DNA of 64,000 nt from Croceibacterium aestuarii (GTDB lineage Bacteria > Pseudomonadota > Alphaproteobacteria > Sphingomonadales > Sphingomonadaceae). The stretch covers positions 62,001 to 126,000 of the forward strand of contig NZ_CP131039.1 of the NCBI RefSeq assembly GCF_030657335.1, in the 5' to 3' direction. Positions 1-64,000 of the stretch are shown piece after piece. Position 1 is the first letter of the stretch; every line of letters begins with the position of its first letter. The position numbers were made by a program, and so were the translations under genes. The notes under the pieces are model-generated. The model ran no database searches and was not told the origin of the DNA. It saw only the letters and a list, made by a program, of their open reading frames with translations.

Positions 1-384
1 ATCATCTTCGCCTGCACCACGGTCACCACGATTCTCACGCCGCTCGCTCCGAGTGGCGAGATCGCGCTGAGCCTCATGGCGCTGGGCGTGTTCTTCGGGC
101 TCGCCGGGGCGCCGGCGCAGAACGCCGCGATCCAGCGCATCGCGCCCAACGAGATGCGCGGGCAGGTCAGCGCCTTCTACCTGTTCATGTTCACCTTCTT
201 CGGCGCGCTCGGCAGCTTCGTTATCGGCTGGGTCAGCACCTACGTGGTCGGCGACGAGAGCCAGGTCTGGAAGGCGATCCTCATCACGGCGATCGTGTTC
301 CTGCCGACCGCGACCTTCTTCATGTGGCGCGGCATCCGCCCCTACCGCGAGGAGGTGGAGCGGCTCGAAGCGCTCGGACTGTGA
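1..384 (+). CDS. MFS transporter, C-terminal fragment (5' end outside window)
   Basis: The reading frame is open from the first base, so only the last 127 or so residues are visible. They contain three hydrophobic spans separated by short loops. A conserved MFS-type loop (AAIQRIAPNEMRGQVSAFY) precedes the penultimate helices, and the tail is charged and cytoplasmic. This fits helices 10-12 of a major facilitator superfamily permease. Its position just upstream of the aromatic-catabolism genes suggests uptake of an aromatic acid, but the substrate cannot be read from the sequence. Confidence 0.8.
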   Translation: MIFACTTVTTILTPLAPSGEIALSLMALGVFFGLAGAPAQNAAIQRIAPNEMRGQVSAFYLFMFTFFGALGSFVIGWVSTYVVGDESQVWKAILITAIVFLPTATFFMWRGIRPYREEVERLEALGL

Positions 385-429
385 CCGCCCCGATCTCCCG
401 TTGACTCGTTCCGGCGAACCGCCGAAAAT

Positions 430-444
430 GTATGCAACACATAC
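430..444. promoter_or_regulatory. short inverted repeat before the NTF2-like gene
   Basis: A perfect 5-bp dyad, gtatg-caaca-catac, sits 20 bases before the start codon of the NTF2-like gene. It is a possible operator for a local regulator. An arm of this length can arise by chance, and no regulator gene is visible in the window. Confidence 0.2.
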
Positions 445-464
445 AAAAATCCGGAGAGAGTCGA

Positions 465-1223
465 ATGTCTGATACGAGCGTGGAATCGCTTGCCGCCAAG
501 GTTGACGAGCTGGAGCAGCGCCTGACCCGGCGCGAGGACGAAATCGACGTCCGCAACCTGCAGTACCTCTACGGCTACCTGATCGACAAATGCATGTACG
601 ACCAAGTCGTCGACCTGTTCACCGACGATGCCGAAGTGCGCTTCTTCGGCGGCGTGTGGAAGGGCAAGGAAGGCGTTCGCCGGCTCTATGTCGACCGCTT
701 CCGCAAGCGCTTCACCCACAACAACAACGGCCCGATCGACGGCTTCCTGCTCGACCATCCGCAGCTGCAGACGATCGTTACCATCGAACCCGACGGCAAA
801 ACCGCCCGGCTACGCGGCCGCAGCACGATGCAGGCCGGCCGGCACAAGGATTACGAAGGCGACGCGCCGCACCTCAAGAAGCGCCAGTGGTGGGAAGGCG
901 GCCTCTACGAGAACACCTACAAGAAGGGCGAGGACGGCAAGTGGCGCATCCACGTCCTCAATTACTTCCCGCACTGGCACGCCAATTTCGAGGACGGCTG
1001 GGCCAACACCGATCCGGAGTTCACCCCGTTCATCCGCGAGACCTACCCGGCCGATCCCGCCGGGCCCGACGAGCTGATCGACGAGCACTGGCTATGGCCG
1101 GTCCACAAGCTGCTGCCGTTCCACATGAAGCACCCGATCACGGGCGAGGAAATGGTCGCGGAGCGCTGGGAAGGCGACGCCAAGCGCGACGCCGAGCGGG
1201 CTGCCGCGAAGGCGAGGGGCTGA
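465..1223 (+). CDS. NTF2/SnoaL-like fold protein of the catabolic cluster (possible LdpA-type lyase)
   Basis: A 252-residue protein. The ATG at 465 is chosen because ggagag lies 6 bases upstream; an in-frame ATG at 432 has no ribosome binding site. The N-terminus (residues 4-25) is a short coiled coil, followed by a SnoaL/NTF2-like cone with the usual LYGYLIDKCMYDQVVDLF helix and 'FTDDAEVRFFGG' strand. The long C-terminal tail is rich in Trp, His and Pro. NTF2-fold proteins of about this size occur in sphingomonad aromatic-degradation clusters; one, LdpA, is a cofactor-free deformylase of lignin diarylpropanes. Membership of the fold is well supported. The reaction is inference from context, and a scaffold or isomerase role is equally possible. 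Confidence 0.7.
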   Translation: MSDTSVESLAAKVDELEQRLTRREDEIDVRNLQYLYGYLIDKCMYDQVVDLFTDDAEVRFFGGVWKGKEGVRRLYVDRFRKRFTHNNNGPIDGFLLDHPQLQTIVTIEPDGKTARLRGRSTMQAGRHKDYEGDAPHLKKRQWWEGGLYENTYKKGEDGKWRIHVLNYFPHWHANFEDGWANTDPEFTPFIRETYPADPAGPDELIDEHWLWPVHKLLPFHMKHPITGEEMVAERWEGDAKRDAERAAAKARG

Positions 1224-1231
1224 GAATAAAT

Positions 1232-1314
1232 CGTCGTCCCAGCGAAAGCTGGGACCGCTGTCCACCAAGCGAAGCGCCAAAGGCGAACGATCCCAGCTTT
1301 CGCTGGGATGACGG
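1232..1314. repeat. pair of REP-like palindromes in inverted orientation
   Basis: Two copies of a small palindrome face each other. The left copy, cgtcgtcccagcgaaagctg and following bases, forms the stem tcccagc-gaaa-gctggga. The right copy forms tcccagc-tttc-gctggga and ends in tgacgg. The copies are separated by about 36 bases, and the whole element can also fold as one long hairpin. It sits between two co-directional genes, as repetitive extragenic palindromes often do in sphingomonads. It could act as a transcription attenuator or mRNA stabiliser between the NTF2-like gene and the dehydrogenase gene. Confidence 0.75.
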
Positions 1315-1323
1315 AGTTAGGAA

Positions 1324-2754
1324 ATGACCGACTACCCCTCCCTCCACATGATCATCAACGGCAAGAAGGTCTCCGGCGGCGGCCGGCGGACCTTCGACGT
1401 GATCAACCCGGTGACCGGCGAAGCCATCGGCGCGCTGCCGCTGGCCAGCGCCGAGGATCTCGACAAGGCGCTCGAGGTGGCTGCCGAGGGGTTCCGCATC
1501 TGGCGCCGCTCGACCCCGCAGGAACGCGCTGCGGTGCTCAGCGGGGCGGCGCGGCTGATGCTCGAGCGCGCCGACGACATGGCCCGCATCGCCACGATGG
1601 AGCAGGGCAAGCCCTTCGCCGAGGCGAAGATCGAGCTGATGATGAACGTCGGCCTGTTCAACTTCTACGCCGGCGAGGCCAGCCGGCTCTACGGCCGCGA
1701 ACTGGTCCGCCCGGTCGGCCAGCGTTCGACGGTGCGCTGGGAGCCGGTCGGCCCCGTCGCCGCCTTCGCCCCGTGGAACTTCCCACTCGGCAATCCCGGC
1801 CGCAAGCTCGGCGCGCCGATCGCCGCAGGGTGTTCGGTGATCCTCAAGGCCGCCGAGGAAACCCCGGCCAGCGCGCTTGGCGTGCTGCAGTGCCTGCTCG
1901 ACGCCGGACTGCCGCCACAGGTCGCGCAGGCCGTGTTCGGCGTGCCCGACGAGGTCAGCCGCCACCTGCTCGGCTCCAAGGTGATCCGCAAGCTCAGCTT
2001 CACCGGCTCGACCGTCGTCGGAAAGCACCTGATGAAGCTCGCCGCCGACAACATGCTGCGCACGACCATGGAGCTGGGCGGCCACGGCCCGGTGCTGGTG
2101 TTCGACGACGTCGACGTCGAAACGGTCCTCGATACCGCGGTCATGGGCAAGTACCGCAACTGCGGCCAGGTCTGCGTCAGCCCCACCCGCTTCATCGTCC
2201 AGGAAGGCGTGTTCGAGAAGTTCCGCGACGGCTTCGCCCAGCGCGCCAAGGCGGTGAACGTCGGCGATGGCCTCAAGGACGGCACCCAGATGGGCCCGAT
2301 GGCCAATGCCCGCCGTCCCGAGGCGATGGAGCGGCTGATCGGCAACGCCCGCGACAAGGGCGCGACGGTCGACACAGGCGGCAAGCGCATCGGCAATCAA
2401 GGGTTCTTCTACGAGCCCACCGTGCTCAGCCAGATCCCGCTCGACGCCGACATCATGAGCGAGGAGCCCTTCGGCCCGGTCGCGCTGATCAATCCCTACG
2501 CCAGCGAAGAGGACATGATCGCCGAAGCTAACCGCGTCGAATACGGCCTCGCCGGCTATGCCTGGACCGACGACGTCAAGCGCCAGCGGCGCCTGGCCGA
2601 TGCCATCGAGACCGGCATGGTCGGGATCAACAGCCACATGATCGGCGGCGCGGACAGCCCGTTCGGCGGCGTGAAGTGGTCGGGCCACGGCAGCGAAGAC
2701 GGGCCCGAGGGCGTCCGCGCCTGCATGGTCGTCAAGGCCATCCACGAAGGCTGA
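1324..2754 (+). CDS. NAD(P)-dependent aldehyde dehydrogenase
   Basis: A 476-residue cytoplasmic aldehyde dehydrogenase of normal length for the superfamily. It oxidises an aldehyde to the carboxylic acid with NAD or NADP. The Rossmann-fold 'FTGSTVVGK' loop is present. The general base glutamate is E250 in 'MELGGHG' and the catalytic cysteine is C284 in 'NCGQVCVSPTRF'. Overall it resembles the succinate-semialdehyde / aryl-aldehyde branch. It ends 10 bases before the LigW-like gene, so the two are probably co-transcribed. In context an aryl aldehyde such as a vanillin- or formyl-ferulate-type compound is the likely substrate; that part is inference. Confidence 0.92.
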   Translation: MTDYPSLHMIINGKKVSGGGRRTFDVINPVTGEAIGALPLASAEDLDKALEVAAEGFRIWRRSTPQERAAVLSGAARLMLERADDMARIATMEQGKPFAEAKIELMMNVGLFNFYAGEASRLYGRELVRPVGQRSTVRWEPVGPVAAFAPWNFPLGNPGRKLGAPIAAGCSVILKAAEETPASALGVLQCLLDAGLPPQVAQAVFGVPDEVSRHLLGSKVIRKLSFTGSTVVGKHLMKLAADNMLRTTMELGGHGPVLVFDDVDVETVLDTAVMGKYRNCGQVCVSPTRFIVQEGVFEKFRDGFAQRAKAVNVGDGLKDGTQMGPMANARRPEAMERLIGNARDKGATVDTGGKRIGNQGFFYEPTVLSQIPLDADIMSEEPFGPVALINPYASEEDMIAEANRVEYGLAGYAWTDDVKRQRRLADAIETGMVGINSHMIGGADSPFGGVKWSGHGSEDGPEGVRACMVVKAIHEG

Positions 2755-2764
2755 ACAACGGGAA

Positions 2765-3826
2765 ATGACGATGACACACGAACTCAAGACCGGCGGCGAC
2801 CGCGGCTACCTGCGCATTGCCACCGAAGAAGCTTTCGCCACCCAGGAACAGCTCGACGCGATCATGCGGCTGGTTCGCGAAGGCCGCGCCGACGAAGGCA
2901 CCGTCAGCCTGTGGGGCTTCTATGGCACCAGCGCCAGCGAGCGCACGACCTTCATCCGCGAGCGCCTGCTCGACCTCGGGCCGCTGCGCCTGCAGGCGAT
3001 GGACGATGCCGGGATCGACAAGGCGGTGCTCGCGCTGACCAGCCCCGGCACGCAGTCGATGCACGACCCCGAAGAGGCCAAGCGCATCGCCCGCAACGCC
3101 AACGACCAGCTCAAGGACGCCTGCGAGAAGCATCCCGACCGCTTCTACGGCATGATCGCCGTCGCTCCGCTCGATCCCGAGTGGTCGGCCGAGGAACTCA
3201 GGCGCGGCAAGGAAGAGCTCGGCTTCCACGGCGTGCAGATCAACAGCCACACCCACGGCCACTACCTCGACGAAGAGCAGTTCGACCCGATCCTGCGCGC
3301 CTGCGCCGATCTCGACCTGCCGCTCTACATCCACCCGCAGGGCCCGCCCGACGGGATGATCGGCACGATGGTCGAGGCCGGGCTCGACGGCGCGGTGTTC
3401 GGCTTCGGAGTCGAGACGGCCTTCCACGGGCTGCGCCTGCTGACCACCGGCGTGTTCGACCGCTACCCCGGGCTGCAGATGATGCTCGGCCATGGCTGCG
3501 AGGCGATCCCCTACTGGATCTACCGCCACGATTACATGCACCGCGCCGGCGTGCGCAGCCAGCGCTATCCGCGCCTCAAGCCGCTGCAGCACGACCTGTT
3601 CCACTATTTGCGCAACAACGTGCTGGCCACCAACAGCGGCATGGCCTTCGAGCCCGCGGTCAAGCTGATGATCGAGGTGATGGGGGAGGACCGCGTGATG
3701 TACGCGATGGACTATCCCTATCAGTACCTGCCCGAAGAGGTGGTGTGGATGGACGACATGGACATTACGCCCGAACAGAAGAAGAAGTTCTTCCAGACAA
3801 ATGCGGAGCGCTGGTTCAAGCTCTGA
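2765..3826 (+). CDS. ligW: LigW-like amidohydrolase, 5-carboxyvanillate-type non-oxidative decarboxylase
   Basis: A 353-residue amidohydrolase-superfamily protein. Compared from memory with LigW of Sphingobium SYK-6, it matches along its full length, including 'IATEEAFAT', 'VSLWGFY', 'GVQINSHT', 'MGEDRVMYAMDYPYQY' and the C-terminal 'KKFFQTNAERWFKL'. The metal and catalytic residues known in LigW (E19, H188, D314) line up with E21, H190 and D316 here, a constant offset of two. LigW enzymes use a divalent metal to remove CO2 from 5-carboxyvanillate-type phenolic acids without oxygen. The preceding aldehyde dehydrogenase could make such an acid from a formyl group. The family is very secure; the exact substrate is not. 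Confidence 0.9.
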   Translation: MTMTHELKTGGDRGYLRIATEEAFATQEQLDAIMRLVREGRADEGTVSLWGFYGTSASERTTFIRERLLDLGPLRLQAMDDAGIDKAVLALTSPGTQSMHDPEEAKRIARNANDQLKDACEKHPDRFYGMIAVAPLDPEWSAEELRRGKEELGFHGVQINSHTHGHYLDEEQFDPILRACADLDLPLYIHPQGPPDGMIGTMVEAGLDGAVFGFGVETAFHGLRLLTTGVFDRYPGLQMMLGHGCEAIPYWIYRHDYMHRAGVRSQRYPRLKPLQHDLFHYLRNNVLATNSGMAFEPAVKLMIEVMGEDRVMYAMDYPYQYLPEEVVWMDDMDITPEQKKKFFQTNAERWFKL

Positions 3827-3857
3827 AGCAGGCTTAGCGGCGAGGGGAGAGACGCTG

Positions 3858-5480
3858 GTGACGACGACTGTTGAGGGCATCAAGCCCGCCGCGCGGGTCA
3901 GCCGTGCCGGCTGGTATGCGCTGTTTCTCGTTTCCTCGGCGCAGGGACTGAGCCTGCTCGACCGGCAGATCCTGTCGATCCTCGCCCCCTCGATCCGCGC
4001 CGATCTCGGCATCGGCGATGCGGAGCTCGGGCTGCTTTACGGCACCGTGTTCGCGCTATTCTATGCGCTGTTCTCGCTGCCGCTCGGACGATTGGTCGAC
4101 GGCTGGATTCGCACCCGGCTGCTGTCGATCTGCATCCTCGGCTGGTCCGTCTTCGCTGGGCTTTCGGCCTTTGCCGGCAGCTTCGCTGTCCTCGCGATCT
4201 CCCGCCTGGGCGTGGGTATCGGCGAAGGCGCGGCCCAGCCGGGCGCCAACTCGGTCATTTTCGATACCTTCCCGCGCAGCCGGCGCGGCACCGCGATGGC
4301 GGCGATGGGCATCGCCACCGCGCTCGGTCTCGGCCTGTCGATGGCGCTGGGCGGGTTCGTCGCGCAGTGGTGGGACGAAGCCTATCCGGGCGGAGGACCG
4401 GGCGGGTTTTCCGGCTGGCAGTTCGCCTTCCTCGTCGCCGCGGCGCCGGGCCTGGTCCTCGCATGGGCGCTCTACCGCATGAAAGAGCCGGTGCGCGGCG
4501 GTGTGGACGGCATTCCGGCTCCGCCCGATCCGCATCCCTTCAAGGCCAGCGCCGCCGTGCTCGGCTCGGTCACTCCGCTGGCCAACTGGTATTCGCTGTG
4601 GCGGCGCGATGCCGGGGCGAAGCAGTGGATCATCAACCTCGTCGGCCTCGCTGCGATCGCCGCGTTCTGCTGGGTCATGACCGGCGTGACCCAGGCCTTC
4701 AGCCCGCGCCCGACGCTCGACGTCCTCGGGGTGGCGGTAAACCCGCACGCGCTGCAGTGGTTCGTGGTCGGCTTCGGCGCATTCGTGATCCTGAACCTGT
4801 TCCAGTCGCTCAAGCTGACGGACAGGTCGACGTACAACGTCATGCTCTCGCCTTCGCTTCTGCTGCTGTTCGTCGTCGGCGGCCTGCAGACCTCGATCAA
4901 CTACGGAGTCATGGGCTTCACCCCGAGTTTCCTGATCCGCGAATACGGGATGGATCAGTCGACCACCGGATTGCAGTTCGGCCTGCTCGCAGCCGCGCTC
5001 GGCGTCATCGGCCCGCTGGCGGCCGGGCCGCTGAGCGACCTCCTCACCGTCCGGCTGGGCGCCAGGGGCCGGGTCTGGCTGACCTTCGCTTCGCTCGGCA
5101 TCTCGCCGTTCCTCGGGATCTGGACCTACAACGCGCCCGACCCGATGAGCTTCTATCTGCGCTTCTCGGCCTACAGCCTGGTGCTGACCCTGTGGCTGCC
5201 GCCGATCTACTCGCTCTACTACGATCTCGTGCTGCCGCGGATGCGCGGAATGGCGAGCAGCACCTACATCATCATCTCGACGCTGCTGGGGCTCGGCATG
5301 GGTCCCTATTTCGTCGGTATCGTATCCGATCGAAACGGCGGCGACCTGGGGCAGGCGATCATTTCGATCAACGTCGTCGCGCCGGTCATCGCCGTCATCC
5401 TGCTTTATGTTTTGACCCGCGTTCAGCGTGACGAGGATTCGGTCCTCGCCCGCGCCCGGGCCGGAGGAGAACCCGTCTGA
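3858..5480 (+). CDS. MFS transporter of the catabolic cluster
   Basis: A polytopic inner-membrane protein of 540 residues, longer than a typical 12-helix MFS permease because of an extended central region. The N-terminal block ('LSLLDRQILSILAPSIR', then a 'GRLVDG' loop between helices 2 and 3) is typical of the spinster-like MFS group common in sphingomonads. The GTG at 3858 is used because ggggagag lies 6 bases upstream; an earlier in-frame ATG would overlap the decarboxylase gene. The stop codon overlaps the start of the next gene as TGATG, so translation is coupled to the ThDP enzyme. It probably imports the aromatic substrate. Confidence 0.88.
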   Translation: MTTTVEGIKPAARVSRAGWYALFLVSSAQGLSLLDRQILSILAPSIRADLGIGDAELGLLYGTVFALFYALFSLPLGRLVDGWIRTRLLSICILGWSVFAGLSAFAGSFAVLAISRLGVGIGEGAAQPGANSVIFDTFPRSRRGTAMAAMGIATALGLGLSMALGGFVAQWWDEAYPGGGPGGFSGWQFAFLVAAAPGLVLAWALYRMKEPVRGGVDGIPAPPDPHPFKASAAVLGSVTPLANWYSLWRRDAGAKQWIINLVGLAAIAAFCWVMTGVTQAFSPRPTLDVLGVAVNPHALQWFVVGFGAFVILNLFQSLKLTDRSTYNVMLSPSLLLLFVVGGLQTSINYGVMGFTPSFLIREYGMDQSTTGLQFGLLAAALGVIGPLAAGPLSDLLTVRLGARGRVWLTFASLGISPFLGIWTYNAPDPMSFYLRFSAYSLVLTLWLPPIYSLYYDLVLPRMRGMASSTYIIISTLLGLGMGPYFVGIVSDRNGGDLGQAIISINVVAPVIAVILLYVLTRVQRDEDSVLARARAGGEPV

Positions 5481-7018
5481 TGCCGACCGTTCGCGATGCC
5501 GCATTCGCCGTGTTCGAACACTTCGGGGTCGACCGCCTGTTCGGCAATCCCGGCAGCACCGAGCTGCCGATGCTCAAGGGCCTGCCCTTCCCCTATGTCA
5601 TGGGGCTCAACGAGGCGGTGGTGGTCGGTATGGCCGACGGCTTCGCCCGTTCCGCGCGCAAGCCCGCGCTGGTCAACCTGCACAGCGCGGCGGGCACCGG
5701 GCATTCGCTCGGCAACCTGTTCACCGCGTGGAAGAACAATGCGCCCGTCGTGGTCACCGCGGGGCAGCAGGCGCGCTCGATTCTGCCGTTCGACCCGTTT
5801 CTCTATGCCGAGCGGCCGACCGAATTCCCGCGCCCCTACGTCAAGTATTCGGTCGAGCCCGCGCGCGCCGAAGACGTGCCGCAGGCGCTGATCCGCGCCT
5901 TCGTCACCGCGCTGACCCCGCCGATGGGCCCGGTGTTCGTCTCGATACCGGTCGACGACTGGGACCGCGAATGCGCAATCCCCGCCCTGCCCGACCTGAC
6001 TCTGGTCTCGGTCCCGTCGGCGACGGGAATCGAGCGCATTGCCTCGATCATCGACGGCTGCGAGAAGCCTGCGCTGGTGTTCGGCACCGGGGTCGCCAAT
6101 GCCGGCGGCTGGTGTCACGCCATTCGCCTCGCCGAGCGCTGCGGAGCGAGCGTGTGGACCGCGCCCTACAACGCGCGCGAGACGTTTCCCGAGGACCACC
6201 CGCAGTTCGCCGGCTTCCTCCCCGCCTGGCGCGACCAGATACGCGATCTGCTCGATCCATTCGACGCCATCGTCGTCGTCGGCGCGCCGGTCTTTACCTA
6301 CCATGTCGAGGGCCGCGGCCCGCACTGGCCCGAGCACGCCCGGCTCATGGCGCTGTCCGACGACCCGCAGCACCTTGCCGCGATGCCCGGCGGCGGCGGG
6401 GTGCTGGGCGACGTGGAGGACGGGCTCGCGCAACTCGCCGAGCGGGTCAACAAGCGCGAGTTCACCGGCAAGAAGCACGAACTGAAGAAGCCGGCGCGGG
6501 AAATGACCGCCGCCTACGTCCTCAGCCGCGTCGCCGAACTGCGGCCCAGGGACGCCGTCATCGTCGAGGAGGCCCCGACCGCCCGCGGGCCCGAGCACGA
6601 TGTCCTGCCGATCACCCGCGAGGGCGGGTTCTATTCCTGCGCCAGCGGCGGCCTCGGCTATTCGCTGCCGGGCAGCATCGGCGTGGCGATGGGCCAGCAG
6701 GACAAGGTCCTCGCGATCCTCGGCGACGGCGCGGCGATGTACACCATCCAGGGCCTGTTCGCCGCACAGCTCGAAGACGCGAACGTCAGCTTCCTGATCA
6801 TGAACAATTCGGCCTACGCGGCGCTGACCGGGTTTTCGGGCGAGTTCGGCATGAACCACGTGCCGGGCTGCGACCTCACGGGGCTCGACTTCGTCAAGCT
6901 CGCCAATGGGCACGGGGTCGAGGCGAAGCGGGTCGAGGCGGTCGAAGACCTCGATGCCGCGCTCGAATGGAGCTTCGCCGCCAAGGGGCCGACGCTGCTC
7001 GACATCCGGATCGCCTAG
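5480..7018 (+). CDS. ThDP-dependent decarboxylase, benzoylformate decarboxylase-like
   Basis: A 512-residue thiamine-diphosphate enzyme. It has the N-terminal pyrimidine-binding domain with the activating glutamate E45 ('LNEAVVVGMADGFA'), a central domain, and a C-terminal pyrophosphate domain with 'ILGDGAAMYTIQ' continuing to 'NN'. The residues that define benzoylformate decarboxylase all have counterparts: S26 in 'FGNPGSTELP', H68 in 'LHSAAGTGHS' and H275 in 'FTYHVEG'. MdlC-type enzymes convert an arylglyoxylate to the aryl aldehyde and CO2, which would feed the aldehyde dehydrogenase upstream. Carboligase (benzaldehyde lyase-like) activity or an acetolactate-synthase-like role cannot be excluded. 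Confidence 0.85.
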   Translation: MPTVRDAAFAVFEHFGVDRLFGNPGSTELPMLKGLPFPYVMGLNEAVVVGMADGFARSARKPALVNLHSAAGTGHSLGNLFTAWKNNAPVVVTAGQQARSILPFDPFLYAERPTEFPRPYVKYSVEPARAEDVPQALIRAFVTALTPPMGPVFVSIPVDDWDRECAIPALPDLTLVSVPSATGIERIASIIDGCEKPALVFGTGVANAGGWCHAIRLAERCGASVWTAPYNARETFPEDHPQFAGFLPAWRDQIRDLLDPFDAIVVVGAPVFTYHVEGRGPHWPEHARLMALSDDPQHLAAMPGGGGVLGDVEDGLAQLAERVNKREFTGKKHELKKPAREMTAAYVLSRVAELRPRDAVIVEEAPTARGPEHDVLPITREGGFYSCASGGLGYSLPGSIGVAMGQQDKVLAILGDGAAMYTIQGLFAAQLEDANVSFLIMNNSAYAALTGFSGEFGMNHVPGCDLTGLDFVKLANGHGVEAKRVEAVEDLDAALEWSFAAKGPTLLDIRIA

Positions 7019-7117
7019 GGATTTCGGTCGCTCTGCCGCAGCGTGGGAGCGTACCGGCCCGGAGGTCGGAACCGACGCTCGCTCCGAACACTGCACCGGC
7101 ATGAGGATATCGTCTCG

Positions 7118-7582
7118 ATGAGCGCCGACGTTCTGGCGGTCGTGCAGTCCCTTTTCACCAGCGAATTCGCGCTGGCCTGCGCCTTTGCGGCCTTGACGGC
7201 CACACTGGTGGCCTTGTGCGTGCCCGGCACGATCATCCCGGTGTCGGTGTCTTCGGGCGCGCTGCTCGGCGGCGTGGTCGGCGGCGCGGCGGTGCTTGCG
7301 GGCGTGCTCGTCGGCAGCCAGGTCCTGTTCCTCGCTTCGCGCCACCTGCTGCGCGAGCGGGTCAGGGCGCGCTGGGGCGAACGGCTGGCGCGGTTCGAGG
7401 ATCACTTCGCGCGGCGCGGCTTTCTTTATGTCGTCGGGCTTCGGGTCGCGGGCGTGCCGCATTTCCTCGTCACCGCAGGCTCTGCGCTCTCGCCGGTCCG
7501 CAGCCGCACCTTCCTCGCCGCGACGCTGCTCGGCTTTCTGCCGGTAATCGGATTGACCTCGACCGCCGGCTCGCTGTTTTAG
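7118..7582 (+). CDS. VTT-domain (DedA/TVP38-like) membrane protein
   Basis: A 154-residue integral membrane protein with about four hydrophobic segments and the VTT/SNARE-associated pattern: a glycine-rich re-entrant loop ('SGALLGGVVGG'), a basic stretch with 'RFEDHFARRGFLYVVGLRV', then 'PHFLVTAGSAL'. Family members work in membrane lipid transport and envelope homeostasis. The start at 7118 puts a gagga-like site about 10 bases upstream; an earlier in-frame start at 7043 would add an unrelated basic extension. It is the last plus-strand gene of the run, about 100 bases after the ThDP gene, and may not be functionally linked to it. Confidence 0.75.
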   Translation: MSADVLAVVQSLFTSEFALACAFAALTATLVALCVPGTIIPVSVSSGALLGGVVGGAAVLAGVLVGSQVLFLASRHLLRERVRARWGERLARFEDHFARRGFLYVVGLRVAGVPHFLVTAGSALSPVRSRTFLAATLLGFLPVIGLTSTAGSLF

Positions 7583-7748
7583 GGCTGTCCTACAAGGCCC
7601 GGTTGCCGCCATGCTCCGCGCGGCTCTTTCGAATCGTCGATCACCCGCTCAGCTGGAGGCAGATTTTTCCCGACCGCACCGCATCTGTCACCCGGCAATC
7701 CCGCCAATAACCTACGTTATATCAAATTCTTAGTGCACACTTGCTGGG

Positions 7749-7761
7749 TTACAGGGTGTAA
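7749..7761. promoter_or_regulatory. ttaca-ggg-tgtaa dyad in a convergent intergenic region
   Basis: A perfect 5-bp dyad of the type seen in TetR-family operators lies in the 248-base space (7583-7830) between two converging genes. An AT-richer stretch (7711-7735) precedes it. No start codon with a ribosome binding site follows on either strand, so its function is unclear. The rest of this intergenic space shows nothing recognisable. Confidence 0.2.
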
Positions 7762-7830
7762 ACATGGTAACCTTGGCCCAGCCTCGACGATCGCGATGCA
7801 GACCGAATCGATCGCCCAGGGCGGCGAGCG

Positions 7831-8814
7831 TCAGCGCTTCGACGCCGCACGGTCGGCGCGCGATCCCTCGATCACCGCGCGGATCGAGCTGTCGCCTTCC
7901 TGGCAGGCATATTCGTAGAGCTTGTAGTCCTCGTCGCGCTGCCGCTCGAGTTTGGCCGTCCAGGGCGCCGTGTACACGGCCGGATCTTCGTAGGTCACTC
8001 GATAGGCCAAGCGGTCCGGCCCCGCGAGGCTGAAGCGCTCCACCACCTTCGCATCGGGCCCGACCGGGATGACCGCGTTCTCGCGCCCCGGGATCGGCCC
8101 TGCCGCACGGCCGAATCGTTTGGTCGTCGCGCTGTCGCCCGACACGATGTTTGTGGTCACGACGACCAGCGTGCCGCCCTCCCAATGCCCGCGGCTGTAG
8201 CCATGCCACGCACGAACCTTCCGGGGCCAGGGTGCGCTTCGCTCAAGCCGAATTATCCGCGTGCCGAACGTCTCCATCTGCAGCGCCACATAGCCTGGCG
8301 CCTGGAATATCCGTAGCCCGTTGTTGTAGGGCTGCGGCAGCATGACCGCCGGGAAGCCGCGCGTGATGCAGCGTTCGAACGCGTCGAAATCGCTGACCCA
8401 GTCGAATACCGGCGGGCCCACGCGGGTAGAGCGCGCGCCTTCGGAAAGCGCCCTCGCCGCCTTGGTAAGCGGCGGGAGGCGGCCGTCGGGCGGATCGACG
8501 ATCAGCGAACTGCGGTGCGCGAAAGGTGTCGAGAGCAGCCACTCGGAGAGGCCCTTGGTACCACCTTCGGCCGGCCTGTATTCCGCATCCGATTGCTCCG
8601 CGGCGGCCAGTCTTTCGGCAAACTCGGCGTCGGTCAGTTCCGCCCGGTCGCCAAACTCTTGCGGACGCTCGAGGCGAATTCGGGCATCGTTGACCATCTG
8701 CACCGGCCATGTGCCGGTAAGGTCGGGATCGCCCCATTCGGTGCGAGGCGCTTCGAAATCGCTATTGCCGGCCGCCAAGAACGCCGCGAGCGCAACCGGG
8801 ACGGCCCGTGTCAC
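7831..8814 (-). CDS. secreted protein of the 'DPDLTGTW' family, unknown function
   Basis: A 327-residue protein starting at a GTG that overlaps the stop of the upstream DUF3237 gene as GTGA. It has an N-terminal signal-like segment ('VPVALAAFLAAGNS') and then the motif 'PDLTGTWPVQMVND'. A C-terminal half rich in 'GHWEGGTLVVVTTNI' and 'DRLAYRVTYEDPAVY' suggests an all-beta, lipocalin-like domain. The related secreted protein at 53039-53800 shares the pattern 'HWEGDELVIDTTHL'. Such proteins are common in sphingomonads near catabolic genes but have no established role. It could bind hydrophobic substrates in the periplasm; that is speculation. Confidence 0.72.
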   Translation of the reverse strand: MTRAVPVALAAFLAAGNSDFEAPRTEWGDPDLTGTWPVQMVNDARIRLERPQEFGDRAELTDAEFAERLAAAEQSDAEYRPAEGGTKGLSEWLLSTPFAHRSSLIVDPPDGRLPPLTKAARALSEGARSTRVGPPVFDWVSDFDAFERCITRGFPAVMLPQPYNNGLRIFQAPGYVALQMETFGTRIIRLERSAPWPRKVRAWHGYSRGHWEGGTLVVVTTNIVSGDSATTKRFGRAAGPIPGRENAVIPVGPDAKVVERFSLAGPDRLAYRVTYEDPAVYTAPWTAKLERQRDEDYKLYEYACQEGDSSIRAVIEGSRADRAASKR

Positions 8815-9272
8815 AGCACCCGCCAGACCCACAGCTTGATCGAACTCGCATAGCGCGCGCCCGAGCAGATGAAGATCGAGCGATTGAGCCAATCGTAGGG
8901 GCCTTCGGGGGCGATGAATTCGGGGACCGTTCGGAAATAGTACTCGTCGGGTTCGACCGGCTCGCCCCGGCGCAGCCGATCCATGACCTCGGGCGGACCG
9001 TGGCGCAGGCCCTTGTTGCGGATCTGGATCAGCGCGCCGTCGTCGGTTTCGATCGCATAGATCGCGTCGGCCACGGTCACTCCGTCGGGCCGGGTCAGCT
9101 GCCAGTCGGCCGAATTGCCCATCAGCTTGCCGGAAATCTTCGGACCCTTGACGTAGCCGCCGGCCTTGATCGGGATGATCCGCCGGGTTCCGTCGACCAC
9201 CGGCCCAATCTCGCGCGGGGTCTCCAGCTCGCCGCCGGCTTCGTAGACAAACTCAAGTTCAGGCTTGATCAA
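8811..9272 (-). CDS. DUF3237 protein (possible cofactor-free decarboxylase)
   Basis: About 153 residues forming one complete DUF3237 beta-barrel domain. Hallmarks are 'RRIIPIKAGGYVKGPKISG', 'ADWQLTRPDGVTVADA', 'TDDGALIQIRNKGLRHGP' and 'EYYFRTVPEF'. The TTG at 9272 is preferred because ggagagag lies 3 bases before it; a GTG at 9287 is an alternative. It is divergent from the GMC oxidoreductase gene and translationally coupled to the secreted gene downstream. To my recollection the sphingomonad decarboxylases PhcF and PhcG, which act on a lignin phenylcoumaran acid, belong to this family. That makes a decarboxylase role attractive but unproven here. Confidence 0.85.
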   Translation of the reverse strand: MIKPELEFVYEAGGELETPREIGPVVDGTRRIIPIKAGGYVKGPKISGKLMGNSADWQLTRPDGVTVADAIYAIETDDGALIQIRNKGLRHGPPEVMDRLRRGEPVEPDEYYFRTVPEFIAPEGPYDWLNRSIFICSGARYASSIKLWVWRVL

Positions 9273-9380
9273 GGGCTCTCTCCGCACGGTTTTCCGTGAC
9301 CCGGTGAGTGCACAATCCTAGGCTGAAATCCAAGCGAATCGCACCAATATTGCGTCCACGGGGCGCAGAAGGAGAGGAAA

Positions 9381-11039
9381 ATGGCGGCTGAACTCTACGC
9401 GGACTATGTCATCGTCGGTGCAGGCAGCGCCGGATGCGTGCTGGCGGCGCGGCTGAGCGAGAGCGGGACACACAAGGTGGTCCTGCTCGAGGCGGGCGGC
9501 GACGACCGGCCGCTCAAGGAGCCCGGCCAGTTCATGTCCAACCTGATGATCCAGACCCCGATCGGGTTCGGCAAGACGCTCAACGATCCCAAGGTCAACT
9601 GGCTCTACGATACCGAGGTCGACCACGGCACCGGCGACCGGCCGCACAAGTGGCCCAAGGGCAAGGTGCTCGGCGGCTCGAGTTCGATCAACGGGTTGCT
9701 CTACGTCCGCGGCCAGGCGGCCGATTACGACGGCTGGGCGCAGATGGGTGCGCGCGGGTGGAGCTGGGACGATGTCCTGCCCTACTTCAAGAAGGCGCAG
9801 AATCAGGAGCGCGGCGAGATCGACACCCACGGGGTGGGCGGCCCGCTCAACGTCTCCGACTTCCCGGAAAAGCACCCGATTTCCGCGGCGCTGATCGAGG
9901 CGTGCGAGGAATACGGCCTGCCCTACCGCGAGGACCTCAACAACGGCGATCAGGAAGGCGTCACCTGGTTCCAGCTCACTGCCAAGAAGGGCAAGCGCCA
10001 CTCGGCCGCCAACGCCTACCTCCACCCGGCGATGGGCCGCGAGAACCTGCTGGTCGAGACCCGCGCGATGACTACCCGGATCATCTTCGAGGGCAAGCGC
10101 GCGGTCGGCGTCGAGTTCATGCAGAACGGCGAGAAGCGCCGGGTCATGGCGGCGCGCGAAGTCATCCTCAGCGCCGGATCGGTCGAATCGCCCAAGCTGC
10201 TCGAGATCAGCGGTGTCGGTCAGGGCGAGTTGCTGCGCGAACTGGGCATTCCCGTGGTCCACGAGAGCAAGATGGTCGGCGAGAACCTGCAGGACCACGT
10301 GATGATCGGCTGCCAGGCGCGCCTCAAGGAGGACTGGCACTCGATCAACTATCGTTCGACCGGGCTCAACCTGGTCAAGGAGATCGCCAAGTACGGTATC
10401 ACCCGCACCGGCATCCTGAGCATGGCGGTGGCCCACGGCTGCGCTTTCGCCAAGACCCGGCCCGAGCTCGAGCACCCGGACATGCAGATCCACATGATGG
10501 CGGCGAGCATGGACCTCGAGGTCTTGGCGACGACCCAGGGGCTGCAGCTCGAAAAGGAGCCGGGCATGGCCAGCAACCCGTGCCAGCTGCGCCCGGAATC
10601 GCGCGGCAGCATCCACGCCCGCTCGCCCGACGGGATGGTCAATCCGAAGATCGTCCCGAACTACCTCTCCGACCCGATCGATCAGCAGATGGCGGTCGAA
10701 CAGCTCAAGGTCATTCGGGCGATCTGGAATCAGCCGGCAATCCGCCAATACATGAAGGACGCCGGCGACCCGTTCGGCGATACCGATCAGGCCATGTTCG
10801 AATATGCCAAGATGGCCTCGGCCACGGTCTACCATCCGGTCGGCACGGTCGCGATGGGGGACGAGCGCTACCCGGTCACGCCCGAGCTCAAGGTTCGCGG
10901 CGTCGAAGCACTGCGGGTCATCGACGCCAGCGTGTTCCCCAAGATCACCAGCGGCAACACCAACGCCCCGACGATCATGATCGCCGAAAAGGGCGCCGAG
11001 ATGATCCTCCAGGATGCGAAGGAATCGGTCGCGGCCTGA
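9381..11039 (+). CDS. GMC-family FAD-dependent alcohol oxidoreductase
   Basis: A 552-residue glucose-methanol-choline oxidoreductase of the usual length. The ADP-binding fold is N-terminal ('VIVGAGSAGCVLAARLSE'). GMC signature 1 is 'GKVLGGSSSINGLLYVRG' and signature 2 is 'VILSAGSVESPKLLEISG'. The C-terminal active site has the catalytic H485 ('VYHPVGTVAMG') and N528 in 'SGNTNAP'. A strong aggagaggaaa site precedes the ATG. Family members oxidise primary alcohols, including polyethylene glycol, choline and lignin-derived aryl alcohols. Next to a DUF3237 gene and near a LigW-like decarboxylase, an aryl-alcohol or dilignol side-chain oxidase is the most economical reading. Confidence 0.92.
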   Translation: MAAELYADYVIVGAGSAGCVLAARLSESGTHKVVLLEAGGDDRPLKEPGQFMSNLMIQTPIGFGKTLNDPKVNWLYDTEVDHGTGDRPHKWPKGKVLGGSSSINGLLYVRGQAADYDGWAQMGARGWSWDDVLPYFKKAQNQERGEIDTHGVGGPLNVSDFPEKHPISAALIEACEEYGLPYREDLNNGDQEGVTWFQLTAKKGKRHSAANAYLHPAMGRENLLVETRAMTTRIIFEGKRAVGVEFMQNGEKRRVMAAREVILSAGSVESPKLLEISGVGQGELLRELGIPVVHESKMVGENLQDHVMIGCQARLKEDWHSINYRSTGLNLVKEIAKYGITRTGILSMAVAHGCAFAKTRPELEHPDMQIHMMAASMDLEVLATTQGLQLEKEPGMASNPCQLRPESRGSIHARSPDGMVNPKIVPNYLSDPIDQQMAVEQLKVIRAIWNQPAIRQYMKDAGDPFGDTDQAMFEYAKMASATVYHPVGTVAMGDERYPVTPELKVRGVEALRVIDASVFPKITSGNTNAPTIMIAEKGAEMILQDAKESVAA

Positions 11040-11099
11040 CCGGCCGAGCACCGCGACGCCGGAATCGGGCAGCCGCAGAGGCGGCGCTGATCCCGGTTA

Positions 11100-12470
11100 T
11101 CAGATCTGCAGGTCGTCGACGATCTCGACCACCTTTTCGCTCGTCTCGCGGGCACGGTTGCCGACCCGCGGCTGGTCGAGCGCGGCGAGAACCGGCGCGT
11201 CGCGGCCGTAGATGTCGTCGAAACTGCGCAGCTCGCCGTCGATGTCGCGGCCCATGGTGAAATACGTGATGTAGACGGGCATCGTCTTGACCACCGGCAC
11301 GCGGGTGTACTTGCCCGAGCTGGAGATCTCTACGGCCTCGTCCTTGGTCGCGCCCTGGCCGAGGATGGCGATGGTCATGGCCAGCTCGAGCGCCCGTTCG
11401 GTGCGAATGCATCCGTGGCTGAGCGCGCGGTTGTCGCGTTCGAAAAGACCCCGGCTCGGAGTGTCGTGGAGGAAAATTGCGTGCGGGTTCGGCATGTCGA
11501 GCTTCATCATGCCGAGCGAGTTGCCGGGTCCCGGTTGCTGGACCACCGAAATGTATCCGTTGGCGCCCTTGGTTGCCTTGTAGCCCGCGGACCTTGCCCA
11601 ACCGGGGTTGTTGAGCACCTTGGCTCCCAGCCCCTCGCCTTTGACGATCGACTGCGGGACGGTCCACGTCGGATTGAAGATTACCCCTTCGACCGTCTCG
11701 GCAAGCTGCGGCGTCGCGGTGCGGCCGGGTTTGCCGACGATCGTCCTGTATGTGCGAATGATCTGATCGTTGACCGTCAGGCGCAGCTGCATCTCGGGGA
11801 CGTTGGTGATCAGGTACTGGCCGCCGAGATCGCGCGCGAGCCAGCGCCAGCGGTCCATGTTGGCGCGAATCATCTTGCGCTTGGCCGCGTCGGTCTCCGG
11901 GGTTTGGGCGAGCAGCGTCTTGAGCGCCGCATAGTCGGGGTGCGTCGGATCGAGACCCGCCAGCGTTCCGGCGATGTCATGGCTGGCCAGCGCGTCGGCG
12001 AGCACCTTCCCGGTCGGAATCAGGTCGGGGTCCGGATCGACCACGAACCACTGCTTGCGCGCTTCCATCGGCGTGCGCCCGTCGCGCAGGTCCTCGACCA
12101 GCCAGCCGAACACTTGGCTCGCCAGCTGGTCGAGCTCGGGGCTGGTGCCGAAAGCGATCGCCTGGCGCAGGGCTTCGGGCCGATAATCGCGGGGATCTAG
12201 TCCTTCGCTGCCGATACCCTCGATCGCATCGAGCAGGCCCTGAGCGTCGGCGACCGACCACGGCTGGACGAGCGGGAAGCGCGGCGCCGGCGTGGAAGCG
12301 TCCTGCACCACCGGCCGCGAGACGACCTCGACCGCATCTTTCTCGAGCACGTTTTCGGCTTGGAAAGGCGCGAACTGTTCGGCGAAGCTCTGCTGCTGTG
12401 CGGCCGCCGGTGCCGCCGCGCACAGGGCCGCAGCGGTGGCGAGGAGAAGCTTGCGCGTGAGAATGGTCAT
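11100..12470 (-). CDS. L,D-transpeptidase, YcbB-like
   Basis: A 456-residue exported peptidoglycan cross-linking enzyme. Residues 1-25 form a signal peptide ('KLLLATAAALCAAAPAAAQ'). A helical peptidoglycan-binding region follows ('GIGSEGLDPRDYRPEAL'), then the YkuD catalytic domain. The signature histidine region 'FLHDTPSRGLFERD' leads into 'LSHGCIR' with the nucleophile C354. The architecture matches the YcbB/LdtD type, which forms 3-3 meso-diaminopimelate cross-links in the periplasm. The ATG at 12470 is chosen because it begins the signal peptide; upstream in-frame sequence looks non-coding. It converges with the GMC gene. Confidence 0.9.
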   Translation of the reverse strand: MTILTRKLLLATAAALCAAAPAAAQQQSFAEQFAPFQAENVLEKDAVEVVSRPVVQDASTPAPRFPLVQPWSVADAQGLLDAIEGIGSEGLDPRDYRPEALRQAIAFGTSPELDQLASQVFGWLVEDLRDGRTPMEARKQWFVVDPDPDLIPTGKVLADALASHDIAGTLAGLDPTHPDYAALKTLLAQTPETDAAKRKMIRANMDRWRWLARDLGGQYLITNVPEMQLRLTVNDQIIRTYRTIVGKPGRTATPQLAETVEGVIFNPTWTVPQSIVKGEGLGAKVLNNPGWARSAGYKATKGANGYISVVQQPGPGNSLGMMKLDMPNPHAIFLHDTPSRGLFERDNRALSHGCIRTERALELAMTIAILGQGATKDEAVEISSSGKYTRVPVVKTMPVYITYFTMGRDIDGELRSFDDIYGRDAPVLAALDQPRVGNRARETSEKVVEIVDDLQI

Positions 12471-12627
12471 GATGTCCTGTGCCCGGAGCCGATGCGACCG
12501 ACTAACGCAGCCGCGCCCCTGATTGTGCCCGTTTCGCCGAATTTCATCAACCATCACGCCTTGCTGGCGGCTGAATCGATGGGGAGCGCGCCATTGCCCG
12601 AAGTGCGCAATCGCGTAAATCCCGCGA

Positions 12628-13512
12628 ATGCATCCGCCCCGCAATCTGCTGCCGTTTCTCGTCACGCTGGCGGCGGTCGGACTGCTCTCGCTGATGGATG
12701 CAGTGATGAAACTCGCCGCACTGGCGGTCGGGACCTACGTGACCCTGGTGGTCCGCAGCGGCTTCGCGCTGGCGATGGCCGGGCCGCTCTACCTCGCCAC
12801 GCGCCGCGGTTGGCCGGCGCGCCCGGTGATGCGGCTGCACATCGTACGCGGGGTGGTCATTGCCGGGATGAGCTTCACCTTCTTCTGGGGAATCACCCGG
12901 CTGCCGCTCGCCGAGGCGATTGCGCTCAGCTTCACCTCGCCGCTCGTCGCATTGTACCTTTCAGCCGTGCTGCTGGGCGAGACTATCGCCCGCAGCGCCA
13001 TCGCCGCCTCGCTGCTCGGCCTCGCCGGGGTGGCGACGATCGCCTGGGGCCGGATCGAAGCCCCCGCCGCCGACGGCGGCGCGGCGCTCGGCATCGCGGC
13101 GGTGCTGACATCGTCGCTGCTCTATGCCTGGAACCTGGTCCTCCAGCGCCAGCAAGCCCAATTTGCCAAACCGGCCGAGGTTGCCACTTTCCAGACCGCC
13201 GTGTCGGGCCTCGTCTACCTGCTGTTCGCCCCGTGGTTCTTCGCCTTGCCCGGGTCGGCATCGCTTCCTTGGATTTTCGCTGCGGCCGCGATGTCGGTCG
13301 GCGGCGCCATGGCACTGGCCTGGGCTTATGCCCGGGCCGAGGCCCAGGCGCTGATTCCGCTCGAATACTCCGGGTTCCTCTGGGCCATGCTGTTCGGCTG
13401 GCTGTTTTTCCGCGAGCCGGTGTCCGCGCCAACGCTGGTCGGTGCGGGCCTGATCGTCGCCGGGTGCTGGATCGCCGCACCGCGCAAACCGCCCGAAATG
13501 ACGGCAGCCTAG
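12628..13512 (+). CDS. EamA-type DMT transporter
   Basis: A 294-residue inner-membrane protein with ten predicted hydrophobic helices in two EamA repeats (about residues 8-138 and 150-285). The second half ends with the typical 'IPLEYSGFLWAMLFGWLFF' and 'PTLVGAGLIVAGCWI' helices. Drug/metabolite transporters of this kind export amino acids, purines or other small metabolites; the substrate here is unknown. It is divergent from the L,D-transpeptidase, with 157 bases between them holding both promoters. Its last four bases overlap the end of a convergent small gene. Confidence 0.85.
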   Translation: MHPPRNLLPFLVTLAAVGLLSLMDAVMKLAALAVGTYVTLVVRSGFALAMAGPLYLATRRGWPARPVMRLHIVRGVVIAGMSFTFFWGITRLPLAEAIALSFTSPLVALYLSAVLLGETIARSAIAASLLGLAGVATIAWGRIEAPAADGGAALGIAAVLTSSLLYAWNLVLQRQQAQFAKPAEVATFQTAVSGLVYLLFAPWFFALPGSASLPWIFAAAAMSVGGAMALAWAYARAEAQALIPLEYSGFLWAMLFGWLFFREPVSAPTLVGAGLIVAGCWIAAPRKPPEMTAA

Positions 13513-13736
13513 TTGGGCGACGGGCTCGGCAGCGGAACCGGCGAGGGACTCGGCTCCTCGGCCGGTGCCCTCTGCTCCTCAGTCGTCGCCTCGGCCCCGG
13601 TTTCCTTGTCGTCGCCGGCCAGCCAGTTCCACACCAGACCCGCTGCTCCGCCGGCAAATGCCGCCAGCGCCAGCGCAAGCGCCATGACGAAGACGTGGAG
13701 CCGATCCTGCGGCCTGCTGGGTGGTCCGATGGGCAT
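13509..13736 (-). CDS. small single-span membrane protein with Pro/Ser tail
   Basis: A 75-residue protein with a short polar N-terminus, one transmembrane helix (about residues 14-38, 'VMALALALAAFAGGAAGLVW') and an acidic then proline/serine-rich tail ending in repeated PSP units. It overlaps the convergent EamA gene by four bases. Its membrane topology and low-complexity tail look designed rather than accidental, and similar small proteins are common in sphingomonads. No function is known. Its short length leaves some doubt. Confidence 0.55.
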   Translation of the reverse strand: MPIGPPSRPQDRLHVFVMALALALAAFAGGAAGLVWNWLAGDDKETGAEATTEEQRAPAEEPSPSPVPLPSPSPN

Positions 13737-13910
13737 CGTTGCGTGTGCTGCGTTCCGAGCTTCGGCCCCTAGCCGCAGAGCGGCTTCATTCCAATCCCGC
13801 CCCCTTGATTTTGCGCCGCGGAACGCGCAGTGCCCCGCGTAAATCCGGCCCTTGCGCTGATGCGCGATCTCTCAGGCCGGGCTCGACAAAACAGGAAGGA
13901 CCAGCCGCAG

Positions 13911-16579
<2,669 letters not shown>

Positions 16580-16583
<4 letters not shown>

Positions 16584-17290
16584 GCCTGCTGGCCCGCCTC
16601 GGGCTCGGCAAGCCGGCCGACGAGAAGGCCGATCCGGCCCGACTCGCCGCTGTCGGCAAGGCAGTGCGGAAGCGGCTCCTCGAGGATGCCCGAGCCCGCC
16701 CTCTCGGCGGGCGCAAGGCGGATCTGTTCACCGTGCCGGAGTTTGCCGGCCCGGAGGATTGCCGCGCGTTGATCGCGACGATCGAGCAGCACGCCGCGCC
16801 CTCAATCCTGTTCAACGACAGCCCGAGCGGCCGGAAGGGGATCCGCACGAGCTCGACGCATTATTTCCGCGACGATCCGGTCGCGACGGACCTTGGCGAA
16901 CGGATCGACGCCTTGCTCGGCCTCCAGCGGGCCAACGCCGAGACGATGCAGGGCCAGCGCTATCGCTGCGGGGAGGAATACCGGATTCACCGCGACCACT
17001 TCCTGCAGCAGCGCGAACACTGGCAGCGCGAGCGGCTGCGCGGGGGCCAGCGGACCTGGACCGCGATGCTCTATCTCAACGCCGTCGAAGCGGGCGGGAC
17101 AACCGATTTCCCCGAGCTCGAGCTGTCGATCCGCCCCGCGGCGGGCATGCTCCTGGTGTGGAACAACATGGACCGGCGCGGGCGGCCCAACCCGGCGACC
17201 CGCCATGGCGGGAGACCAGTGGACGCGGGCGTCAAATATATCGTCACCCAGTGGTACCGGCTGGAAGCCTGGCGCCTGAACCCCGAGTAG
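16580..17290 (+). CDS. 2-oxoglutarate/Fe(II) oxygenase, prolyl 4-hydroxylase-like
   Basis: About 236 residues with a double-stranded beta-helix dioxygenase domain in the C-terminal two thirds. Iron ligands are in '[11 protein letters not shown]' (the H-x-D pair), and the distal histidine and 2-oxoglutarate-binding lysine are in '[19 protein letters not shown]'. It would hydroxylate a proline or another residue or small molecule. The start is unusual: no ATG, GTG or TTG lies near the acnA stop in this frame. A CTG at 16580 that overlaps the acnA TGA (CTGA), 9 bases after aggaag, fits best. A GTG at 16499, deep inside acnA, is the formal alternative. Confidence 0.8.
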
Positions 17291-17298
17291 ATGACGGC

Positions 17299-18297
17299 TC
17301 AGGCGGTGGCGGGCTTTCTGCGCCTGCGCCGGCCGAAGACCGCCGCGGCACCCGCGCCGAACAGGAGCAGCATCGGCGGTGCCGGAACCTGAGTGCCCGA
17401 GGTGGTGCCGCAGTGCTTGCCGCAGCCGTAGCTGCTGCTGCCCGAGGTGCTGCTTGATCCCGAGGTCGAGGTCGACGTGCTGCTCGAGGTCGAAGTACTC
17501 GAGGTGATATTGCCCGAGGTCGAGCTGGAGGTCGAGGTCGAGGTGCTGGTCGAGACGTTGCCCGAGGTCGAACTCGAGGTCGAGCTGGAAACGTTGCCCG
17601 AAGAACTCGAGGTCGAGGTGACGTTGCCCGACGACGAAGTCGTGGTGCTGGTCAGACCGCCGGTAGAAGTGGAGGTCGAGGAGCCGCCGCTCGACGTCGA
17701 GGTCGAGGTCGCCCCGACATTCGAATTGTCGACATTGACGTCGACGTTGATGACCTGCCCCTGACCCTGGCTCTGTCCGCCGGTGGTGGTCGTGGTGCTC
17801 GAGAGATTGACGCTGCCGCCGCTGCTCGACCCGCCGAAGAAGCCCCCGAAGAACCCGCCGCCGAAGCCGCCGAAGCCGCCCGAGCCGCCGATCACCACCG
17901 GGGCTCCGCCGCCGCCACCAGCGATCATGCCGCCCTGCGGTGGCAGGGGAACGCTGACCGGGACCATCGCCATTTGCGGCGCGGCCTGCGAGTAGCAGTA
18001 GGCCTCTTCGCGCGCCGGCGCACCGCCGGGTCCGAGTTCGCCGGGTTTGACCATCGTTTCGCCGGGCGCGCATTCCAGCGTGATCGTGCGGCGGATGCGC
18101 TTGACCTTGTGCGGGATGACGCGCTTGGCGGTCTTGGTCTTGGTGTACTTCACCGGCGCAGCCTTGGTGTACTTCCCGGCGTGATATTCGGGAGCGCCGC
18201 TGGCGGGCGCCTCTGCCACGTGCACTGCACCGCCGACGGCAACCGCGCCGATTGACGCTGCTGCGGACAGTTTCGCGAGGGCCATACGTACAGACAT
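17299..18297 (-). CDS. Ser/Thr-rich secreted protein with PEP-CTERM-like sorting tail
   Basis: A 332-residue exported protein with five zones. Residues 1-30 are a signal peptide; 37-70 are a Lys/Tyr/Thr-rich basic stretch; 72-102 hold a Cys pair. Residues 125-162 are almost pure Gly/Phe/Ser ('GGFGGFGGGFFGGFFGG'). Residues 165-290 are a low-complexity Ser/Thr tract with four SGN(V/I) units near 223, 233, 246 and 261. The end is a tripartite sorting signal: VPAPP at 304-308, a hydrophobic helix at 309-322 and RRRRRK at 323-328. This is the layout of exosortase substrates, whose Ser/Thr tracts are usually glycosylated. It probably becomes a surface or biofilm matrix protein. Confidence 0.75.
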   Translation of the reverse strand: MSVRMALAKLSAAASIGAVAVGGAVHVAEAPASGAPEYHAGKYTKAAPVKYTKTKTAKRVIPHKVKRIRRTITLECAPGETMVKPGELGPGGAPAREEAYCYSQAAPQMAMVPVSVPLPPQGGMIAGGGGGAPVVIGGSGGFGGFGGGFFGGFFGGSSSGGSVNLSSTTTTTGGQSQGQGQVINVDVNVDNSNVGATSTSTSSGGSSTSTSTGGLTSTTTSSSGNVTSTSSSSGNVSSSTSSSTSGNVSTSTSTSTSSSTSGNITSSTSTSSSTSTSTSGSSSTSGSSSYGCGKHCGTTSGTQVPAPPMLLLFGAGAAAVFGRRRRRKPATA

Positions 18298-18562
18298 GGT
18301 CGATCTCTCAAGCTTTCCCGGATTTGCCTGACCTTCCCGAAATGGAAGGCACGGCGTGTCCGGTTCCAGCCAAGAACAGCCAAAAAACCTTACCCGGCAA
18401 TTGCGTTAACCAAGAAAAGAAGCCTTGCGGGCGCTTTTTTGAAGGGCCCGGCATCGCCAGACCCGGGGTTGTCCCACAGTGGCACTGAATGGTGGGCATT
18501 CGATAAGCAAAAATTAAGCAATTGCGCGGGTTTCGGGCGTTTTGCGCTCTCCCCTCCGCCCT

Positions 18563-19600
18563 CTATTTCGCAGCCGGAGAATCGCCGAAAAGACCTTCCT
18601 GCAGGCCGCCGGGAGGGTTCATTCCGAGGTGTTTCCAGCCGCCCGCGTTAAGGCATCGCCCACGCGCGGTGCGGGCCACCAGGCCGAGCTGGATGAGGAA
18701 CGGTTCGACCACTTCCTCGATCGTGTCGCGCGGCTCGGCGAGGCCGGCGGCGAGCGTTTCCACCCCGACCGGGCCGCCGCCGTAGATCTCGGCGATCATC
18801 GTCAGGTAACGCCGGTCCATCGCGTCGAGCCCGAGGGCGTCGACCTCGAGCCGGGTCAGCGCCTTGTCGGCCACGCCCTGCGTGACCGTCCCGTCGCCGG
18901 CGACGTGGGCGAAGTCGCGGACCCGGCGCAGCAACCGCCCGGCCACGCGCGGCGTGCCGCGGGCGCGGCGGGCGATCTCGCGCGCGCCGGCGGGATCGAT
19001 AGCCACGCCGAGCTTGTCGGCCCCGCGGGTCACCACCCGCTGCAGTTCCTCGACGGTGTAGAAGTTGAGCCGCACCGGGATGCCGAAGCGGTCGCGCAGC
19101 GGGGTGGTCAGCAGCCCCTGCCGGGTGGTCGCCCCGATCAGCGTGAACGGCGGCAGGTCGATCCGCACCGAGCGCGCCGAAGGGCCCTCGCCGATGATCA
19201 GGTCGAGCGCGCGGTCCTCCATCGCCGGGTAGAGCACTTCCTCGACCACCGGGTTGAGACGGTGAATCTCGTCGATGAACAGCACGTCGTTGGGCTCGAG
19301 GTTGGTGAGCAGCGCGGCGAGGTCGCCGGTCTTGCCGATCACCGGCCCGCTGGTGGCGCGGAAACCGACGCCCATCTCGCGCGCGACGATCTGCGCCAGC
19401 GTGGTCTTGCCCAGCCCCGGCGGCCCGAAGAACAGCACGTGGTCCATCGCCTCGCCGCGTCCCCGCGCAGCCTCGATGAAGACTCGCAAATTCTCGCGCG
19501 CGGCCTCTTGGCCGACGAACTCGGTCAGGGTCTTGGGCCGCAGCGCGGCGTCCGGGTCCTCCGGCTGGCGCTGGGGGGAGAGGGCGGGGTTATCGGTCAT
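18563..19600 (-). CDS. ruvB: Holliday junction branch migration ATPase RuvB
   Basis: A 345-residue hexameric motor that, with RuvA, drives branch migration of Holliday junctions. Visible are Walker A '[16 protein letters not shown]', Walker B '[17 protein letters not shown]', sensor 1 '[11 protein letters not shown]' and the C-terminal winged-helix domain. The ATG at 19600 overlaps the TGA of the upstream small membrane protein gene (ATGA), so its translation is coupled to that gene. ruvA is two genes upstream in the same operon, an unusual arrangement because ruvA and ruvB are normally adjacent. Confidence 0.97.
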
Positions 19601-20049
19601 GTAACCGCAAACCCGGTGACCCACGAACCCACAGAGAAGCAGGCGACTGAAGCCCAAGAAAACGCTCGCGCAGAGAGCGGGCTTATTGTGGCAAAATCCC
19701 TCTCCGCGTCTTCTGCCACCTTGGGATCAATGTCTCGGACTGCGATGGCCGTTGCCCAGATCAACTCGATGTAACTCAATCTTTGGATCGCCTGCCTGTT
19801 GATCACTTGAGAGCGCCAAGCCAATCCCAAGGCGCAGATGATGCCGAGCCAAAACGCCCCTCCAGCGATTCGAAACATCGTCGTTGGCATTTCGAGGTCC
19901 GAAATTGCGAGCAGACCGCCTCCGTTAATTGCGAGAAAGGACGCCATCAGCCACCGAAAGGCCGCCGAGTGCTCCTCAATTAACGTGATTCTAGCTTCGC
20001 TTGTCCGGCGGAGTTTCTCCTTCCCCACTTCGATCGGAATATTAGTCAT
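19597..20049 (-). CDS. small three-helix membrane protein inside the ruv operon (gene Y)
   Basis: A 150-residue protein with a charged N-terminus (residues 1-30) and three hydrophobic segments at about 32-49, 59-78 and 129-149. The first helix carries '[12 protein letters not shown]'. A cytoplasmic loop (80-125) separates helices 2 and 3. It starts with an ATGA overlap on the preceding gene X and ends with an ATGA overlap on ruvB. It shares its size, helix spacing and NGGG motif with gene X, so the two are probably paralogues. No known family is recognised with confidence; the layout recalls small two- or three-helix SLATT-like proteins. Confidence 0.75.
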
Positions 20050-20519
20050 GTCACAGAATCCAGGCCGACGAGTGCTCCGAGCAAAAACATCCCGAGTGAT
20101 ATGAAAGCACACGAAAGCCCGACCCTCTCGGCTATCTCGCTTTTCGTCTCGAATGGTGTCGCGTCAAAAGACTGTTCCAACTCCAAAGAGTCGGAAATCG
20201 CCCGTCTCGACTCAACAAATTCGGCCTGCATCACCAAGCCCTGTGAGACATAGCCCGCGATGTAGATGGCTAATGCCGAGAAGCAGCCAATTCCGAACCA
20301 AACGAAGCTCCAAAACAGCGCCCGCGGCTCAACAACGGCTCCAGTATTGCCAGCAAAGGTTAGGAGCGCGAGAATGCCGCCGCCATTCGCCAAGAACAGC
20401 GCCTTGATCCCCGCTTGCGCATATTCAACCGAGAACCTCAGCCGATCATGGGCGGAATCCCACCAGCGTTGCCCTTCAGCGCGGGCGACTTCCTTTTGCT
20501 CGGGCGTCAGCGCGCCCAT
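20046..20519 (-). CDS. small three-helix membrane protein inside the ruv operon (gene X)
   Basis: A 157-residue protein directly after ruvA, whose TGA overlaps its ATG as TGATG. After an acidic/basic N-terminus it has three hydrophobic spans at about 37-54 ('LFLANGGGILALLTF'), 68-90 and 134-153. The stop overlaps gene Y's start as ATGA. The first helix is nearly identical in pattern to the one in gene Y. Because it is coupled to both neighbours it must be made whenever RuvA is made. The function is unknown. Confidence 0.75.
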   Translation of the reverse strand: MGALTPEQKEVARAEGQRWWDSAHDRLRFSVEYAQAGIKALFLANGGGILALLTFAGNTGAVVEPRALFWSFVWFGIGCFSALAIYIAGYVSQGLVMQAEFVESRRAISDSLELEQSFDATPFETKSEIAERVGLSCAFISLGMFLLGALVGLDSVT

Positions 20520-21121
20520 CACCCCGCCGCCCTCTTCAGCGCCACGCGGATGAGATCGGTGTCGCTGGCGTCGTCGCCCAGCTCGGCCTGTGCGTGGGCG
20601 ACGGCAGCGGCCGCGATGGCGGGCTTGAAGCCGAGGTTCTGCAGCGCGGACAAGGCATCGGCGGCGGCTCCGCCGCGCGGCGCGGCGACTGAGGCGCCGG
20701 CCAGTCCGCTTCCGGGCAGCGCGCCGGCCTTGTCCTTGAGTTCGTTGACGATGCGGCCCGCCAGCTTCGGGCCAACGCCCTGCGCTCTCGCCACCGTGGC
20801 GGCGTCGATGGCGGCGCAGGCGTCGCGCAGTTCTTGCGTAGAGAGCGCCGAAAGGATCGCCAGCGCCACTTTCGAGCCGACGCCCTGCACCTGGGTCAAC
20901 AGCCGGAACCAGTCGCGCTCGCCGGCGTCGGCGAAGCCGAGCAGGCGCATGTCGTTCTCGGACACCTGCAGGTCGGTGAAGACCGTGCAGCCCTCGCCCA
21001 CCTCGCCCAGCGCGGCGAGCGTCTTCGACGAGCAGTGGACGAGGTAACCGACGCCGGCGACGTCGATCACCGCCCAGTCGCTCCCCGTCTCGTCGAGCAC
21101 ACCCTTGAGCTTGGCAATCAT
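20519..21121 (-). CDS. ruvA: Holliday junction DNA helicase subunit RuvA
   Basis: A 200-residue protein of normal length that binds the four-way junction as a tetramer and loads RuvB. It has the N-terminal OB fold ('[20 protein letters not shown]'), two helix-hairpin-helix motifs ('[18 protein letters not shown]' and '[18 protein letters not shown]') and a C-terminal three-helix domain ('[18 protein letters not shown]') that contacts RuvB. The ATG at 21121 begins the OB fold. It is the first visible gene of the operon; ruvC is not next to it, because aroC lies upstream in the opposite direction. Confidence 0.96.
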
Positions 21122-21477
21122 GCTTTGTTCCTGCTCGCTGGGCGGCCGTTTTGAAAGGGGGCATGTGCCCATCGTCCACGGTGACGACGCGGCATGGCTG
21201 CGAGGGGCCCGCGAGAGGATGACACAAGCGACAGGGTGTCACCCGGCTCATTCGACAGTATTTCTTGTGTTTCCAATGGCTTGAAGCACAATCGGCCGGG
21301 TGACACTCTTGCGGAATCGCGAGGAAAATCGCTTCTGGCGCTGCTCTCGACCGGAAGGCTGGTTCGAGGGGGCAAGCCGATCATCCGAGGAGACTGGCAC
21401 AAGTCAGGGTCTGTAGGACAGCCCATTCCTCTGCCGGACGCTCGACACCGACGGCGGTTGCGCTATGGGAACCCCTC
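21122..21477. other. 356-base divergent intergenic region between ruvA and aroC
   Basis: This gap must hold the promoters of the ruv operon (minus strand) and aroC (plus strand). A perfect 12-bp inverted repeat is the only clear structure: gtgtcacccggc at 21236-21247 pairs with gccgggtgacac at 21295-21306 across 47 bases. No open frame in it has coding character. A LexA-type SOS box (gttc-n7-gttc, the alphaproteobacterial form) was looked for and not found in clear form. Confidence 0.6.
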
Positions 21478-22551
21478 ATGAGCTGGAACACCTTCGGACG
21501 GGTCTTGCGTTTCACCACCTGGGGCGAAAGCCACGGGCCGGCGCTCGGCGCGATTGTAGACGGGTGTCCGCCGGGCCTTTCGCTCACCGAAAGCGATATC
21601 CAGCCGTTCCTAGATGCCCGGCGGCCGGGGACCAGCAAGTTCACCACCCAGCGCAAGGAACCCGACGCAGTCCGCATCCTCTCGGGCACGTTCGAGGGCC
21701 GGACCACCGGCACGCCGATTTCGCTGATGATCGAGAACGTCGACCAGCGCTCGAAGGATTATTCGGAAGTCGCCAAGGCTTATCGCCCGGGCCACGCCGA
21801 CTATGCCTACGACGCCAAGTACGGTTTGCGCGACTACCGCGGCGGCGGGCGGTCGAGCGCGCGGGAGACGGCGGCGCGGGTCGCCGCGGGCGCGGTGGCG
21901 CGGCTGGTCATCGCGGAAGTGACGCTCACCGCCTACGTCTCGGAGATCGGCGGCGATGCGATCGACCCTGCGAGGTTCGACGCGGCCGAAATCGGCAACA
22001 ACCCGTTCTTCTGCCCCGACGCGGCGGCGGCCAAGCGGTGGGAAGCGCTGGTCGACGAGGCGCGCAAGGCCGGCTCGAGCCTCGGCGCGGTGGTCGAATG
22101 CGTCGCGACCGGCGTTCCGGCCGGCTGGGGCGCGCCGATCTACGCCAAGCTCGACGCGGACCTGGCGAGTGCGATGATGGGCATCAATGCGGTCAAGGGC
22201 GTCGAGATCGGCGAAGGCATGGCCGCCGCCCGCCTGCGCGGGGAAGAGAACGCCGACCCGATGCGTCCGGGCGAAAACGGCTCGCCCGAGTTCCTCGCCA
22301 ACCATGCGGGCGGCATCGCCGGCGGCATCAGCACCGGTCAGCCGGTGGTAGTTCGGGTGGCGTTCAAGCCGACCAGCTCGATCCTTATCCCGCAGGAAAC
22401 CGTAACGCGCGAAGGCGCGGCGACCGAGCTCGCCACCAAGGGCCGCCACGATCCCTGCGTGGGCATCCGCGGCACCCCGGTGGTCGAGGCGATGATGGCG
22501 CTGGTCCTGACCGACCACAAGCTGCTGCACCGGGCGCAGTGCGGGTCATGA
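21478..22551 (+). CDS. aroC: chorismate synthase
   Basis: A 357-residue enzyme that makes chorismate from 5-enolpyruvylshikimate-3-phosphate, the last shikimate step, using reduced FMN without net redox change. The family signatures are clear: '[19 protein letters not shown]' at the N-terminus, '[20 protein letters not shown]' in the middle and '[19 protein letters not shown]' near the C-terminus. The ATG at 21478 starts the conserved 'SWNTFG' segment. Two REP-like palindromes follow the stop directly. Confidence 0.97.
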
Positions 22552-22556
22552 AGCGG

Positions 22557-22640
22557 GACCCCGGGTCAAGCCCGGGGTGACGTAAATCTTTGGCGGACCA
22601 CTTCGCTTCTTCGTCGCCCCGGATTTGATCCAGGGTCGCG
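22557..22640. repeat. two REP-like palindromes after aroC
   Basis: The first element has arms accccggg (22558-22565) and cccggggt (22571-22578) around tcaag and ends in gacg. The second, at about 22612-22640, begins cgtcgccccggatttgatcc and is an imperfect, inverted counterpart. The converging ends (gtgacg and cgtcgc) repeat the organisation of the element at 1232-1314 but with a different core. Lying between the ends of two convergent genes, they may also terminate transcription from both sides. Confidence 0.65.
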
Positions 22641-22651
22641 ATATTGCACCC

Positions 22652-23578
22652 TCACGGCTGCACGATGCCCTCGCGGATCGGCCAGCCGCCGAGCGCGAGT
22701 TCCGGGGGGAACAGGCGCATCCAGGCCTGCACCATGTGGATCTGGCCGTCGTAGACCTTGAACATCTCCCAGGCCGTCAGCTTGGGCGAATCCGGTCCGC
22801 CGCGCTGGTTCCAGTGGAGCCGCATGAGAACGATGCCCATGCGCTCGTCGACGACGATTTCGCGCACGGTGACCCGGCCCAACTGCTTGAAGATCGCCAG
22901 CGACTGATTGCCGATGTCCTCGCAGCCCGGGAAGAACGTGCACCCCGGCCCGGCCATGAGCGCGCCGTTTTCGAGCCGGAAAGCCTCGGGCGCGAACGGG
23001 GTGCCGATGGCGTCAAAGGTCTCGGCATTGCTGAGCCCGCGCGGGTAGAACATGGCAATGCGGATTGCCTCGTCGCGCGATTCGAGCTGGTCCGGCCGCG
23101 GCGGCAGGGCCATCCCCTCGGCCGGGGCACCGCTGTAGGCGTCGATGTTGTAGATCATGCCATCGGCGCGGCTGCGGGTGGCGACCAGTTCGAGTTCGTC
23201 GATCTTGTTGTCGCCGTCTATCCTGACCCGCACGACCAGCAGGATCGGCGCGCCCGATTCCTCGACCATGGCGCCCGCCACGGCTTGGCCGGCGCGCGTG
23301 TCGACGATGTCCTGGCGATAACCGCGCAGCCGGGTGACCGACCGCACCAGCCCGACCTTGTCGAGCGGCTTCTCGACGCCGTCTTCGGTGACCCGCAGCG
23401 TGGCGGCAACGGGCAGCTTGCTGACGTCGTGGTCGGCGAGCGCGTAGAGCACTTCGCTGACTTTGCCGCGCAGGCATTCGCGGTCGCAGGACGGTGCGGC
23501 GGCCTCGGCGGCGGCGGCCGGCCGCGCGGCGACCGCGGCGGACGACAGGATCAGGCACAGCGCCAGGACGATTCGCAA
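22652..23578 (-). CDS. secreted protein of unknown function
   Basis: A 308-residue exported protein starting at a TTG preceded by ggggagag. A signal peptide covers residues 1-24 ('LALCLILSSAAVAARPAAA'). Two cysteine pairs ('SCDREC' and 'GPGCTFFPGCEDIG') suggest disulfides. The C-terminal half ('REIVVDERMGIVLMRLHWN', then 'LTAWEMFKVYDGQIHMVQAW') looks like a SnoaL/NTF2-like barrel. It lies downstream of the enoyl-CoA hydratase gene on the same strand and may be part of a catabolic unit. No specific function is recognised. Confidence 0.7.
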   Translation of the reverse strand: MRIVLALCLILSSAAVAARPAAAAEAAAPSCDRECLRGKVSEVLYALADHDVSKLPVAATLRVTEDGVEKPLDKVGLVRSVTRLRGYRQDIVDTRAGQAVAGAMVEESGAPILLVVRVRIDGDNKIDELELVATRSRADGMIYNIDAYSGAPAEGMALPPRPDQLESRDEAIRIAMFYPRGLSNAETFDAIGTPFAPEAFRLENGALMAGPGCTFFPGCEDIGNQSLAIFKQLGRVTVREIVVDERMGIVLMRLHWNQRGGPDSPKLTAWEMFKVYDGQIHMVQAWMRLFPPELALGGWPIREGIVQP

Positions 23579-23731
23579 GACTTCTCTCCCCCCAAATGGC
23601 CGGGCGCAGCGCCGCGGCCGGCGGACTATAGCGCGCCCGCTCCGAATTGGAAAAGCGCCCTGAGCGGTGCGGGGGGCGCGCTTTCGGGGGCGGGTTTTTT
23701 CCCGCCGCGCAAGGGGTCGATTTGCGGCCTT

Positions 23732-24496
23732 TCAGAATCCCGAGAAGTCGGGCGCGCGCCGTTCCATGAATGCGGCGAACGCCTCGCGCGCTTCGGCGCT
23801 CTGCAGGCGCTCGCGGAACTCCGCCATTTCGGCGTCGGTCCGCGCCAGCAGCGTTTCGGCGTCGCGCATCAGCCGCTTGGTGGCGACGAGCGCGCCGAGC
23901 GGCCGGCGAGCCAGCGCCGCGGCGGCTTCGCGCGCTGCCGGCAGAACGTCGCCGGCGGGCAGGACGGCGTTGGCGAGACCGAGCGCCATCGCCTCCTGCG
24001 CCGTCAGCCCCTCGCCCAGCGCGAACATCGCGAAGGCGCGAACATGGCCGATGCGCGCGGGGAGCAGCAGGCTCGAAGCCGCCTCGGGCACCAGCGCGAG
24101 ATCGACGAAAGGCGCGGTGAGCCGCGCGCCCTGGGCAAGATAGACGAGGTCGCAGTGCAAGAGCAGCGTCGTGCCGATACCGACCGCGAGACCGGGGACG
24201 GCGGCGACGATCGGCTTTTCCGCCCGCGCCAGCGCCGCGATGAAGCGCGTGCCCTCGTCCGCATCGGCCGCGCCGCTCGCCACCCGGGCGAAGTCTGCCA
24301 TGTCGTTGCCCGCGGTAAAGACCTCTCCCGCGCCGGTGAACAGCACGACGCGGAGCGCCGGATCGCGCTGGGCGCCTTCGAGCGCCTCGCGCGCGGCGCG
24401 GTACATCGCCATCGAGAGCGCGTTCTTCTTCTCGGGCCGGTCGAAGGTCACCTCGCGCACCCCGCCGACGTCCCGAATCGCGACCTGACCGCTCAT
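23732..24496 (-). CDS. enoyl-CoA hydratase/isomerase family protein
   Basis: A 254-residue crotonase-fold protein of normal length. The oxyanion-hole segments are 'FTAGNDMADF' and 'GLAVGIGTTLLLHCDLVY', and the usual catalytic region reads 'LALVPEAASSLLLPARIG'. The carboxylate is within VPEAASS, as in isomerase-like crotonases, while the glutamate of the classic hydratase pair is absent from the first motif. It would therefore act on CoA thioesters in fatty-acid or phenylpropanoid/aromatic side-chain beta-oxidation, perhaps as an isomerase. The ATG at 24496 has the strong site gaggaggg. Confidence 0.85.
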   Translation of the reverse strand: MSGQVAIRDVGGVREVTFDRPEKKNALSMAMYRAAREALEGAQRDPALRVVLFTGAGEVFTAGNDMADFARVASGAADADEGTRFIAALARAEKPIVAAVPGLAVGIGTTLLLHCDLVYLAQGARLTAPFVDLALVPEAASSLLLPARIGHVRAFAMFALGEGLTAQEAMALGLANAVLPAGDVLPAAREAAAALARRPLGALVATKRLMRDAETLLARTDAEMAEFRERLQSAEAREAFAAFMERRAPDFSGF

Positions 24497-24556
24497 CGCG
24501 CCCTCCTCTTTCTGGCCCGAACCTCGTGCCACGAAACACCGCTGATTGCGATTACT

Positions 24557-24640
24557 GCAACAGGTGTTGCGCGTACGGAAACTTGCGCACGATTGATTGA
24601 TAATTTCGATGTTCGCAATCGCAACAAACACCTTTGTTGC
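24557..24640. promoter_or_regulatory. two gcaaca...tgttgc dyads between the hydratase gene and ahpC
   Basis: Two palindromes share the half-site gcaaca. The first is gcaaca-gg-tgttgc (24557-24570); the second is gcaacaaa-cacc-tttgttgc (24621-24640), with perfect 8-bp arms. They lie 67 bp apart centre to centre in the 212-base divergent promoter region. Repetition of one half-site in two dyads points to a dimeric regulator that binds twice and may loop the DNA. The regulator is not identified. Confidence 0.45.
24591..24608. promoter_or_regulatory. gattgatt box upstream of ahpC, shared with katG
   Basis: The segment gattgattgataatttc recurs in shortened form as gattgattaattcg at 27007-27020, upstream of katG. 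Both genes detoxify peroxides and are classic OxyR targets in proteobacteria. A common LysR-type (OxyR) site is therefore plausible, although the textbook ATAG-n7-CTAT spacing is not clear in either copy. Confidence 0.35.
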
Positions 24641-24708
24641 GCCGCATCAATGACTATCTCCGCCTTCGAGTTTTCAACCCTCGCAGACAACCGAACAGGA
24701 GCATTTTG

Positions 24709-25275
24709 ATGGGTATCATCGGCAGCACGATCAAGCCGTTCAAGGCGACCGCCTTCAAGGCGGGCGAAAACTTCTACGACGTCACCGAAAAGGACATCGA
24801 GGGCAAGTGGGCCGTGTTCTTCTTCTACCCGGCGGACTTCACCTTCGTGTGCCCGACCGAGCTCGAGGATCTCGGCGAGCATTACGAGATGCTGCAGAAG
24901 CTCGGCGTCGAAGTTTTCGCGGTCAGCACCGACACGCACTTCAGCCACAAGGCGTGGCACGACACCTCGGAGAAGATCGGCAAGCTCAAGTACGCCTTCC
25001 TCGGCGACCAGATGCACGTACTGTCGAACAACTTCGGCGTGCTGCGCGACGGTGTCGGCCTGGCCGACCGCGCGACCTTCGTGGTCGATCCCGACGGCGT
25101 GATCCAGCTCATGGAAATCACCTGCGAGGGTGTCGGCCGCAACGCCAACGAGCTGGTCCGCAAGATCCGCGCCGCGCAATACGTGCGTTCGCATCCGGGC
25201 GAAGTGTGCCCGGCGGCCTGGGAAGAAGGCAGCGACACGCTGGCTCCCTCGCTCGACCTCGTCGGCAAGCTCTGA
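24709..25275 (+). CDS. ahpC: alkyl hydroperoxide reductase, peroxiredoxin subunit
   Basis: A 188-residue typical 2-Cys peroxiredoxin that reduces hydrogen peroxide and organic peroxides in the cytoplasm. The peroxidatic cysteine is C48 in 'DFTFVCPTELEDL' and the resolving cysteine is C167 in 'HPGEVCPAAW', one off E. coli numbering (47 and 166). The ATG at 24709 follows aggag by 7 bases; the in-frame extension upstream is the promoter region. It is followed by ahpF, its flavoprotein reductase, after a GC-rich hairpin that probably sets the ratio of the two. Confidence 0.97.
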   Translation: MGIIGSTIKPFKATAFKAGENFYDVTEKDIEGKWAVFFFYPADFTFVCPTELEDLGEHYEMLQKLGVEVFAVSTDTHFSHKAWHDTSEKIGKLKYAFLGDQMHVLSNNFGVLRDGVGLADRATFVVDPDGVIQLMEITCEGVGRNANELVRKIRAAQYVRSHPGEVCPAAWEEGSDTLAPSLDLVGKL

Positions 25276-25282
25276 TTCGACA

Positions 25283-25348
25283 GCGGCCGCCCCAGCGGCG
25301 GCCGCGAGACCCGGGGCGGCCCCCTCCCCCCTCGCCGCCCCGGGTCTC
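25283..25348 (+). terminator. two GC-rich hairpins between ahpC and ahpF (attenuator)
   Basis: The first stem pairs gcggccgc (25283-25290) with gcggccgc (25298-25305). The second, much stronger, pairs a 15-base arm (25306-25320) perfectly with 25334-25348 around a 13-base pyrimidine loop. There is no T-run after it, so it is more likely a partial terminator or an mRNA 3'-end stabiliser for ahpC than a complete stop. It would keep AhpC in excess over AhpF, as the enzyme pair needs. Confidence 0.65.
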
Positions 25349-25374
25349 CAACCCTTCATTGTAACGGAACCGCC

Positions 25375-26964
25375 ATGCTCGACGCGACCCTGACCCAGCA
25401 GCTCAAGACCTACCTCGCCAACCTGCGCGAGCCGATCGAGCTCGTCGCGACGCTCGGGCAAGGCAAGAAGTCGGACGACACGCGCGAACTCCTCACCGAG
25501 ATCGCTGCGCTGCATGACATGGTCTCGGCGCGCTTCGACGGGGCCGGTTCGCGGACGCCGAGCTTCGTCATTCGCCGCGCGTCCGATCCGGATGTCGCGG
25601 TCGAGTTCGCCGGGCTGCCGATGGGGCACGAGTTCACCAGCCTGGTGCTGGCGCTGCTGTGGGCCGGCGGGCATCCGCCCAAGGTCTCCGACGAGGTCAT
25701 GGCGCAGATTCGCGACCTCGAGGGCACCTACGCCTTCGAGATGTATTTCTCGCTGAGCTGCCACAACTGCCCCGACGTGGTGCAGGCGCTGACCCTGCTG
25801 GCGCTCAACAACACGGGCGTGACCGCGACCCTGATCGAAGGCGGCACGTTCCAGGACGAGGTCGAGAGCCGCGGCGTCATGGCCGTGCCCGCCACGTTCC
25901 TGAATGGCGAAATGTGGGCCAGCGGCAAGATGGGCGTCGAGGAAATCCTCGCCAAGCTGGACAGCAACGCCGGCGCCCGCGCCGCGGCCAAGCTGGCCGA
26001 GAAGAAGCCGTTCGACGTGCTGATCGTCGGCGGCGGGCCGGCGGGTGCGGCGGCCTCGATCTATGCCGCGCGCAAGGGCTTTGCTACCGGGATCGCGGCC
26101 GAGCGGTTCGGCGGCCAGGTGCTCGACACGCTCGGCATCGAGAACTTCATTTCCGTGCCCTATACCGAAGGCCCCAAGCTCGTTGCTCAGCTCGAGCAGC
26201 ACGTCGCCGAGAACGCGGTCGACGTCATGACGCTCCAGACGGCGGAAAAGCTCATCCCGGCACGCATGCCGGGCGGCATGCACGAAGTGCGCTTTGCCGG
26301 CGGCGGCAGCCTCAAGGCACGCAGCGTCATTCTCGCCACCGGCGCGCGCTGGCGCCAGCTCGGCGTGCCGGGCGAGGACGAATACCGCAACAAGGGCGTG
26401 GCCTACTGCCCGCACTGCGACGGCCCGCTGTACAAGGGCAAGCGCGTGGCGGTGATCGGCGGCGGCAATTCGGGGGTCGAGGCGGCCATCGACCTGGCCA
26501 ACATCGTCGATCACGTCACGCTGGTCGAATTCGCCGACGCCCTGCGCGCCGACCAGGTTCTGCAGGACAAGCTCCATTCGCTCGGCAACGTCGACGTGCT
26601 GCTCTCGGCCGAGACGACCGAGATCACCGGCGACGGCGAGCGCGTGACCGGCCTGGTGTGGCGCGGGCGGCATTCGGGGCAGGAGCACCGCGTGGATCTC
26701 GAAGGCGTGTTCGTGCAGATCGGCCTCGTTCCGAATACCGAATGGCTCGCGGACAGCGGCATCACGCTGTCGCGCCACGGCGAGATCGAGATCGACGGGC
26801 GGGCGGCGACCAACCTGCCCGGCGTTTTTGCGGCAGGCGACGTGACCACGGTTCCCTACAAGCAGATCGTGATCGCGATGGGCGAAGGCTCCAAGGCGGC
26901 GCTCAGCGCGTTCGACTATCTGATCCGCACCGAACCGGTCACCGACATCGCGGAAGCCGCCTGA
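25375..26964 (+). CDS. ahpF: alkyl hydroperoxide reductase subunit F
   Basis: A 529-residue FAD protein that passes electrons from NADH to AhpC. The N-terminal double-thioredoxin-fold domain has the redox pair in '[11 protein letters not shown]'. The FAD-binding domain starts with '[21 protein letters not shown]'. The thioredoxin-reductase-like centre is '[10 protein letters not shown]' and the NADH-binding motif is '[18 protein letters not shown]'. The end, '[19 protein letters not shown]', is the usual C-terminal FAD motif. Length and domain order match E. coli AhpF (521 residues). Confidence 0.97.
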
Positions 26965-27006
26965 GCGCCCATTGCGACTAATCGATTGTCTCGCTCGACA
27001 GGCGGT

Positions 27007-27020
27007 GATTGATTAATTCG
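27007..27020. promoter_or_regulatory. gattgatt box upstream of katG
   Basis: The sequence gattgattaattcg lies about 117 bases before the katG start, in a 173-base intergenic region, and resembles the box upstream of ahpC at 24591. It may be part of the promoter or an OxyR-type binding site. An AT-richer stretch around it (27005-27047) fits promoter DNA in this otherwise GC-rich genome. Confidence 0.35.
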
Positions 27021-27047
27021 CTCAACCTTATCGGACTATCCCGCTAA

Positions 27048-29351
<2,304 letters not shown>

Positions 29352-29392
29352 GCGCCGATTTGTTGCGGCCCACCGCCCGGGCCGGCAAGACG

Positions 29393-29427
29393 GACCCCCG
29401 GTAGCGATGCCGGGGGTCTTGTTTTTT
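29393..29427 (+). terminator. rho-independent terminator after katG
   Basis: A perfect 9-bp stem, gacccccgg (29393-29401) with ccgggggtc (29410-29418), has an 8-base loop and is followed by ttgtttttt. It lies about 40 bases after the katG stop and separates katG from the VIT gene. Confidence 0.9.
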
Positions 29428-29522
29428 GCCCTCGAACAATTTCCCGGGCCGGATTTTGCCGCATCGGATATGGTGCAACTGCGGCGCACCCGGCGCGGCC
29501 GCATGGTGCGGGAGAACAGATC

Positions 29523-30227
29523 ATGGGCCGTCTTCACGTTCACTCCGAATCCCACGCCACCTCGCGGATCGGTTGGCTGCGGGCCGCCGTAATGGGCGCC
29601 AACGACGGGATTGTCTCGACCGCCAGCCTGATCGTCGGCGTCGCCTCGGCCAGTGCCGGGCGCAGCGAAGTGCTGGTCGCGGGCATGGCGGCGCTGTTTG
29701 CCGGAGCGATGTCGATGGCGGCGGGCGAATATGTCTCGGTCAGTTCGCAGGCCGATACCGAGAAGGCCGATCTTGCCCGCGAGACCCGCGAACTGGCCGA
29801 ACAGCCCGACTTCGAGCACGCCGAACTGGCCAAGATCTACGAGGGCCGAGGCGTCGATCCGGCCACCGCCAGCACCGTGGCGACGCAGATGATGGCGCAC
29901 GATGCCCTAGGCGCCCACGCCCGCGACGAACTGGGGATTTCCGAAGCCACCACGGCCCGGCCGCTGCAGGCGGCGATGGCCTCCGCACTGACATTCACCG
30001 CGGGTGCGGCCGCGCCGCTTGCCGTCGTTCCGCTGGTCCCCATGGGCATCGTGATCCCGGCGGTGGCAGCCGTATCGTTGCTGTGCCTCGTCGTTCTGGG
30101 CGGCCTGGGCGCGAAGGCCGGCAGCGCGCCGCTCGTTCCCTCGATGGTGCGAGTAAGCTTCTGGGGCGCGCTGGCGATGGCCGTAACGGCCGGGGTGGGG
30201 CAGCTGTTCGGCGCGACGGTCGCCTGA
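29523..30227 (+). CDS. VIT1/CCC1-family Fe/Mn transporter
   Basis: A 234-residue integral membrane protein of the vacuolar iron transporter family. Helix 1 carries 'RAAVMGANDGIVSTASLIVG' and helix 2 'LFAGAMSMAAGEYVSVSSQ', both signatures of the family. The glutamate-rich cytoplasmic metal-binding segment is at about residues 80-115. Three more helices fill the C-terminal half. Such proteins move Fe(II) or Mn(II) out of the cytoplasm. Its place after katG suggests protection against iron-driven oxidative damage, although its own promoter and the intervening terminator mean separate control. Confidence 0.92.
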   Translation: MGRLHVHSESHATSRIGWLRAAVMGANDGIVSTASLIVGVASASAGRSEVLVAGMAALFAGAMSMAAGEYVSVSSQADTEKADLARETRELAEQPDFEHAELAKIYEGRGVDPATASTVATQMMAHDALGAHARDELGISEATTARPLQAAMASALTFTAGAAAPLAVVPLVPMGIVIPAVAAVSLLCLVVLGGLGAKAGSAPLVPSMVRVSFWGALAMAVTAGVGQLFGATVA

Positions 30228-30230
30228 CCT

Positions 30231-30797
30231 TCAGCGCCGCTTCCGCAGGACGAGATAGAGCGCACCCTCACCCCCGTGGCGGCGGTGGGCCGTGCGGACG
30301 GCGGCGATATCGGACCCGTGCGGCCCGGCGGCGAGCCAGTCGAGGACCTTGGCGCGGATCGCGCCGCGGCGCTCGGCCCGGTCGGCGGCGGCGACCGGAC
30401 GCGGCTTGCCGGTGATCAGCAGCACGACCCGCGCGCCCATCGCCTTGGCTTGCAGCAACCCGTCGTCGAGCCGACGGTGCGCCCCCTCGAGCGTATGGCC
30501 GTGGAGATCGAGCGTAAAATCGGGAGCGAGCGTACCGCGCGCCAGTTTCCTGTCCCAGGTCGAATCGAGCGGCTGTGAAGGATCGCGCGGCGCCGGTGCT
30601 GCCAGGGGGACCGGGCGCGGCGGCGGAATGCGGCCCTTGGGCGGACGGGGCGCGGGCGCCGCAGGCGCCGCCGGAGCGGGTGGCGAAGCCCCTCCACCAC
30701 CCACCTCGTGCCGGGGAGGATCGAGCGGCCGCACCGTCGCGGCAAGGCGCGCCCAGGCGGCGGATTCCTCGGCTGTCAGTCCGCGCGGGGGCTTCAC
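30231..30797 (-). CDS. Smr-domain protein
   Basis: A 188-residue protein beginning at a GTG that overlaps the mltA stop as GTGA. Residues 1-30 are conserved ('PPRGLTAEESAAWARLAATV') and 34-75 form a Pro/Ala linker. A C-terminal Smr domain (about 90-188) contains 'LDLHGHTLEGAHRRL' and 'VVLLITGKPRP'. Stand-alone Smr proteins are nucleases or nucleic-acid binders related to the MutS2 C-terminus. The gene is the last of the Tim44-mltA-smr unit, which is common in alphaproteobacteria near secB. Confidence 0.88.
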   Translation of the reverse strand: MKPPRGLTAEESAAWARLAATVRPLDPPRHEVGGGGASPPAPAAPAAPAPRPPKGRIPPPRPVPLAAPAPRDPSQPLDSTWDRKLARGTLAPDFTLDLHGHTLEGAHRRLDDGLLQAKAMGARVVLLITGKPRPVAAADRAERRGAIRAKVLDWLAAGPHGSDIAAVRTAHRRHGGEGALYLVLRKRR

Positions 30798-32008
30798 CTG
30801 CCGGTCAGCCGATAAACAGTCCCCTTGGGCAGCAGGAGCAGCGCCCGGCCGTGCGCGCTCATGCCGCCGGCGATGCGGCGAGCATCCTCGCCATTGCCCC
30901 AGAAGGTGTCGAAGCGGTTCGCGCCCTTGATTGCCCCGCCGGTGTCCTGCGCGATCCACAGCCCGGTGACGTCGGCGTTGTCCATATCCAGCCAGACCGG
31001 CGCGCCGAGCGGCACGTAGTTGGGGTCGGCGGCGACCGAGCTCTGCCGCCGGACAGGCACCCCGAGCGCGCCGAGCGGCCCGTCGCCGACGATCTCGCGG
31101 AAGAAGACCCAAGACGGGTTCTCGCGCATCAGCGCGCGGCCCTCCTCCGGGTGCTCGCGCAAGTACTGCATGATGCCCTGCATGGTGCTGGCATATTGCC
31201 CGGGTCCGTCGCCAAGCAGACCGCGCTCGCGCATGACGCGGCCGATCGAGACGTATTCGCGCCCGTTCTGCCCGGCATAGCCGATCCGCATCGTGCTGCC
31301 GTCGGGCCCGCGCAGCAGGCCCGATCCCTGCACCTGCAGGAAGAAGAATTCGACCGGATCGGCGGCCCAGGCGATTTCCAGCCCGCGCCCGACCAGCGCC
31401 CCGTCCTCGATCTGGGCGCGGTCGTAATAGGGGACGAACTTGCCCTCCGCATCGAAGCGGCCGAGCGGCGGGCGGCCCTCGCGCTCGTCGGGCGGCGTGT
31501 CCGCGGGCCAGGCGCGCACCAGATCGTCCGGCACGCCGTAGACCGGAAGGTCGAAGGCCGGAGAGCGCGTTCGCTGGCCGGCGATCTCGGGTTCGTAGTA
31601 ACCGGTGGCGAAGCTGCTGCCGTCGCCGACGACGGCGGTCTCGAACCAAGTGCCGAAGAAGGCTTTCGCCTCACCGTAAGGCCAGGTCGCGGCTGCGCGG
31701 CAGGCCGCATCCCAGTCGCGCGCCCGGGTCAGCCCGCTGACGTCATCGCGGCGCAGCAGCGCCGGGCACGATTCGACGAACCCGGCGAGCGCCGCCCCGG
31801 CGTCGTTGGGAGCGATGTCGAGCGAGCCGATCGAAGGACCGTGCCTCACGCCGGCGAGCAGCGCCGATGGGGGCGGTGCGGGTGTCGGGGTGGGCGAAGG
31901 CCGCGGAGTCGAAGTGCCCGGGGGAACGAGGCCGGTGCAGCTGCCGAGCAGAGCCATGACGGCGAGTGCAGCGGCGAACTGTCCGGTCCGCCAGCGCTTG
32001 CCCCCCAT
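30794..32008 (-). CDS. mltA: membrane-bound lytic murein transglycosylase A
   Basis: A 404-residue lipoprotein that cleaves peptidoglycan glycan strands to 1,6-anhydromuropeptides. The signal peptide ends in a lipobox ('ALLGSC', residues 19-24), followed by a Pro/Thr linker. The MltA barrel domain holds 'FATGYYEPEIAG' and 'YYDRAQIEDGALVGRGLEIAW'. The C-terminal 3D domain has the catalytic aspartates in 'VPLGAPVWLDMD' and 'LWIAQDTGGAIKG'. It lies between a Tim44-like gene and smr on the same strand with very short spacing. Confidence 0.95.
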   Translation of the reverse strand: MGGKRWRTGQFAAALAVMALLGSCTGLVPPGTSTPRPSPTPTPAPPPSALLAGVRHGPSIGSLDIAPNDAGAALAGFVESCPALLRRDDVSGLTRARDWDAACRAAATWPYGEAKAFFGTWFETAVVGDGSSFATGYYEPEIAGQRTRSPAFDLPVYGVPDDLVRAWPADTPPDEREGRPPLGRFDAEGKFVPYYDRAQIEDGALVGRGLEIAWAADPVEFFFLQVQGSGLLRGPDGSTMRIGYAGQNGREYVSIGRVMRERGLLGDGPGQYASTMQGIMQYLREHPEEGRALMRENPSWVFFREIVGDGPLGALGVPVRRQSSVAADPNYVPLGAPVWLDMDNADVTGLWIAQDTGGAIKGANRFDTFWGNGEDARRIAGGMSAHGRALLLLPKGTVYRLTGR

Positions 32009-32028
32009 TCAAGCCCCCCAGTGCGGCG

Positions 32029-32685
32029 TCAGCCGAGGTCGGTTTCGTCGAGCAGCCAGTCGGGCGCGGCGGACCTGGTGTCGCGCGAGAACGTCCAGAC
32101 ATCGCGGCTTTCGACCGCGTCGTCGAGCGAGCCGGCGACCGGGTTGCCGTCCTTGTCGCGGGTGACGGTGGCGATGTCCGCGACAAAGCGCACGGCGATG
32201 CGGGCGATCTGACCGTCGAGGCGGGCCGAATGAACCGTCGTGTCCTCGATACGGATGAGCCGGTTGTCGAGGGTCAACCCTTCGCTTTCACGCTCGTCGA
32301 TGGCCGCGGCGAAGCCCTGATAGACGTCTTCGTCGCACAGCCCGCGCAGCTCGTCCTTGTCGCCGCGCCAGAACGCCTCGAGAATCATGGCGTAAGCGCC
32401 CTTGGCGCCTTCCAGGAATGGCAGAAGATCGAACGAGCGATCGGCCGCGACGATCGCGGACAATCCGCGTTCGATCGCCGGGGGAAACCCGGCCAGGCCG
32501 CGCTGCGGTGCAGGCTGCAGTGCGCCGTTCTGCGGCGGCGAAGGCGTTGCTCCCGCCTGTTCGGGCGCTTCGAAACGGGTCGGGATCGATTCTTCCTCAT
32601 GCTCCGCCCGGCGGCCGAGCACCGAGTAGAGTCGCAGGCCCAGGAAGGCCGCGATCGCTGCGAGGATGACAATCTCGTAAATCAC
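32029..32685 (-). CDS. Tim44-like inner-membrane protein
   Basis: A 218-residue protein with one N-terminal transmembrane helix (residues 2-20), a disordered acidic linker (25-65) and a C-terminal Tim44/MBA1-like domain. The domain starts with 'FLEGAKGAYAMILEAFWRGD' and ends with 'DAVESRDVWTFSRD'. In mitochondria the homologous domain tethers the import motor; bacterial versions are membrane anchored with an uncertain role in envelope protein handling. The GTG at 32685 follows aggac and begins the helix. It is divergent from secB, which fits a link to protein export. Confidence 0.85.
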   Translation of the reverse strand: MIYEIVILAAIAAFLGLRLYSVLGRRAEHEEESIPTRFEAPEQAGATPSPPQNGALQPAPQRGLAGFPPAIERGLSAIVAADRSFDLLPFLEGAKGAYAMILEAFWRGDKDELRGLCDEDVYQGFAAAIDERESEGLTLDNRLIRIEDTTVHSARLDGQIARIAVRFVADIATVTRDKDGNPVAGSLDDAVESRDVWTFSRDTRSAAPDWLLDETDLG

Positions 32686-32877
32686 CGTTTCGTTCGTCCT
32701 GTTCTCCCGGAAAATAGGCCCGGATTGCGATATGTCCTGATGATGCCCGAGATAGATACGAATTACAAATGAACAACCATCGAACGTCGCCGCCGGGCAC
32801 ATACCGTTGCGGCGCGGCCACGCGGCTGCTAGGCGCGCCGCCAATCTACTAGACCATCCAACGAAAGAGCAGTTCCC

Positions 32878-33408
32878 ATGGCCGACGAAGGCGACGTCCT
32901 GACCGATCTCAACCCCGGCGCTGGCGGCAACGGGGCCGATACCGCCCCCGTGGCGGGCATCATTTCGCAGTATGTGAAGGATCTCTCGGTCGAGAATCCC
33001 AAGGCGCCCGAGAGCTTTCAGTGGAACGCGCAGCCGGAGCTCGACGTGCAGTTCAACATCGGGGCGACCCCGGTGAACGACGAGGTCACCGAGGTCGAGC
33101 TGAAGGTATCGTGCACCGCCAAGACCGACCAGGGCACCGCCTATATCGTCGAGCTGTCCTATTGCGGCCTCGTCGGCATGCGCAACATGCCCGACGATCA
33201 GAAGCACATGTTCTCCTACGCCGAAGCGCCGCGCTTCCTGTTCCCATTCGCCCGCGCCGTGATCGCCAATGCAGTGCGCGACGCCGGTTTCGCCCCTTTG
33301 ATGCTCGATCCGATCGACTTCCAGGGGCTTTACCTGCAGCAGCTGCAGGCGCGCGGCGAAGCGAGCTTCAGCGGCGAGGGCTCTGCGGCCGAGGGCGAGG
33401 CCAACTGA
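32878..33408 (+). CDS. secB: protein-export chaperone SecB
   Basis: A 176-residue cytoplasmic tetrameric chaperone that keeps preproteins unfolded and hands them to SecA. The conserved core 'YVKDLSVENPKAPESF' is followed by 'ELKVSCTA' and 'YIVELSYCGLVGMRN', then 'LFPFARAVIANAVRDAGF' and 'LMLDPIDFQGLYLQQL'. It is somewhat longer than the E. coli protein because of an acidic N-terminus and a Gly/Glu C-terminal tail. It is divergent from the Tim44-like gene and is followed by murJ 27 bases later. Confidence 0.96.
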   Translation: MADEGDVLTDLNPGAGGNGADTAPVAGIISQYVKDLSVENPKAPESFQWNAQPELDVQFNIGATPVNDEVTEVELKVSCTAKTDQGTAYIVELSYCGLVGMRNMPDDQKHMFSYAEAPRFLFPFARAVIANAVRDAGFAPLMLDPIDFQGLYLQQLQARGEASFSGEGSAAEGEAN

Positions 33409-33435
33409 GCCTCCTGCGAGCGTAGGGACAGGCCA

Positions 33436-35052
33436 ATGAGCCTCGTCCGCAACGTCGGAACCATCGGCGGGCTGACCGCGCTAAGCCGGATATTCGGTTT
33501 CGCCCGCGACATGCTGATTTCGCGGGCCCTGGGCGCGGGCCTCGCGGCCGATGCCTGGCAGCTCGCCTTCACCCTGCCCAACACCTTTCGCCGGCTGTTT
33601 GCCGAGGGCGCCTTTAGTGTCGCCTTCGTGCCGATGTATACGCGCCGGTTGCACGGCGCCGAAGGCGAGGAAGAGGTCGCGCGCCGCCAGCAGGAGGCGG
33701 ATGACTTCGCCAGCGACGTCCTGTCGGTGTTCGTCTGGGTGCTGCTCGGCTTTTCGGCGCTGTGCATGATCTTCATGCCCGGCATCGTCTGGCTGCTGGC
33801 GCGCGAATACCACGACGTGCCGGGCAAGTTCGAGCTCTCGGTGATCCTCAGCCGGGTGACCTTCCCCTATCTCGGGCTGATCAGCCTCGTGGCCATGCTG
33901 TCGGGCGTGCTCAACGCCCGCTCTCGATTCGCGCCGGGCGCTTTCGTGCCCGTTTTCCTCAACCTGGTGATGATCGTCGGCATCGTCATCGGCTGGACGC
34001 TGCGCGGACCCGACGGGGATGACCGCATCGTCGCCTGGGCCCTGGCGCTTTCGCTCACCTTCTCCGGTGCGGTGCAGCTCGCGTACATGTGGTGGGCGAG
34101 CAGCCGGGCCGGCGTGCGGCTCAAGGTGTCGGCGCCCAAGTTCACTCCGGAGGTCAAGCGGCTGGGCATGCTGATCCTGCCGGCCACGTTCGGCGCCGGA
34201 ATCTACCAGGTCAGCCAGCTGGTCGACACCTTCTTCGCGACCAGCCTGCCGCAAGGTTCGCTTGCGCTGCTAAAGTATGCCGACCGGCTCAATCAGATGC
34301 CGCTCGGCATCTTCGGCATCGCGCTCGGCACCGCGATCCTGCCGATGCTGGCGCGGCACATCCAGACTGGCGACAAGCGCGAGGCGCACCGCCTGCAGTC
34401 GAACGCAATCGAGATAGCCATGCTGCTGTGTCTGCCCGCCGCGGTGGCGCTGGCGATCTGCGCGGAGGCCTTCACGACCGGCATCTTCCAGGGCGGCAGG
34501 ATGACCCCCGCGGACACCGCGATCATGGGCAACATCGTCGTCGCCCTGGTCTGCGGCCTTCCCGCCTATGTGCTGATCAAGGTGTTCCAGCCGGCCTTCT
34601 TCAGCCGCGAGGACACGCGCACGCCGGTGTTCGTCGCCGCCGGGGCACTCTCGATCAACATCGCGCTCAATTTCTATGTCGTGCCGCGCTACGGCATTGT
34701 CGGGCTGGCCGGGGCTACCGCCTTCACCGCGACGCTCAACGTGGCGACGCTCTACACCATCCTGCAGATTCGCGGCTGGTACCACTTCACCGCGAAGCTC
34801 GCCGGACGCATCGCCCGCCAGATCGCCGCCACCGCGCTGATGGGTGCACTTCTCTTCTGGCTGACCCCGGTGCTCGCGCCTTACTGGTCGGGCAGCGCGC
34901 TGGACCGGATCTGGTCGCTCAGCGCGCTGGTTGCCGCCGGCGGACTGAGCTTCTTCGGCGCCGCCTACCTGCTCGGCGCGCTGGACAAGGATCTGATCGC
35001 GCAGCTCAAGCGCCGGCGCCCGGCGAAGGCGCCGGTGGACCTTGCCGAATAG
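33436..35052 (+). CDS. murJ: lipid II flippase MurJ
   Basis: A 538-residue polytopic MOP-superfamily protein with about 14 helices that flips lipid II across the inner membrane for peptidoglycan synthesis. The N-terminal 'TALSRIFGFARDMLISRALG' and 'TLPNTFRRLFAEGAFSVAFV' segments are characteristic, as are 'YADRLNQMPLGIFGIALGT' and 'KVFQPAFFSREDTRTP'. It begins with an ATG 27 bases after secB. It is probably essential. Confidence 0.96.
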   Translation: MSLVRNVGTIGGLTALSRIFGFARDMLISRALGAGLAADAWQLAFTLPNTFRRLFAEGAFSVAFVPMYTRRLHGAEGEEEVARRQQEADDFASDVLSVFVWVLLGFSALCMIFMPGIVWLLAREYHDVPGKFELSVILSRVTFPYLGLISLVAMLSGVLNARSRFAPGAFVPVFLNLVMIVGIVIGWTLRGPDGDDRIVAWALALSLTFSGAVQLAYMWWASSRAGVRLKVSAPKFTPEVKRLGMLILPATFGAGIYQVSQLVDTFFATSLPQGSLALLKYADRLNQMPLGIFGIALGTAILPMLARHIQTGDKREAHRLQSNAIEIAMLLCLPAAVALAICAEAFTTGIFQGGRMTPADTAIMGNIVVALVCGLPAYVLIKVFQPAFFSREDTRTPVFVAAGALSINIALNFYVVPRYGIVGLAGATAFTATLNVATLYTILQIRGWYHFTAKLAGRIARQIAATALMGALLFWLTPVLAPYWSGSALDRIWSLSALVAAGGLSFFGAAYLLGALDKDLIAQLKRRRPAKAPVDLAE

Positions 35053-35256
35053 GGTCTGGCGGGGTTTCCCTCGCAGGCGATTATGGTAAGGGCCGTTCGA
35101 TGGAACGGAAGCTCGCCCCCGTAAAGAATGCGCCGCGCCGCTTTGCGGTGCGCGGCCGGGCGGCCCATTGGCGTCACTTCGGGCGATGGCTAGGCCTGGC
35201 CTGATACCCGCTGCCGGCATCGCATCGGCAGACCCCAAACCCGTATCCCGCGTTTC

Positions 35257-36327
35257 ATGAAAGCTGTTCCCATGCGCGTCGTCTCCGGCATCCAGCCCAC
35301 CGGCAATCTCCACCTCGGCAATTATCTCGGCGCCATCCGCAATTGGGTGCGCATGCAGGACGAGATGGAGGATGCAAATCGCGCTCAAGCAGCCGCAGGC
35401 GGTAGCGCGCAAGGAAATCAGTGCCTGTTCTTCCTCGCCGACCTCCACGCCATCTCCATGCCGCACGTTCCCGCCGAACTGCGCGCCGCAACGCTCGAGA
35501 TGGTCGCCGCGCTGGTCGCCTGCGGAATCGATCCCGATCGCTCCGTGCTGTTCAACCAGGCCCAGGTCCCGGCTCATTCCGAGCTGCAATGGCTGCTCAG
35601 CGGCACCGCGCGGATGGGCTGGCTGAGCCGCATGACGCAGTTCAAGGACAAGTCGGGCAAGAACCGGGAAGGCGCCAGCATTGCGCTATTCACCTACCCG
35701 GTGCTGCAGGCCGCAGACGTGCTGCTCTACCAGGCGACCCACGTTCCGGTGGGCGAGGACCAGAAGCAGCACCTCGAGCTGGCCCGCGACATCGCACAGA
35801 AGTTCAACAACGACTTCGCCTCCGACGAGGATCCGGTCTTCACGCTGCCCGAACCCTACATCCCGCCCGAGGCGGCACGAATCATGAGCCTGCGCGACGG
35901 CACGGCCAAGATGAGCAAATCGGACCCGTCGGACATGAGCCGCATCAACCTGTCGGACGATGCCGACACGATGATGAAGAAGGTCAAGAAGGCCAAGACC
36001 GATCCCGAGCCGCTTCCCTCGGAAGCAGCGGGTCTCGAAGGCCGTCCCGAAGCGAAGAACCTCGTGGCGATCTACGCGGCCTTCACCGGGCAGGACATCG
36101 AGGGCGTGCTGGGCGAATTCGGCGGCGCAGGGTTTGGCACCTTCAAGCCGGCGCTCGGCGAGTTGCTGGTCGAGACGCTGGCGCCGATGGCCGCGCGCTT
36201 CAACGAACTCAAGGCCGACCGCGAATCGCTCGACGCAATCCTCGCCCGCGGAGCGGCGCGTGCCCGCGAAATCGCCGGACCGACGCTGTCGCGTGCCTAC
36301 CAAGCCCTCGGGTTGATCCGGGGATAA
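35257..36327 (+). CDS. trpS: tryptophanyl-tRNA synthetase
   Basis: A 356-residue class I aminoacyl-tRNA synthetase. The HIGH-like motif is 'TGNLHLGNYLGAI' and the KMSKS loop is exactly 'KMSKSDPSD'. A 13-residue insertion after the HIGH motif (around residues 42-53, rich in Ala, Gly and Gln) is larger than in E. coli TrpS. Either the ATG at 35257 or the ATG at 35272 could be the start; the second begins directly at the conserved 'MRVVSGIQPTG'. It lies about 200 bases after murJ, a gap in which I see no gene. Confidence 0.96.
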   Translation: MKAVPMRVVSGIQPTGNLHLGNYLGAIRNWVRMQDEMEDANRAQAAAGGSAQGNQCLFFLADLHAISMPHVPAELRAATLEMVAALVACGIDPDRSVLFNQAQVPAHSELQWLLSGTARMGWLSRMTQFKDKSGKNREGASIALFTYPVLQAADVLLYQATHVPVGEDQKQHLELARDIAQKFNNDFASDEDPVFTLPEPYIPPEAARIMSLRDGTAKMSKSDPSDMSRINLSDDADTMMKKVKKAKTDPEPLPSEAAGLEGRPEAKNLVAIYAAFTGQDIEGVLGEFGGAGFGTFKPALGELLVETLAPMAARFNELKADRESLDAILARGAARAREIAGPTLSRAYQALGLIRG

Positions 36328-36478
36328 GCGAAAAGCGCCGAAATTATAGAGTCTTGCGAATCGGGATGTTCAATTCCGGTTCAGCCCGTCATTTATAGAA
36401 CACGGTTCAACGATGACGGCAGCGCGCCCTGAGAGGGAGGGATGCAGCCGCGTACCTGATTTCGGAGATTTTTTGATC

Positions 36479-37183
36479 ATGTCGCTTTTTTCGCAAACCT
36501 TTCGCGGGCTGAAGATCGCCGCCGCAACGCTGGGCCTTGCCGCCCTCGCCGCGTGTGCCGCGCCGTTCAACGCCGACGTCTCTCGCTTCCAGTCGCAGCT
36601 GCCGGCCCCGCAGGGGCAGAGCTTCGCCATCGTCGCCGACGATCCGGCGCTCGCCGGCGGGCTCGAGTTCTCGCAGTACGCCGGCTACGTCGCGCAGCAC
36701 ATGCGCGAGCTCGGCTACACCCAGGCCGCCTCGCCGCAGGACGCCACGCTGCTCGTGCACTTCGACTACGGCGTCGACAACGGCCGCGAACGCGTCCAGT
36801 CGACCGGCTTCGGCTATCGCGACCCGTTCTATCGCGGCTGGTACGACTATCAGCCGGTGATCTTTCGCGACCGCCGCGGCAACGCGCACGTTAGCTACAT
36901 TCCGACGCGGTCCTGGGGCTATGGCTTCTACGATCCGTGGTTCGGCGGCCCCGATATCGACAGCTACACCGTCTATACCAGCGGCATCGAGATGAAGATC
37001 GACAATGCCGCGACGGGCGAGCGGCTCTTCGAAGGCAAGGCGCAGGCGTTGTCGACCTCGAACCGGTTGCAGTACCTCGTGCCCAATCTGGTCGAAGCGA
37101 TGTTCACCGATTTCCCCGGCGATTCGGGTAAGACGGTGCGCATATCGATCGCCCCCGAAAAGCAGCCGGTTCAGCGCCGCTAG
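36479..37183 (+). CDS. DUF4136 lipoprotein
   Basis: A 234-residue outer-membrane-type lipoprotein. The signal peptide ends in the lipobox 'LAALAAC' near residue 25. A DUF4136 domain covers about residues 30-215, with 'FAIVADDPALAGGLEFSQYA' and 'VDNAATGERLFEG'-type strands. A central aromatic stretch ('GYRDPFYRGWYDYQP' and 'GYGFYDPWFGGPDID') is rich in Tyr, Trp and Gly. The ATG at 36479 starts the signal peptide. The function of DUF4136 is unknown; envelope stress or adhesion has been suggested for relatives. A good terminator follows. Confidence 0.85.
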   Translation: MSLFSQTFRGLKIAAATLGLAALAACAAPFNADVSRFQSQLPAPQGQSFAIVADDPALAGGLEFSQYAGYVAQHMRELGYTQAASPQDATLLVHFDYGVDNGRERVQSTGFGYRDPFYRGWYDYQPVIFRDRRGNAHVSYIPTRSWGYGFYDPWFGGPDIDSYTVYTSGIEMKIDNAATGERLFEGKAQALSTSNRLQYLVPNLVEAMFTDFPGDSGKTVRISIAPEKQPVQRR

Positions 37184-37211
37184 ACGCAGCGCTGCCCTCG
37201 ATCACCAGGAA

Positions 37212-37242
37212 GGCGAGTCCGGAAACGGGCTCGCCTTTTTTT
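37212..37242 (+). terminator. rho-independent terminator after the DUF4136 gene
   Basis: The stem ggcgagtcc (37212-37220) with gggctcgcc (37227-37235), containing one G-T pair and a six-base loop, is followed by seven T residues. Confidence 0.9.
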
Positions 37243-37342
37243 GCCCGCGGCAATCGCCCTACGAAGAACAACTTAGGCAAGCCGTCAGGCTCTTTAAGTC
37301 GCTGACTTTCCATGAGGCACAGTGGTCTCCAGGAGAGTCGCG

Positions 37343-39688
37343 GTGTCCCAAATTCCAGTTACCCCGTTCGAGAAGAGATTTCGCGCGCGCGTGCTCATCC
37401 CCGGGGCGGTTGTGCTTCTGCTCACCGCGGCTCTTTGTGCCGCCGGCGTGTACATCACCGGACGGAACACCGACACGATGGCGCTCTTCGGGCAGCAGGC
37501 CGAAGTCTGGCGCGCAACCGCCAGCGGCATGGACGAACTGGCGGTGGCGCAGGAATCCATCGCTCTGTGCGACCAGTGCATGCGCGAAGCGCGCGCTGCG
37601 AAACCGGACTTGGCATGGCTCGACAAGAACATCGGCGCCCGCCTTCATGAGCTCCACGACGCCGACGCAACCTACATTCTCGACGCTAGCGATCACCCCA
37701 TTTACGCCTCGCTCGCGGGCCGTTCCCAACCGCCCGCCACATATGAAAGCGTCGCGCCGGCGGTCGGCAGGTTCGTCGCGCTGGCGCGCGGTGAAATCAA
37801 GCGCCCCAGCGGCCGCAGCAACCTCAACGAACGCTTGCCTGGATCACCCCCCGAACCGCTCGTCTTGCCCCCGCAACCCGGAATGTGGGACCAGCCGGTT
37901 ACGGTGAACCCCACCGTGCGCACCACGCCCAATGTGATCCATGCGACAGACATGGTGCGCCTCGGCGAGCGCGTGGCTTTTGTGAGCGCCATGCAGATGA
38001 AATGGCTCGACGGCTCCCGAGCCGCCGCCAACCAGCCGGCCCCTGTCTTGGTCAGCCTGCGCTATCTCGACGACAAATTCCTTACCGCGCTCGGGCGGCA
38101 AGGCATGCTCGCCGAGCCGCGACTGGCAATGCACCCCCGTCTCGGCGCCGACGAAACATCGGCTCCAATCCTCGACAGCGACGGCGCGCCTCTCACCACC
38201 ATCGTCTGGAAGCCGATGCTCGTGGGCAGCATGGCCATGAAACTGCTGCTGCTTCCGGCGGTGGCGATGTTCGCCATCGTTGCGCTACTGGTGCTCCTGA
38301 TGTCGCTCAAGCTGCGCAAGATGATGCGCCAGGACGACCAACACCTCGTCAAGCTGCGGCAGGCCCATATCGAACTGCAGGCAAAAGAGGCGCAGGCGCA
38401 TCACCTTGCCTATCACGACGTCCTGACAGGCCTGCCCAACAGGGCTTTGTTCAACGACAACTGCGACCGGGCGCTGTTGCGGGCCAGGCATGGCGAGAAG
38501 ATGGCGATCGTCCTGCTCGACCTCGACCGCTTCAAGAACGTCAACGATCGGTTCGGTCACCTCGCCGGCGACGAACTGATACGCGAGGTGGGCGATCGGC
38601 TCTCTCGCGTCCTCAAGGGCAAGGATGCCGTCGCCAGGCTGGGCGGCGACGAGTTCGCCATCCTGCTCGAAGGAGACGATCTTGCAGAAGGCATGGACTG
38701 CGTGCTGGAACGGATCCTGCTGGACCTGCATCGCCCGTACGACGTGCTCGGCAATCAGGCCCATATCGGGGTGAGCATGGGCGTCGCGGTCGCACCCGAA
38801 TGCGGCACCGATCGCACCGACCTCATGCGAAAAGCCGATATCGCCCTCTATCGCGCGAAAGACGACGGGCGCGATTGCTACCGCTATTTCACGCCGTCGA
38901 TGGACGAGACAGTGCAGCTTCGCGCGATGCTCGAAGAGGATTTGCGTGCGGCCATCGCTTCGGGAAGCAGCCTGAGCGTCCACTACCAGCCGCTGGTCGA
39001 TTCCCGGCAAGGCAAGATTACCGGTCTCGAGGCGCTGCTGCGCTGGCAGCACGAAGAGCACGGCGCGATATCGCCGCAGCTCTTTATCCCGGTGGCGGAG
39101 GAGACCGGCCTCATCTCCGCGCTCGGCGACTGGGTCATCGAGGAATCCTGCAAGGTGGCGCGCGATTGGCCGAACCTGACCATCGCCATCAATCTTTCGC
39201 CCATCCAATTTTGCGACGAGGGCTTTGCCGATCGCGTGTGTGACATCGTTGCCCGCGCCAAAGTCAGCCCGCACCAGATCGAGTTCGAAGTGACCGAAGG
39301 CGTCGTGCTCGACCAGAACGAAGTCGTCCGCGGGGCACTGCGCCGCCTGCGTCAAATGGGCTTCCGCATCGCTCTCGACGATTTTGGCACTGGGTATTCG
39401 TCGCTCAGTTACCTGCGCGAGTTCGAAGTCGACCGGATCAAGATCGACAAGAGCTTCGTCCATAGCCTTGGCCAAACGATGGACGCGAATGCCATCATCA
39501 CGGCAGTCGTGACGCTGGGACACGCGATGGGCCTGCAGGTAACGGCCGAAGGAGTGGAAACGGCGGACCAGGAAGACTTCCTGCGCAGCGCGGGGTGCAA
39601 CGTCCTGCAGGGGTTCCGGTTTTCGCAGGCCGTGCCGGCGAACGAGTTGACCGAGTCCATGGCCGAGCACGCGCGCCGCGCCGCATAG
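37343..39688 (+). CDS. membrane GGDEF-EAL protein (c-di-GMP metabolism)
   Basis: A 781-residue sensor. The GTG at 37343 is preceded by aggagag at 5 bases. Helix 1 (about 17-39), a periplasmic sensing domain (40-296) and helix 2 (about 299-322) lead to a coiled-coil-like linker, then a GGDEF domain with the intact motif at 434-438. The EAL domain has the motif at 563-565 and the metal-binding 'LDDFGTGYSSLSYL'. Both catalytic motifs are intact, so it may make or degrade cyclic di-GMP, or one domain may regulate the other. The input domain resembles CHASE4-type sensors only loosely. Confidence 0.93.
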   Translation: MSQIPVTPFEKRFRARVLIPGAVVLLLTAALCAAGVYITGRNTDTMALFGQQAEVWRATASGMDELAVAQESIALCDQCMREARAAKPDLAWLDKNIGARLHELHDADATYILDASDHPIYASLAGRSQPPATYESVAPAVGRFVALARGEIKRPSGRSNLNERLPGSPPEPLVLPPQPGMWDQPVTVNPTVRTTPNVIHATDMVRLGERVAFVSAMQMKWLDGSRAAANQPAPVLVSLRYLDDKFLTALGRQGMLAEPRLAMHPRLGADETSAPILDSDGAPLTTIVWKPMLVGSMAMKLLLLPAVAMFAIVALLVLLMSLKLRKMMRQDDQHLVKLRQAHIELQAKEAQAHHLAYHDVLTGLPNRALFNDNCDRALLRARHGEKMAIVLLDLDRFKNVNDRFGHLAGDELIREVGDRLSRVLKGKDAVARLGGDEFAILLEGDDLAEGMDCVLERILLDLHRPYDVLGNQAHIGVSMGVAVAPECGTDRTDLMRKADIALYRAKDDGRDCYRYFTPSMDETVQLRAMLEEDLRAAIASGSSLSVHYQPLVDSRQGKITGLEALLRWQHEEHGAISPQLFIPVAEETGLISALGDWVIEESCKVARDWPNLTIAINLSPIQFCDEGFADRVCDIVARAKVSPHQIEFEVTEGVVLDQNEVVRGALRRLRQMGFRIALDDFGTGYSSLSYLREFEVDRIKIDKSFVHSLGQTMDANAIITAVVTLGHAMGLQVTAEGVETADQEDFLRSAGCNVLQGFRFSQAVPANELTESMAEHARRAA

Positions 39689-39712
39689 CCGCGCATCACG
39701 CGCGGAGTTTTT
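39689..39712 (+). terminator. terminator after the GGDEF-EAL gene
   Basis: The stem ccgcgc-atcac-gcgcgg begins right after the stop codon and is followed by agttttt. It is a short but GC-rich rho-independent terminator. Confidence 0.75.
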
Positions 39713-39750
39713 CGTTGCCCAACGCGGCGGCTGAGGGGCATGGTCGCCAG

Positions 39751-40692
39751 ATGATGAGGAAAACTGCTCGCATTGTCGGCGCCTTCGCCGCAGTCGCTCT
39801 ACCCACTTCCGCGCTGCCCCAAGTGCCGCCGGACATCGCCGCCAAGACGCGCGAGATTGGTGCCATGATGGACCCGGCGAAAGGCTACAGCCCGTGGGAG
39901 GGCCGGTTCGACTCTTCATATTGGGACAACATGACGATCACTCGGGCGATCGCCTATGGCGAGGACCCTGCGCAGAAGCTCGACGTGTACTTGCCCGATG
40001 GCGCGGCTGAGAGCGATGCCGAGCGCCCCGTCCTGCTATTCGTCCACGGCGGCGGCTTTCGTGGCGGGCGGCGCGAGGGCATGCCCTACCCTGACAACAT
40101 TCCCGGCTGGGCGGTGCACCAGGGGATGATCGGGGTCAGCATCGATTATCGCCTCGCGCCGGAGAACCCATGGCCGGCAGGCGCCGAGGACCTGAAATCA
40201 GCCATCGCCTGGGTCCGCGCGCACGCCGCGGAATATGGCGGCGATCCAGACCGCATTGTCCTGTTCGGCCATTCCGCCGGAGCAAACCACGTCGCCGACT
40301 ACGTTGCGCACAACGAACTGCACGGATCGGAGCTTGCGGGCGTAAAGGGTGCGGTTCTGCTTTCGCCGTTCTATGCGGCCGAGGCCGATCCGGGGCAGCC
40401 GCATCTTTATTACGGTACCGATGCCGCGCTGCAGACCGCAGTGCCGCAGGTCGAGCGACTGCGCATGAGTCATGTGCCGCTGTTCATGGGCATCGCCCAG
40501 TACGACATCGAGCCGATGCGTTCGTTCGGTCTCAACGCCCGCGACTGGCTGTGCGAACAGCCCGAGCGTTGCCCCGGTTTCGTCGACCTGCCCGACCACA
40601 ACCATTTCACCGAAGGCTTGTCGCTGGGCACCGCGGACAAGACTCTGTCCACGGCGCTGGTCGCCTGGCTGAAGTTGAACGGGGTGCTCTAA
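39751..40692 (+). CDS. secreted alpha/beta-hydrolase (HSL-type esterase)
   Basis: A 313-residue exported esterase. A signal peptide covers residues 1-26 ('GAFAAVALPTSALPQ'). The oxyanion motif 'LLFVHGGGFRGGRR' is typical of the hormone-sensitive-lipase family. The nucleophile serine lies in 'LFGHSAGANHVADYV' and the catalytic histidine is in 'DLPDHNHFTEG'. It would hydrolyse short-chain or aromatic esters outside the cytoplasm. Two adjacent ATGs (39751 and 39754) could start it. It converges with dut. Confidence 0.88.
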   Translation: MMRKTARIVGAFAAVALPTSALPQVPPDIAAKTREIGAMMDPAKGYSPWEGRFDSSYWDNMTITRAIAYGEDPAQKLDVYLPDGAAESDAERPVLLFVHGGGFRGGRREGMPYPDNIPGWAVHQGMIGVSIDYRLAPENPWPAGAEDLKSAIAWVRAHAAEYGGDPDRIVLFGHSAGANHVADYVAHNELHGSELAGVKGAVLLSPFYAAEADPGQPHLYYGTDAALQTAVPQVERLRMSHVPLFMGIAQYDIEPMRSFGLNARDWLCEQPERCPGFVDLPDHNHFTEGLSLGTADKTLSTALVAWLKLNGVL

Positions 40693-40702
40693 GGGGCGGA
40701 AC

Positions 40703-41203
40703 TCACCGCGGCTTGCCGGCCCCGGTACCGGCGCGGCCATAGCCCTCGCCGAGTTTTGCGTGCCCGCCGGTCGAGCCGAAACCGCCCGCGCCGCGCGCGG
40801 TCTCGTCCAGCTCGTCGACCTCCTGCCACACCCCGCGCGTAACGGGGGCGAGCACGAGCTGGGCGACGCGGTCGCCGCGGGCAATAGCAAAGGCTTCGCT
40901 GCCGTGGTTGATCAGGATCACCTTGAGCTCGCCGCGATAATCCGAATCGATCGTGCCCGGCGTGTTGGGGACGGCGATGCCGTGCTTGAGCGCGAGGCCG
41001 GAGCGCGGACGGACCTGGATTTCGTGTCCGGGCGGGATCGCCACGGCGAGACCGGTCGCGACCGCGTGGCGCGCGCCCGGCTGGATGATCACGTCCTCGG
41101 CCGCAAGCACGTCCATTCCGGCAGCGCCGCTCGTCGCGTAAGCCGGCAATGCCAGCCCGACGCCGTGCGGCAGGCGTTTGATCTTGACCGCGACCTCAGG
41201 CAT
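40703..41203 (-). CDS. dut: dUTP diphosphatase
   Basis: A 166-residue trimeric enzyme that hydrolyses dUTP to dUMP, keeping uracil out of DNA. The five family motifs are visible: '[11 protein letters not shown]', '[13 protein letters not shown]', '[20 protein letters not shown]', '[15 protein letters not shown]' and the glycine-rich 'GGFGSTGGH' near the C-terminus. The ATG at 41203 overlaps the end of coaBC by 8 bases, so the two genes are co-translated. The order coaBC-dut is common in alphaproteobacteria. Confidence 0.95.
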
Positions 41204-42836
41204 CGAGCGCTGCGGCAATCTTCTCGGCCAGCTTGAGCGCCACGTCCTTCTTGCTCATCGGCTCCCACGCCTCCTCACCCCTCTCGGTGACGATCGTAAC
41301 CCTGTTGTCGTCACCGCCCATCACGCTCTTGCCCACCGGGCCGGACACGTCGTTGGCGACGATCCAGTCCGCGCCCTTGTTCTTGCGCTTCTTCCTGGCG
41401 TTGGCGATCACGTCGTCGGTCTCGGCGGCGAAACCGACCAGCAGCTTGGGGCGCTTCTTGTCGGCCGCGAGGTTGACGAGGATGTCGGGGTTTTCCTGCA
41501 GCAGCAGCGCCGGAGGCGCATCGCCGCGCTTCTTGATCTTGTGCGCCGAATATTCGCGCGTGCGCCAGTCCGAGACCGCGGCGACCAACACCGCGGCATC
41601 GACCGGAAGACAGTTCTTGGCCGCGTTGGCCATTTCCTCGGCGCTTTCGACGTCGATGCGGTCGACGCCAGGAGGCGTCGCCAAGTGCACCGGCCCGGCG
41701 ACCAGCGTGACGCGCGCGCCGAGCGCCGCGGCTGCAGCGGCGATGGCGAAGCCCTGCTTCCCGCTCGACCGGTTGGCGATGTAGCGGACCGGATCGAGCT
41801 TCTCCCAGGTCGGTCCCGCGGTAACGAGCACGTGCTTGCCGTAGAGCGGGCGATGCTCGGGATCGATGGCGAAGTCGGGCTGCCCGTCGAGTGGGTCCTC
41901 ATCGAGCGCGGCCGCGGCATGCGGCGACGCAGGTAAGACCGGGCCACCTTCGATCGGCTCGGGTGCGACCTGGTTGGCGTTGACATGGTGGTTGATCGCC
42001 TCCCGGTCGGTCGGCGGGGCGCTCTTTGCCGCGCCCTTCTTGGCGAACAGCGGATGGTCGAGGTCGGGCGTGGCGTCGACCGGCTCCTCGACGGGAAGAT
42101 CGTCGTAGACGAAGTCCTCGAAGGCGACGTCTTCCTCGGGGGCCTTGCGCGGTGTCGAGCGGGGGATGATCGAGGCGAGCAACCCGCCGAGGCCGCCGCG
42201 TTTGTGAACTTCTTCGGGCTCGTCCTCGCCCTCTTCCTCCGGCTCCAGCGCCTCGAGGTAGTCGGCAATTTCCTGCGGGCCGGCGTCGCCCGGATCGAGA
42301 TTCAGCATCGCGGCGATCTCGAGCCACACCGACTCGGGTTCGGGCAGGCGGCCGGGACCGTATTCGCCGCAGGCCATTTCGCCGTCGTCGGGATCGAGCA
42401 CGGTCACGCCCGCCTCGCGCAGCAGACCGACGTTGCGGCGGGTCGCCTCGTGCTGCCACATCTTCACGTTCATCCCCGGCACGGCCAGCACCGGCTTGTC
42501 GGTGGCGAGAATCAGTGTGGTGCCGAGGTCGTCGGCGATGCCGGCGGCCATCTTGGCGAGCAAGTCGGCGGTCGCCGGGCATACCACGACGAGATCGGCT
42601 GCACGCGAAAGCTGGATATGGCCGATCTCGGCCTCGTCCTTGAGGTCCCAGAGACTCGAGTGGACCTGATTGCCCGACAGCGCGGCGAGGCTCATCGGGG
42701 TGACGAACTGCGCCCCCCCGTCGGTCAGCACGCAGGTGACATCGCCGCCGCCCTTCTTGATCAGGCGGACGAGCTCGCAGCTCTTGTAGGCGGCTATTCC
42801 CCCGCCCACGACAAGAAGGATGCGTGGCCCAGCCAT
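41196..42836 (-). CDS. coaBC: bifunctional phosphopantothenoylcysteine decarboxylase / phosphopantothenate-cysteine ligase with long insert
   Basis: A 546-residue coenzyme A biosynthesis enzyme. The CoaC half (1-182) has the active-site histidine H59 ('[12 protein letters not shown]'), 'PGMNVKMW' and the cysteine C156 in '[14 protein letters not shown]'. The CoaB half begins at about 333 with '[20 protein letters not shown]' and contains '[13 protein letters not shown]'. Between them lies a linker of about 150 residues (183-332), very acidic and proline-rich, which makes the protein far longer than the usual 400 or so residues. Both halves look catalytically intact. Confidence 0.94.
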
Positions 42837-42989
42837 GCTCGCCTAGGAGTCCCTCCGTACGGCCTCAAAAGTCGGGCGCACCCTAACGGCGCGCCCCAAA
42901 CGAGGCCAGCCTTGCCTCAGGGTGGTTAACTTTTGCCTAGCGCGATCGTTTCAGGCAATGTCTCCGGCCACAGAAAACGGGGAAATCCC

Positions 42990-43388
42990 ATGCGCTTCGT
43001 CCTTACCGCCCTCGCCATGATCGGCGGCATCGTCTTCACCCTGATCGGCATCGGCTTTTTCCTCACTCCGGAAAGCTCCGGCGCGAGCCTCGGCCTGCTG
43101 CCGAGCGGAACCCAGAGCCTGGCGGTAATGCGCGCCGACATGACGGCATTCTTCGTCGTCGGCGGGCTGTCGCTGGCGTTCGGGGCATGGCAGCGCAACG
43201 GCGAACTGCTGCTGGTCCCCGCCGCGCTGTTCGGCATCGCCTTCACCGGGCGTCTGGTCAGCGTCTTCGCCGACGGCGTCTATCCGGGATTCTGGCAGCC
43301 GATGCTGGTCGAAGCGAGCGTGGTGGTCGTCAGCGTCCTGGCGAGCCAGATGTTGCCGCATCGGGCTGTCGGCCACGAGACGATCTGA
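42990..43388 (+). CDS. DUF4345 membrane protein
   Basis: A 132-residue protein with four hydrophobic helices and the DUF4345-type pattern: 'GFFLTPESSGASLGL' after helix 1, then 'AVMRADMTAFFVVGGLSLAF' and 'GRLVSVFADG'. It starts with an ATG after ggggaaa and is divergent from coaBC. Its last 59 bases overlap the 3' end of the convergent polytopic membrane gene. The function is unknown. Confidence 0.75.
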   Translation: MRFVLTALAMIGGIVFTLIGIGFFLTPESSGASLGLLPSGTQSLAVMRADMTAFFVVGGLSLAFGAWQRNGELLLVPAALFGIAFTGRLVSVFADGVYPGFWQPMLVEASVVVVSVLASQMLPHRAVGHETI

Positions 43389-44469
43389 GCGCGGCGACGA
43401 GGTCGGCCAAGGCCCGCGGCGCCAGCGCGAGGCCGGCGCCATAGGCCGGAAAAAGCAGCGCCAACCAATAGAAGTTCTCGATCCGCGCAAACAGCGCAAC
43501 CATGACGATGAAACCAAGAAACCACGTGCTGGCGAACAACCCGATGCGGCCGCCCAGTCCGGCCCAGCCGAGCAGCGGGAGGAAGGCGAGCGGAGCCCCC
43601 AGCCATGTCGGCAGGGCATTGAGCAAGCTGACAAGGACCAGACCGTGGAGCGGCAGCTCGAGACCCTGGTGCGCAGTCCACCCGCTCGACACGATATCGC
43701 CGGGGAGCTGGTGCGCGATTACGGCTTGAGCGTGGAAATACATCCCGACCAAGAACAGCGTGATTGCCACGACCACGGCCTGGAACTCGCGCCAGCGCGC
43801 CTGGCCGGCGGCGAGCACGGCCCAGAGCAGGAAATAGGGTAAGGCAAGTTCCCTGATCGCCAGGCCGCAACAGGCGAGCAGAAGCGACGGCCACCAGCGC
43901 TCCGGGCGATAGGTCGCCAGCGCGGCCGAGACGAACAGGCCGGCCATGATTTCCTGGCTCAGCCCGACCTTGGAAATGAGCGCCACCGCGCCCAGCGCCA
44001 GAGCGGCAAGCAGCGCCCCGATCCGTTCGGCGAACATGACCCGGCCGCGAAGACCGAAATAGAACCCGATCGCAGTAATCGCCCATAGCAGAACCGAAAG
44101 CACGCGCAGCCCCTCGAGACCGAGAACAATCGAACTCATGGCAAGCGTGGGCGGACGCACTGTCACGAACGGCTTGGTGGGGAATTTGGAGTGCCGCTGT
44201 TCGTCGAGCGCGGCGGCGTAATAGTTCTCGCCGGCCGAGACGCGCCTGTCGATCGCGAGGTAGAGATCGAAGTCGCGCCGCGAGCCGTGTGCCAGCTTGC
44301 GCTTGTTTTCGACCTGCGCCTTGCGGCCGTAGCTCTCTTCGGTCGAGACGCTCCACACGCCGGCAACGACGGTCAGGCCGAGCAGGACAGCGGCCGCCCA
44401 GCGCGGCAGGCGGCGCAGCGGACGGCCGAGCGCGTCCCACCAGGCGACGATGTCGGGCAACCTGCTCAT
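43330..44469 (-). CDS. polytopic membrane protein, GT-C-like, unknown function
   Basis: A 379-residue protein with about nine hydrophobic segments. An N-terminal helix (25-42) is followed by a polar periplasmic region with 'DLYLAIDRRVSAGENYYAAA' (75-94). That Asp/Tyr-containing first loop is the general layout of GT-C glycosyltransferases and related lipid-linked sugar enzymes. The ATG at 44469 overlaps the stop of the decayed upstream copy as ATGA. Its 3' end overlaps the convergent DUF4345 gene by 59 bases. The family is not named with confidence; a role in cell-surface polysaccharide or lipid modification is a guess. Confidence 0.65.
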   Translation of the reverse strand: MSRLPDIVAWWDALGRPLRRLPRWAAAVLLGLTVVAGVWSVSTEESYGRKAQVENKRKLAHGSRRDFDLYLAIDRRVSAGENYYAAALDEQRHSKFPTKPFVTVRPPTLAMSSIVLGLEGLRVLSVLLWAITAIGFYFGLRGRVMFAERIGALLAALALGAVALISKVGLSQEIMAGLFVSAALATYRPERWWPSLLLACCGLAIRELALPYFLLWAVLAAGQARWREFQAVVVAITLFLVGMYFHAQAVIAHQLPGDIVSSGWTAHQGLELPLHGLVLVSLLNALPTWLGAPLAFLPLLGWAGLGGRIGLFASTWFLGFIVMVALFARIENFYWLALLFPAYGAGLALAPRALADLVAALRSSRGRQPDAATSGSPGR

Positions 44470-44878
44470 CGCTGAACTGCTCGCCGCCACAGCGAGCCGA
44501 GCGTGAGCGGCAGGAACGCGAGCCCTGCGAACCACACGGGGGCCACAACCAGGGCCCAGTAGAAGTTGTTGTCACGCCCGGCGATCATGAAGAGCAGTCC
44601 ATAGCCTGTGCAGAGCAGGGCGCAGAAGGTGCCGAGCGGGCTTTTCCACCCCGTCCAGCCGACCAGCGGCAGCAGCGCCAGCGGCGCGGCGAGGAGCGCC
44701 GGGAGGAACTGCAGCGGGCTGGTCGCCACGATGTTGCCGGTCAGGCCGCGCATTCCGCGCAGGGCGAGCCAGCCCTCGGACGGGCGGTCGGCCGGCCGAA
44801 GCAGCGCGTTCACCTGTGCGGCATGCAGGCAATGTGGCCGGCGAAGGCCAGCAACACGGACAGCCGTGGCAGCGCCGC
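44466..44878 (-). pseudogene. decayed tandem copy of the polytopic membrane gene (C-terminal part)
   Basis: This stretch encodes a piece similar to the last third of its downstream neighbour: 'ADRPSEGWLALRG' versus 'PGDIVSSGWTAHQG', 'APLALLPLVGWTGW' versus 'APLAFLPLLGWAGL', and 'RDNNFYWALVVAPVW' versus 'RIENFYWLALLFPAY'. The short piece that should precede it ('RLSVLLAFAGHIACMPH') lies in another frame, indicating a frameshift near 44820. The N-terminal two thirds are missing, cut at the ubiB end. A formal open frame reaches 44927 but its first 37 residues are unrelated. Confidence 0.65.
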
Positions 44879-44928
44879 GGGGCCAATGCGCGAAGCGGTC
44901 CCACGGCGCCGCGCCCCCCGGCCCCATG

Positions 44929-46485
44929 CTAGCCGAGCCAGCCCGCGAAGCTGGCGATCCACACCAGCGCCCCGCCGCCGAGTGCCGCGGCGAGGTAGCC
45001 GGGCCAGCGGGCGCCTATTCCCGGACGTCGTTCCCATACGAGTTCGATTTGCGGCAGCGGTGGCTGTTCGGGCGCTCCGCCCTTGGCCGGGTAGTGTTCC
45101 TCGATCCGGCGCACGAGATCGGGCAGGCGCAGCAGCGTTTCGAAGTCGGTCCGAATCCGATCGGCGAGCGCGGCCTCGGGTCCGAGCTCGTCGCGGATCC
45201 AGCTTTTCACGAAAGGCGAGCTGACGTCCCACATGTTGATCTGCGGATGCAGCTGGGTGGCAATGCCCTCGACCATCACCATGGTCTTCTGCAGCAGCAA
45301 CAGGTGGGGCTGGGTCTGCATGTCGAAATCGCGGGTAATCGCAAACAGGCCGTCGAGCATCTGCCCGACGCTGAGCTCGCTGACCGGCTTGCCGCGCATC
45401 GGCTCGCCGACGGCGCGAAGGGCCGTGGCGAATTCGTCGACCGAGTGATAGCTCGGCACATACTGCGCCTCGAAATGAATCTCGGCGACGCGCCGGTAAT
45501 TGCCCGTGGTGAGGCCGTAGAGGATTTCCGCCAGCCACTGCCGCGCGCGCCGGTCGATCCGCCCCATGATGCCGAAATCGATCGCGACGATCGTCCCGTC
45601 GGGCCTCACGAACAGGTTCCCCTGATGCATGTCGGCGTGGAAGAAGCCGCCACTGATCGCCTGCGTCAGGAAGGCCAGCACCAGCCGCCTGGCCAGCGCG
45701 GGGAGGTCGTGGCCGGCGGCCTTGAGCGCCTCGACGTCGGAGATCTTGATCCCGTCGATCCATTCGATGGTCATGACCCGGCCATTGGTCCGGTCCCAAT
45801 CGATCGAGGGTATGCAGTAGCCGTCGAACCCGCGCATGCTTTCGGCCAGTTCGGACGCCGACGCCGCCTCGCGCCGCAAGTCGAGCTCGCGATTGGTCCA
45901 GCGCTTGAAGTTGGCGATGGTGAGCGCCGGGCGCAGCCGCCGGGCCTCTCCGCCGAGCGCCTCGAGGTGCGCTGCGGCCCATTCGTAGGTGGCGATGTCC
46001 CTGGCCAGCCGCTCGCGAATGCCGGGCCGAAGCACCTTCACCGCGACGTCGACGCCCTCGGTGGTGACCGCACGGTGCACCTGGGCGATCGAGGCCGAGC
46101 CGACCGGCTCGGGGTCGATGTACGAAAACACGGAGTCGACCGGAGCCTCGAAGCTGCGGGCGATCTCCGCCTCGATGGCGGCATAGGGAACCGGCGGCAG
46201 GCTGTCCTGCAGCGAGAGCAGGTTGTGCGCCGCCTCTTCGCCCACGAGGTCGGGACGAGTGGCGAGCGACTGGCCGAGCTTGATCGCCGCGGGGCCAATG
46301 TCCTGGAAGGCCGCGGCGTAGTCGGGCGCGCCCGGCTGCAAAGTTCCGAACCGGGCTATGCGGGCAAGCCGCTTGACCTGCGGCGGGGTATTCGGATCGC
46401 GCTCGATCCCCCGGAGCGCGCCATGCCGCGCCAGCGTTCGGCCCCACTTGAGGAGCCGCCAGATGTGTCTGGCCGGCCGGGTCAC
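44929..46485 (-). CDS. ubiB: UbiB-family ubiquinone biosynthesis kinase-like protein
   Basis: A 518-residue atypical-kinase-fold protein required for ubiquinone synthesis. It contains the family-defining KxGQ motif ('AAIKLGQSLATRPDL'), an Ala-rich nucleotide loop ('PVGSASIAQVHRA'), the lysine in 'VAVKVLRPGI', the catalytic loop 'FHADMHQGNLFVRPDG' and 'VAIDFGIMGRID'. One or two C-terminal transmembrane helices are expected ('WPGYLAAALGGGALVWIASF'). The GTG at 46485 lies one base after the ubiE stop, so the genes form an operon. Confidence 0.94.
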   Translation of the reverse strand: MTRPARHIWRLLKWGRTLARHGALRGIERDPNTPPQVKRLARIARFGTLQPGAPDYAAAFQDIGPAAIKLGQSLATRPDLVGEEAAHNLLSLQDSLPPVPYAAIEAEIARSFEAPVDSVFSYIDPEPVGSASIAQVHRAVTTEGVDVAVKVLRPGIRERLARDIATYEWAAAHLEALGGEARRLRPALTIANFKRWTNRELDLRREAASASELAESMRGFDGYCIPSIDWDRTNGRVMTIEWIDGIKISDVEALKAAGHDLPALARRLVLAFLTQAISGGFFHADMHQGNLFVRPDGTIVAIDFGIMGRIDRRARQWLAEILYGLTTGNYRRVAEIHFEAQYVPSYHSVDEFATALRAVGEPMRGKPVSELSVGQMLDGLFAITRDFDMQTQPHLLLLQKTMVMVEGIATQLHPQINMWDVSSPFVKSWIRDELGPEAALADRIRTDFETLLRLPDLVRRIEEHYPAKGGAPEQPPLPQIELVWERRPGIGARWPGYLAAALGGGALVWIASFAGWLG

Positions 46486-46486
46486 G

Positions 46487-47218
46487 CTATGTCTTCCATC
46501 CCGAATGGATTGCCACCAGCCCGCCCATGATCGGTTCGACCCTGGTGCAGGCGAAACCGGCGCGGACGATCATCGCCTCGAATTCGGACATCGGCGGGAA
46601 TCGGCGGATCGATTCGATCAGATAGCGGTAGCTCTCGGCATCGCCGGCGATGGCTTTGCCGAGCTGCGGCACCAGCTTGTGCGAATAGACGTCGTAGGCC
46701 TCTTTGAAGCCGGGCCACTCGGTGGTCGAGAACTCGAGGCAGAAGAAGCGCCCGCCGTACTTGAGCACGCGGTGCGCCTCGGCCAGCGCCTTGTCGATAT
46801 GGGTCACGTTCCTGATGCCGAAGGCGATGGTGTAGGCATCGAACATGCGGGGCCCATAAGTCAGCTGTTCGGCGTTCTGGTTCGACCACACCAGCCCGTC
46901 GATGCCGCGCTCCATCGCCCGCTCGACGCCGACGTCGAGCATTTCCTGGTTGATGTCGGCAACGGTGACCTCGGCCCCCCGGGCGGCCATGCGGAAGGCA
47001 ATGTCGCCGGTGCCTCCGGCCATGTCGAGGATCGCCTCGCCCGGCTGCGGCTTCACCCGGCGCACGAACGTGTCCTTCCACAGCCGGTGCATCCCGCCCG
47101 ACATGGCGTCGTTCATCACGTCGTATTTGGCAGCAACGCCCGAGAACACCGCGCCGACCCGGCGGGTTTTCTCCTGCGGATCGACGTCTTCGTAGCCGAA
47201 GGAAACCGTTTCGCTCAT
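46487..47218 (-). CDS. ubiE: demethylmenaquinone/ubiquinone C-methyltransferase
   Basis: A 243-residue SAM-dependent methyltransferase of normal length. 'VFSGVAAKYDVMNDAMSGG' (26-44) and 'HRLWKDTF' are the UbiE N-terminal signature. The SAM-binding motif is 'ILDMAGGTGDIAFRMA', and 'FDAYTIAFGIRNVTH' is the second signature. It C-methylates the benzoquinol ring in ubiquinone synthesis. Its ATG overlaps the stop of the upstream EamA gene as ATGA, and ubiB follows at once. Confidence 0.96.
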   Translation of the reverse strand: MSETVSFGYEDVDPQEKTRRVGAVFSGVAAKYDVMNDAMSGGMHRLWKDTFVRRVKPQPGEAILDMAGGTGDIAFRMAARGAEVTVADINQEMLDVGVERAMERGIDGLVWSNQNAEQLTYGPRMFDAYTIAFGIRNVTHIDKALAEAHRVLKYGGRFFCLEFSTTEWPGFKEAYDVYSHKLVPQLGKAIAGDAESYRYLIESIRRFPPMSEFEAMIVRAGFACTRVEPIMGGLVAIHSGWKT

Positions 47219-48159
47219 GCGCCCTCCCCTAGCCGCGGCGCGGCGTCCGCGCCAGCGCCCGCTTGCCCGCGCATGGCCAGGGCCGAGAGCGCAATTCCTG
47301 CGAGGATCATCGCCATGCCGGCGAAATGATAGGTGTGAAGCTTCTCCCCGAGCAAGGCGGCCGACAGGAAGGCCCCGAAGATCGGCATCAGGGTAATGGC
47401 CAGTCCCGCGCGCGCCGCACCGACCACCTGGGTCGCGTGGTTGAACATGAAGTAGGCCGCGATCGAGGGCAGCACGCAGACGTAGGCGAAGGCGCCGAGC
47501 ACGCCCGGGCCCCAGACGATGCGTTGGCCCGAGAGCCATTCGTTGGCGGCGAAGGGCGCGAGCACGACGGCGCCCACCAGGAAGGTCGCGGCGACGAAGC
47601 TGATCGGCGCGACGGCCGGGCGCAGACGCAAGAGCACCGTGTAGAGCGCCCAGACGGCCACGCTGGCAAGGACGAGCAGGTCGCCGGCGCCGAAATGCAA
47701 CTCGAGCGCCCGAGCCGGATCGCCCTCGAACACGATCGCCGCGACACCGACAATCGATGCGGCGACGCCCAAATTCTGCACCAAGGGGCTGCGCGTGCCG
47801 AAGAAGAGCCGATCGAGCAAGACGACCGCCGCCGGAATGGCCGCTTGCAACAGCAAGGCATTGGTCGCGGTGGTGTAGCGCAGGCCTGTGTAGAGCAAGG
47901 AGTTGAATGTCGCGATCCCGAGCAGGCCGAGCAGGAGGACCGGCACCCAGTGCCTCTTGATGGCCGGCCAGTCGCGCCGCAGCGGTCCCCAGGCGAACGG
48001 CAAGAGCAGCAGCGAGGCGCCCGTCCAGCGAACCCAGGCCAAGGTCAGCGGCGGCACCTCCAAGCGTACCGCGCGCCCGATGATCGAGTTGCCTGCCCAC
48101 AGCACCATGACGACGCCAAGCAGGGCAAGGGCGCGGTATTGGCGGCTGGCGTCTTGCAT
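47215..48159 (-). CDS. EamA-type DMT transporter
   Basis: A 314-residue inner-membrane protein with two EamA repeats (about residues 10-145 and 158-296) and ten helices. Helix 1 contains 'VVMVLWAGNSIIGRA', the frequent 'WG/AxN' pattern of DMT exporters. It is the first gene of the ubiE-ubiB transcript, divergent from mutM and coupled to ubiE by an ATGA overlap. It is an unusual partner, because mutM and ubiE are usually direct neighbours. The substrate is unknown. Confidence 0.85.
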   Translation of the reverse strand: MQDASRQYRALALLGVVMVLWAGNSIIGRAVRLEVPPLTLAWVRWTGASLLLLPFAWGPLRRDWPAIKRHWVPVLLLGLLGIATFNSLLYTGLRYTTATNALLLQAAIPAAVVLLDRLFFGTRSPLVQNLGVAASIVGVAAIVFEGDPARALELHFGAGDLLVLASVAVWALYTVLLRLRPAVAPISFVAATFLVGAVVLAPFAANEWLSGQRIVWGPGVLGAFAYVCVLPSIAAYFMFNHATQVVGAARAGLAITLMPIFGAFLSAALLGEKLHTYHFAGMAMILAGIALSALAMRGQAGAGADAAPRLGEGA

Positions 48160-48234
48160 GGCGCGTGCCCCTAGCTGCGCAGGCCGCGCTTGGCGATGAC
48201 AGAATCGCTCCGCCCGGCTAACGCCCCCCGCACC

Positions 48235-49050
48235 ATGCCCGAACTCCCCGAAGTCGAAACCACGGTGCGCGGGCTCGCCCGCTTTCTCGAGGGCGAGCGG
48301 CTCGAGGCCGTCATTCTCAATCGCGCCGACATGCGGTTTCCCTTCCCGCAGGGCTTCGTCCAGGCGCTGAGCGGCGCGCGTGTGACGGGTCTCGCGCGCC
48401 GCGCCAAGTACGGCCTCGTCCATACCGACCGCGACAGCACGATGGTGTTCCACCTCGGCATGAGCGGGCGTTGGCGCATCGATCCCGCCACGCCCGATAA
48501 GCACGACCACCTCGTTCTTGCCACCGCCGCGCACCGCTTCGCGCTTTGCGATCCGCGCCGCTTCGGTTTCGTCGACCTTGTCGCAACCGAGGCCTTGGAT
48601 GCCTGGCCGGCCTTTGCGGCGATGGGCCCCGAGCCGCTCGGCCCGGACCTTCAGGCGCTTCGCCTCAAGTCCGCGCTGGCCGGACGCAAGGCGGCGATCA
48701 AGCTCATGCTGCTCGATCAGCGCGTGGTCGCCGGACTGGGCAATATCTACGTCTGCGAAGCGCTCTGGCGCGCTGGCATCGACCCGCGCAGAGCCGCCGG
48801 GCGCGTCTCGCTCGCTGCGCTCGAGCGCCTCGTCACGGCGATCCGCGAGGTGCTCGAAGAGGCGATAGCGGCCGGGGGCTCGACCTTGCGCGATTATGCC
48901 CGGCCCGACGGCCAGCTCGGCTACTTCTCGAAGCTATTCGATGTCTACGACCGCGAGGGGGAGGCGTGCCGGCGCGATGACGGCGGCGCGATACGGCGCG
49001 TCGCGCAGGGCGGGCGGTCGACCTGGTTCTGTCCTCGCTGCCAGCGCTGA
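48235..49050 (+). CDS. mutM: formamidopyrimidine-DNA glycosylase, zinc finger lacking one cysteine
   Basis: A 271-residue base-excision repair glycosylase/AP lyase for 8-oxoguanine. The catalytic N-terminal proline follows the initiator ('MPELPEVETTVRG'), so the ATG at 48235 is certain. The helix-two-turn-helix region holds 'LLDQRVVAGLGNIYVCEAL'. The C-terminal zinc finger reads C-R-R-D-D-G ... C-P-R-C: the second zinc cysteine of the usual C-x2-C is replaced by aspartate, leaving three cysteines. Asp can ligate zinc, so the finger may still form. The rest of the protein is complete. Confidence 0.95.
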   Translation: MPELPEVETTVRGLARFLEGERLEAVILNRADMRFPFPQGFVQALSGARVTGLARRAKYGLVHTDRDSTMVFHLGMSGRWRIDPATPDKHDHLVLATAAHRFALCDPRRFGFVDLVATEALDAWPAFAAMGPEPLGPDLQALRLKSALAGRKAAIKLMLLDQRVVAGLGNIYVCEALWRAGIDPRRAAGRVSLAALERLVTAIREVLEEAIAAGGSTLRDYARPDGQLGYFSKLFDVYDREGEACRRDDGGAIRRVAQGGRSTWFCPRCQR

Positions 49051-49258
49051 GATGAATTGCTTATCGGGAACGAAAACGTAGAGGGGCGAGGGAAACGGCG
49101 GCGAGCGCCGGTCGGTCGCCGGATTCAGCCGCGAAATTCTTGACGATTCGCCAAGGCGACGCTAAGGGCGCCGCTTTCCGGCGGGAATCCGCCGTCCGAC
49201 AAACCTGCAAGACAAGAATTATTCCGGCCGCACCGGGCGGCCCGAGACAAGGATAGAC

Positions 49259-49519
49259 ATGGCCAACACGCCGCAAGCCAAGAAGCGCATTCGCCGCAAC
49301 GACCGCCGCGCCGAAATCAACGGTGCGCGCATCAGCCGCATCCGCTCCTTCGTGAAGAAGGTCGAGACCGCGATCGCCGGTGGGGACAAGACCGCCGCTG
49401 CGGCAGCGCTCAAGGATGCGCAGCCCGAACTGGCGCGCGGCGTCGCTCGCGGCGTTCTCCACAAGAACACGGCCTCGCGCAAAATGAGCCGACTCAGCAA
49501 GCGAGTCGCAGGCATGTGA
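49259..49519 (+). CDS. rpsT: 30S ribosomal protein S20
   Basis: An 86-residue basic helical ribosomal protein. '[14 protein letters not shown]' and '[16 protein letters not shown]' are typical, and the C-terminus is '[18 protein letters not shown]'. It binds 16S rRNA early in 30S assembly. It stands alone between mutM and dnaA, with about 200 bases upstream for its promoter and leader. Two hairpins follow, the second being a clear terminator. Confidence 0.97.
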
Positions 49520-49524
49520 TTCGC

Positions 49525-49546
49525 TCCTGCGGGGTTTTCCGCAGGA
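49525..49546. other. hairpin just after rpsT
   Basis: A perfect 8-bp stem tcctgcgg-ggtttt-ccgcagga begins five bases after the rpsT stop. It may protect the 3' end of the mRNA. It has no T-run; the true terminator is the next hairpin. Confidence 0.6.
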
Positions 49547-49561
49547 ACGAAATCGGAACGA

Positions 49562-49590
49562 GGCTGGTGCGAAAGCACCGGCCTTTTTTT
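49562..49590 (+). terminator. rho-independent terminator after rpsT
   Basis: The stem ggctggtgc (49562-49570) with gcaccggcc (49575-49583) closes a stable gaaa tetraloop, has one G-T pair and is followed by seven T residues. Confidence 0.92.
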
Positions 49591-50010
49591 GCGTCTGCGA
49601 AGCGCATCCAGCGCGGTGTCATCTAAATGTAGGAAATCCCGCGATTCGCGCGGGCTTAGCTTGCAACCCTTTGATATTTCATGCTTTCAACGCGAGGCTG
49701 CGGGGTAGCGGACTGTCAAGATGGATTAATTTTGTTTTTTTCCCCCGCGAGACTTGCCGATCAGACGAAGTCGTTTTTAAGACAGCAACTCAGGTCGCAC
49801 GACTCTTCTGTCACGGCCTTTACATCGAGACGATGAAGCGTGCGCGCCGGCCCATTGGGACGACTCTGGCGGATGGCGGAGCCATGCCGGCGCGACAAAT
49901 GGCGGTGGGGGAAATGCAATGCTCTTCGCAATGGGGTGGGTTCGATGATTCGAAGAAGCGCGCAGGCGGGTCGTATCGGGGCGTCAGGTCAAAACGAAAT
50001 CGAGGGTAAG
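49591..50010. other. 420-base dnaA upstream region
   Basis: The region between the rpsT terminator and dnaA contains a small hairpin, cccgcg-attcg-cgcggg (49638-49654), and AT-rich patches at about 49660-49690 and 49725-49745 that could carry the dnaA promoter. I see no ttatccaca-type DnaA boxes or repeats, so it does not look like the replication origin. An open frame (49671-50009) crosses it but has no homology or coding character that I can see. Confidence 0.6.
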
Positions 50011-51420
50011 ATGGAAGACCAGGAAGCGTTGGACCTGGCCGCCGACTGGGCGGATATTTCTCAGGGCTTGCGCAAGGATCTTGGTCACCAGCTGCACAGC
50101 CAGTGGATCAAGCCGATCCAGCTCGGCACGTTCTGCAAGGACTCCGGCACGCTGAACCTGTTCCTGCCGACCGAGTTTTCGGCCAATTGGGTTCAGGACC
50201 GTTTTCACGACCGGCTCTCGCTGGCTTGGAAAATCGCCCGCAGCGAAGTGCGCCACGTCAAGATTCAGGTCCACCCGGGCCGCCGCAAGCTCGCCGACAT
50301 CGACCTGCGCGGCAACGACGGCTTCGGCCGCCGCGCGGCCAACGACGCCTTGCCTGGCATGGCCATGGCCTCGATCGGCGAGCACGGGTTCACCAGCTCG
50401 GTCGGCCTCGACCCCTCGCTGACCTTCGCCGCCTTCGTCACCGGCACAACCAACGTTCTGGCGTTCAATGCCGCCGAGCGCATGGCGAAGGTCGAGCAGC
50501 CGCAATTTTCGCCGCTCTACCTCAAGGCTGCGACCGGCCAGGGCAAGACCCACTTGATGCACGCCATTGGCCACAGCTACCTGCAGGCGCACCCGCGGGC
50601 GCGGATCTTCTATTGCAGCGCCGAGCGCTTCATGATCGAGTTCGTCCAGGCGCTGCGCTCCAACGAAATGATGGAGTTCAAGGCCCGGCTGCGCGCCTTC
50701 GACCTGCTGCTGGTCGACGACATCCAGTTCATCATCGGCAAGGCCGCTGCGCAGGAAGAGCTGCTCTACACGATCGACGCGCTGCTCGCCGAAGGCAAGC
50801 GGCTGGTGTTCGCCGCCGACCGCGCGCCGCAGGCGCTCGACGGAGTCGAACCGCGGCTGCTTTCGCGGCTGTCGATGGGCCTCGTCGCCGACATCCAGCC
50901 GGCGGACATCGAACTGCGCCGCTCGATCCTCGAATCCAAGCTCGCGCGGTTCGCGCCGCTGTCGGTCCCGGCCGACGTGATCGAATTCCTGGCCCGGACC
51001 ATCAACCGCAACGTGCGCGAACTGGTCGGCGGCCTCAACAAGCTGATCGCCTATGCCCAGCTGACCGGGCAGGAAGTCTCGCTCCAGCTCGCCGAAGAGC
51101 AGCTCACCGACATCCTCTCGGCCAATCGCCGGCGCATCACCATCGACGAGATTCAGCGCACCGTGTGCCAGTTCTACCGCGTCGACCGTTCGGAAATGTC
51201 GAGCAAGCGCCGGGCCCGCGCCGTCGTCCGCCCGCGACAGGTGGCGATGTACCTCTCCAAGGTGCTGACCCCGCGCAGCTACCCCGAGATCGGGCGCAAG
51301 TTCGGCGGGCGCGATCACTCGACGGTGATCCACGCGGTGCGGCTCATCGAGGACCTGAGGAAGCGCGACGCCGACATGGACGGCGACGTGCGCAGCCTGC
51401 TCCGGCAGCTGGAGAGCTAG
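50011..51420 (+). CDS. dnaA: chromosomal replication initiator DnaA
   Basis: A 469-residue AAA+ protein that opens the replication origin. Domain I is N-terminal. Domain III has a Walker A-like 'KAATGQGKTHLMHAIG', in which the first glycine of the classical motif is alanine, and Walker B 'LLLVDDIQFI'. Domain IV ends with the DnaA signature 'FGGRDHSTVIHAVRLIEDL'. The ATG at 50011 follows gagggtaag; an upstream in-frame extension to 49840 lacks domain I-like sequence. The gene stands apart from dnaN and recF here, as is common in alphaproteobacteria. Confidence 0.96.
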   Translation: MEDQEALDLAADWADISQGLRKDLGHQLHSQWIKPIQLGTFCKDSGTLNLFLPTEFSANWVQDRFHDRLSLAWKIARSEVRHVKIQVHPGRRKLADIDLRGNDGFGRRAANDALPGMAMASIGEHGFTSSVGLDPSLTFAAFVTGTTNVLAFNAAERMAKVEQPQFSPLYLKAATGQGKTHLMHAIGHSYLQAHPRARIFYCSAERFMIEFVQALRSNEMMEFKARLRAFDLLLVDDIQFIIGKAAAQEELLYTIDALLAEGKRLVFAADRAPQALDGVEPRLLSRLSMGLVADIQPADIELRRSILESKLARFAPLSVPADVIEFLARTINRNVRELVGGLNKLIAYAQLTGQEVSLQLAEEQLTDILSANRRRITIDEIQRTVCQFYRVDRSEMSSKRRARAVVRPRQVAMYLSKVLTPRSYPEIGRKFGGRDHSTVIHAVRLIEDLRKRDADMDGDVRSLLRQLES

Positions 51421-51453
51421 CTCTCGCTCCACTGCCGGCGAACCTCTGTTCGG

Positions 51454-51472
51454 CAGGGCTGACACAGCCCTG
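51454..51472. other. hairpin after dnaA
   Basis: A perfect 7-bp stem cagggct-gacac-agccctg lies 33 bases after the dnaA stop without a T-run. It may be a weak or rho-assisted terminator. Confidence 0.45.
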
Positions 51473-51508
51473 TCGACAGCAATTCCACATGGTGCCAACA
51501 GACTATCC

Positions 51509-52276
51509 ATGGCCCTGTCTCCCGACCGTCTCGATCGCTTTGCACGGCACATCGTGCTGCCCGAGGTCGGCGGCGCCGGCCAGGCTGCACTGGCCGCTTC
51601 GCACGCGGTGCTGGTAGGGATCGGGGGGATCGGCAGCCCCGCCCTTCAGTATCTTGCCGGGGCGGGAATCGGCCGGCTCACGCTGATCGACGACGACCGG
51701 ATCGACGCCAGCAACCTCCAGCGCCAAACGCTGTTCGCCGAAGCCGACATCGGGCATCTCAAGGCCGAGCGTGCAGAGGCCTGGCTCGATCGCTTCGACC
51801 CGCAGATCGCGGTGCAGGCGGCCGCGATCCGCATCGATTCCGCCACTGCCGGCCCGCTGATTGCCGGGGCCGACCTCGTGCTCGACGGCTGCGACAACTT
51901 CGCCACCCGGCTCGCGGTGTCCGACGCGTGCGTGGCGGCGGGCGTCCCGCTGCTCTCGGCCGCCGTAGGACGTTTCCAGGGTCAGGTCGGCGCCTTTGCC
52001 GGCCATCTGCCCGACGAGGCGTGCTACCGCTGTTTCGTAGGCGATGCCTTCGATGCCGAGGACTGCGACACCTGTGCCGAGGACGGCATGCTCGGGGCGA
52101 TGGCTGGGTGGACCGGCACGTTCGCCGCGCTTCAGGCGATTCGAGTGCTGCTCGGTGCCGGCGGGGGGATGGGAGAGCCGCTGTGGAGCCGCCTGCACAT
52201 TCTCGATGGCCTCACGCCAGGCATGCGAACGATGCGCATCGCCAAGGACTGCGAGTGTCGCGGCTGTAGCGGTTGA
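51509..52276 (+). CDS. ThiF/MoeB-family adenylyltransferase
   Basis: A 255-residue E1-like enzyme that adenylates the C-terminal glycine of a small ubiquitin-like sulfur carrier (MoaD or ThiS type). Visible are 'YARHIVLPEVG'-type 'FARHIVLPEVGGAGQ', the nucleotide motif 'VLVGIGGIGSPALQYLAGAG', 'DDDRIDASNLQRQTLF' with the conserved Asp, Asn and Arg, and the two zinc cysteine pairs 'CYRCF' and 'CECRGC'. A cysteine in 'CDTCAEDGMLG' matches the ThiF/MoeB crossover loop. No rhodanese domain is fused. It serves molybdopterin or thiamine sulfur transfer; which one is not clear. Confidence 0.88.
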   Translation: MALSPDRLDRFARHIVLPEVGGAGQAALAASHAVLVGIGGIGSPALQYLAGAGIGRLTLIDDDRIDASNLQRQTLFAEADIGHLKAERAEAWLDRFDPQIAVQAAAIRIDSATAGPLIAGADLVLDGCDNFATRLAVSDACVAAGVPLLSAAVGRFQGQVGAFAGHLPDEACYRCFVGDAFDAEDCDTCAEDGMLGAMAGWTGTFAALQAIRVLLGAGGGMGEPLWSRLHILDGLTPGMRTMRIAKDCECRGCSG

Positions 52277-52417
52277 GGGCTCAGTCCGTGTGGAAATCGC
52301 ACGCTCAGGGCCGGGCGACAGCCACTTTGAGAACTCCGTGGAATCCGTGCATTCGAGGCTGGCAATATGCTTCAAATGCACGCTAGGGAGCCCGGACCGA
52401 AATAGGGATAATGGGTC

Positions 52418-52567
52418 GTGTCCAAGCGTATTCCGATGAGTCATGAAGGGCGTCTGCGCTACGCCCGAAAACAGCGGACCATGAAGAAATTGGGGAAGGC
52501 ACTCGTCCTCACACTCTTCCTGGTCGCAATCGCGCTTGCCTATGTTGCCATCGAGCTCGGTTACTGA
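52418..52567 (+). CDS. small membrane peptide, 49 residues
   Basis: A short frame starting at GTG (52418), with an in-frame ATG at 52436 that would give 43 residues. It encodes a strongly basic N-terminus ('SHEGRLRYARKQRTMKK') followed by one transmembrane helix ('ALVLTLFLVAIALAYVAIEL') and ends two residues after it. The positive-inside charge pattern is that of a real single-pass inner-membrane micro-protein. It lies in what otherwise would be a 400-base gap between the ThiF-like gene and the HNH gene, and reads in the same direction as both. Function unknown. Confidence 0.5.
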   Translation: MSKRIPMSHEGRLRYARKQRTMKKLGKALVLTLFLVAIALAYVAIELGY

Positions 52568-52678
52568 CCGCACGCGCCCGTGATGCGCCCGCAAGCAGAG
52601 CCAGGCGCCGCGCGTATGGCCATACCGGCTCTCCCGCTCTAACGCGCGCTCTCAGGCTCGGGCAATTGAGGGGGACGC

Positions 52679-53017
52679 ATGGCGCGAAAGCATCCGAAAC
52701 ACGTTGGCTTCGAGGACTCGCGCGCCGAGGCCGAAGAGCCGCCGGTCGCGGCGCCGTGCTGGCTTTGCGGCCGTCAGCTTGGCGAGACCATCGTCTGGCA
52801 TCATCCCGTGCCCAAGAGCCGCGGCGGGCACGACGTCGTGCCGATGCACCCGATCTGCCAGCAGGCGCTGATCGCCAACTTCACCAATGCGGAGCTGCAG
52901 CGCCACGGCATGGACGTGCAGAGCCTGCTGGATAATCCGGCCGTGCGCAAATTCGTCGACTGGGTCGCGAAAAAAGACCCCGATTTCAGCGCCGGAACGG
53001 CCAAGAAGCGCCGCTGA
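52679..53017 (+). CDS. small HNH-type nuclease-like protein
   Basis: A 112-residue protein with one zinc-binding HNH-like core: a cysteine pair in 'CWLCGRQLGE', the double histidine in 'VWHHPVPKSRGGH', and 'MHPICQQALIA' supplying the last ligands. This matches the compact HNH fold, but the final H/N of the catalytic triad is less certain, so it may be only a DNA- or RNA-binding zinc protein. It is convergent with the secreted gene that follows. No partner system such as a methylase is nearby. Confidence 0.75.
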   Translation: MARKHPKHVGFEDSRAEAEEPPVAAPCWLCGRQLGETIVWHHPVPKSRGGHDVVPMHPICQQALIANFTNAELQRHGMDVQSLLDNPAVRKFVDWVAKKDPDFSAGTAKKRR

Positions 53018-53038
53018 GCCGGCCGCCCGGGCCGAAGC

Positions 53039-53800
53039 CTATTCGCCGACCGGCGCCGGTGCGTTCGCCCCTTGGTATTCGAGCGCGAAGGTCGGATCGC
53101 ATTCGTACGGATAGATGTAGTCGTGGCCGCGCTCCCAGCGAATGAAGCGGGCGCCGGTGTTCTCCAGCATCTCGGGATCCTCGAACCACTGGCTCGCCTC
53201 GAGCGCCTTGCCGTCGGCGGACAGGCGGTAGCGCTCGACCATGTGTGCCTGATCGGAGTGATTGAGACCGTTGTTGGTGATCGTCGACGGCGCAAGATGG
53301 GTGGTGTCGATCACCAGCTCGTCGCCCTCCCAGTGACCGATCGAATCGCCCATCTTGGTATGCGGCGCATCCTCCGGCAGATGCCCCCGTCCATCGGTGT
53401 AGATCAGCCGGTACTGGTCGTAATATTCGTACTTGAACACCAGCAGCCCGGGCGCCTCGATGATCTGGAATGGAAACGGACCTTGCACCGTGTACATGAT
53501 CGACTGCGGCTGGCAGACGCGGGCGATGGTCATCTCGTCGGTCGGCTGCCAGTCCCTGGCAACGTCCAGCGCCTTTTGGGTCAGCTTGAGCCCCCCGTAG
53601 ACGCCGCGCGGGAACTCGGCCGCACCCGTATCGTCCAGCACGACCGCATCCGCCGGCAACTTGGCCTTGAGGTCCTCAGGCATCGGATAGCCGCGAAACG
53701 GCGCGCTCCAGTAGCCCGAGAGGTCGGGATGCTTCGCCTCCTCGGAGGCGGCAGGGGCAGCAATGACGGCAGCGACGGCAAACGCGAAAGCGAACCGCAT
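53039..53800 (-). CDS. secreted protein of the 'PDLSGYW' family, unknown function
   Basis: A 253-residue exported protein. The signal peptide is residues 1-19, followed by 'KHPDLSGYWSAPFRGYPMP'. The C-terminal half holds 'IGHWEGDELVIDTTHLAP' and 'QAHMVERYRLSADGKAL', patterns that recur in the secreted protein at 7831-8814. A beta-rich, lipocalin-like fold is likely. Its ATG overlaps the stop of the upstream DUF6152 gene by one base (TGATG). Such pairs are frequent in sphingomonads but have no established function. Confidence 0.75.
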   Translation of the reverse strand: MRFAFAFAVAAVIAAPAASEEAKHPDLSGYWSAPFRGYPMPEDLKAKLPADAVVLDDTGAAEFPRGVYGGLKLTQKALDVARDWQPTDEMTIARVCQPQSIMYTVQGPFPFQIIEAPGLLVFKYEYYDQYRLIYTDGRGHLPEDAPHTKMGDSIGHWEGDELVIDTTHLAPSTITNNGLNHSDQAHMVERYRLSADGKALEASQWFEDPEMLENTGARFIRWERGHDYIYPYECDPTFALEYQGANAPAPVGE

Positions 53801-54189
53801 CAGCTCTGGTCCTGCCGGCCGAACGGCGCCGTGCCGATCGACTTGCCGGCGGCGTCCTTCACGCCCTGCAACCGCATATAGGGCGTGCCGTCGCGCGAAG
53901 GCCAACCGGTGATGGTGATCGTATCGCCCGGCTTGATGATATTGCGCGTCCAACCGCGCCGGACGAGGATCACCGGCGCGTTGGTCTCCGCGCGCCAGTG
54001 CTCGACGCTGCCGTCCGGCTTCTTGACGTCGAGCGCTATCGTCCCGTGCGGATTGGTGAACCGGAAGGCGGTGACAACTCCGGTCACCGTCACATTCTTG
54101 TCCGGGTCGAAAAACACCGCGAAGGAATGGTGCGCCGCTGCCGCACCCGACAGGACCAGCGCCGCAAGCCCAACCAAAAGTCGTTTCAC
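53800..54189 (-). CDS. DUF6152 periplasmic protein
   Basis: A 129-residue protein starting at GTG (54189) after gggagagg. A signal peptide (residues 1-20) is cleaved before 'AHHSFAVFFDPDKNVTVTG', the DUF6152 hallmark, in which two adjacent histidines may bind metal. The rest ('PGDTITITGWPSRDGTPYMR') resembles an OB-fold barrel. It is the first gene of a two-gene operon with the secreted protein downstream. The function is unknown. Confidence 0.82.
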   Translation of the reverse strand: MKRLLVGLAALVLSGAAAAHHSFAVFFDPDKNVTVTGVVTAFRFTNPHGTIALDVKKPDGSVEHWRAETNAPVILVRRGWTRNIIKPGDTITITGWPSRDGTPYMRLQGVKDAAGKSIGTAPFGRQDQS

Positions 54190-54427
54190 CCAAACCTCTC
54201 CCGAATTTGATTTCGGCAATATTACCACATTGTGGGACTAATCAAGCTCGATGAACGCACTCCGAACTGAAAAGCTCTGAGCTGCCGCCACGAGGTCGTC
54301 GCCCGCCGCAGGCGGGGAAGCCGTCAGGTGCGCCCCGAGCAGGGCTAGCGCCTGCCGCGAACAGGCGTTCAGCCTCGACAGCATCGGGCTGAATGCCTAG
54401 GGCACCGACGGAGGAGGACGAGCGCGC

Positions 54428-55090
54428 ATGAAGCTCATCATCGGCAACAAGAATTATTCCAGCTGGTCGCTGCGCGGCTGGCTCGCGGCCAAGCAGTCGG
54501 GCCTGCATTTCGAGGAGCTGACGGTCCATATCGACGGCGACGACTGGCAGGCAATGAAGCGCGAAGGCGGCGAATTCCAGCCCAGCGCGGGCAAGGTCCC
54601 GGTCCTGTGGGACGGCGAGGTCGTGGTGTGGGACAGCCTGGCGATCCTCGAATATCTGGGCGACAAGGTGGGGCGCGACCGCTTCTGGCCCAAGGACGAC
54701 GAGGCGCGCGGCATGGCCCGGGCCTGCGTCGCGGAGATGCACAGTTCCTACATGGCGCTACGCCGCGAATGCCCCATGAACATCCGCCGCCGCATCGAAG
54801 GCCACACGATCAGCGACGAGGCACGGCACGACATCGTGCGCATCCTGCAGCTGTGGGCCGAGGCGCGGGCGCGCTTCGGCAAGGGCGGGCCGTTCCTGTT
54901 CGGCACCTTCGGCGCCGCTGACGTCTTCTACGCCCCGGTGGTCAGCCGCTTCATTACTTATGGACTGCAGGTCCCCGGCTTCGCCCAGGCCTATATGCAG
55001 GCGGTGTGGGAGCACGACTGGCTGCAGCAGTGGGTCGAAGCGGCGCAGAACGAGGAATGGGTTATCCAGAAGTTCGAGAATCCGGCCTGA
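54428..55090 (+). CDS. glutathione S-transferase family protein
   Basis: A 220-residue cytosolic GST. The thioredoxin-fold N-terminal domain starts 'KLIIGNKNYSSWSLRGWLA', with the serine in 'SSWS' as the likely glutathione-activating residue. 'GKVPVLWDGEVVVWDSLAI' is the cis-proline and glutathione-binding segment. The helical C-terminal domain is complete. Many sphingomonad GSTs cleave ether bonds or isomerise aromatic intermediates, but this type ('GNKNYSSWSLR') is a widespread group of unknown substrate. It converges with the cupin gene. Confidence 0.9.
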   Translation: MKLIIGNKNYSSWSLRGWLAAKQSGLHFEELTVHIDGDDWQAMKREGGEFQPSAGKVPVLWDGEVVVWDSLAILEYLGDKVGRDRFWPKDDEARGMARACVAEMHSSYMALRRECPMNIRRRIEGHTISDEARHDIVRILQLWAEARARFGKGGPFLFGTFGAADVFYAPVVSRFITYGLQVPGFAQAYMQAVWEHDWLQQWVEAAQNEEWVIQKFENPA

Positions 55091-55112
55091 CCACACCGCG
55101 CCCGCACGCAAG

Positions 55113-55577
55113 TCAGTCCTTCGGCGGGTAGGGCGTCCCGTCCTTGTGCAGGTAACCGCCCGCGCGATCGAACTTCAAATCGATGTCGGGATATTCGCCG
55201 TGATCCCTCGCCGTGTCGCCCGCGCTGAGCGCGAGCATGACGCAGTCGGCGTCGGACCGGTTCTGCAAGCAATGCCCGTTGCGCTCCCCCTTGGGCCAGG
55301 CAGCGATGTCGCCGGCCCGCATGATCGTCTCGCCCGCGTCCTCGACCAGCACCGCCTCGCCGGAAAGGATCACGACCAGCTCGTCCTCCTCGGCGTGCCA
55401 GTGGCGCTGCGAAGACCAGGCGCCGGGCTTCAACACGACGTGCGCGGCTCCGAGTTCGGTCAGCCCTGCAGCCGGGCGCAGGCGGCGGACCCACCGGCCG
55501 GCCACGTCCTTGTCGTAGGGAGAGGGATAGCCGGTGGCGTTGGTCTGCGCGATGGAGTCGAGATCGAGCTTGGGCAT
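55113..55577 (-). CDS. cupin-domain protein
   Basis: A 154-residue single-domain cupin. Motif 1 is 'SSQRHWHAEEDELVVILSG', giving the metal-binding histidines and glutamate. Motif 2 is 'AWPKGERNGHCLQNRS' with the last histidine. The barrel is flanked by a short N-terminal segment and a C-terminal tail with 'GGYLHKDGTPYPPKD'. It could be a metal-dependent enzyme or a small-molecule binder. It lies between the convergent GST gene and the divergent dapE. Confidence 0.85.
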   Translation of the reverse strand: MPKLDLDSIAQTNATGYPSPYDKDVAGRWVRRLRPAAGLTELGAAHVVLKPGAWSSQRHWHAEEDELVVILSGEAVLVEDAGETIMRAGDIAAWPKGERNGHCLQNRSDADCVMLALSAGDTARDHGEYPDIDLKFDRAGGYLHKDGTPYPPKD

Positions 55578-55625
55578 GACGAGGCGCTCCGGCTGGAAAG
55601 CTGCGGCGCCCTCGTCTAACCCGCG

Positions 55626-56762
55626 ATGATGAACAAGGCCAGCACCGCCCTCGAAGCCGCCAAGGCGCTCATCGCTTGCGAGAGCGTAACGCCGGCGACC
55701 GGCGCGGTGTTCGATACGCTCGAAGGCCTGCTCGCCCCGCTTGGCTTCGAATGCATCCGCTTCGTCAAGGGCGAGGCGCCCGACGGACCCGTCGAGAACT
55801 GCCTCGCCATCCGCCGCGGACCCGAAGGCTCGCGCCACTTCGCCTTCGCCGGGCACCTCGACGTCGTTCCGCCGGGCGAGGGCTGGACCGGCGATCCTTT
55901 CCAACCGGACGTGCGCGGCGATCTGCTTTACGGGCGCGGCGCGGTCGACATGAAGGGCGCGGTCGCCGCGATGGTTGCCGCGGTGGCCGACATCCCTGCC
56001 GATCGCGGCACCGTCAGCCTGATCATTACCGGCGACGAGGAAGGCACCGCGGTCAACGGCACGCGCGCGCTGATCGACCTGATCCGCGAGCGCGGGGAAA
56101 TCCCCGATCTCTGCCTCGTGGGCGAACCGACTTCGGTCAACCGTCTCGGCGACATGATGAAACCGGGCCGCCGCGGCTCGCTCAACGTCTGGCTCGAAGT
56201 CAGCGGAGTGCAGGGCCATGTCGCCTATCCGCACCTCGCCGACAATCCGGTGACCAGGCTGGTGGCCATGCTCGCCGAGCTCGACGCACTGGTGCTCGAC
56301 GAGGGGACCGAGTGGTTCCAGCCCTCCAACCTCGAGATCACCGATCTCGAAGTCGGCAACCCGGCGCACAACGTCATTCCCGGCAAGGCCAAGGCACGCA
56401 TCTCGATACGCTTCAACGACACCCACAGCGGCGAAAGCCTTGCCGAACTGGTCACCGGCATCGCCGCAAGGCACGGCGGCACGGCCAGGCCGGTGATCTC
56501 GGGGGAACCGTTCCTGACCCCGCCTGGGGCCTTCCAGGACATCGTAGCCGCGGCAGTGAAGGCCGAAACGGGGATCGAGCCGGAACCCTCGACCAGCGGG
56601 GGGACCTCGGACGCGCGGTTCCTCAAGGATATCGTCCCCGTGATCGAGTTCGGGCTGGTCAACGCGACCATGCACAAGCTCGACGAGGCGGTGGCGGTCG
56701 AAGATCTCGCGACCGTGGCGCGCATCTATCGCCGCATCGCGCTGGCAGCGCTGGCGCTGTGA
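55626..56762 (+). CDS. dapE: succinyl-diaminopimelate desuccinylase
   Basis: A 378-residue M20-family zinc hydrolase that makes LL-diaminopimelate for lysine and peptidoglycan. Metal ligands and catalytic residues are in 'FAGHLDVVPPGEGW' (His, Asp), 'YGRGAVDMKGAVAAM' (Asp) and 'ITGDEEGTAVNGT' (Glu pair). The C-terminal 'TSGGTSDARFLKD' and 'EFGLVNATMHKLDE' complete the active site. Two adjacent ATGs (55626 and 55629) could start it. dapB is about 2.5 kb away on the other strand. Confidence 0.95.
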   Translation: MMNKASTALEAAKALIACESVTPATGAVFDTLEGLLAPLGFECIRFVKGEAPDGPVENCLAIRRGPEGSRHFAFAGHLDVVPPGEGWTGDPFQPDVRGDLLYGRGAVDMKGAVAAMVAAVADIPADRGTVSLIITGDEEGTAVNGTRALIDLIRERGEIPDLCLVGEPTSVNRLGDMMKPGRRGSLNVWLEVSGVQGHVAYPHLADNPVTRLVAMLAELDALVLDEGTEWFQPSNLEITDLEVGNPAHNVIPGKAKARISIRFNDTHSGESLAELVTGIAARHGGTARPVISGEPFLTPPGAFQDIVAAAVKAETGIEPEPSTSGGTSDARFLKDIVPVIEFGLVNATMHKLDEAVAVEDLATVARIYRRIALAALAL

Positions 56763-56802
56763 GGCTGTCTCTCGCCCGCCGGCAGTTTGAAGTCTGGAGG
56801 AC

Positions 56803-58044
56803 ATGCACGTGAAGACCTGGTTTGCCATCCCGCTATGGAAGCGCGTGATCGCTGCGCTGATCTTCGGGGTCATCGCCGGTATCGTGTGGGGACCGGGTGC
56901 CGAGAGCATCAAGATCGTCGGCGACGTGTTCATCGCTTTCATCAAGATGCTGGTGGTACCGCTGATTCTCCTTTCGATCGTCTCGGGCGTCGCCTCGATC
57001 GGCGACTTGCGCAAGCTCGGCGCCGTCGGCTGGCGAGCGCTGCTGCTGTTCGTCGTCACCAGCCAGTTCGCGGTCTGGCTCGGTCTCGCGCTAGGTTCGG
57101 TCTTCGGTCCCGGCATCGGAGTGGACACCAGTGCCATCGCGGTCGGCCAGCCGCCCGCCCCGAACGAGACGACCTGGCGCGAGATGGTGCTCGGCATGAT
57201 CCCGCAGAGCCCGGTCCAGGTCATGGCCGACGCCAATGTCCTGCCGCTGATCATCTTCGCGCTGCTGGTCGGCATCGGCATCGTCATGGCCGCCGAGGAA
57301 GGCGGCCCGCTTGCCAGGATATTCGATAGCGGCGCGGTGGTGATGCAAAAGGTCACCATCGTGGTGATGGAGCTGACCCCGTTCGGCGTCTTCTCGCTGA
57401 TGGCTTGGGTCGCTGGCACGCTGGGGCACGATGCGCTGTTCGCGCTCGCCAAGCTGGTCGCGCTCAATTACCTCGGCTGCCTGCTGATCATCGGCGTGGT
57501 CTACGTTTCGCTGATCCACTTCGTCTCGAAGCTGCCGGTCACCGACTTTTTCCGCGGCATGGTCGATGCGATGGCCGTGGCCTATTCGACCGCCTCGTCG
57601 AACGCGACGCTGCCGGTGACTCTGCGCTGCACCCAGCGCAACCTCGGCGTCAGGCCGTCGACTTCCAGTTTCATCGTCTCGCTGGGCGCGACGATCAACA
57701 TGGATGGAACGGCGATGTACCTCGGCCTCGCCACGCTGTTCGGCGCGCAGATCTTCGGCGTGTCGCTCGATTTCGGCGACTATGTGATGATCTCGGTCCT
57801 GGCGACGGTCGGCTCGATCGGCGCGGCAGGCATTCCGGGTGCGGGGCTGATCATGATGGCGCTGGTGTTCGGCGCCGTCGGCGTCCCTCTGGAAACCATC
57901 GCTTTCGTCGCCGGGGTCGACCGCATCATGGACATGATGCGCACCGCGACCAACGTCACCGGCGACGGGACGGTCACCGTCACGGTGGCAAGCCTCGTGA
58001 ACGAGATCGACCGCGCGGAAATGATCAGCGCCGACGACGTCTGA
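56803..58044 (+). CDS. dicarboxylate/amino acid:cation symporter (DAACS)
   Basis: A 413-residue glutamate/C4-dicarboxylate transporter with eight helices and two re-entrant hairpins. 'FIKMLVVPLILLSIVSGVAS' is helix 3, 'AYSTASSNATLPVTL' is the serine-rich HP1 hairpin and 'GATINMDGTAMYLG' is the sodium/substrate-binding NMDGT motif. 'GIPGAGLIMMALVF' is HP2. The ATG at 56803 follows ggagg. It probably imports glutamate, aspartate or succinate. Confidence 0.93.
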   Translation: MHVKTWFAIPLWKRVIAALIFGVIAGIVWGPGAESIKIVGDVFIAFIKMLVVPLILLSIVSGVASIGDLRKLGAVGWRALLLFVVTSQFAVWLGLALGSVFGPGIGVDTSAIAVGQPPAPNETTWREMVLGMIPQSPVQVMADANVLPLIIFALLVGIGIVMAAEEGGPLARIFDSGAVVMQKVTIVVMELTPFGVFSLMAWVAGTLGHDALFALAKLVALNYLGCLLIIGVVYVSLIHFVSKLPVTDFFRGMVDAMAVAYSTASSNATLPVTLRCTQRNLGVRPSTSSFIVSLGATINMDGTAMYLGLATLFGAQIFGVSLDFGDYVMISVLATVGSIGAAGIPGAGLIMMALVFGAVGVPLETIAFVAGVDRIMDMMRTATNVTGDGTVTVTVASLVNEIDRAEMISADDV

Positions 58045-58052
58045 AACCGCGC

Positions 58053-58457
58053 TCAGTCGGCGTCGGGCTGGTTGATCTTGACCGGTAGGAACTCGCCGAG
58101 TCCGCACCCGGCGCCTTGCGAGCCGTCCGAATAGAGCACGTGGATGATATCGACGCTGCACAGCCGGCCCGTCGTCGTGCGGTAACCGAATCGCTCTTCG
58201 AAGCCCAGGCTCGGGCAACGGTTGGGCAAGGTGTTGCGGTAGGTGGTGCCGTCGATCATGTGAAAATCGATCGTGTTGTCGTCGAACACCTCGGTGTCGC
58301 GGATGCGGTTCGTCTGCACGCAATTGACCGCTGGCCCGGTGGCGACGATGGCGGGGGCCTTGCTGACGGGGCCGCTACCCGGCTCGGCCTGCGGAGCGCA
58401 GGCGGCCAGCGGAACCGCGGCGGCTGCGGCAATGACGATCCTGGATGAGCGCAGCAT
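58053..58457 (-). CDS. DUF6491 lipoprotein
   Basis: A 134-residue lipoprotein. The signal peptide ends in the lipobox 'AVPLAAC' at about residue 20. The domain has four cysteines and the patterns 'NCVQTNRIRDTEVFDDNTID' and 'YRNTLPNRCPSLGFEERFGY', matching DUF6491. A gaggag site precedes the ATG at 58457. It converges with the DAACS symporter. The function is unknown. Confidence 0.82.
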   Translation of the reverse strand: MLRSSRIVIAAAAAVPLAACAPQAEPGSGPVSKAPAIVATGPAVNCVQTNRIRDTEVFDDNTIDFHMIDGTTYRNTLPNRCPSLGFEERFGYRTTTGRLCSVDIIHVLYSDGSQGAGCGLGEFLPVKINQPDAD

Positions 58458-58519
58458 GGTCGTACTCCTCTCTGCAGGCAAATGCCTCGAACCAAAGACG
58501 GAGTCGATGCGCGCCTGCC

Positions 58520-58621
58520 TTACGTAACGGGCCACGCGAACAGCTTGTTCCGGTAGCTGCCCGGCGCATCGACAGCGGCCAGCTGCTTCTGATTCGCCAC
58601 CCGCGCGAGTGCCTTGGTCAC
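58520..58621 (-). CDS. possible 33-residue micro-ORF coupled to nth
   Basis: A tiny frame starts at a GTG that overlaps the nth TGA (GTGA). It reads VTKALARVANQKQLAAVD, continues APGSYRNKLFAWPVT and ends in TAA. The exact 4-base overlap is the same coupling used by many genuine gene pairs in this window. The peptide is basic with an aromatic tail and no transmembrane helix. The 160-base gap between nth and the DUF6491 gene is otherwise empty. It may be real or chance. Confidence 0.3.
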   Translation of the reverse strand: MTKALARVANQKQLAAVDAPGSYRNKLFAWPVT

Positions 58622-59268
58622 CGCCCCTTCGGCTTCTCCAGCACCTTGTTCCTGAAGCTGCACAGGTCTTCGACCACGCAGCGCCAGCATTCCGGGATGC
58701 GCGCCTTGCAGGTGTAACGGCCGTGGAGGATCAGCCAGTGGTGCGCGTGCAGGCGGAACGGTTCGGGCACGCGCTTGTCGAGCTTGACCTCGACCTCGTC
58801 CGGGGTCTTACCTCTCGCCAGGCCGGTGCGGTTGCCGACGCGGAAGATGTGGGTGTCGACCGCAAAGGTCTCCTCGCCGAACCAGCAGTTGAGCACGACA
58901 TTGGCTGTCTTGCGTCCGACGCCGGGCAACTTGACCAGGTCCTCGCGATTTCCCGGCACCTCGCCGCCAAATTGCTCGACCAGCATCCGCGACAGCGCGA
59001 TGACGTTCCTGGCCTTGGAATTGAACAGGCCGATGGTCTTGATGTGCTCCTTGAGCCCCTCTTCGCCCAGCTCCAGCATTTGCTGGGGCGTCTCGACCTC
59101 GGCAAACAGCTTGCGCGTCGCCTTGTTGACCCCAACGTCGGTCGATTGCGCGCTGAGCGCCACGGCGACGACGAGCTGGAAGGCGTTGCCGTATTCGAGT
59201 TCGGTTTCGGGGCTGGGATTGTCTTCGGCGAGGCGGCGGAAGAATTCGAAAATCTGCTCCTTCGTCAA
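58618..59268 (-). CDS. nth: endonuclease III
   Basis: A 216-residue DNA glycosylase/AP lyase for oxidised pyrimidines. The helix-hairpin-helix 'LPGVGRKTANVVLN' carries the catalytic lysine and 'AVDTHIFRVGNRTG' the catalytic aspartate. The C-terminal [4Fe-4S] cluster motif is C-x6-C-x2-C-x5-C, in 'CKARIPECWRCVVEDLC'. The TTG at 59268 overlaps the dapB TGA (TTGA) and matches the E. coli N-terminus in position. An ATG at 59322 would lie inside dapB and add an unlikely basic extension. Confidence 0.95.
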   Translation of the reverse strand: MTKEQIFEFFRRLAEDNPSPETELEYGNAFQLVVAVALSAQSTDVGVNKATRKLFAEVETPQQMLELGEEGLKEHIKTIGLFNSKARNVIALSRMLVEQFGGEVPGNREDLVKLPGVGRKTANVVLNCWFGEETFAVDTHIFRVGNRTGLARGKTPDEVEVKLDKRVPEPFRLHAHHWLILHGRYTCKARIPECWRCVVEDLCSFRNKVLEKPKGR

Positions 59269-59993
59269 AGTCCGAGCACCTGCCCCATCGCGTAGCGGCC
59301 GGCGGCCTGGCCGAGCAGCCATTCGGCGCCCCTGACCGCCCCGTGCGCGAATATCATCCGGTCTTCGGCGTGATGGGCAAGCGTCAGGCGTTCCTGCGTT
59401 CCGGCAAGGATGACCGAATGCTCGCCGGCGACGGTGCCGCCGCGCAGGCTGGCAAACCCGATCGCACCGCGTTTGCGCGCGCCGGTATGCCCGTCACGGC
59501 CGCGCTCGCAGTGGCCGGCAAGTTCGATTCCGCGCCCTGCGGCCGCCGCTTCGCCGAGCAGCAGCGCGGTCCCCGAGGGCGCGTCGACCTTCATCCGGTG
59601 GTGCATCTCGAGCACCTCGATATCCCAGTCGTCGCCGAGCCGGCTCGCCGCTTCGCGCACCAGGTGCGCGAGAAGGGTAACGCCGAGCGAGGTATTGCCG
59701 GTCTGCAGCACGGCAATTGCCCCGGCCGCGGAATCGAGCGCCGCGTGGTGCTTTTCCTCCAGCCCGGTGGTGCCGACGAGAATGGGAATGCCGGCGCCGA
59801 CGGCAGCGTGGAGATTGGCGTCGAGCGCGCCAGGGGCGGAAAAATCGACCAGCACGTCGCTCGCATCGGCCAGCGCAGCGGGGTCGCCGCCGCGGTCGAC
59901 GCCGCCGGAGCAATCGTGCCCCGCTTCCGCGATGGCGCGTTCGAGCGCATGCCCCATGCGCCCCTCGCTGCCGATGATGCCGATGCGTGCCAT
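59265..59993 (-). CDS. dapB: 4-hydroxy-tetrahydrodipicolinate reductase
   Basis: A 242-residue NAD(P)H enzyme of lysine/diaminopimelate synthesis, slightly shorter than E. coli DapB. 'ARIGIIGSEGRMGHALERAI' is the nucleotide-binding motif, and 'VLEMHHRMKVDAPSGTALLL' is the substrate-binding and catalytic signature with two histidines and a lysine. The ATG at 59993 follows ggaaag. nth is translated from its end. The sirtuin gene is divergent. Confidence 0.95.
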   Translation of the reverse strand: MARIGIIGSEGRMGHALERAIAEAGHDCSGGVDRGGDPAALADASDVLVDFSAPGALDANLHAAVGAGIPILVGTTGLEEKHHAALDSAAGAIAVLQTGNTSLGVTLLAHLVREAASRLGDDWDIEVLEMHHRMKVDAPSGTALLLGEAAAAGRGIELAGHCERGRDGHTGARKRGAIGFASLRGGTVAGEHSVILAGTQERLTLAHHAEDRMIFAHGAVRGAEWLLGQAAGRYAMGQVLGL

Positions 59994-60028
59994 TGTCTTT
60001 CCCGTTTTCCGCGTGCTTCATGCGGCAC

Positions 60029-60742
60029 ATGTCCGATATCCGCAACATCGTCATCCTCACCGGCGCTGGGATCAGCGCCGAATCCGGTCTGCGCACATTC
60101 CGCGCCGAAGACGGATTGTGGGAGGACCATCCGGTGGAGGAAGTGGCCACGCCGCAGGGCTTCCGCCGCGATCCCGACCTCGTGCAGCGTTTCTACGACG
60201 AGCGGCGCGCCAACATCCTCGCCGCACAGCCCAATCCGGCGCACGCGGCGCTCGCGCGGCTCGATGCCGAATGGACCGGCGACCTGCTCATCGTCACTCA
60301 GAACATCGACGACCTCCACGAACGCGCCGGTGCGCACCGGGTATTGCACATGCACGGCGAGGGACTGAGCGCGTGGTGCACGGCCTGCGACGCCCGCCAT
60401 CGCTGGACCAGCACTCTACGCGACGCCCCGCCGTGCCCCGCCTGCGGGCAGTCCGCGCTGCGGCCCGACATCGTCTGGTTTGGCGAAATGCCCTACCAGA
60501 TGGAGCGTATCTTCGCCGCACTCGGCCGCGCCGACCTGTTCGTTTCGATCGGCACGAGCGGCGCGGTCTATCCGGCGGCAGGCTTCGTCCAGGCGGCCAA
60601 GGACAGCGGCGCGGCGACGCTCGAGCTCAACCTCGAGCCAAGCCAGGGCTCGCGACTGTTCGACGAAACGCGGCTCGGTCCTGCCAGCGCGCTGGTGCCC
60701 GAGTGGGCGAGGGAGATTCTGGAGCACGCGCGCGGCGCGTAG
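60029..60742 (+). CDS. NAD-dependent protein deacylase, Sir2/CobB-like
   Basis: A 237-residue sirtuin. 'NIVILTGAGISAESGLRTFR' is the NAD-binding signature, 'VTQNIDDLHERAG' the second one, and the catalytic histidine is in 'VLHMHGEGLSAWC'. The four zinc cysteines form the pairs C-x2-C in 'CTACD' and 'CPACG'. It removes acyl groups from lysines with NAD. The ATG at 60029 is taken because it begins the conserved fold; an ATG at 60020 would add three residues. Confidence 0.93.
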   Translation: MSDIRNIVILTGAGISAESGLRTFRAEDGLWEDHPVEEVATPQGFRRDPDLVQRFYDERRANILAAQPNPAHAALARLDAEWTGDLLIVTQNIDDLHERAGAHRVLHMHGEGLSAWCTACDARHRWTSTLRDAPPCPACGQSALRPDIVWFGEMPYQMERIFAALGRADLFVSIGTSGAVYPAAGFVQAAKDSGAATLELNLEPSQGSRLFDETRLGPASALVPEWAREILEHARGA

Positions 60743-60814
60743 CGCCTGCCCGCTCATCGCGGTCCTGCCATACCGTTGTTGGGCTTTGCCGCGTTGCCTG
60801 TTAGGCGGCCGCGC

Positions 60815-62677
60815 ATGATCACGATCAACAACATCACGGTGCGGCTTGGGGGCGTCGCCATCCTGGAGGGCGCGAGTGCGGCCATACCGCCGGGCGCCCG
60901 GGTGGGCCTCATCGGCCGCAACGGGGCCGGCAAATCCACCTTGATGCGCACGCTGATCGGGCAGATCGAGCCCGACGACGGCTCGATCGAGATGCCGCGC
61001 CGCACGCGCCTGGGCTATATTGCGCAGGAAGCGCCGGCCGGGACCGGAACGCCCTTCGAAACCGTCCTCGCTGCCGACACCGAGCGGTCCCAGCTGCTCG
61101 AAGAAGCGGAGACCTGCACCGATCACGAACGCCTCGCCGACGTGCACGAGCGGCTGCTGGCGATCGATGCCTATTCGGCTCCGTCGCGGGCCGCCCGCAT
61201 TCTCATCGGCCTCGGCTTCGACGAAGAGATGCAGGGCCAGCCGCTCGATAGCTTTTCCGGCGGTTGGAAGATGCGCGTGGCCCTTGCGGCGCTGCTTTTC
61301 TCCGCCCCCGACCTCCTGCTCCTCGACGAGCCGTCGAACCACCTCGACCTCGAAGCGACGCTGTGGCTGGAGAATTTCCTCCGCGCCTATCCCGGAACCC
61401 TGATCGTCATCAGCCACGAACGCGACCTGCTCAACAACGTGGTCGACACCATCGTGCACCTGCAGGGCGGCAAGCTCAGCGTCTATTCCGGAAACTACGA
61501 CGCCTTCGAGAAGCAGCGTGCCGAGCGCGCCGCGCACCTCGCCGCCGCCAAGGCCTCGCAGGATGCGCAGCGGGCCCGCCTGCAGGACTACATTGCTCGC
61601 AACAGCGCTCGCGCATCGACCGCCAAGCAGGCCCAGTCGCGGGCCAAGATGCTCGCGAAAATGCAGCCGATATCGGCCTTGATGGACGACCCCTCGCTAA
61701 GCTTCGATTTTCCCAACCCCACCCAGCTCAAACCGCCGCTCATCACGCTCGATTTCGCCTCGGTGGGGTACGACGGCAAGCCGGTTCTCCAACGGCTCAA
61801 CCTGCGCATCGAGCCTGACGACCGCATCGGCCTGCTCGGCCGGAACGGCAACGGGAAGACCACGCTGGCCCGGCTGCTCGCCGCGCAGCTCACGCCGATC
61901 GAGGGGACCATCAGCGCTTCGGGCAAGATGCGCATCGGCTACTTTACCCAGTACCAGGTCGAGGAGCTGAGTTCCGATGCGACCCCGCTCGAGCACATGA
62001 CCCGGGCGATGGAAGGGAAGTCTCCCGGCGTAGTCCGGGCGCAGCTCGGACGGTTCGGCTTTTCCGGCCACAAGGCGACGACCAAGGTCGCCAAGTTGTC
62101 GGGCGGTGAGCGGGCGCGGTTGGCGCTGGCGCTGATTACGCGCGAGGCACCGCACCTGCTCATCCTCGACGAGCCGACCAACCACCTCGACGTCGACGCT
62201 CGCGAAGCGCTGGTGCAGGCGCTCAACGACTTCGAAGGGGCCGTGATCCTGATCAGCCACGATCGCCACATGGTCGAACTCACCGCCGACCGCCTTGTCC
62301 TCGTCGATAATGGTACGGCCGAGGATTACGCCGGCAGTATCGAGGATTACATCGACTTCGTCCTCGGCAGGAACCAGCCGAAGGAGGGCCGCGGCCCGAA
62401 ACCCAGAAAGGATCGCAAGGCGGAAGCTCGAAATCGCGAGCAGGCCCGGCAGATTCGCGGCACCATCGGCGAGACCGAGCGGGGAATCGCCCGGCTGCAG
62501 GAGCAGATCTCCGCCATCGATCTTGCGCTGAGCAACAATGCCCCGGCCAATTCTCCCCTCGCTGCGCTGCCGCCGGGCGAGCTCGCGCTGCAACGGGCGG
62601 AGCTGGCACGCGAACTCGAAGATTTCGAACGGCGCTGGCTCGAGGCGAGCGAGAGCCTCGAGCGGCAGACGGCCTAG
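60815..62677 (+). CDS. ABC-F family ATPase
   Basis: A 620-residue soluble protein with two fused nucleotide-binding domains and no membrane helices. NBD1 has Walker A 'GRNGAGKS' (34-41), signature 'FSGGWKMRVALAALLF' and Walker B 'LLLLDEPSNHLDLEA'. NBD2 has 'GRNGNGKTT', 'LSGGERARLALALI' and 'LLILDEPTNHLDVDA'. A charged interdomain linker (about 240-300) and a C-terminal basic coiled coil (from about 520) are of the Uup/YheS type. ABC-F proteins act on the ribosome E site or in DNA maintenance. Seven bases separate it from the next gene. Confidence 0.95.
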   Translation: MITINNITVRLGGVAILEGASAAIPPGARVGLIGRNGAGKSTLMRTLIGQIEPDDGSIEMPRRTRLGYIAQEAPAGTGTPFETVLAADTERSQLLEEAETCTDHERLADVHERLLAIDAYSAPSRAARILIGLGFDEEMQGQPLDSFSGGWKMRVALAALLFSAPDLLLLDEPSNHLDLEATLWLENFLRAYPGTLIVISHERDLLNNVVDTIVHLQGGKLSVYSGNYDAFEKQRAERAAHLAAAKASQDAQRARLQDYIARNSARASTAKQAQSRAKMLAKMQPISALMDDPSLSFDFPNPTQLKPPLITLDFASVGYDGKPVLQRLNLRIEPDDRIGLLGRNGNGKTTLARLLAAQLTPIEGTISASGKMRIGYFTQYQVEELSSDATPLEHMTRAMEGKSPGVVRAQLGRFGFSGHKATTKVAKLSGGERARLALALITREAPHLLILDEPTNHLDVDAREALVQALNDFEGAVILISHDRHMVELTADRLVLVDNGTAEDYAGSIEDYIDFVLGRNQPKEGRGPKPRKDRKAEARNREQARQIRGTIGETERGIARLQEQISAIDLALSNNAPANSPLAALPPGELALQRAELARELEDFERRWLEASESLERQTA

Positions 62678-62683
62678 GCAGCC

Positions 62684-62887
62684 ATGCGCACCAGGCTGAG
62701 CATCTGCCGCAAGAAGGCCAGCTACCGCAGCGGACGCGAGGCTATGGAGGCCGCGAGCACGATGTCCGCTCAGTTGCGGCACTACCGCTGCGACCGGTGC
62801 TGGCAATTCCACCTCACCAGCCGCACCAAGGGCAAACGGATACCGCGACCGGACGGCCACGCAGGCGAAACCGAATGGCCGCGCTGA
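62684..62887 (+). CDS. small zinc-knuckle-like protein
   Basis: A 67-residue basic protein. A single N-terminal cysteine ('SICRKKASYRSGREAMEAAS') is followed by 'LRHYRCDRCWQFHLTSRTKG', giving a C...C-x2-C...H set that could bind one zinc ion, like ribosome-linked zinc ribbons. The pattern 'KK-x-YRS...YxCxxCxxxHLTSR' occurs widely in alphaproteobacterial small proteins of unknown role. It follows the ABC-F gene by 7 bases, and its last 13 bases overlap the rRNA pseudouridine synthase gene, which suggests a translation-related function. Confidence 0.7.
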   Translation: MRTRLSICRKKASYRSGREAMEAASTMSAQLRHYRCDRCWQFHLTSRTKGKRIPRPDGHAGETEWPR

Positions 62888-63438
62888 TCCTCTTCAACAA
62901 GCCGTTCCGGGTGCTCGCCCAGTTCACCGACGAACGCACCGCCGCTCCGCGCCGGACGCTGGCCGAGTTCATCGACCGACCCGGCTTCTACCCGGCGGGC
63001 AGGCTCGATTACGAGAGCGAGGGCCTGCTGGTCCTGTGCGACGACGGCAAAATGCAGGCGCGGATTGCCGATCCGCGTTTCAAGCTGCCCAAGACCTACC
63101 TGGTTCAGGTCGAAGGCGAACCGGACCGGGCGAGCCTCGACCGGCTGCGCTGCGGCATCGAGCTGAAAGACGGACGGACCAGGCCGGCCGATGCCGAGAC
63201 GATTACCGATCCGTGCCTGTGGCGGCGAGACCCGCCGATACGGGTTCGCAAGACCGTTGCCGACTCATGGCTCAGGATAACCATCAGCGAAGGCCGCAAT
63301 CGCCAGGTACGCCGGATGACCGCGGCCATCGGGCATCCCACCTTGCGGCTCGTGCGCTGGTCGGTGGGCGACTGGACTCTCGACGGATTGGGCGTGGGAG
63401 AATGGCGCACCGTCGCGGCCACTCTGCCGCTACGCTGA
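62875..63438 (+). CDS. rRNA pseudouridine synthase, RluE-like
   Basis: A 187-residue member of the RsuA/RluB/RluE/RluF family without the N-terminal S4 domain, as in RluE, which modifies U2457 of 23S rRNA. The catalytic aspartate is in 'YPAGRLDYESEGLLVL'. 'KLPKTYLVQVEG' and 'ISEGRNRQVRRMTAAIGHP' are the other family motifs. The ATG at 62875 starts 'AALILFNKPFRVL', the conserved first strand, and lies inside the previous gene. Confidence 0.92.
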   Translation: MAALILFNKPFRVLAQFTDERTAAPRRTLAEFIDRPGFYPAGRLDYESEGLLVLCDDGKMQARIADPRFKLPKTYLVQVEGEPDRASLDRLRCGIELKDGRTRPADAETITDPCLWRRDPPIRVRKTVADSWLRITISEGRNRQVRRMTAAIGHPTLRLVRWSVGDWTLDGLGVGEWRTVAATLPLR

Positions 63439-63444
63439 AACGGT

Positions 63445-64000
63445 TCAGTCGTCGGGTTTGAAGGCTACGCTTCCTTCTCCGAGCAGGCGCAAGAGCAACG
63501 AAGCACCCTCGGCGGAGTCGAGAAGGTCGGGGCCGACCACCATGGAATCGGCGGCGCAGAGGCCCTCCGCGAACACCGCGACCGGGCCGGAACAGTCATG
63601 GGACCGCCCATCCACGAAGAGCATCAGCGCGCCCTCGCCGCGGCGGACGAAGGCGAAGCGGCTCGCCGGATTGCGCATCAGGGGAATGCCTGCGGATACG
63701 AACGAACGCAGTTCGTCGAGTTGGAGCGGTTGCTCGGGCCGCCAATCGATCTCCTGGTTCTTCGGCGCGGTGGCGTATTCCCCGAACCAGCACGCGAAGT
63801 CGTCGCCCGAAGCCATCCGCTCGGTGACCATCTCCTGCAACCTCGCGAGTGCGTGCGCCGAAATCTCGCCGGGATTAGCCTGTAATGCCAGGTCCGCGTC
63901 GGAAAAGCGGTCGTCGTCGTCGAGTTCCGAAGCCAGGTGTTCGGCCCAGCCGGCGATCAGTTCGCTCCGCGAGGGCGCGCGGAAACCGATCGAATAGGTC
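63445..64000 (-). CDS. JmjC/cupin ribosomal oxygenase, YcfD/RoxA-like, 5' end outside window
   Basis: The frame is open to the right edge, so about 184 C-terminal residues are visible. They start with 'TYSIGFRAPSRSELIAGWA', the segment that follows the JmjC barrel in RoxA/YcfD (the enzyme that hydroxylates ribosomal protein L16). A linker of four Asp and a helical dimerisation region lead to a C-terminal winged-helix-like domain with 'KNQEIDWRPEQPLQ'. The iron ligands lie outside the window. It converges with the RluE-like gene, another 50S-modifying enzyme. Confidence 0.75.
   Translation of the reverse strand, partial: TYSIGFRAPSRSELIAGWAEHLASELDDDDRFSDADLALQANPGEISAHALARLQEMVTERMASGDDFACWFGEYATAPKNQEIDWRPEQPLQLDELRSFVSAGIPLMRNPASRFAFVRRGEGALMLFVDGRSHDCSGPVAVFAEGLCAADSMVVGPDLLDSAEGASLLLRLLGEGSVAFKPDD

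Follow-up and report, generated by a model that had tools for sequence, protein, structure and literature searches.

The genes at the start of a 64,000-nucleotide stretch of Croceibacterium aestuarii DNA (contig NZ_CP131039.1, positions 62,001 to 126,000; hereafter the window) raise the question of whether they form one lignin-dimer catabolic cluster, and whether the ThDP enzyme among them belongs to it. Family assignments were taken from Pfam and NCBIfam scans of the window proteins, and all of the protein types named in the initial annotation were found in their places (Table 1). Two genes, hypX and the 3′ part of MFS transporter 1, are additional to that list.

The cluster is very probably the form that the beta-5 (phenylcoumaran) catabolic cluster of sphingomonads takes in Croceibacterium, the module of MFS transporter 2 (MFS2) and benzoylformate-decarboxylase-type (BFD) enzyme included. 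Its parts are already known and their combination is new: a beta-5 core is joined to a ThDP enzyme type from another lignin route. Comparison of gene neighbourhoods reveals that this combination of beta-5 genes and BFD is kept in relatives. Orthology, gene order and catalytic residues are what the analysis itself establishes.

Table 1. Features of the cluster, in window coordinates
Feature	Position	Strand	Basis
MFS transporter 1, 3′ part	1..384	+	Frame reading, PF07690 match; gene begins at contig position 60987, ~1 kb before the window
PcfL ortholog, NTF2-fold (SnoaL_4) phenylcoumaran gamma-formaldehyde lyase (predicted)	465..1223	+	Pfam, identity, tree
FerD ortholog, 5-formylferulate dehydrogenase (ALDH) (predicted)	1324..2754	+	Pfam/NCBIfam scan, identity
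LigW/LigW2 ortholog, 5-carboxyferulate / 5-carboxyvanillate decarboxylase (predicted)	2765..3826	+	Amidohydro_2, PDB matches, identity
MFS transporter 2, GTG start	3858..5480	+	Pfam scan; stop codon overlaps BFD start by one base
BFD-type ThDP enzyme	5480..7018	+	NF005485 above cut-off, catalytic residues
VTT-domain membrane protein	7067..7582, start more likely 7118	+	Pfam scan
hypX, protein without family	7831..~8814	-	Alignment with 11 relatives
DUF3237 protein, LsdD-neighbour clade, candidate decarboxylase	8811..9287	-	Pfam, tree, identities
GMC oxidoreductase, HpvZ-type (beta-hydroxypropiovanillone oxidase type)	9381..11039	+	Pfam, SYK-6 gene order, identity

The PcfL-FerD-LigW core

A beta-5 pathway comprising PcfL, FerD, LigW and LsdD has been described in Novosphingobium aromaticivorans, and its PcfL type is recognised by a PcfL homolog of >50% identity at 70% coverage (Metz et al. 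2024, PMC11323797). The NTF2 protein of the window is 72% identical over 250 residues to a protein within a ferD-ligW-lsdD cluster of N. subterraneum (L084), which serves here as a proxy for PcfL itself (Saro_0796); the LSD of that cluster is near-identical to PDB 5j53 and its LigW to 4inf, both N. aromaticivorans structures. The FerD and LigW homologs likewise exceed 50% identity: FerD is 78% identical to its N. subterraneum counterpart and 77% to the protein that occupies the ferD place in SYK-6, and for LigW the values are 67% against N. subterraneum LigW and 70% against the protein in the ligW2 place of SYK-6. The best PDB matches of LigW, 4inf (540 bits) and 4qs5, are both 5-carboxyvanillate decarboxylase, and the alignment retains the Glu, His and Asp that we take to be the metal ligands, in support of the LigW-type decarboxylase originally proposed.

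Eighty PcfL-type loci of relatives were fetched, a set that does not include N. aromaticivorans itself, and 72 of them extend 4.5 kb or more downstream; NTF2, ALDH and LigW genes stand in the same order and on the same strand in 70 of these, so that the arrangement is not a matter of chance. An MFS1-type gene lies upstream in 73 of the 78 loci with enough upstream sequence, and MFS2 is present in 64 of 68 with enough sequence. Compared with the N. aromaticivorans beta-5 genes (by way of L084 and the 80 loci), the set and order of PcfL, FerD and LigW orthologs and the MFS genes beside them are alike, whereas in C. aestuarii LsdD lies elsewhere and BFD, the VTT-domain protein, hypX and the HpvZ-type GMC are added. 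The orthology of the three core proteins and their conserved order bear out the lignin-dimer (phenylcoumaran) cluster of the initial annotation.

That annotation had taken the NTF2 protein for a deformylase of the LdpA type. A diarylpropane (beta-1) pathway, with this protein acting as LdpA on erythro-diguaiacylpropanediol, would agree with its fold and family: the best PDB matches are 8abt, 8abu and 8abv, taken as LdpA since 8abv starts with the same residues as the protein encoded at the ldpA place of SYK-6. The NTF2 fold and the conserved His of the LLDH motif are common to the window protein, 8abt and 8abv, and its His98 corresponds to the residue that differs between 8abt and 8abu. However, it is only 38% identical to SYK-6 LdpA, its neighbours differ from those of LdpA, FerD and LigW being beta-5 enzymes, and the tree splits 26 PcfL-type rows from 8 LdpA-type rows (100/100) with the window protein on the PcfL side, which rules out an LdpA identity. 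The genome moreover encodes a separate LdpA ortholog, 70% identical to that of SYK-6, adjoining the protocatechuate 4,5-cleavage genes. Identity and tree position place the NTF2 protein with PcfL and not with LdpA, and a beta-1 pathway at this locus is very unlikely; what stands of the first assignment is a deformylase type belonging to a lignin-enzyme clade, that of PcfL.

The reactions that we ascribe to PcfL, FerD, LigW, LsdD, HpvZ and BFD are carried over from published work on relatives. Dehydrodiconiferyl alcohol (DCA) would first be oxidised at its side-chain alcohol by unspecific dehydrogenases, yielding DCA-C, from which the PcfL ortholog is predicted to form a stilbene and formaldehyde. 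Cleavage of the stilbene by the LsdD ortholog would give vanillin together with 5-formylferulate. FerD would oxidise the 5-formylferulate to 5-carboxyferulate, and LigW would decarboxylate this to ferulate, which would then enter the FerB, LigM and protocatechuate 4,5-cleavage route. LigM, FerB and LigA/B/K/U are located elsewhere in the genome; formaldehyde dehydrogenase, LigM, FerB, LigA, LigK and LigU, all outside the cluster, pass curated cut-offs. There are six LSDs in the genome, and only the LsdD ortholog (75% to SYK-6 LsdD, and so above 50% like FerD and LigW) keeps all four DCA-S-contacting residues. Its gene adjoins that of a glutathione-dependent formaldehyde dehydrogenase and is found at contig positions 326527-328278, outside the window. 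Its distance from the cluster, 254 kb, counts against the beta-5 reading.

The GMC oxidoreductase, the DUF3237 protein and their neighbours

The SYK-6 locus L203 has the order MFS1-ferD-ligW2-MFS2-GMC, followed further on by DUF3237-lsdD, and its LSD is identical over 489 residues to 6xm6. This ferD-ligW2-hpvZ-lsdD region (SLG_12800-12860) is like the C. aestuarii genes in the order MFS1, FerD, LigW2, MFS2, GMC, DUF3237, LsdD, and in the 70-77% identity of FerD, LigW2, GMC and DUF3237; it is unlike them in having neither PcfL nor BFD and in containing a luciferase-like gene, and SYK-6 uses PhcCDFG elsewhere.

The GMC protein is 70% identical over 550 residues to the product of the SYK-6 gene two genes after ligW2, the place of HpvZ; the tag SLG_12830 was assigned by SYK-6 gene order, as were the places of PhcC and PhcD, to which identity is 39% and 40% and so below the 50% mark. 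By identity and gene order the GMC protein is HpvZ-type, an ortholog of SLG_12830, predicted to serve the beta-O-4 intermediate beta-hydroxypropiovanillone. Since it is HpvZ-type, the cluster would not be devoted to beta-5 dimers alone. Among 67 PcfL loci, a GMC gene occurs within the fetched stretch in just 2. Both points count against the beta-5 reading.

The DUF3237 protein, in which Pfam detects the domain, is 71% identical to the SYK-6 copy beside LsdD and 33% and 38% identical to PhcF/G, which were taken to be the two tandem DUF3237 proteins encoded close to an LSD and a pair of GMC genes in SYK-6 (locus tags inferred). It falls within a 17-row clade of LsdD neighbours (99/95), with PhcF/G on the other side of the tree, and is thus joined to them neither by >50% identity nor by clade. 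To our knowledge, no member of the LsdD-neighbour clade has been tested experimentally. The protein most likely decarboxylates a related dimer acid, a role that we put forward tentatively.

The initial annotation had expected PhcC/PhcD-type and PhcF/PhcG-type proteins here. A route of the SYK-6 type, with the GMC protein (PhcC/D) converting DCA-C to DCA-CC, the DUF3237 protein (PhcF/G) decarboxylating it and PcfL as an addition, is nonetheless improbable. The right protein families do stand side by side, Metz et al. (PMC11323797) predict that the Phc route is common among Erythrobacteraceae outside Novosphingobium, and of the 20 BFD neighbourhoods that make up one set, 1 contains PcfL, 17 contain DUF3237 and 14 contain GMC. 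Yet the identities given above favour the HpvZ place over PhcC/D and the LsdD-adjoining copy over PhcF/G, SYK-6 carries both sets in parallel, and identities and tree together rule out PhcCDFG identities for the two proteins. What holds is that the GMC protein lies in a lignin clade, on the beta-O-4 side; the DUF3237 protein lies in the LsdD-neighbour clade. No other DUF3237 protein of the genome is more than 44% identical to PhcF/G, but identities of 54% and 50% to one PhcC/D protein occur among its other GMC proteins, and a Phc-like oxidase may therefore be encoded elsewhere in the genome.

There is a 4-base overlap between the likely start of hypX and the stop codon of the DUF3237 gene, and the two likely form one transcript. 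A profile scan of hypX gave no Pfam match, and its structural model (mean pLDDT 71.5) no reliable fold match, the best in the PDB having an E of 0.027. The VTT-domain protein is probably not a core part of the cluster; a VTT-like gene occurs in 1/20, 0/9 and 0/21 BFD neighbourhoods in three sets.

The BFD-type enzyme and its possible substrates

The ThDP enzyme scores 632 bits against the NCBIfam benzoylformate decarboxylase model NF005485 (cut-off 493), and retains Ser26, Glu47, His70 and His281, presumably the catalytic residues of benzoylformate decarboxylase, as do 29 of 29 alignment rows. By profile score and residues it is an intact benzoylformate decarboxylase type; on the intact BFD His pair, a benzaldehyde-lyase-like enzyme was rejected as improbable. 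Like the Pseudomonas putida enzyme (1bfd), it also has Ala460, Leu461 and Phe464; its pocket differs in that Trp463 is replaced by Gly, Thr377 by Pro and Phe397 by Ser. It scores 333 bits to 6qsi, the P. fluorescens Pf-5 BFD, versus 370 bits to the best BFD structure.

The BFD gene stands directly behind MFS2 in 18/20, 9/9 and 19/21 neighbourhoods (the latter two sets overlap), whether or not PcfL is present, which rules out a chance neighbour and supports the original inclusion of the ThDP enzyme in the cluster. Croceibacterium salegens and Altererythrobacter segetis also carry the cluster together with BFD. FerD lies two genes before MFS2, so that BFD keeps company with an MFS transporter gene and an ALDH gene, the published arrangement of the bzf module of Pseudomonas LLC-1 (PMC7760541, PMC9811514). 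The substrates given in those reports for the aryl-C2 modules of LLC-1, P. fluorescens Pf-5 and Rhodococcus jostii RHA1 are benzoylformate, 4-hydroxybenzoylformate and, in the case of RHA1, the 3-methoxy form; the RHA1 BFD is reported to convert 4-hydroxy-3-methoxybenzoylformate to vanillin. Because BFDs of other bacteria turn lignin aryl-C2 acids into vanillin, we read MFS2-BFD as an aryl-C2 module within the cluster. It would most likely take up hydroxylated or methoxylated benzoylformates, as lignin fragments, and decarboxylate them to vanillin or 4-hydroxybenzaldehyde, which ALDHs such as FerD would oxidise; on balance, we lean towards such aryl-C2 benzoylformates as the substrates of BFD here. 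The module is unlike the published ones in being joined to PcfL, FerD and LigW, and no LysR regulator or porin was seen adjoining it.

Engineered P. putida BFD is able to couple formaldehyde, and a predicted formaldehyde-releasing enzyme, PcfL, is encoded in the same operon. A carboligase consuming the formaldehyde released by PcfL is all the same extremely unlikely: in one set MFS2-BFD occurs in 18 neighbourhoods, and the stretches fetched for 17 of these lack PcfL, this persistence without PcfL leading us to reject the idea, and the formaldehyde dehydrogenase gene beside LsdD also speaks against it. BFD could instead perform a step of the dimer route on a 5-carboxylated or other dimer-derived guaiacyl glyoxylate, handing the aldehyde to FerD and LigW. 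FerD and LigW accompany it in 17/20 neighbourhoods, BFD-LSD pairs occur in 3/19 short loci, and Sphingomonas sp. AR_OL41 (L161, L229) has a BFD-LigW pair without adjoining FerD, PcfL or LsdD, which a substrate such as 5-carboxyguaiacyl glyoxylate would explain. We nevertheless consider this unlikely, given that BFD is missing from 47 of the 67 PcfL loci with enough sequence, that the known BFDs act on aryl-C2 monomers (PMC7760541, PMC9811514), and that no glyoxylate intermediate was found in the published beta-5 and beta-O-4 schemes consulted; for the last reason the link of the BFD module to the dimer route may be no more than that of a functional neighbour. It is similarly doubtful that the Erythrobacteraceae FerD-LigW-LsdD cluster includes a ThDP step in which BFD removes CO2 from an aryl-alpha-keto acid of beta-5/propiovanillone side chains, feeding FerD and LigW.

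The core of the cluster extends the beta-5 pathway described in 2024 to Croceibacterium. Described lignin-dimer pathways look incomplete in two places, one being the steady union of beta-5 genes with an aryl-C2-type BFD and the other the conserved DUF3237 clade of candidate decarboxylases. If it does combine dimer and aryl-C2 catabolism, the cluster would also be a convenient building block for lignin funnelling.

Layout of the cluster and its PcfL-type core

Pfam and NCBIfam scans located in the window every protein type that the initial annotation had read there as a lignin-dimer catabolic cluster. The genes from MFS1 through the thiamine diphosphate (ThDP) enzyme, a benzoylformate-decarboxylase-type protein (BFD), are separated by 80, 100, 10, 31 and -1 bases, and the gap ahead of the probable start of the VTT gene is about 100 bases. 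The DUF3237 and hypX genes overlap each other, and the GMC gene is divergent from both. HypX has no Pfam family match, and its predicted model gave no reliable fold match in a structure search; 11 relatives were aligned, one of which adjoins another gene of the stilbene-cleaving (LSD) family in the same genome.

Features of the cluster and related loci (window, bases 62,001-126,000 of the complete 3.35 Mb chromosome)
Feature	Position	Strand	Remark
MFS1	window, to 384	+	starts 1 kb before window
NTF2/SnoaL_4 (PcfL-type)	window 465-1223	+	
ALDH (FerD)	window 1324-2754	+	
LigW	window 2765-3826	+	
MFS2	window 3858-5480	+	
BFD	window 5480-7018	+	
VTT protein	window 7118-7582	+	
hypX	window 7831-8814	-	
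DUF3237	window 8811-9287	-	
GMC	window 9381-11039	+	
Second SnoaL_4 protein	G000:C1:60243-60941 (L005:16243-16941)	-	just upstream of window
LsdD ortholog group (L142)	G000:C1:326527-331138		
Second lignin-type group (L146)	G000:C1:3190001-3210000		
DUF2490 protein	L084:12318-12992		N. subterraneum
FAD_binding_4 oxidase	L063:12372-13937		insert in a relative
NmrA-type protein	L067:13406-14260		insert in a relative

The NTF2-fold protein had been likened to LdpA, and its top PDB matches (8abt, 8abu and 8abv) are presumably LdpA structures. It is, however, 72% identical to the NTF2 protein of L084, the ferD-ligW-lsdD locus of N. subterraneum, which stands for the characterised cluster because its LSD is nearly identical to 5j53 (Saro_0802/NOV1; PMC8191317) and its LigW to the LigW structure 4inf. 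In N. aromaticivorans the gene for PcfL, the phenylcoumaran gamma-formaldehyde lyase, lies near ferD, ligW and lsdD, and PcfL is reported to be 44% identical to LdpA (PMC11323797). A tree of 38 rows, comprising a chosen 24 of the 80 cluster loci plus other rows, splits 26 PcfL-type from 8 LdpA-type proteins with support of 100/100; three long-branch rows are omitted, with which the PcfL fork falls to 93/99 and is drawn open. The genome also encodes a separate protein 70% identical to SYK-6 LdpA, beside protocatechuate 4,5-cleavage genes. The NTF2-fold protein of the window falls in a lignin-enzyme clade, as proposed, but in that of PcfL. The N. subterraneum locus has a DUF2490 gene inserted after ferD and before ligW, by order in the place of Saro_0798.

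Scanning species genomes with the NTF2-family alignment yielded neighbourhoods from 80 of 201 confirmed loci, among which NTF2, ALDH and LigW are consecutive in 70 of the 72 with enough downstream sequence. At 45% identity, counting eligible loci only, MFS1 is present in 73/78, MFS2 in 64/68, an LsdD-like gene in 45/67, DUF3237 in 29/67 and BFD in 20/67, with hypX (4/67) and GMC (2/67) possibly undercounted, since these stretches reach only about 10 kb downstream and may miss the most distal genes.

Comparison with SYK-6 and the remaining pathway genes

The genome taken as SYK-6 encodes at L203, its ferD-ligW2-lsdD locus, an LSD that matches 6xm6, deposited for LSD4 (SLG_12860; PMC8191317), without a difference across 489 residues. 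The gene order there is LigM-like, a pair of genes in the MetF and LigH positions, SnoaL protein, MFS1, FerD, LigW2, MFS2, GMC, luciferase-like, DUF3237 and LsdD. Table 1 of PMC12997858 lists locus tags that fit this order, through which the tags were assigned here.

While the family reading of the initial annotation was good, two functional assignments, GMC as PhcC/PhcD type and DUF3237 as PhcF/PhcG type, were off. The GMC protein is 70% identical to the SYK-6 protein at the hpvZ place, against 39% and 40% to those at the phcC/phcD places; the DUF3237 protein shares 71% identity with the LsdD-adjacent copy but 33% and 38% with the tandem pair in the phcF/phcG positions, and falls within a 17-row clade of LsdD-cluster copies (support 99/95; 32-row tree). 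Low identity alone does not rule out a common function, because HpvZ and HpvY, 39% identical, are both reported to oxidise beta-hydroxypropiovanillone (PMC11837543). L146 carries an LSD and the hypX relative, along with a DUF3237 protein that shares 72% identity with one of the SYK-6 copies and a GMC protein 54% identical to one PhcC/D-place protein.

Six LSD proteins are encoded in the genome. Only one, 75% identical to SYK-6 LsdD, retains all of Phe59, Tyr101, Lys134 and Ser283, the reported contacts of the stilbene substrate DCA-S in LSD4 (PMC8191317). Its gene is found 254 kb past the cluster. An MFS gene points away from it, and next in line after that MFS gene comes one for a glutathione-dependent formaldehyde dehydrogenase that scores above the curated cut-off. 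LigM (76% to the SYK-6 protein; curated cut-off passed), FerB, LigA, LigK, LigU and a LigB-type subunit were also found.

The benzoylformate-decarboxylase-type enzyme

The ThDP enzyme scores above the NCBIfam benzoylformate decarboxylase cut-off. Ser26, Glu47, His70 and His281 (P. putida numbering), which we take to be the catalytic residues, are kept in all 29 sphingomonad rows examined, and Trp463 is replaced in all 28 that extend to it. Copies at E 1e-150 or better occur in 50 of 397 family genomes, 34 of them at 63% identity or more. From these 34, a set of 20 neighbourhoods was drawn, leaving out ten with a cluster already among the examined loci and four others. In 18 of the 20, BFD comes immediately after MFS2 in the same orientation; FerD is present in 18, LigW and DUF3237 in 17 each, LsdD in 16, GMC in 14, glutathione-dependent formaldehyde dehydrogenase in 13 and PcfL in only one; the two exceptions (L271, L274) hold no cluster gene besides BFD at 45% identity. 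In two overlapping sets of PcfL-bearing loci BFD follows MFS2 in 9/9 and 19/21, and the nine BFD-carrying rows sampled in the NTF2 tree form a single clade (100/99). As the adjacency occurs with or without PcfL, BFD belongs regularly to the cluster as it occurs in Erythrobacteraceae and does not depend on PcfL.

Other genes recur in these three sets (n=20, 9 and 21). The second SnoaL_4 protein, which has a signal-peptide-like N-terminus, a gene divergent from MFS1 and a 45% identical counterpart in SYK-6, has similar genes in 17, 6 and 16 neighbourhoods; an NmrA-type NAD(P)-binding protein stands between ligW and MFS2 in 15, 6 and 7, and in 4, 3 and 4 ferD and ligW are separated by the gene for a FAD_binding_4 oxidase.

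Copies about 50% identical have ring-hydroxylating dioxygenase genes nearby in 6/14 neighbourhoods and an adjacent LSD gene in 3/19 short loci; in Sphingomonas sp. AR_OL41, one copy (58-60%) comes immediately after a LigW gene. A distinct lineage at about 50%, from Novosphingobium, Sphingomonas and a relative, adjoins co-oriented genes for ring-hydroxylating dioxygenase subunits (L156, L157, L158, L287, L290, L291, L295; alpha subunit by Pfam in L158).

The bzf cluster of Pseudomonas LLC-1 comprises BFD, an MFS transporter, an aldehyde dehydrogenase, a porin and a LysR regulator, and P. fluorescens BFD is reported in work cited there to accept benzoylformate and 4-hydroxybenzoylformate, aryl-C2 lignin fragments, and not C3 ones (PMC7760541). 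The R. jostii RHA1 enzyme is reported to convert 4-hydroxybenzoylformate to 4-hydroxybenzaldehyde and 4-hydroxy-3-methoxybenzoylformate to vanillin, as part of a route through which lignin-derived flux is proposed to pass (PMC9811514). Since MFS2-BFD with FerD nearby has the BFD, MFS and aldehyde dehydrogenase make-up of bzf, an aryl-C2 module appears the likeliest reading; it is possible that BFD acts within the dimer route itself. Among the matches listed from the open-access literature, judged by title and start of abstract, none placed BFD in a PcfL-FerD-LigW cluster, and the words benzoylformate and thiamine are absent from PMC11323797.

The cluster pathway is real, but its kind has been described before: Metz et al. 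count 82 organisms with all four enzymes (PMC11323797). Some news lies in the ThDP enzyme flagged at the outset, which appears to join two known lignin routes across the lineage.
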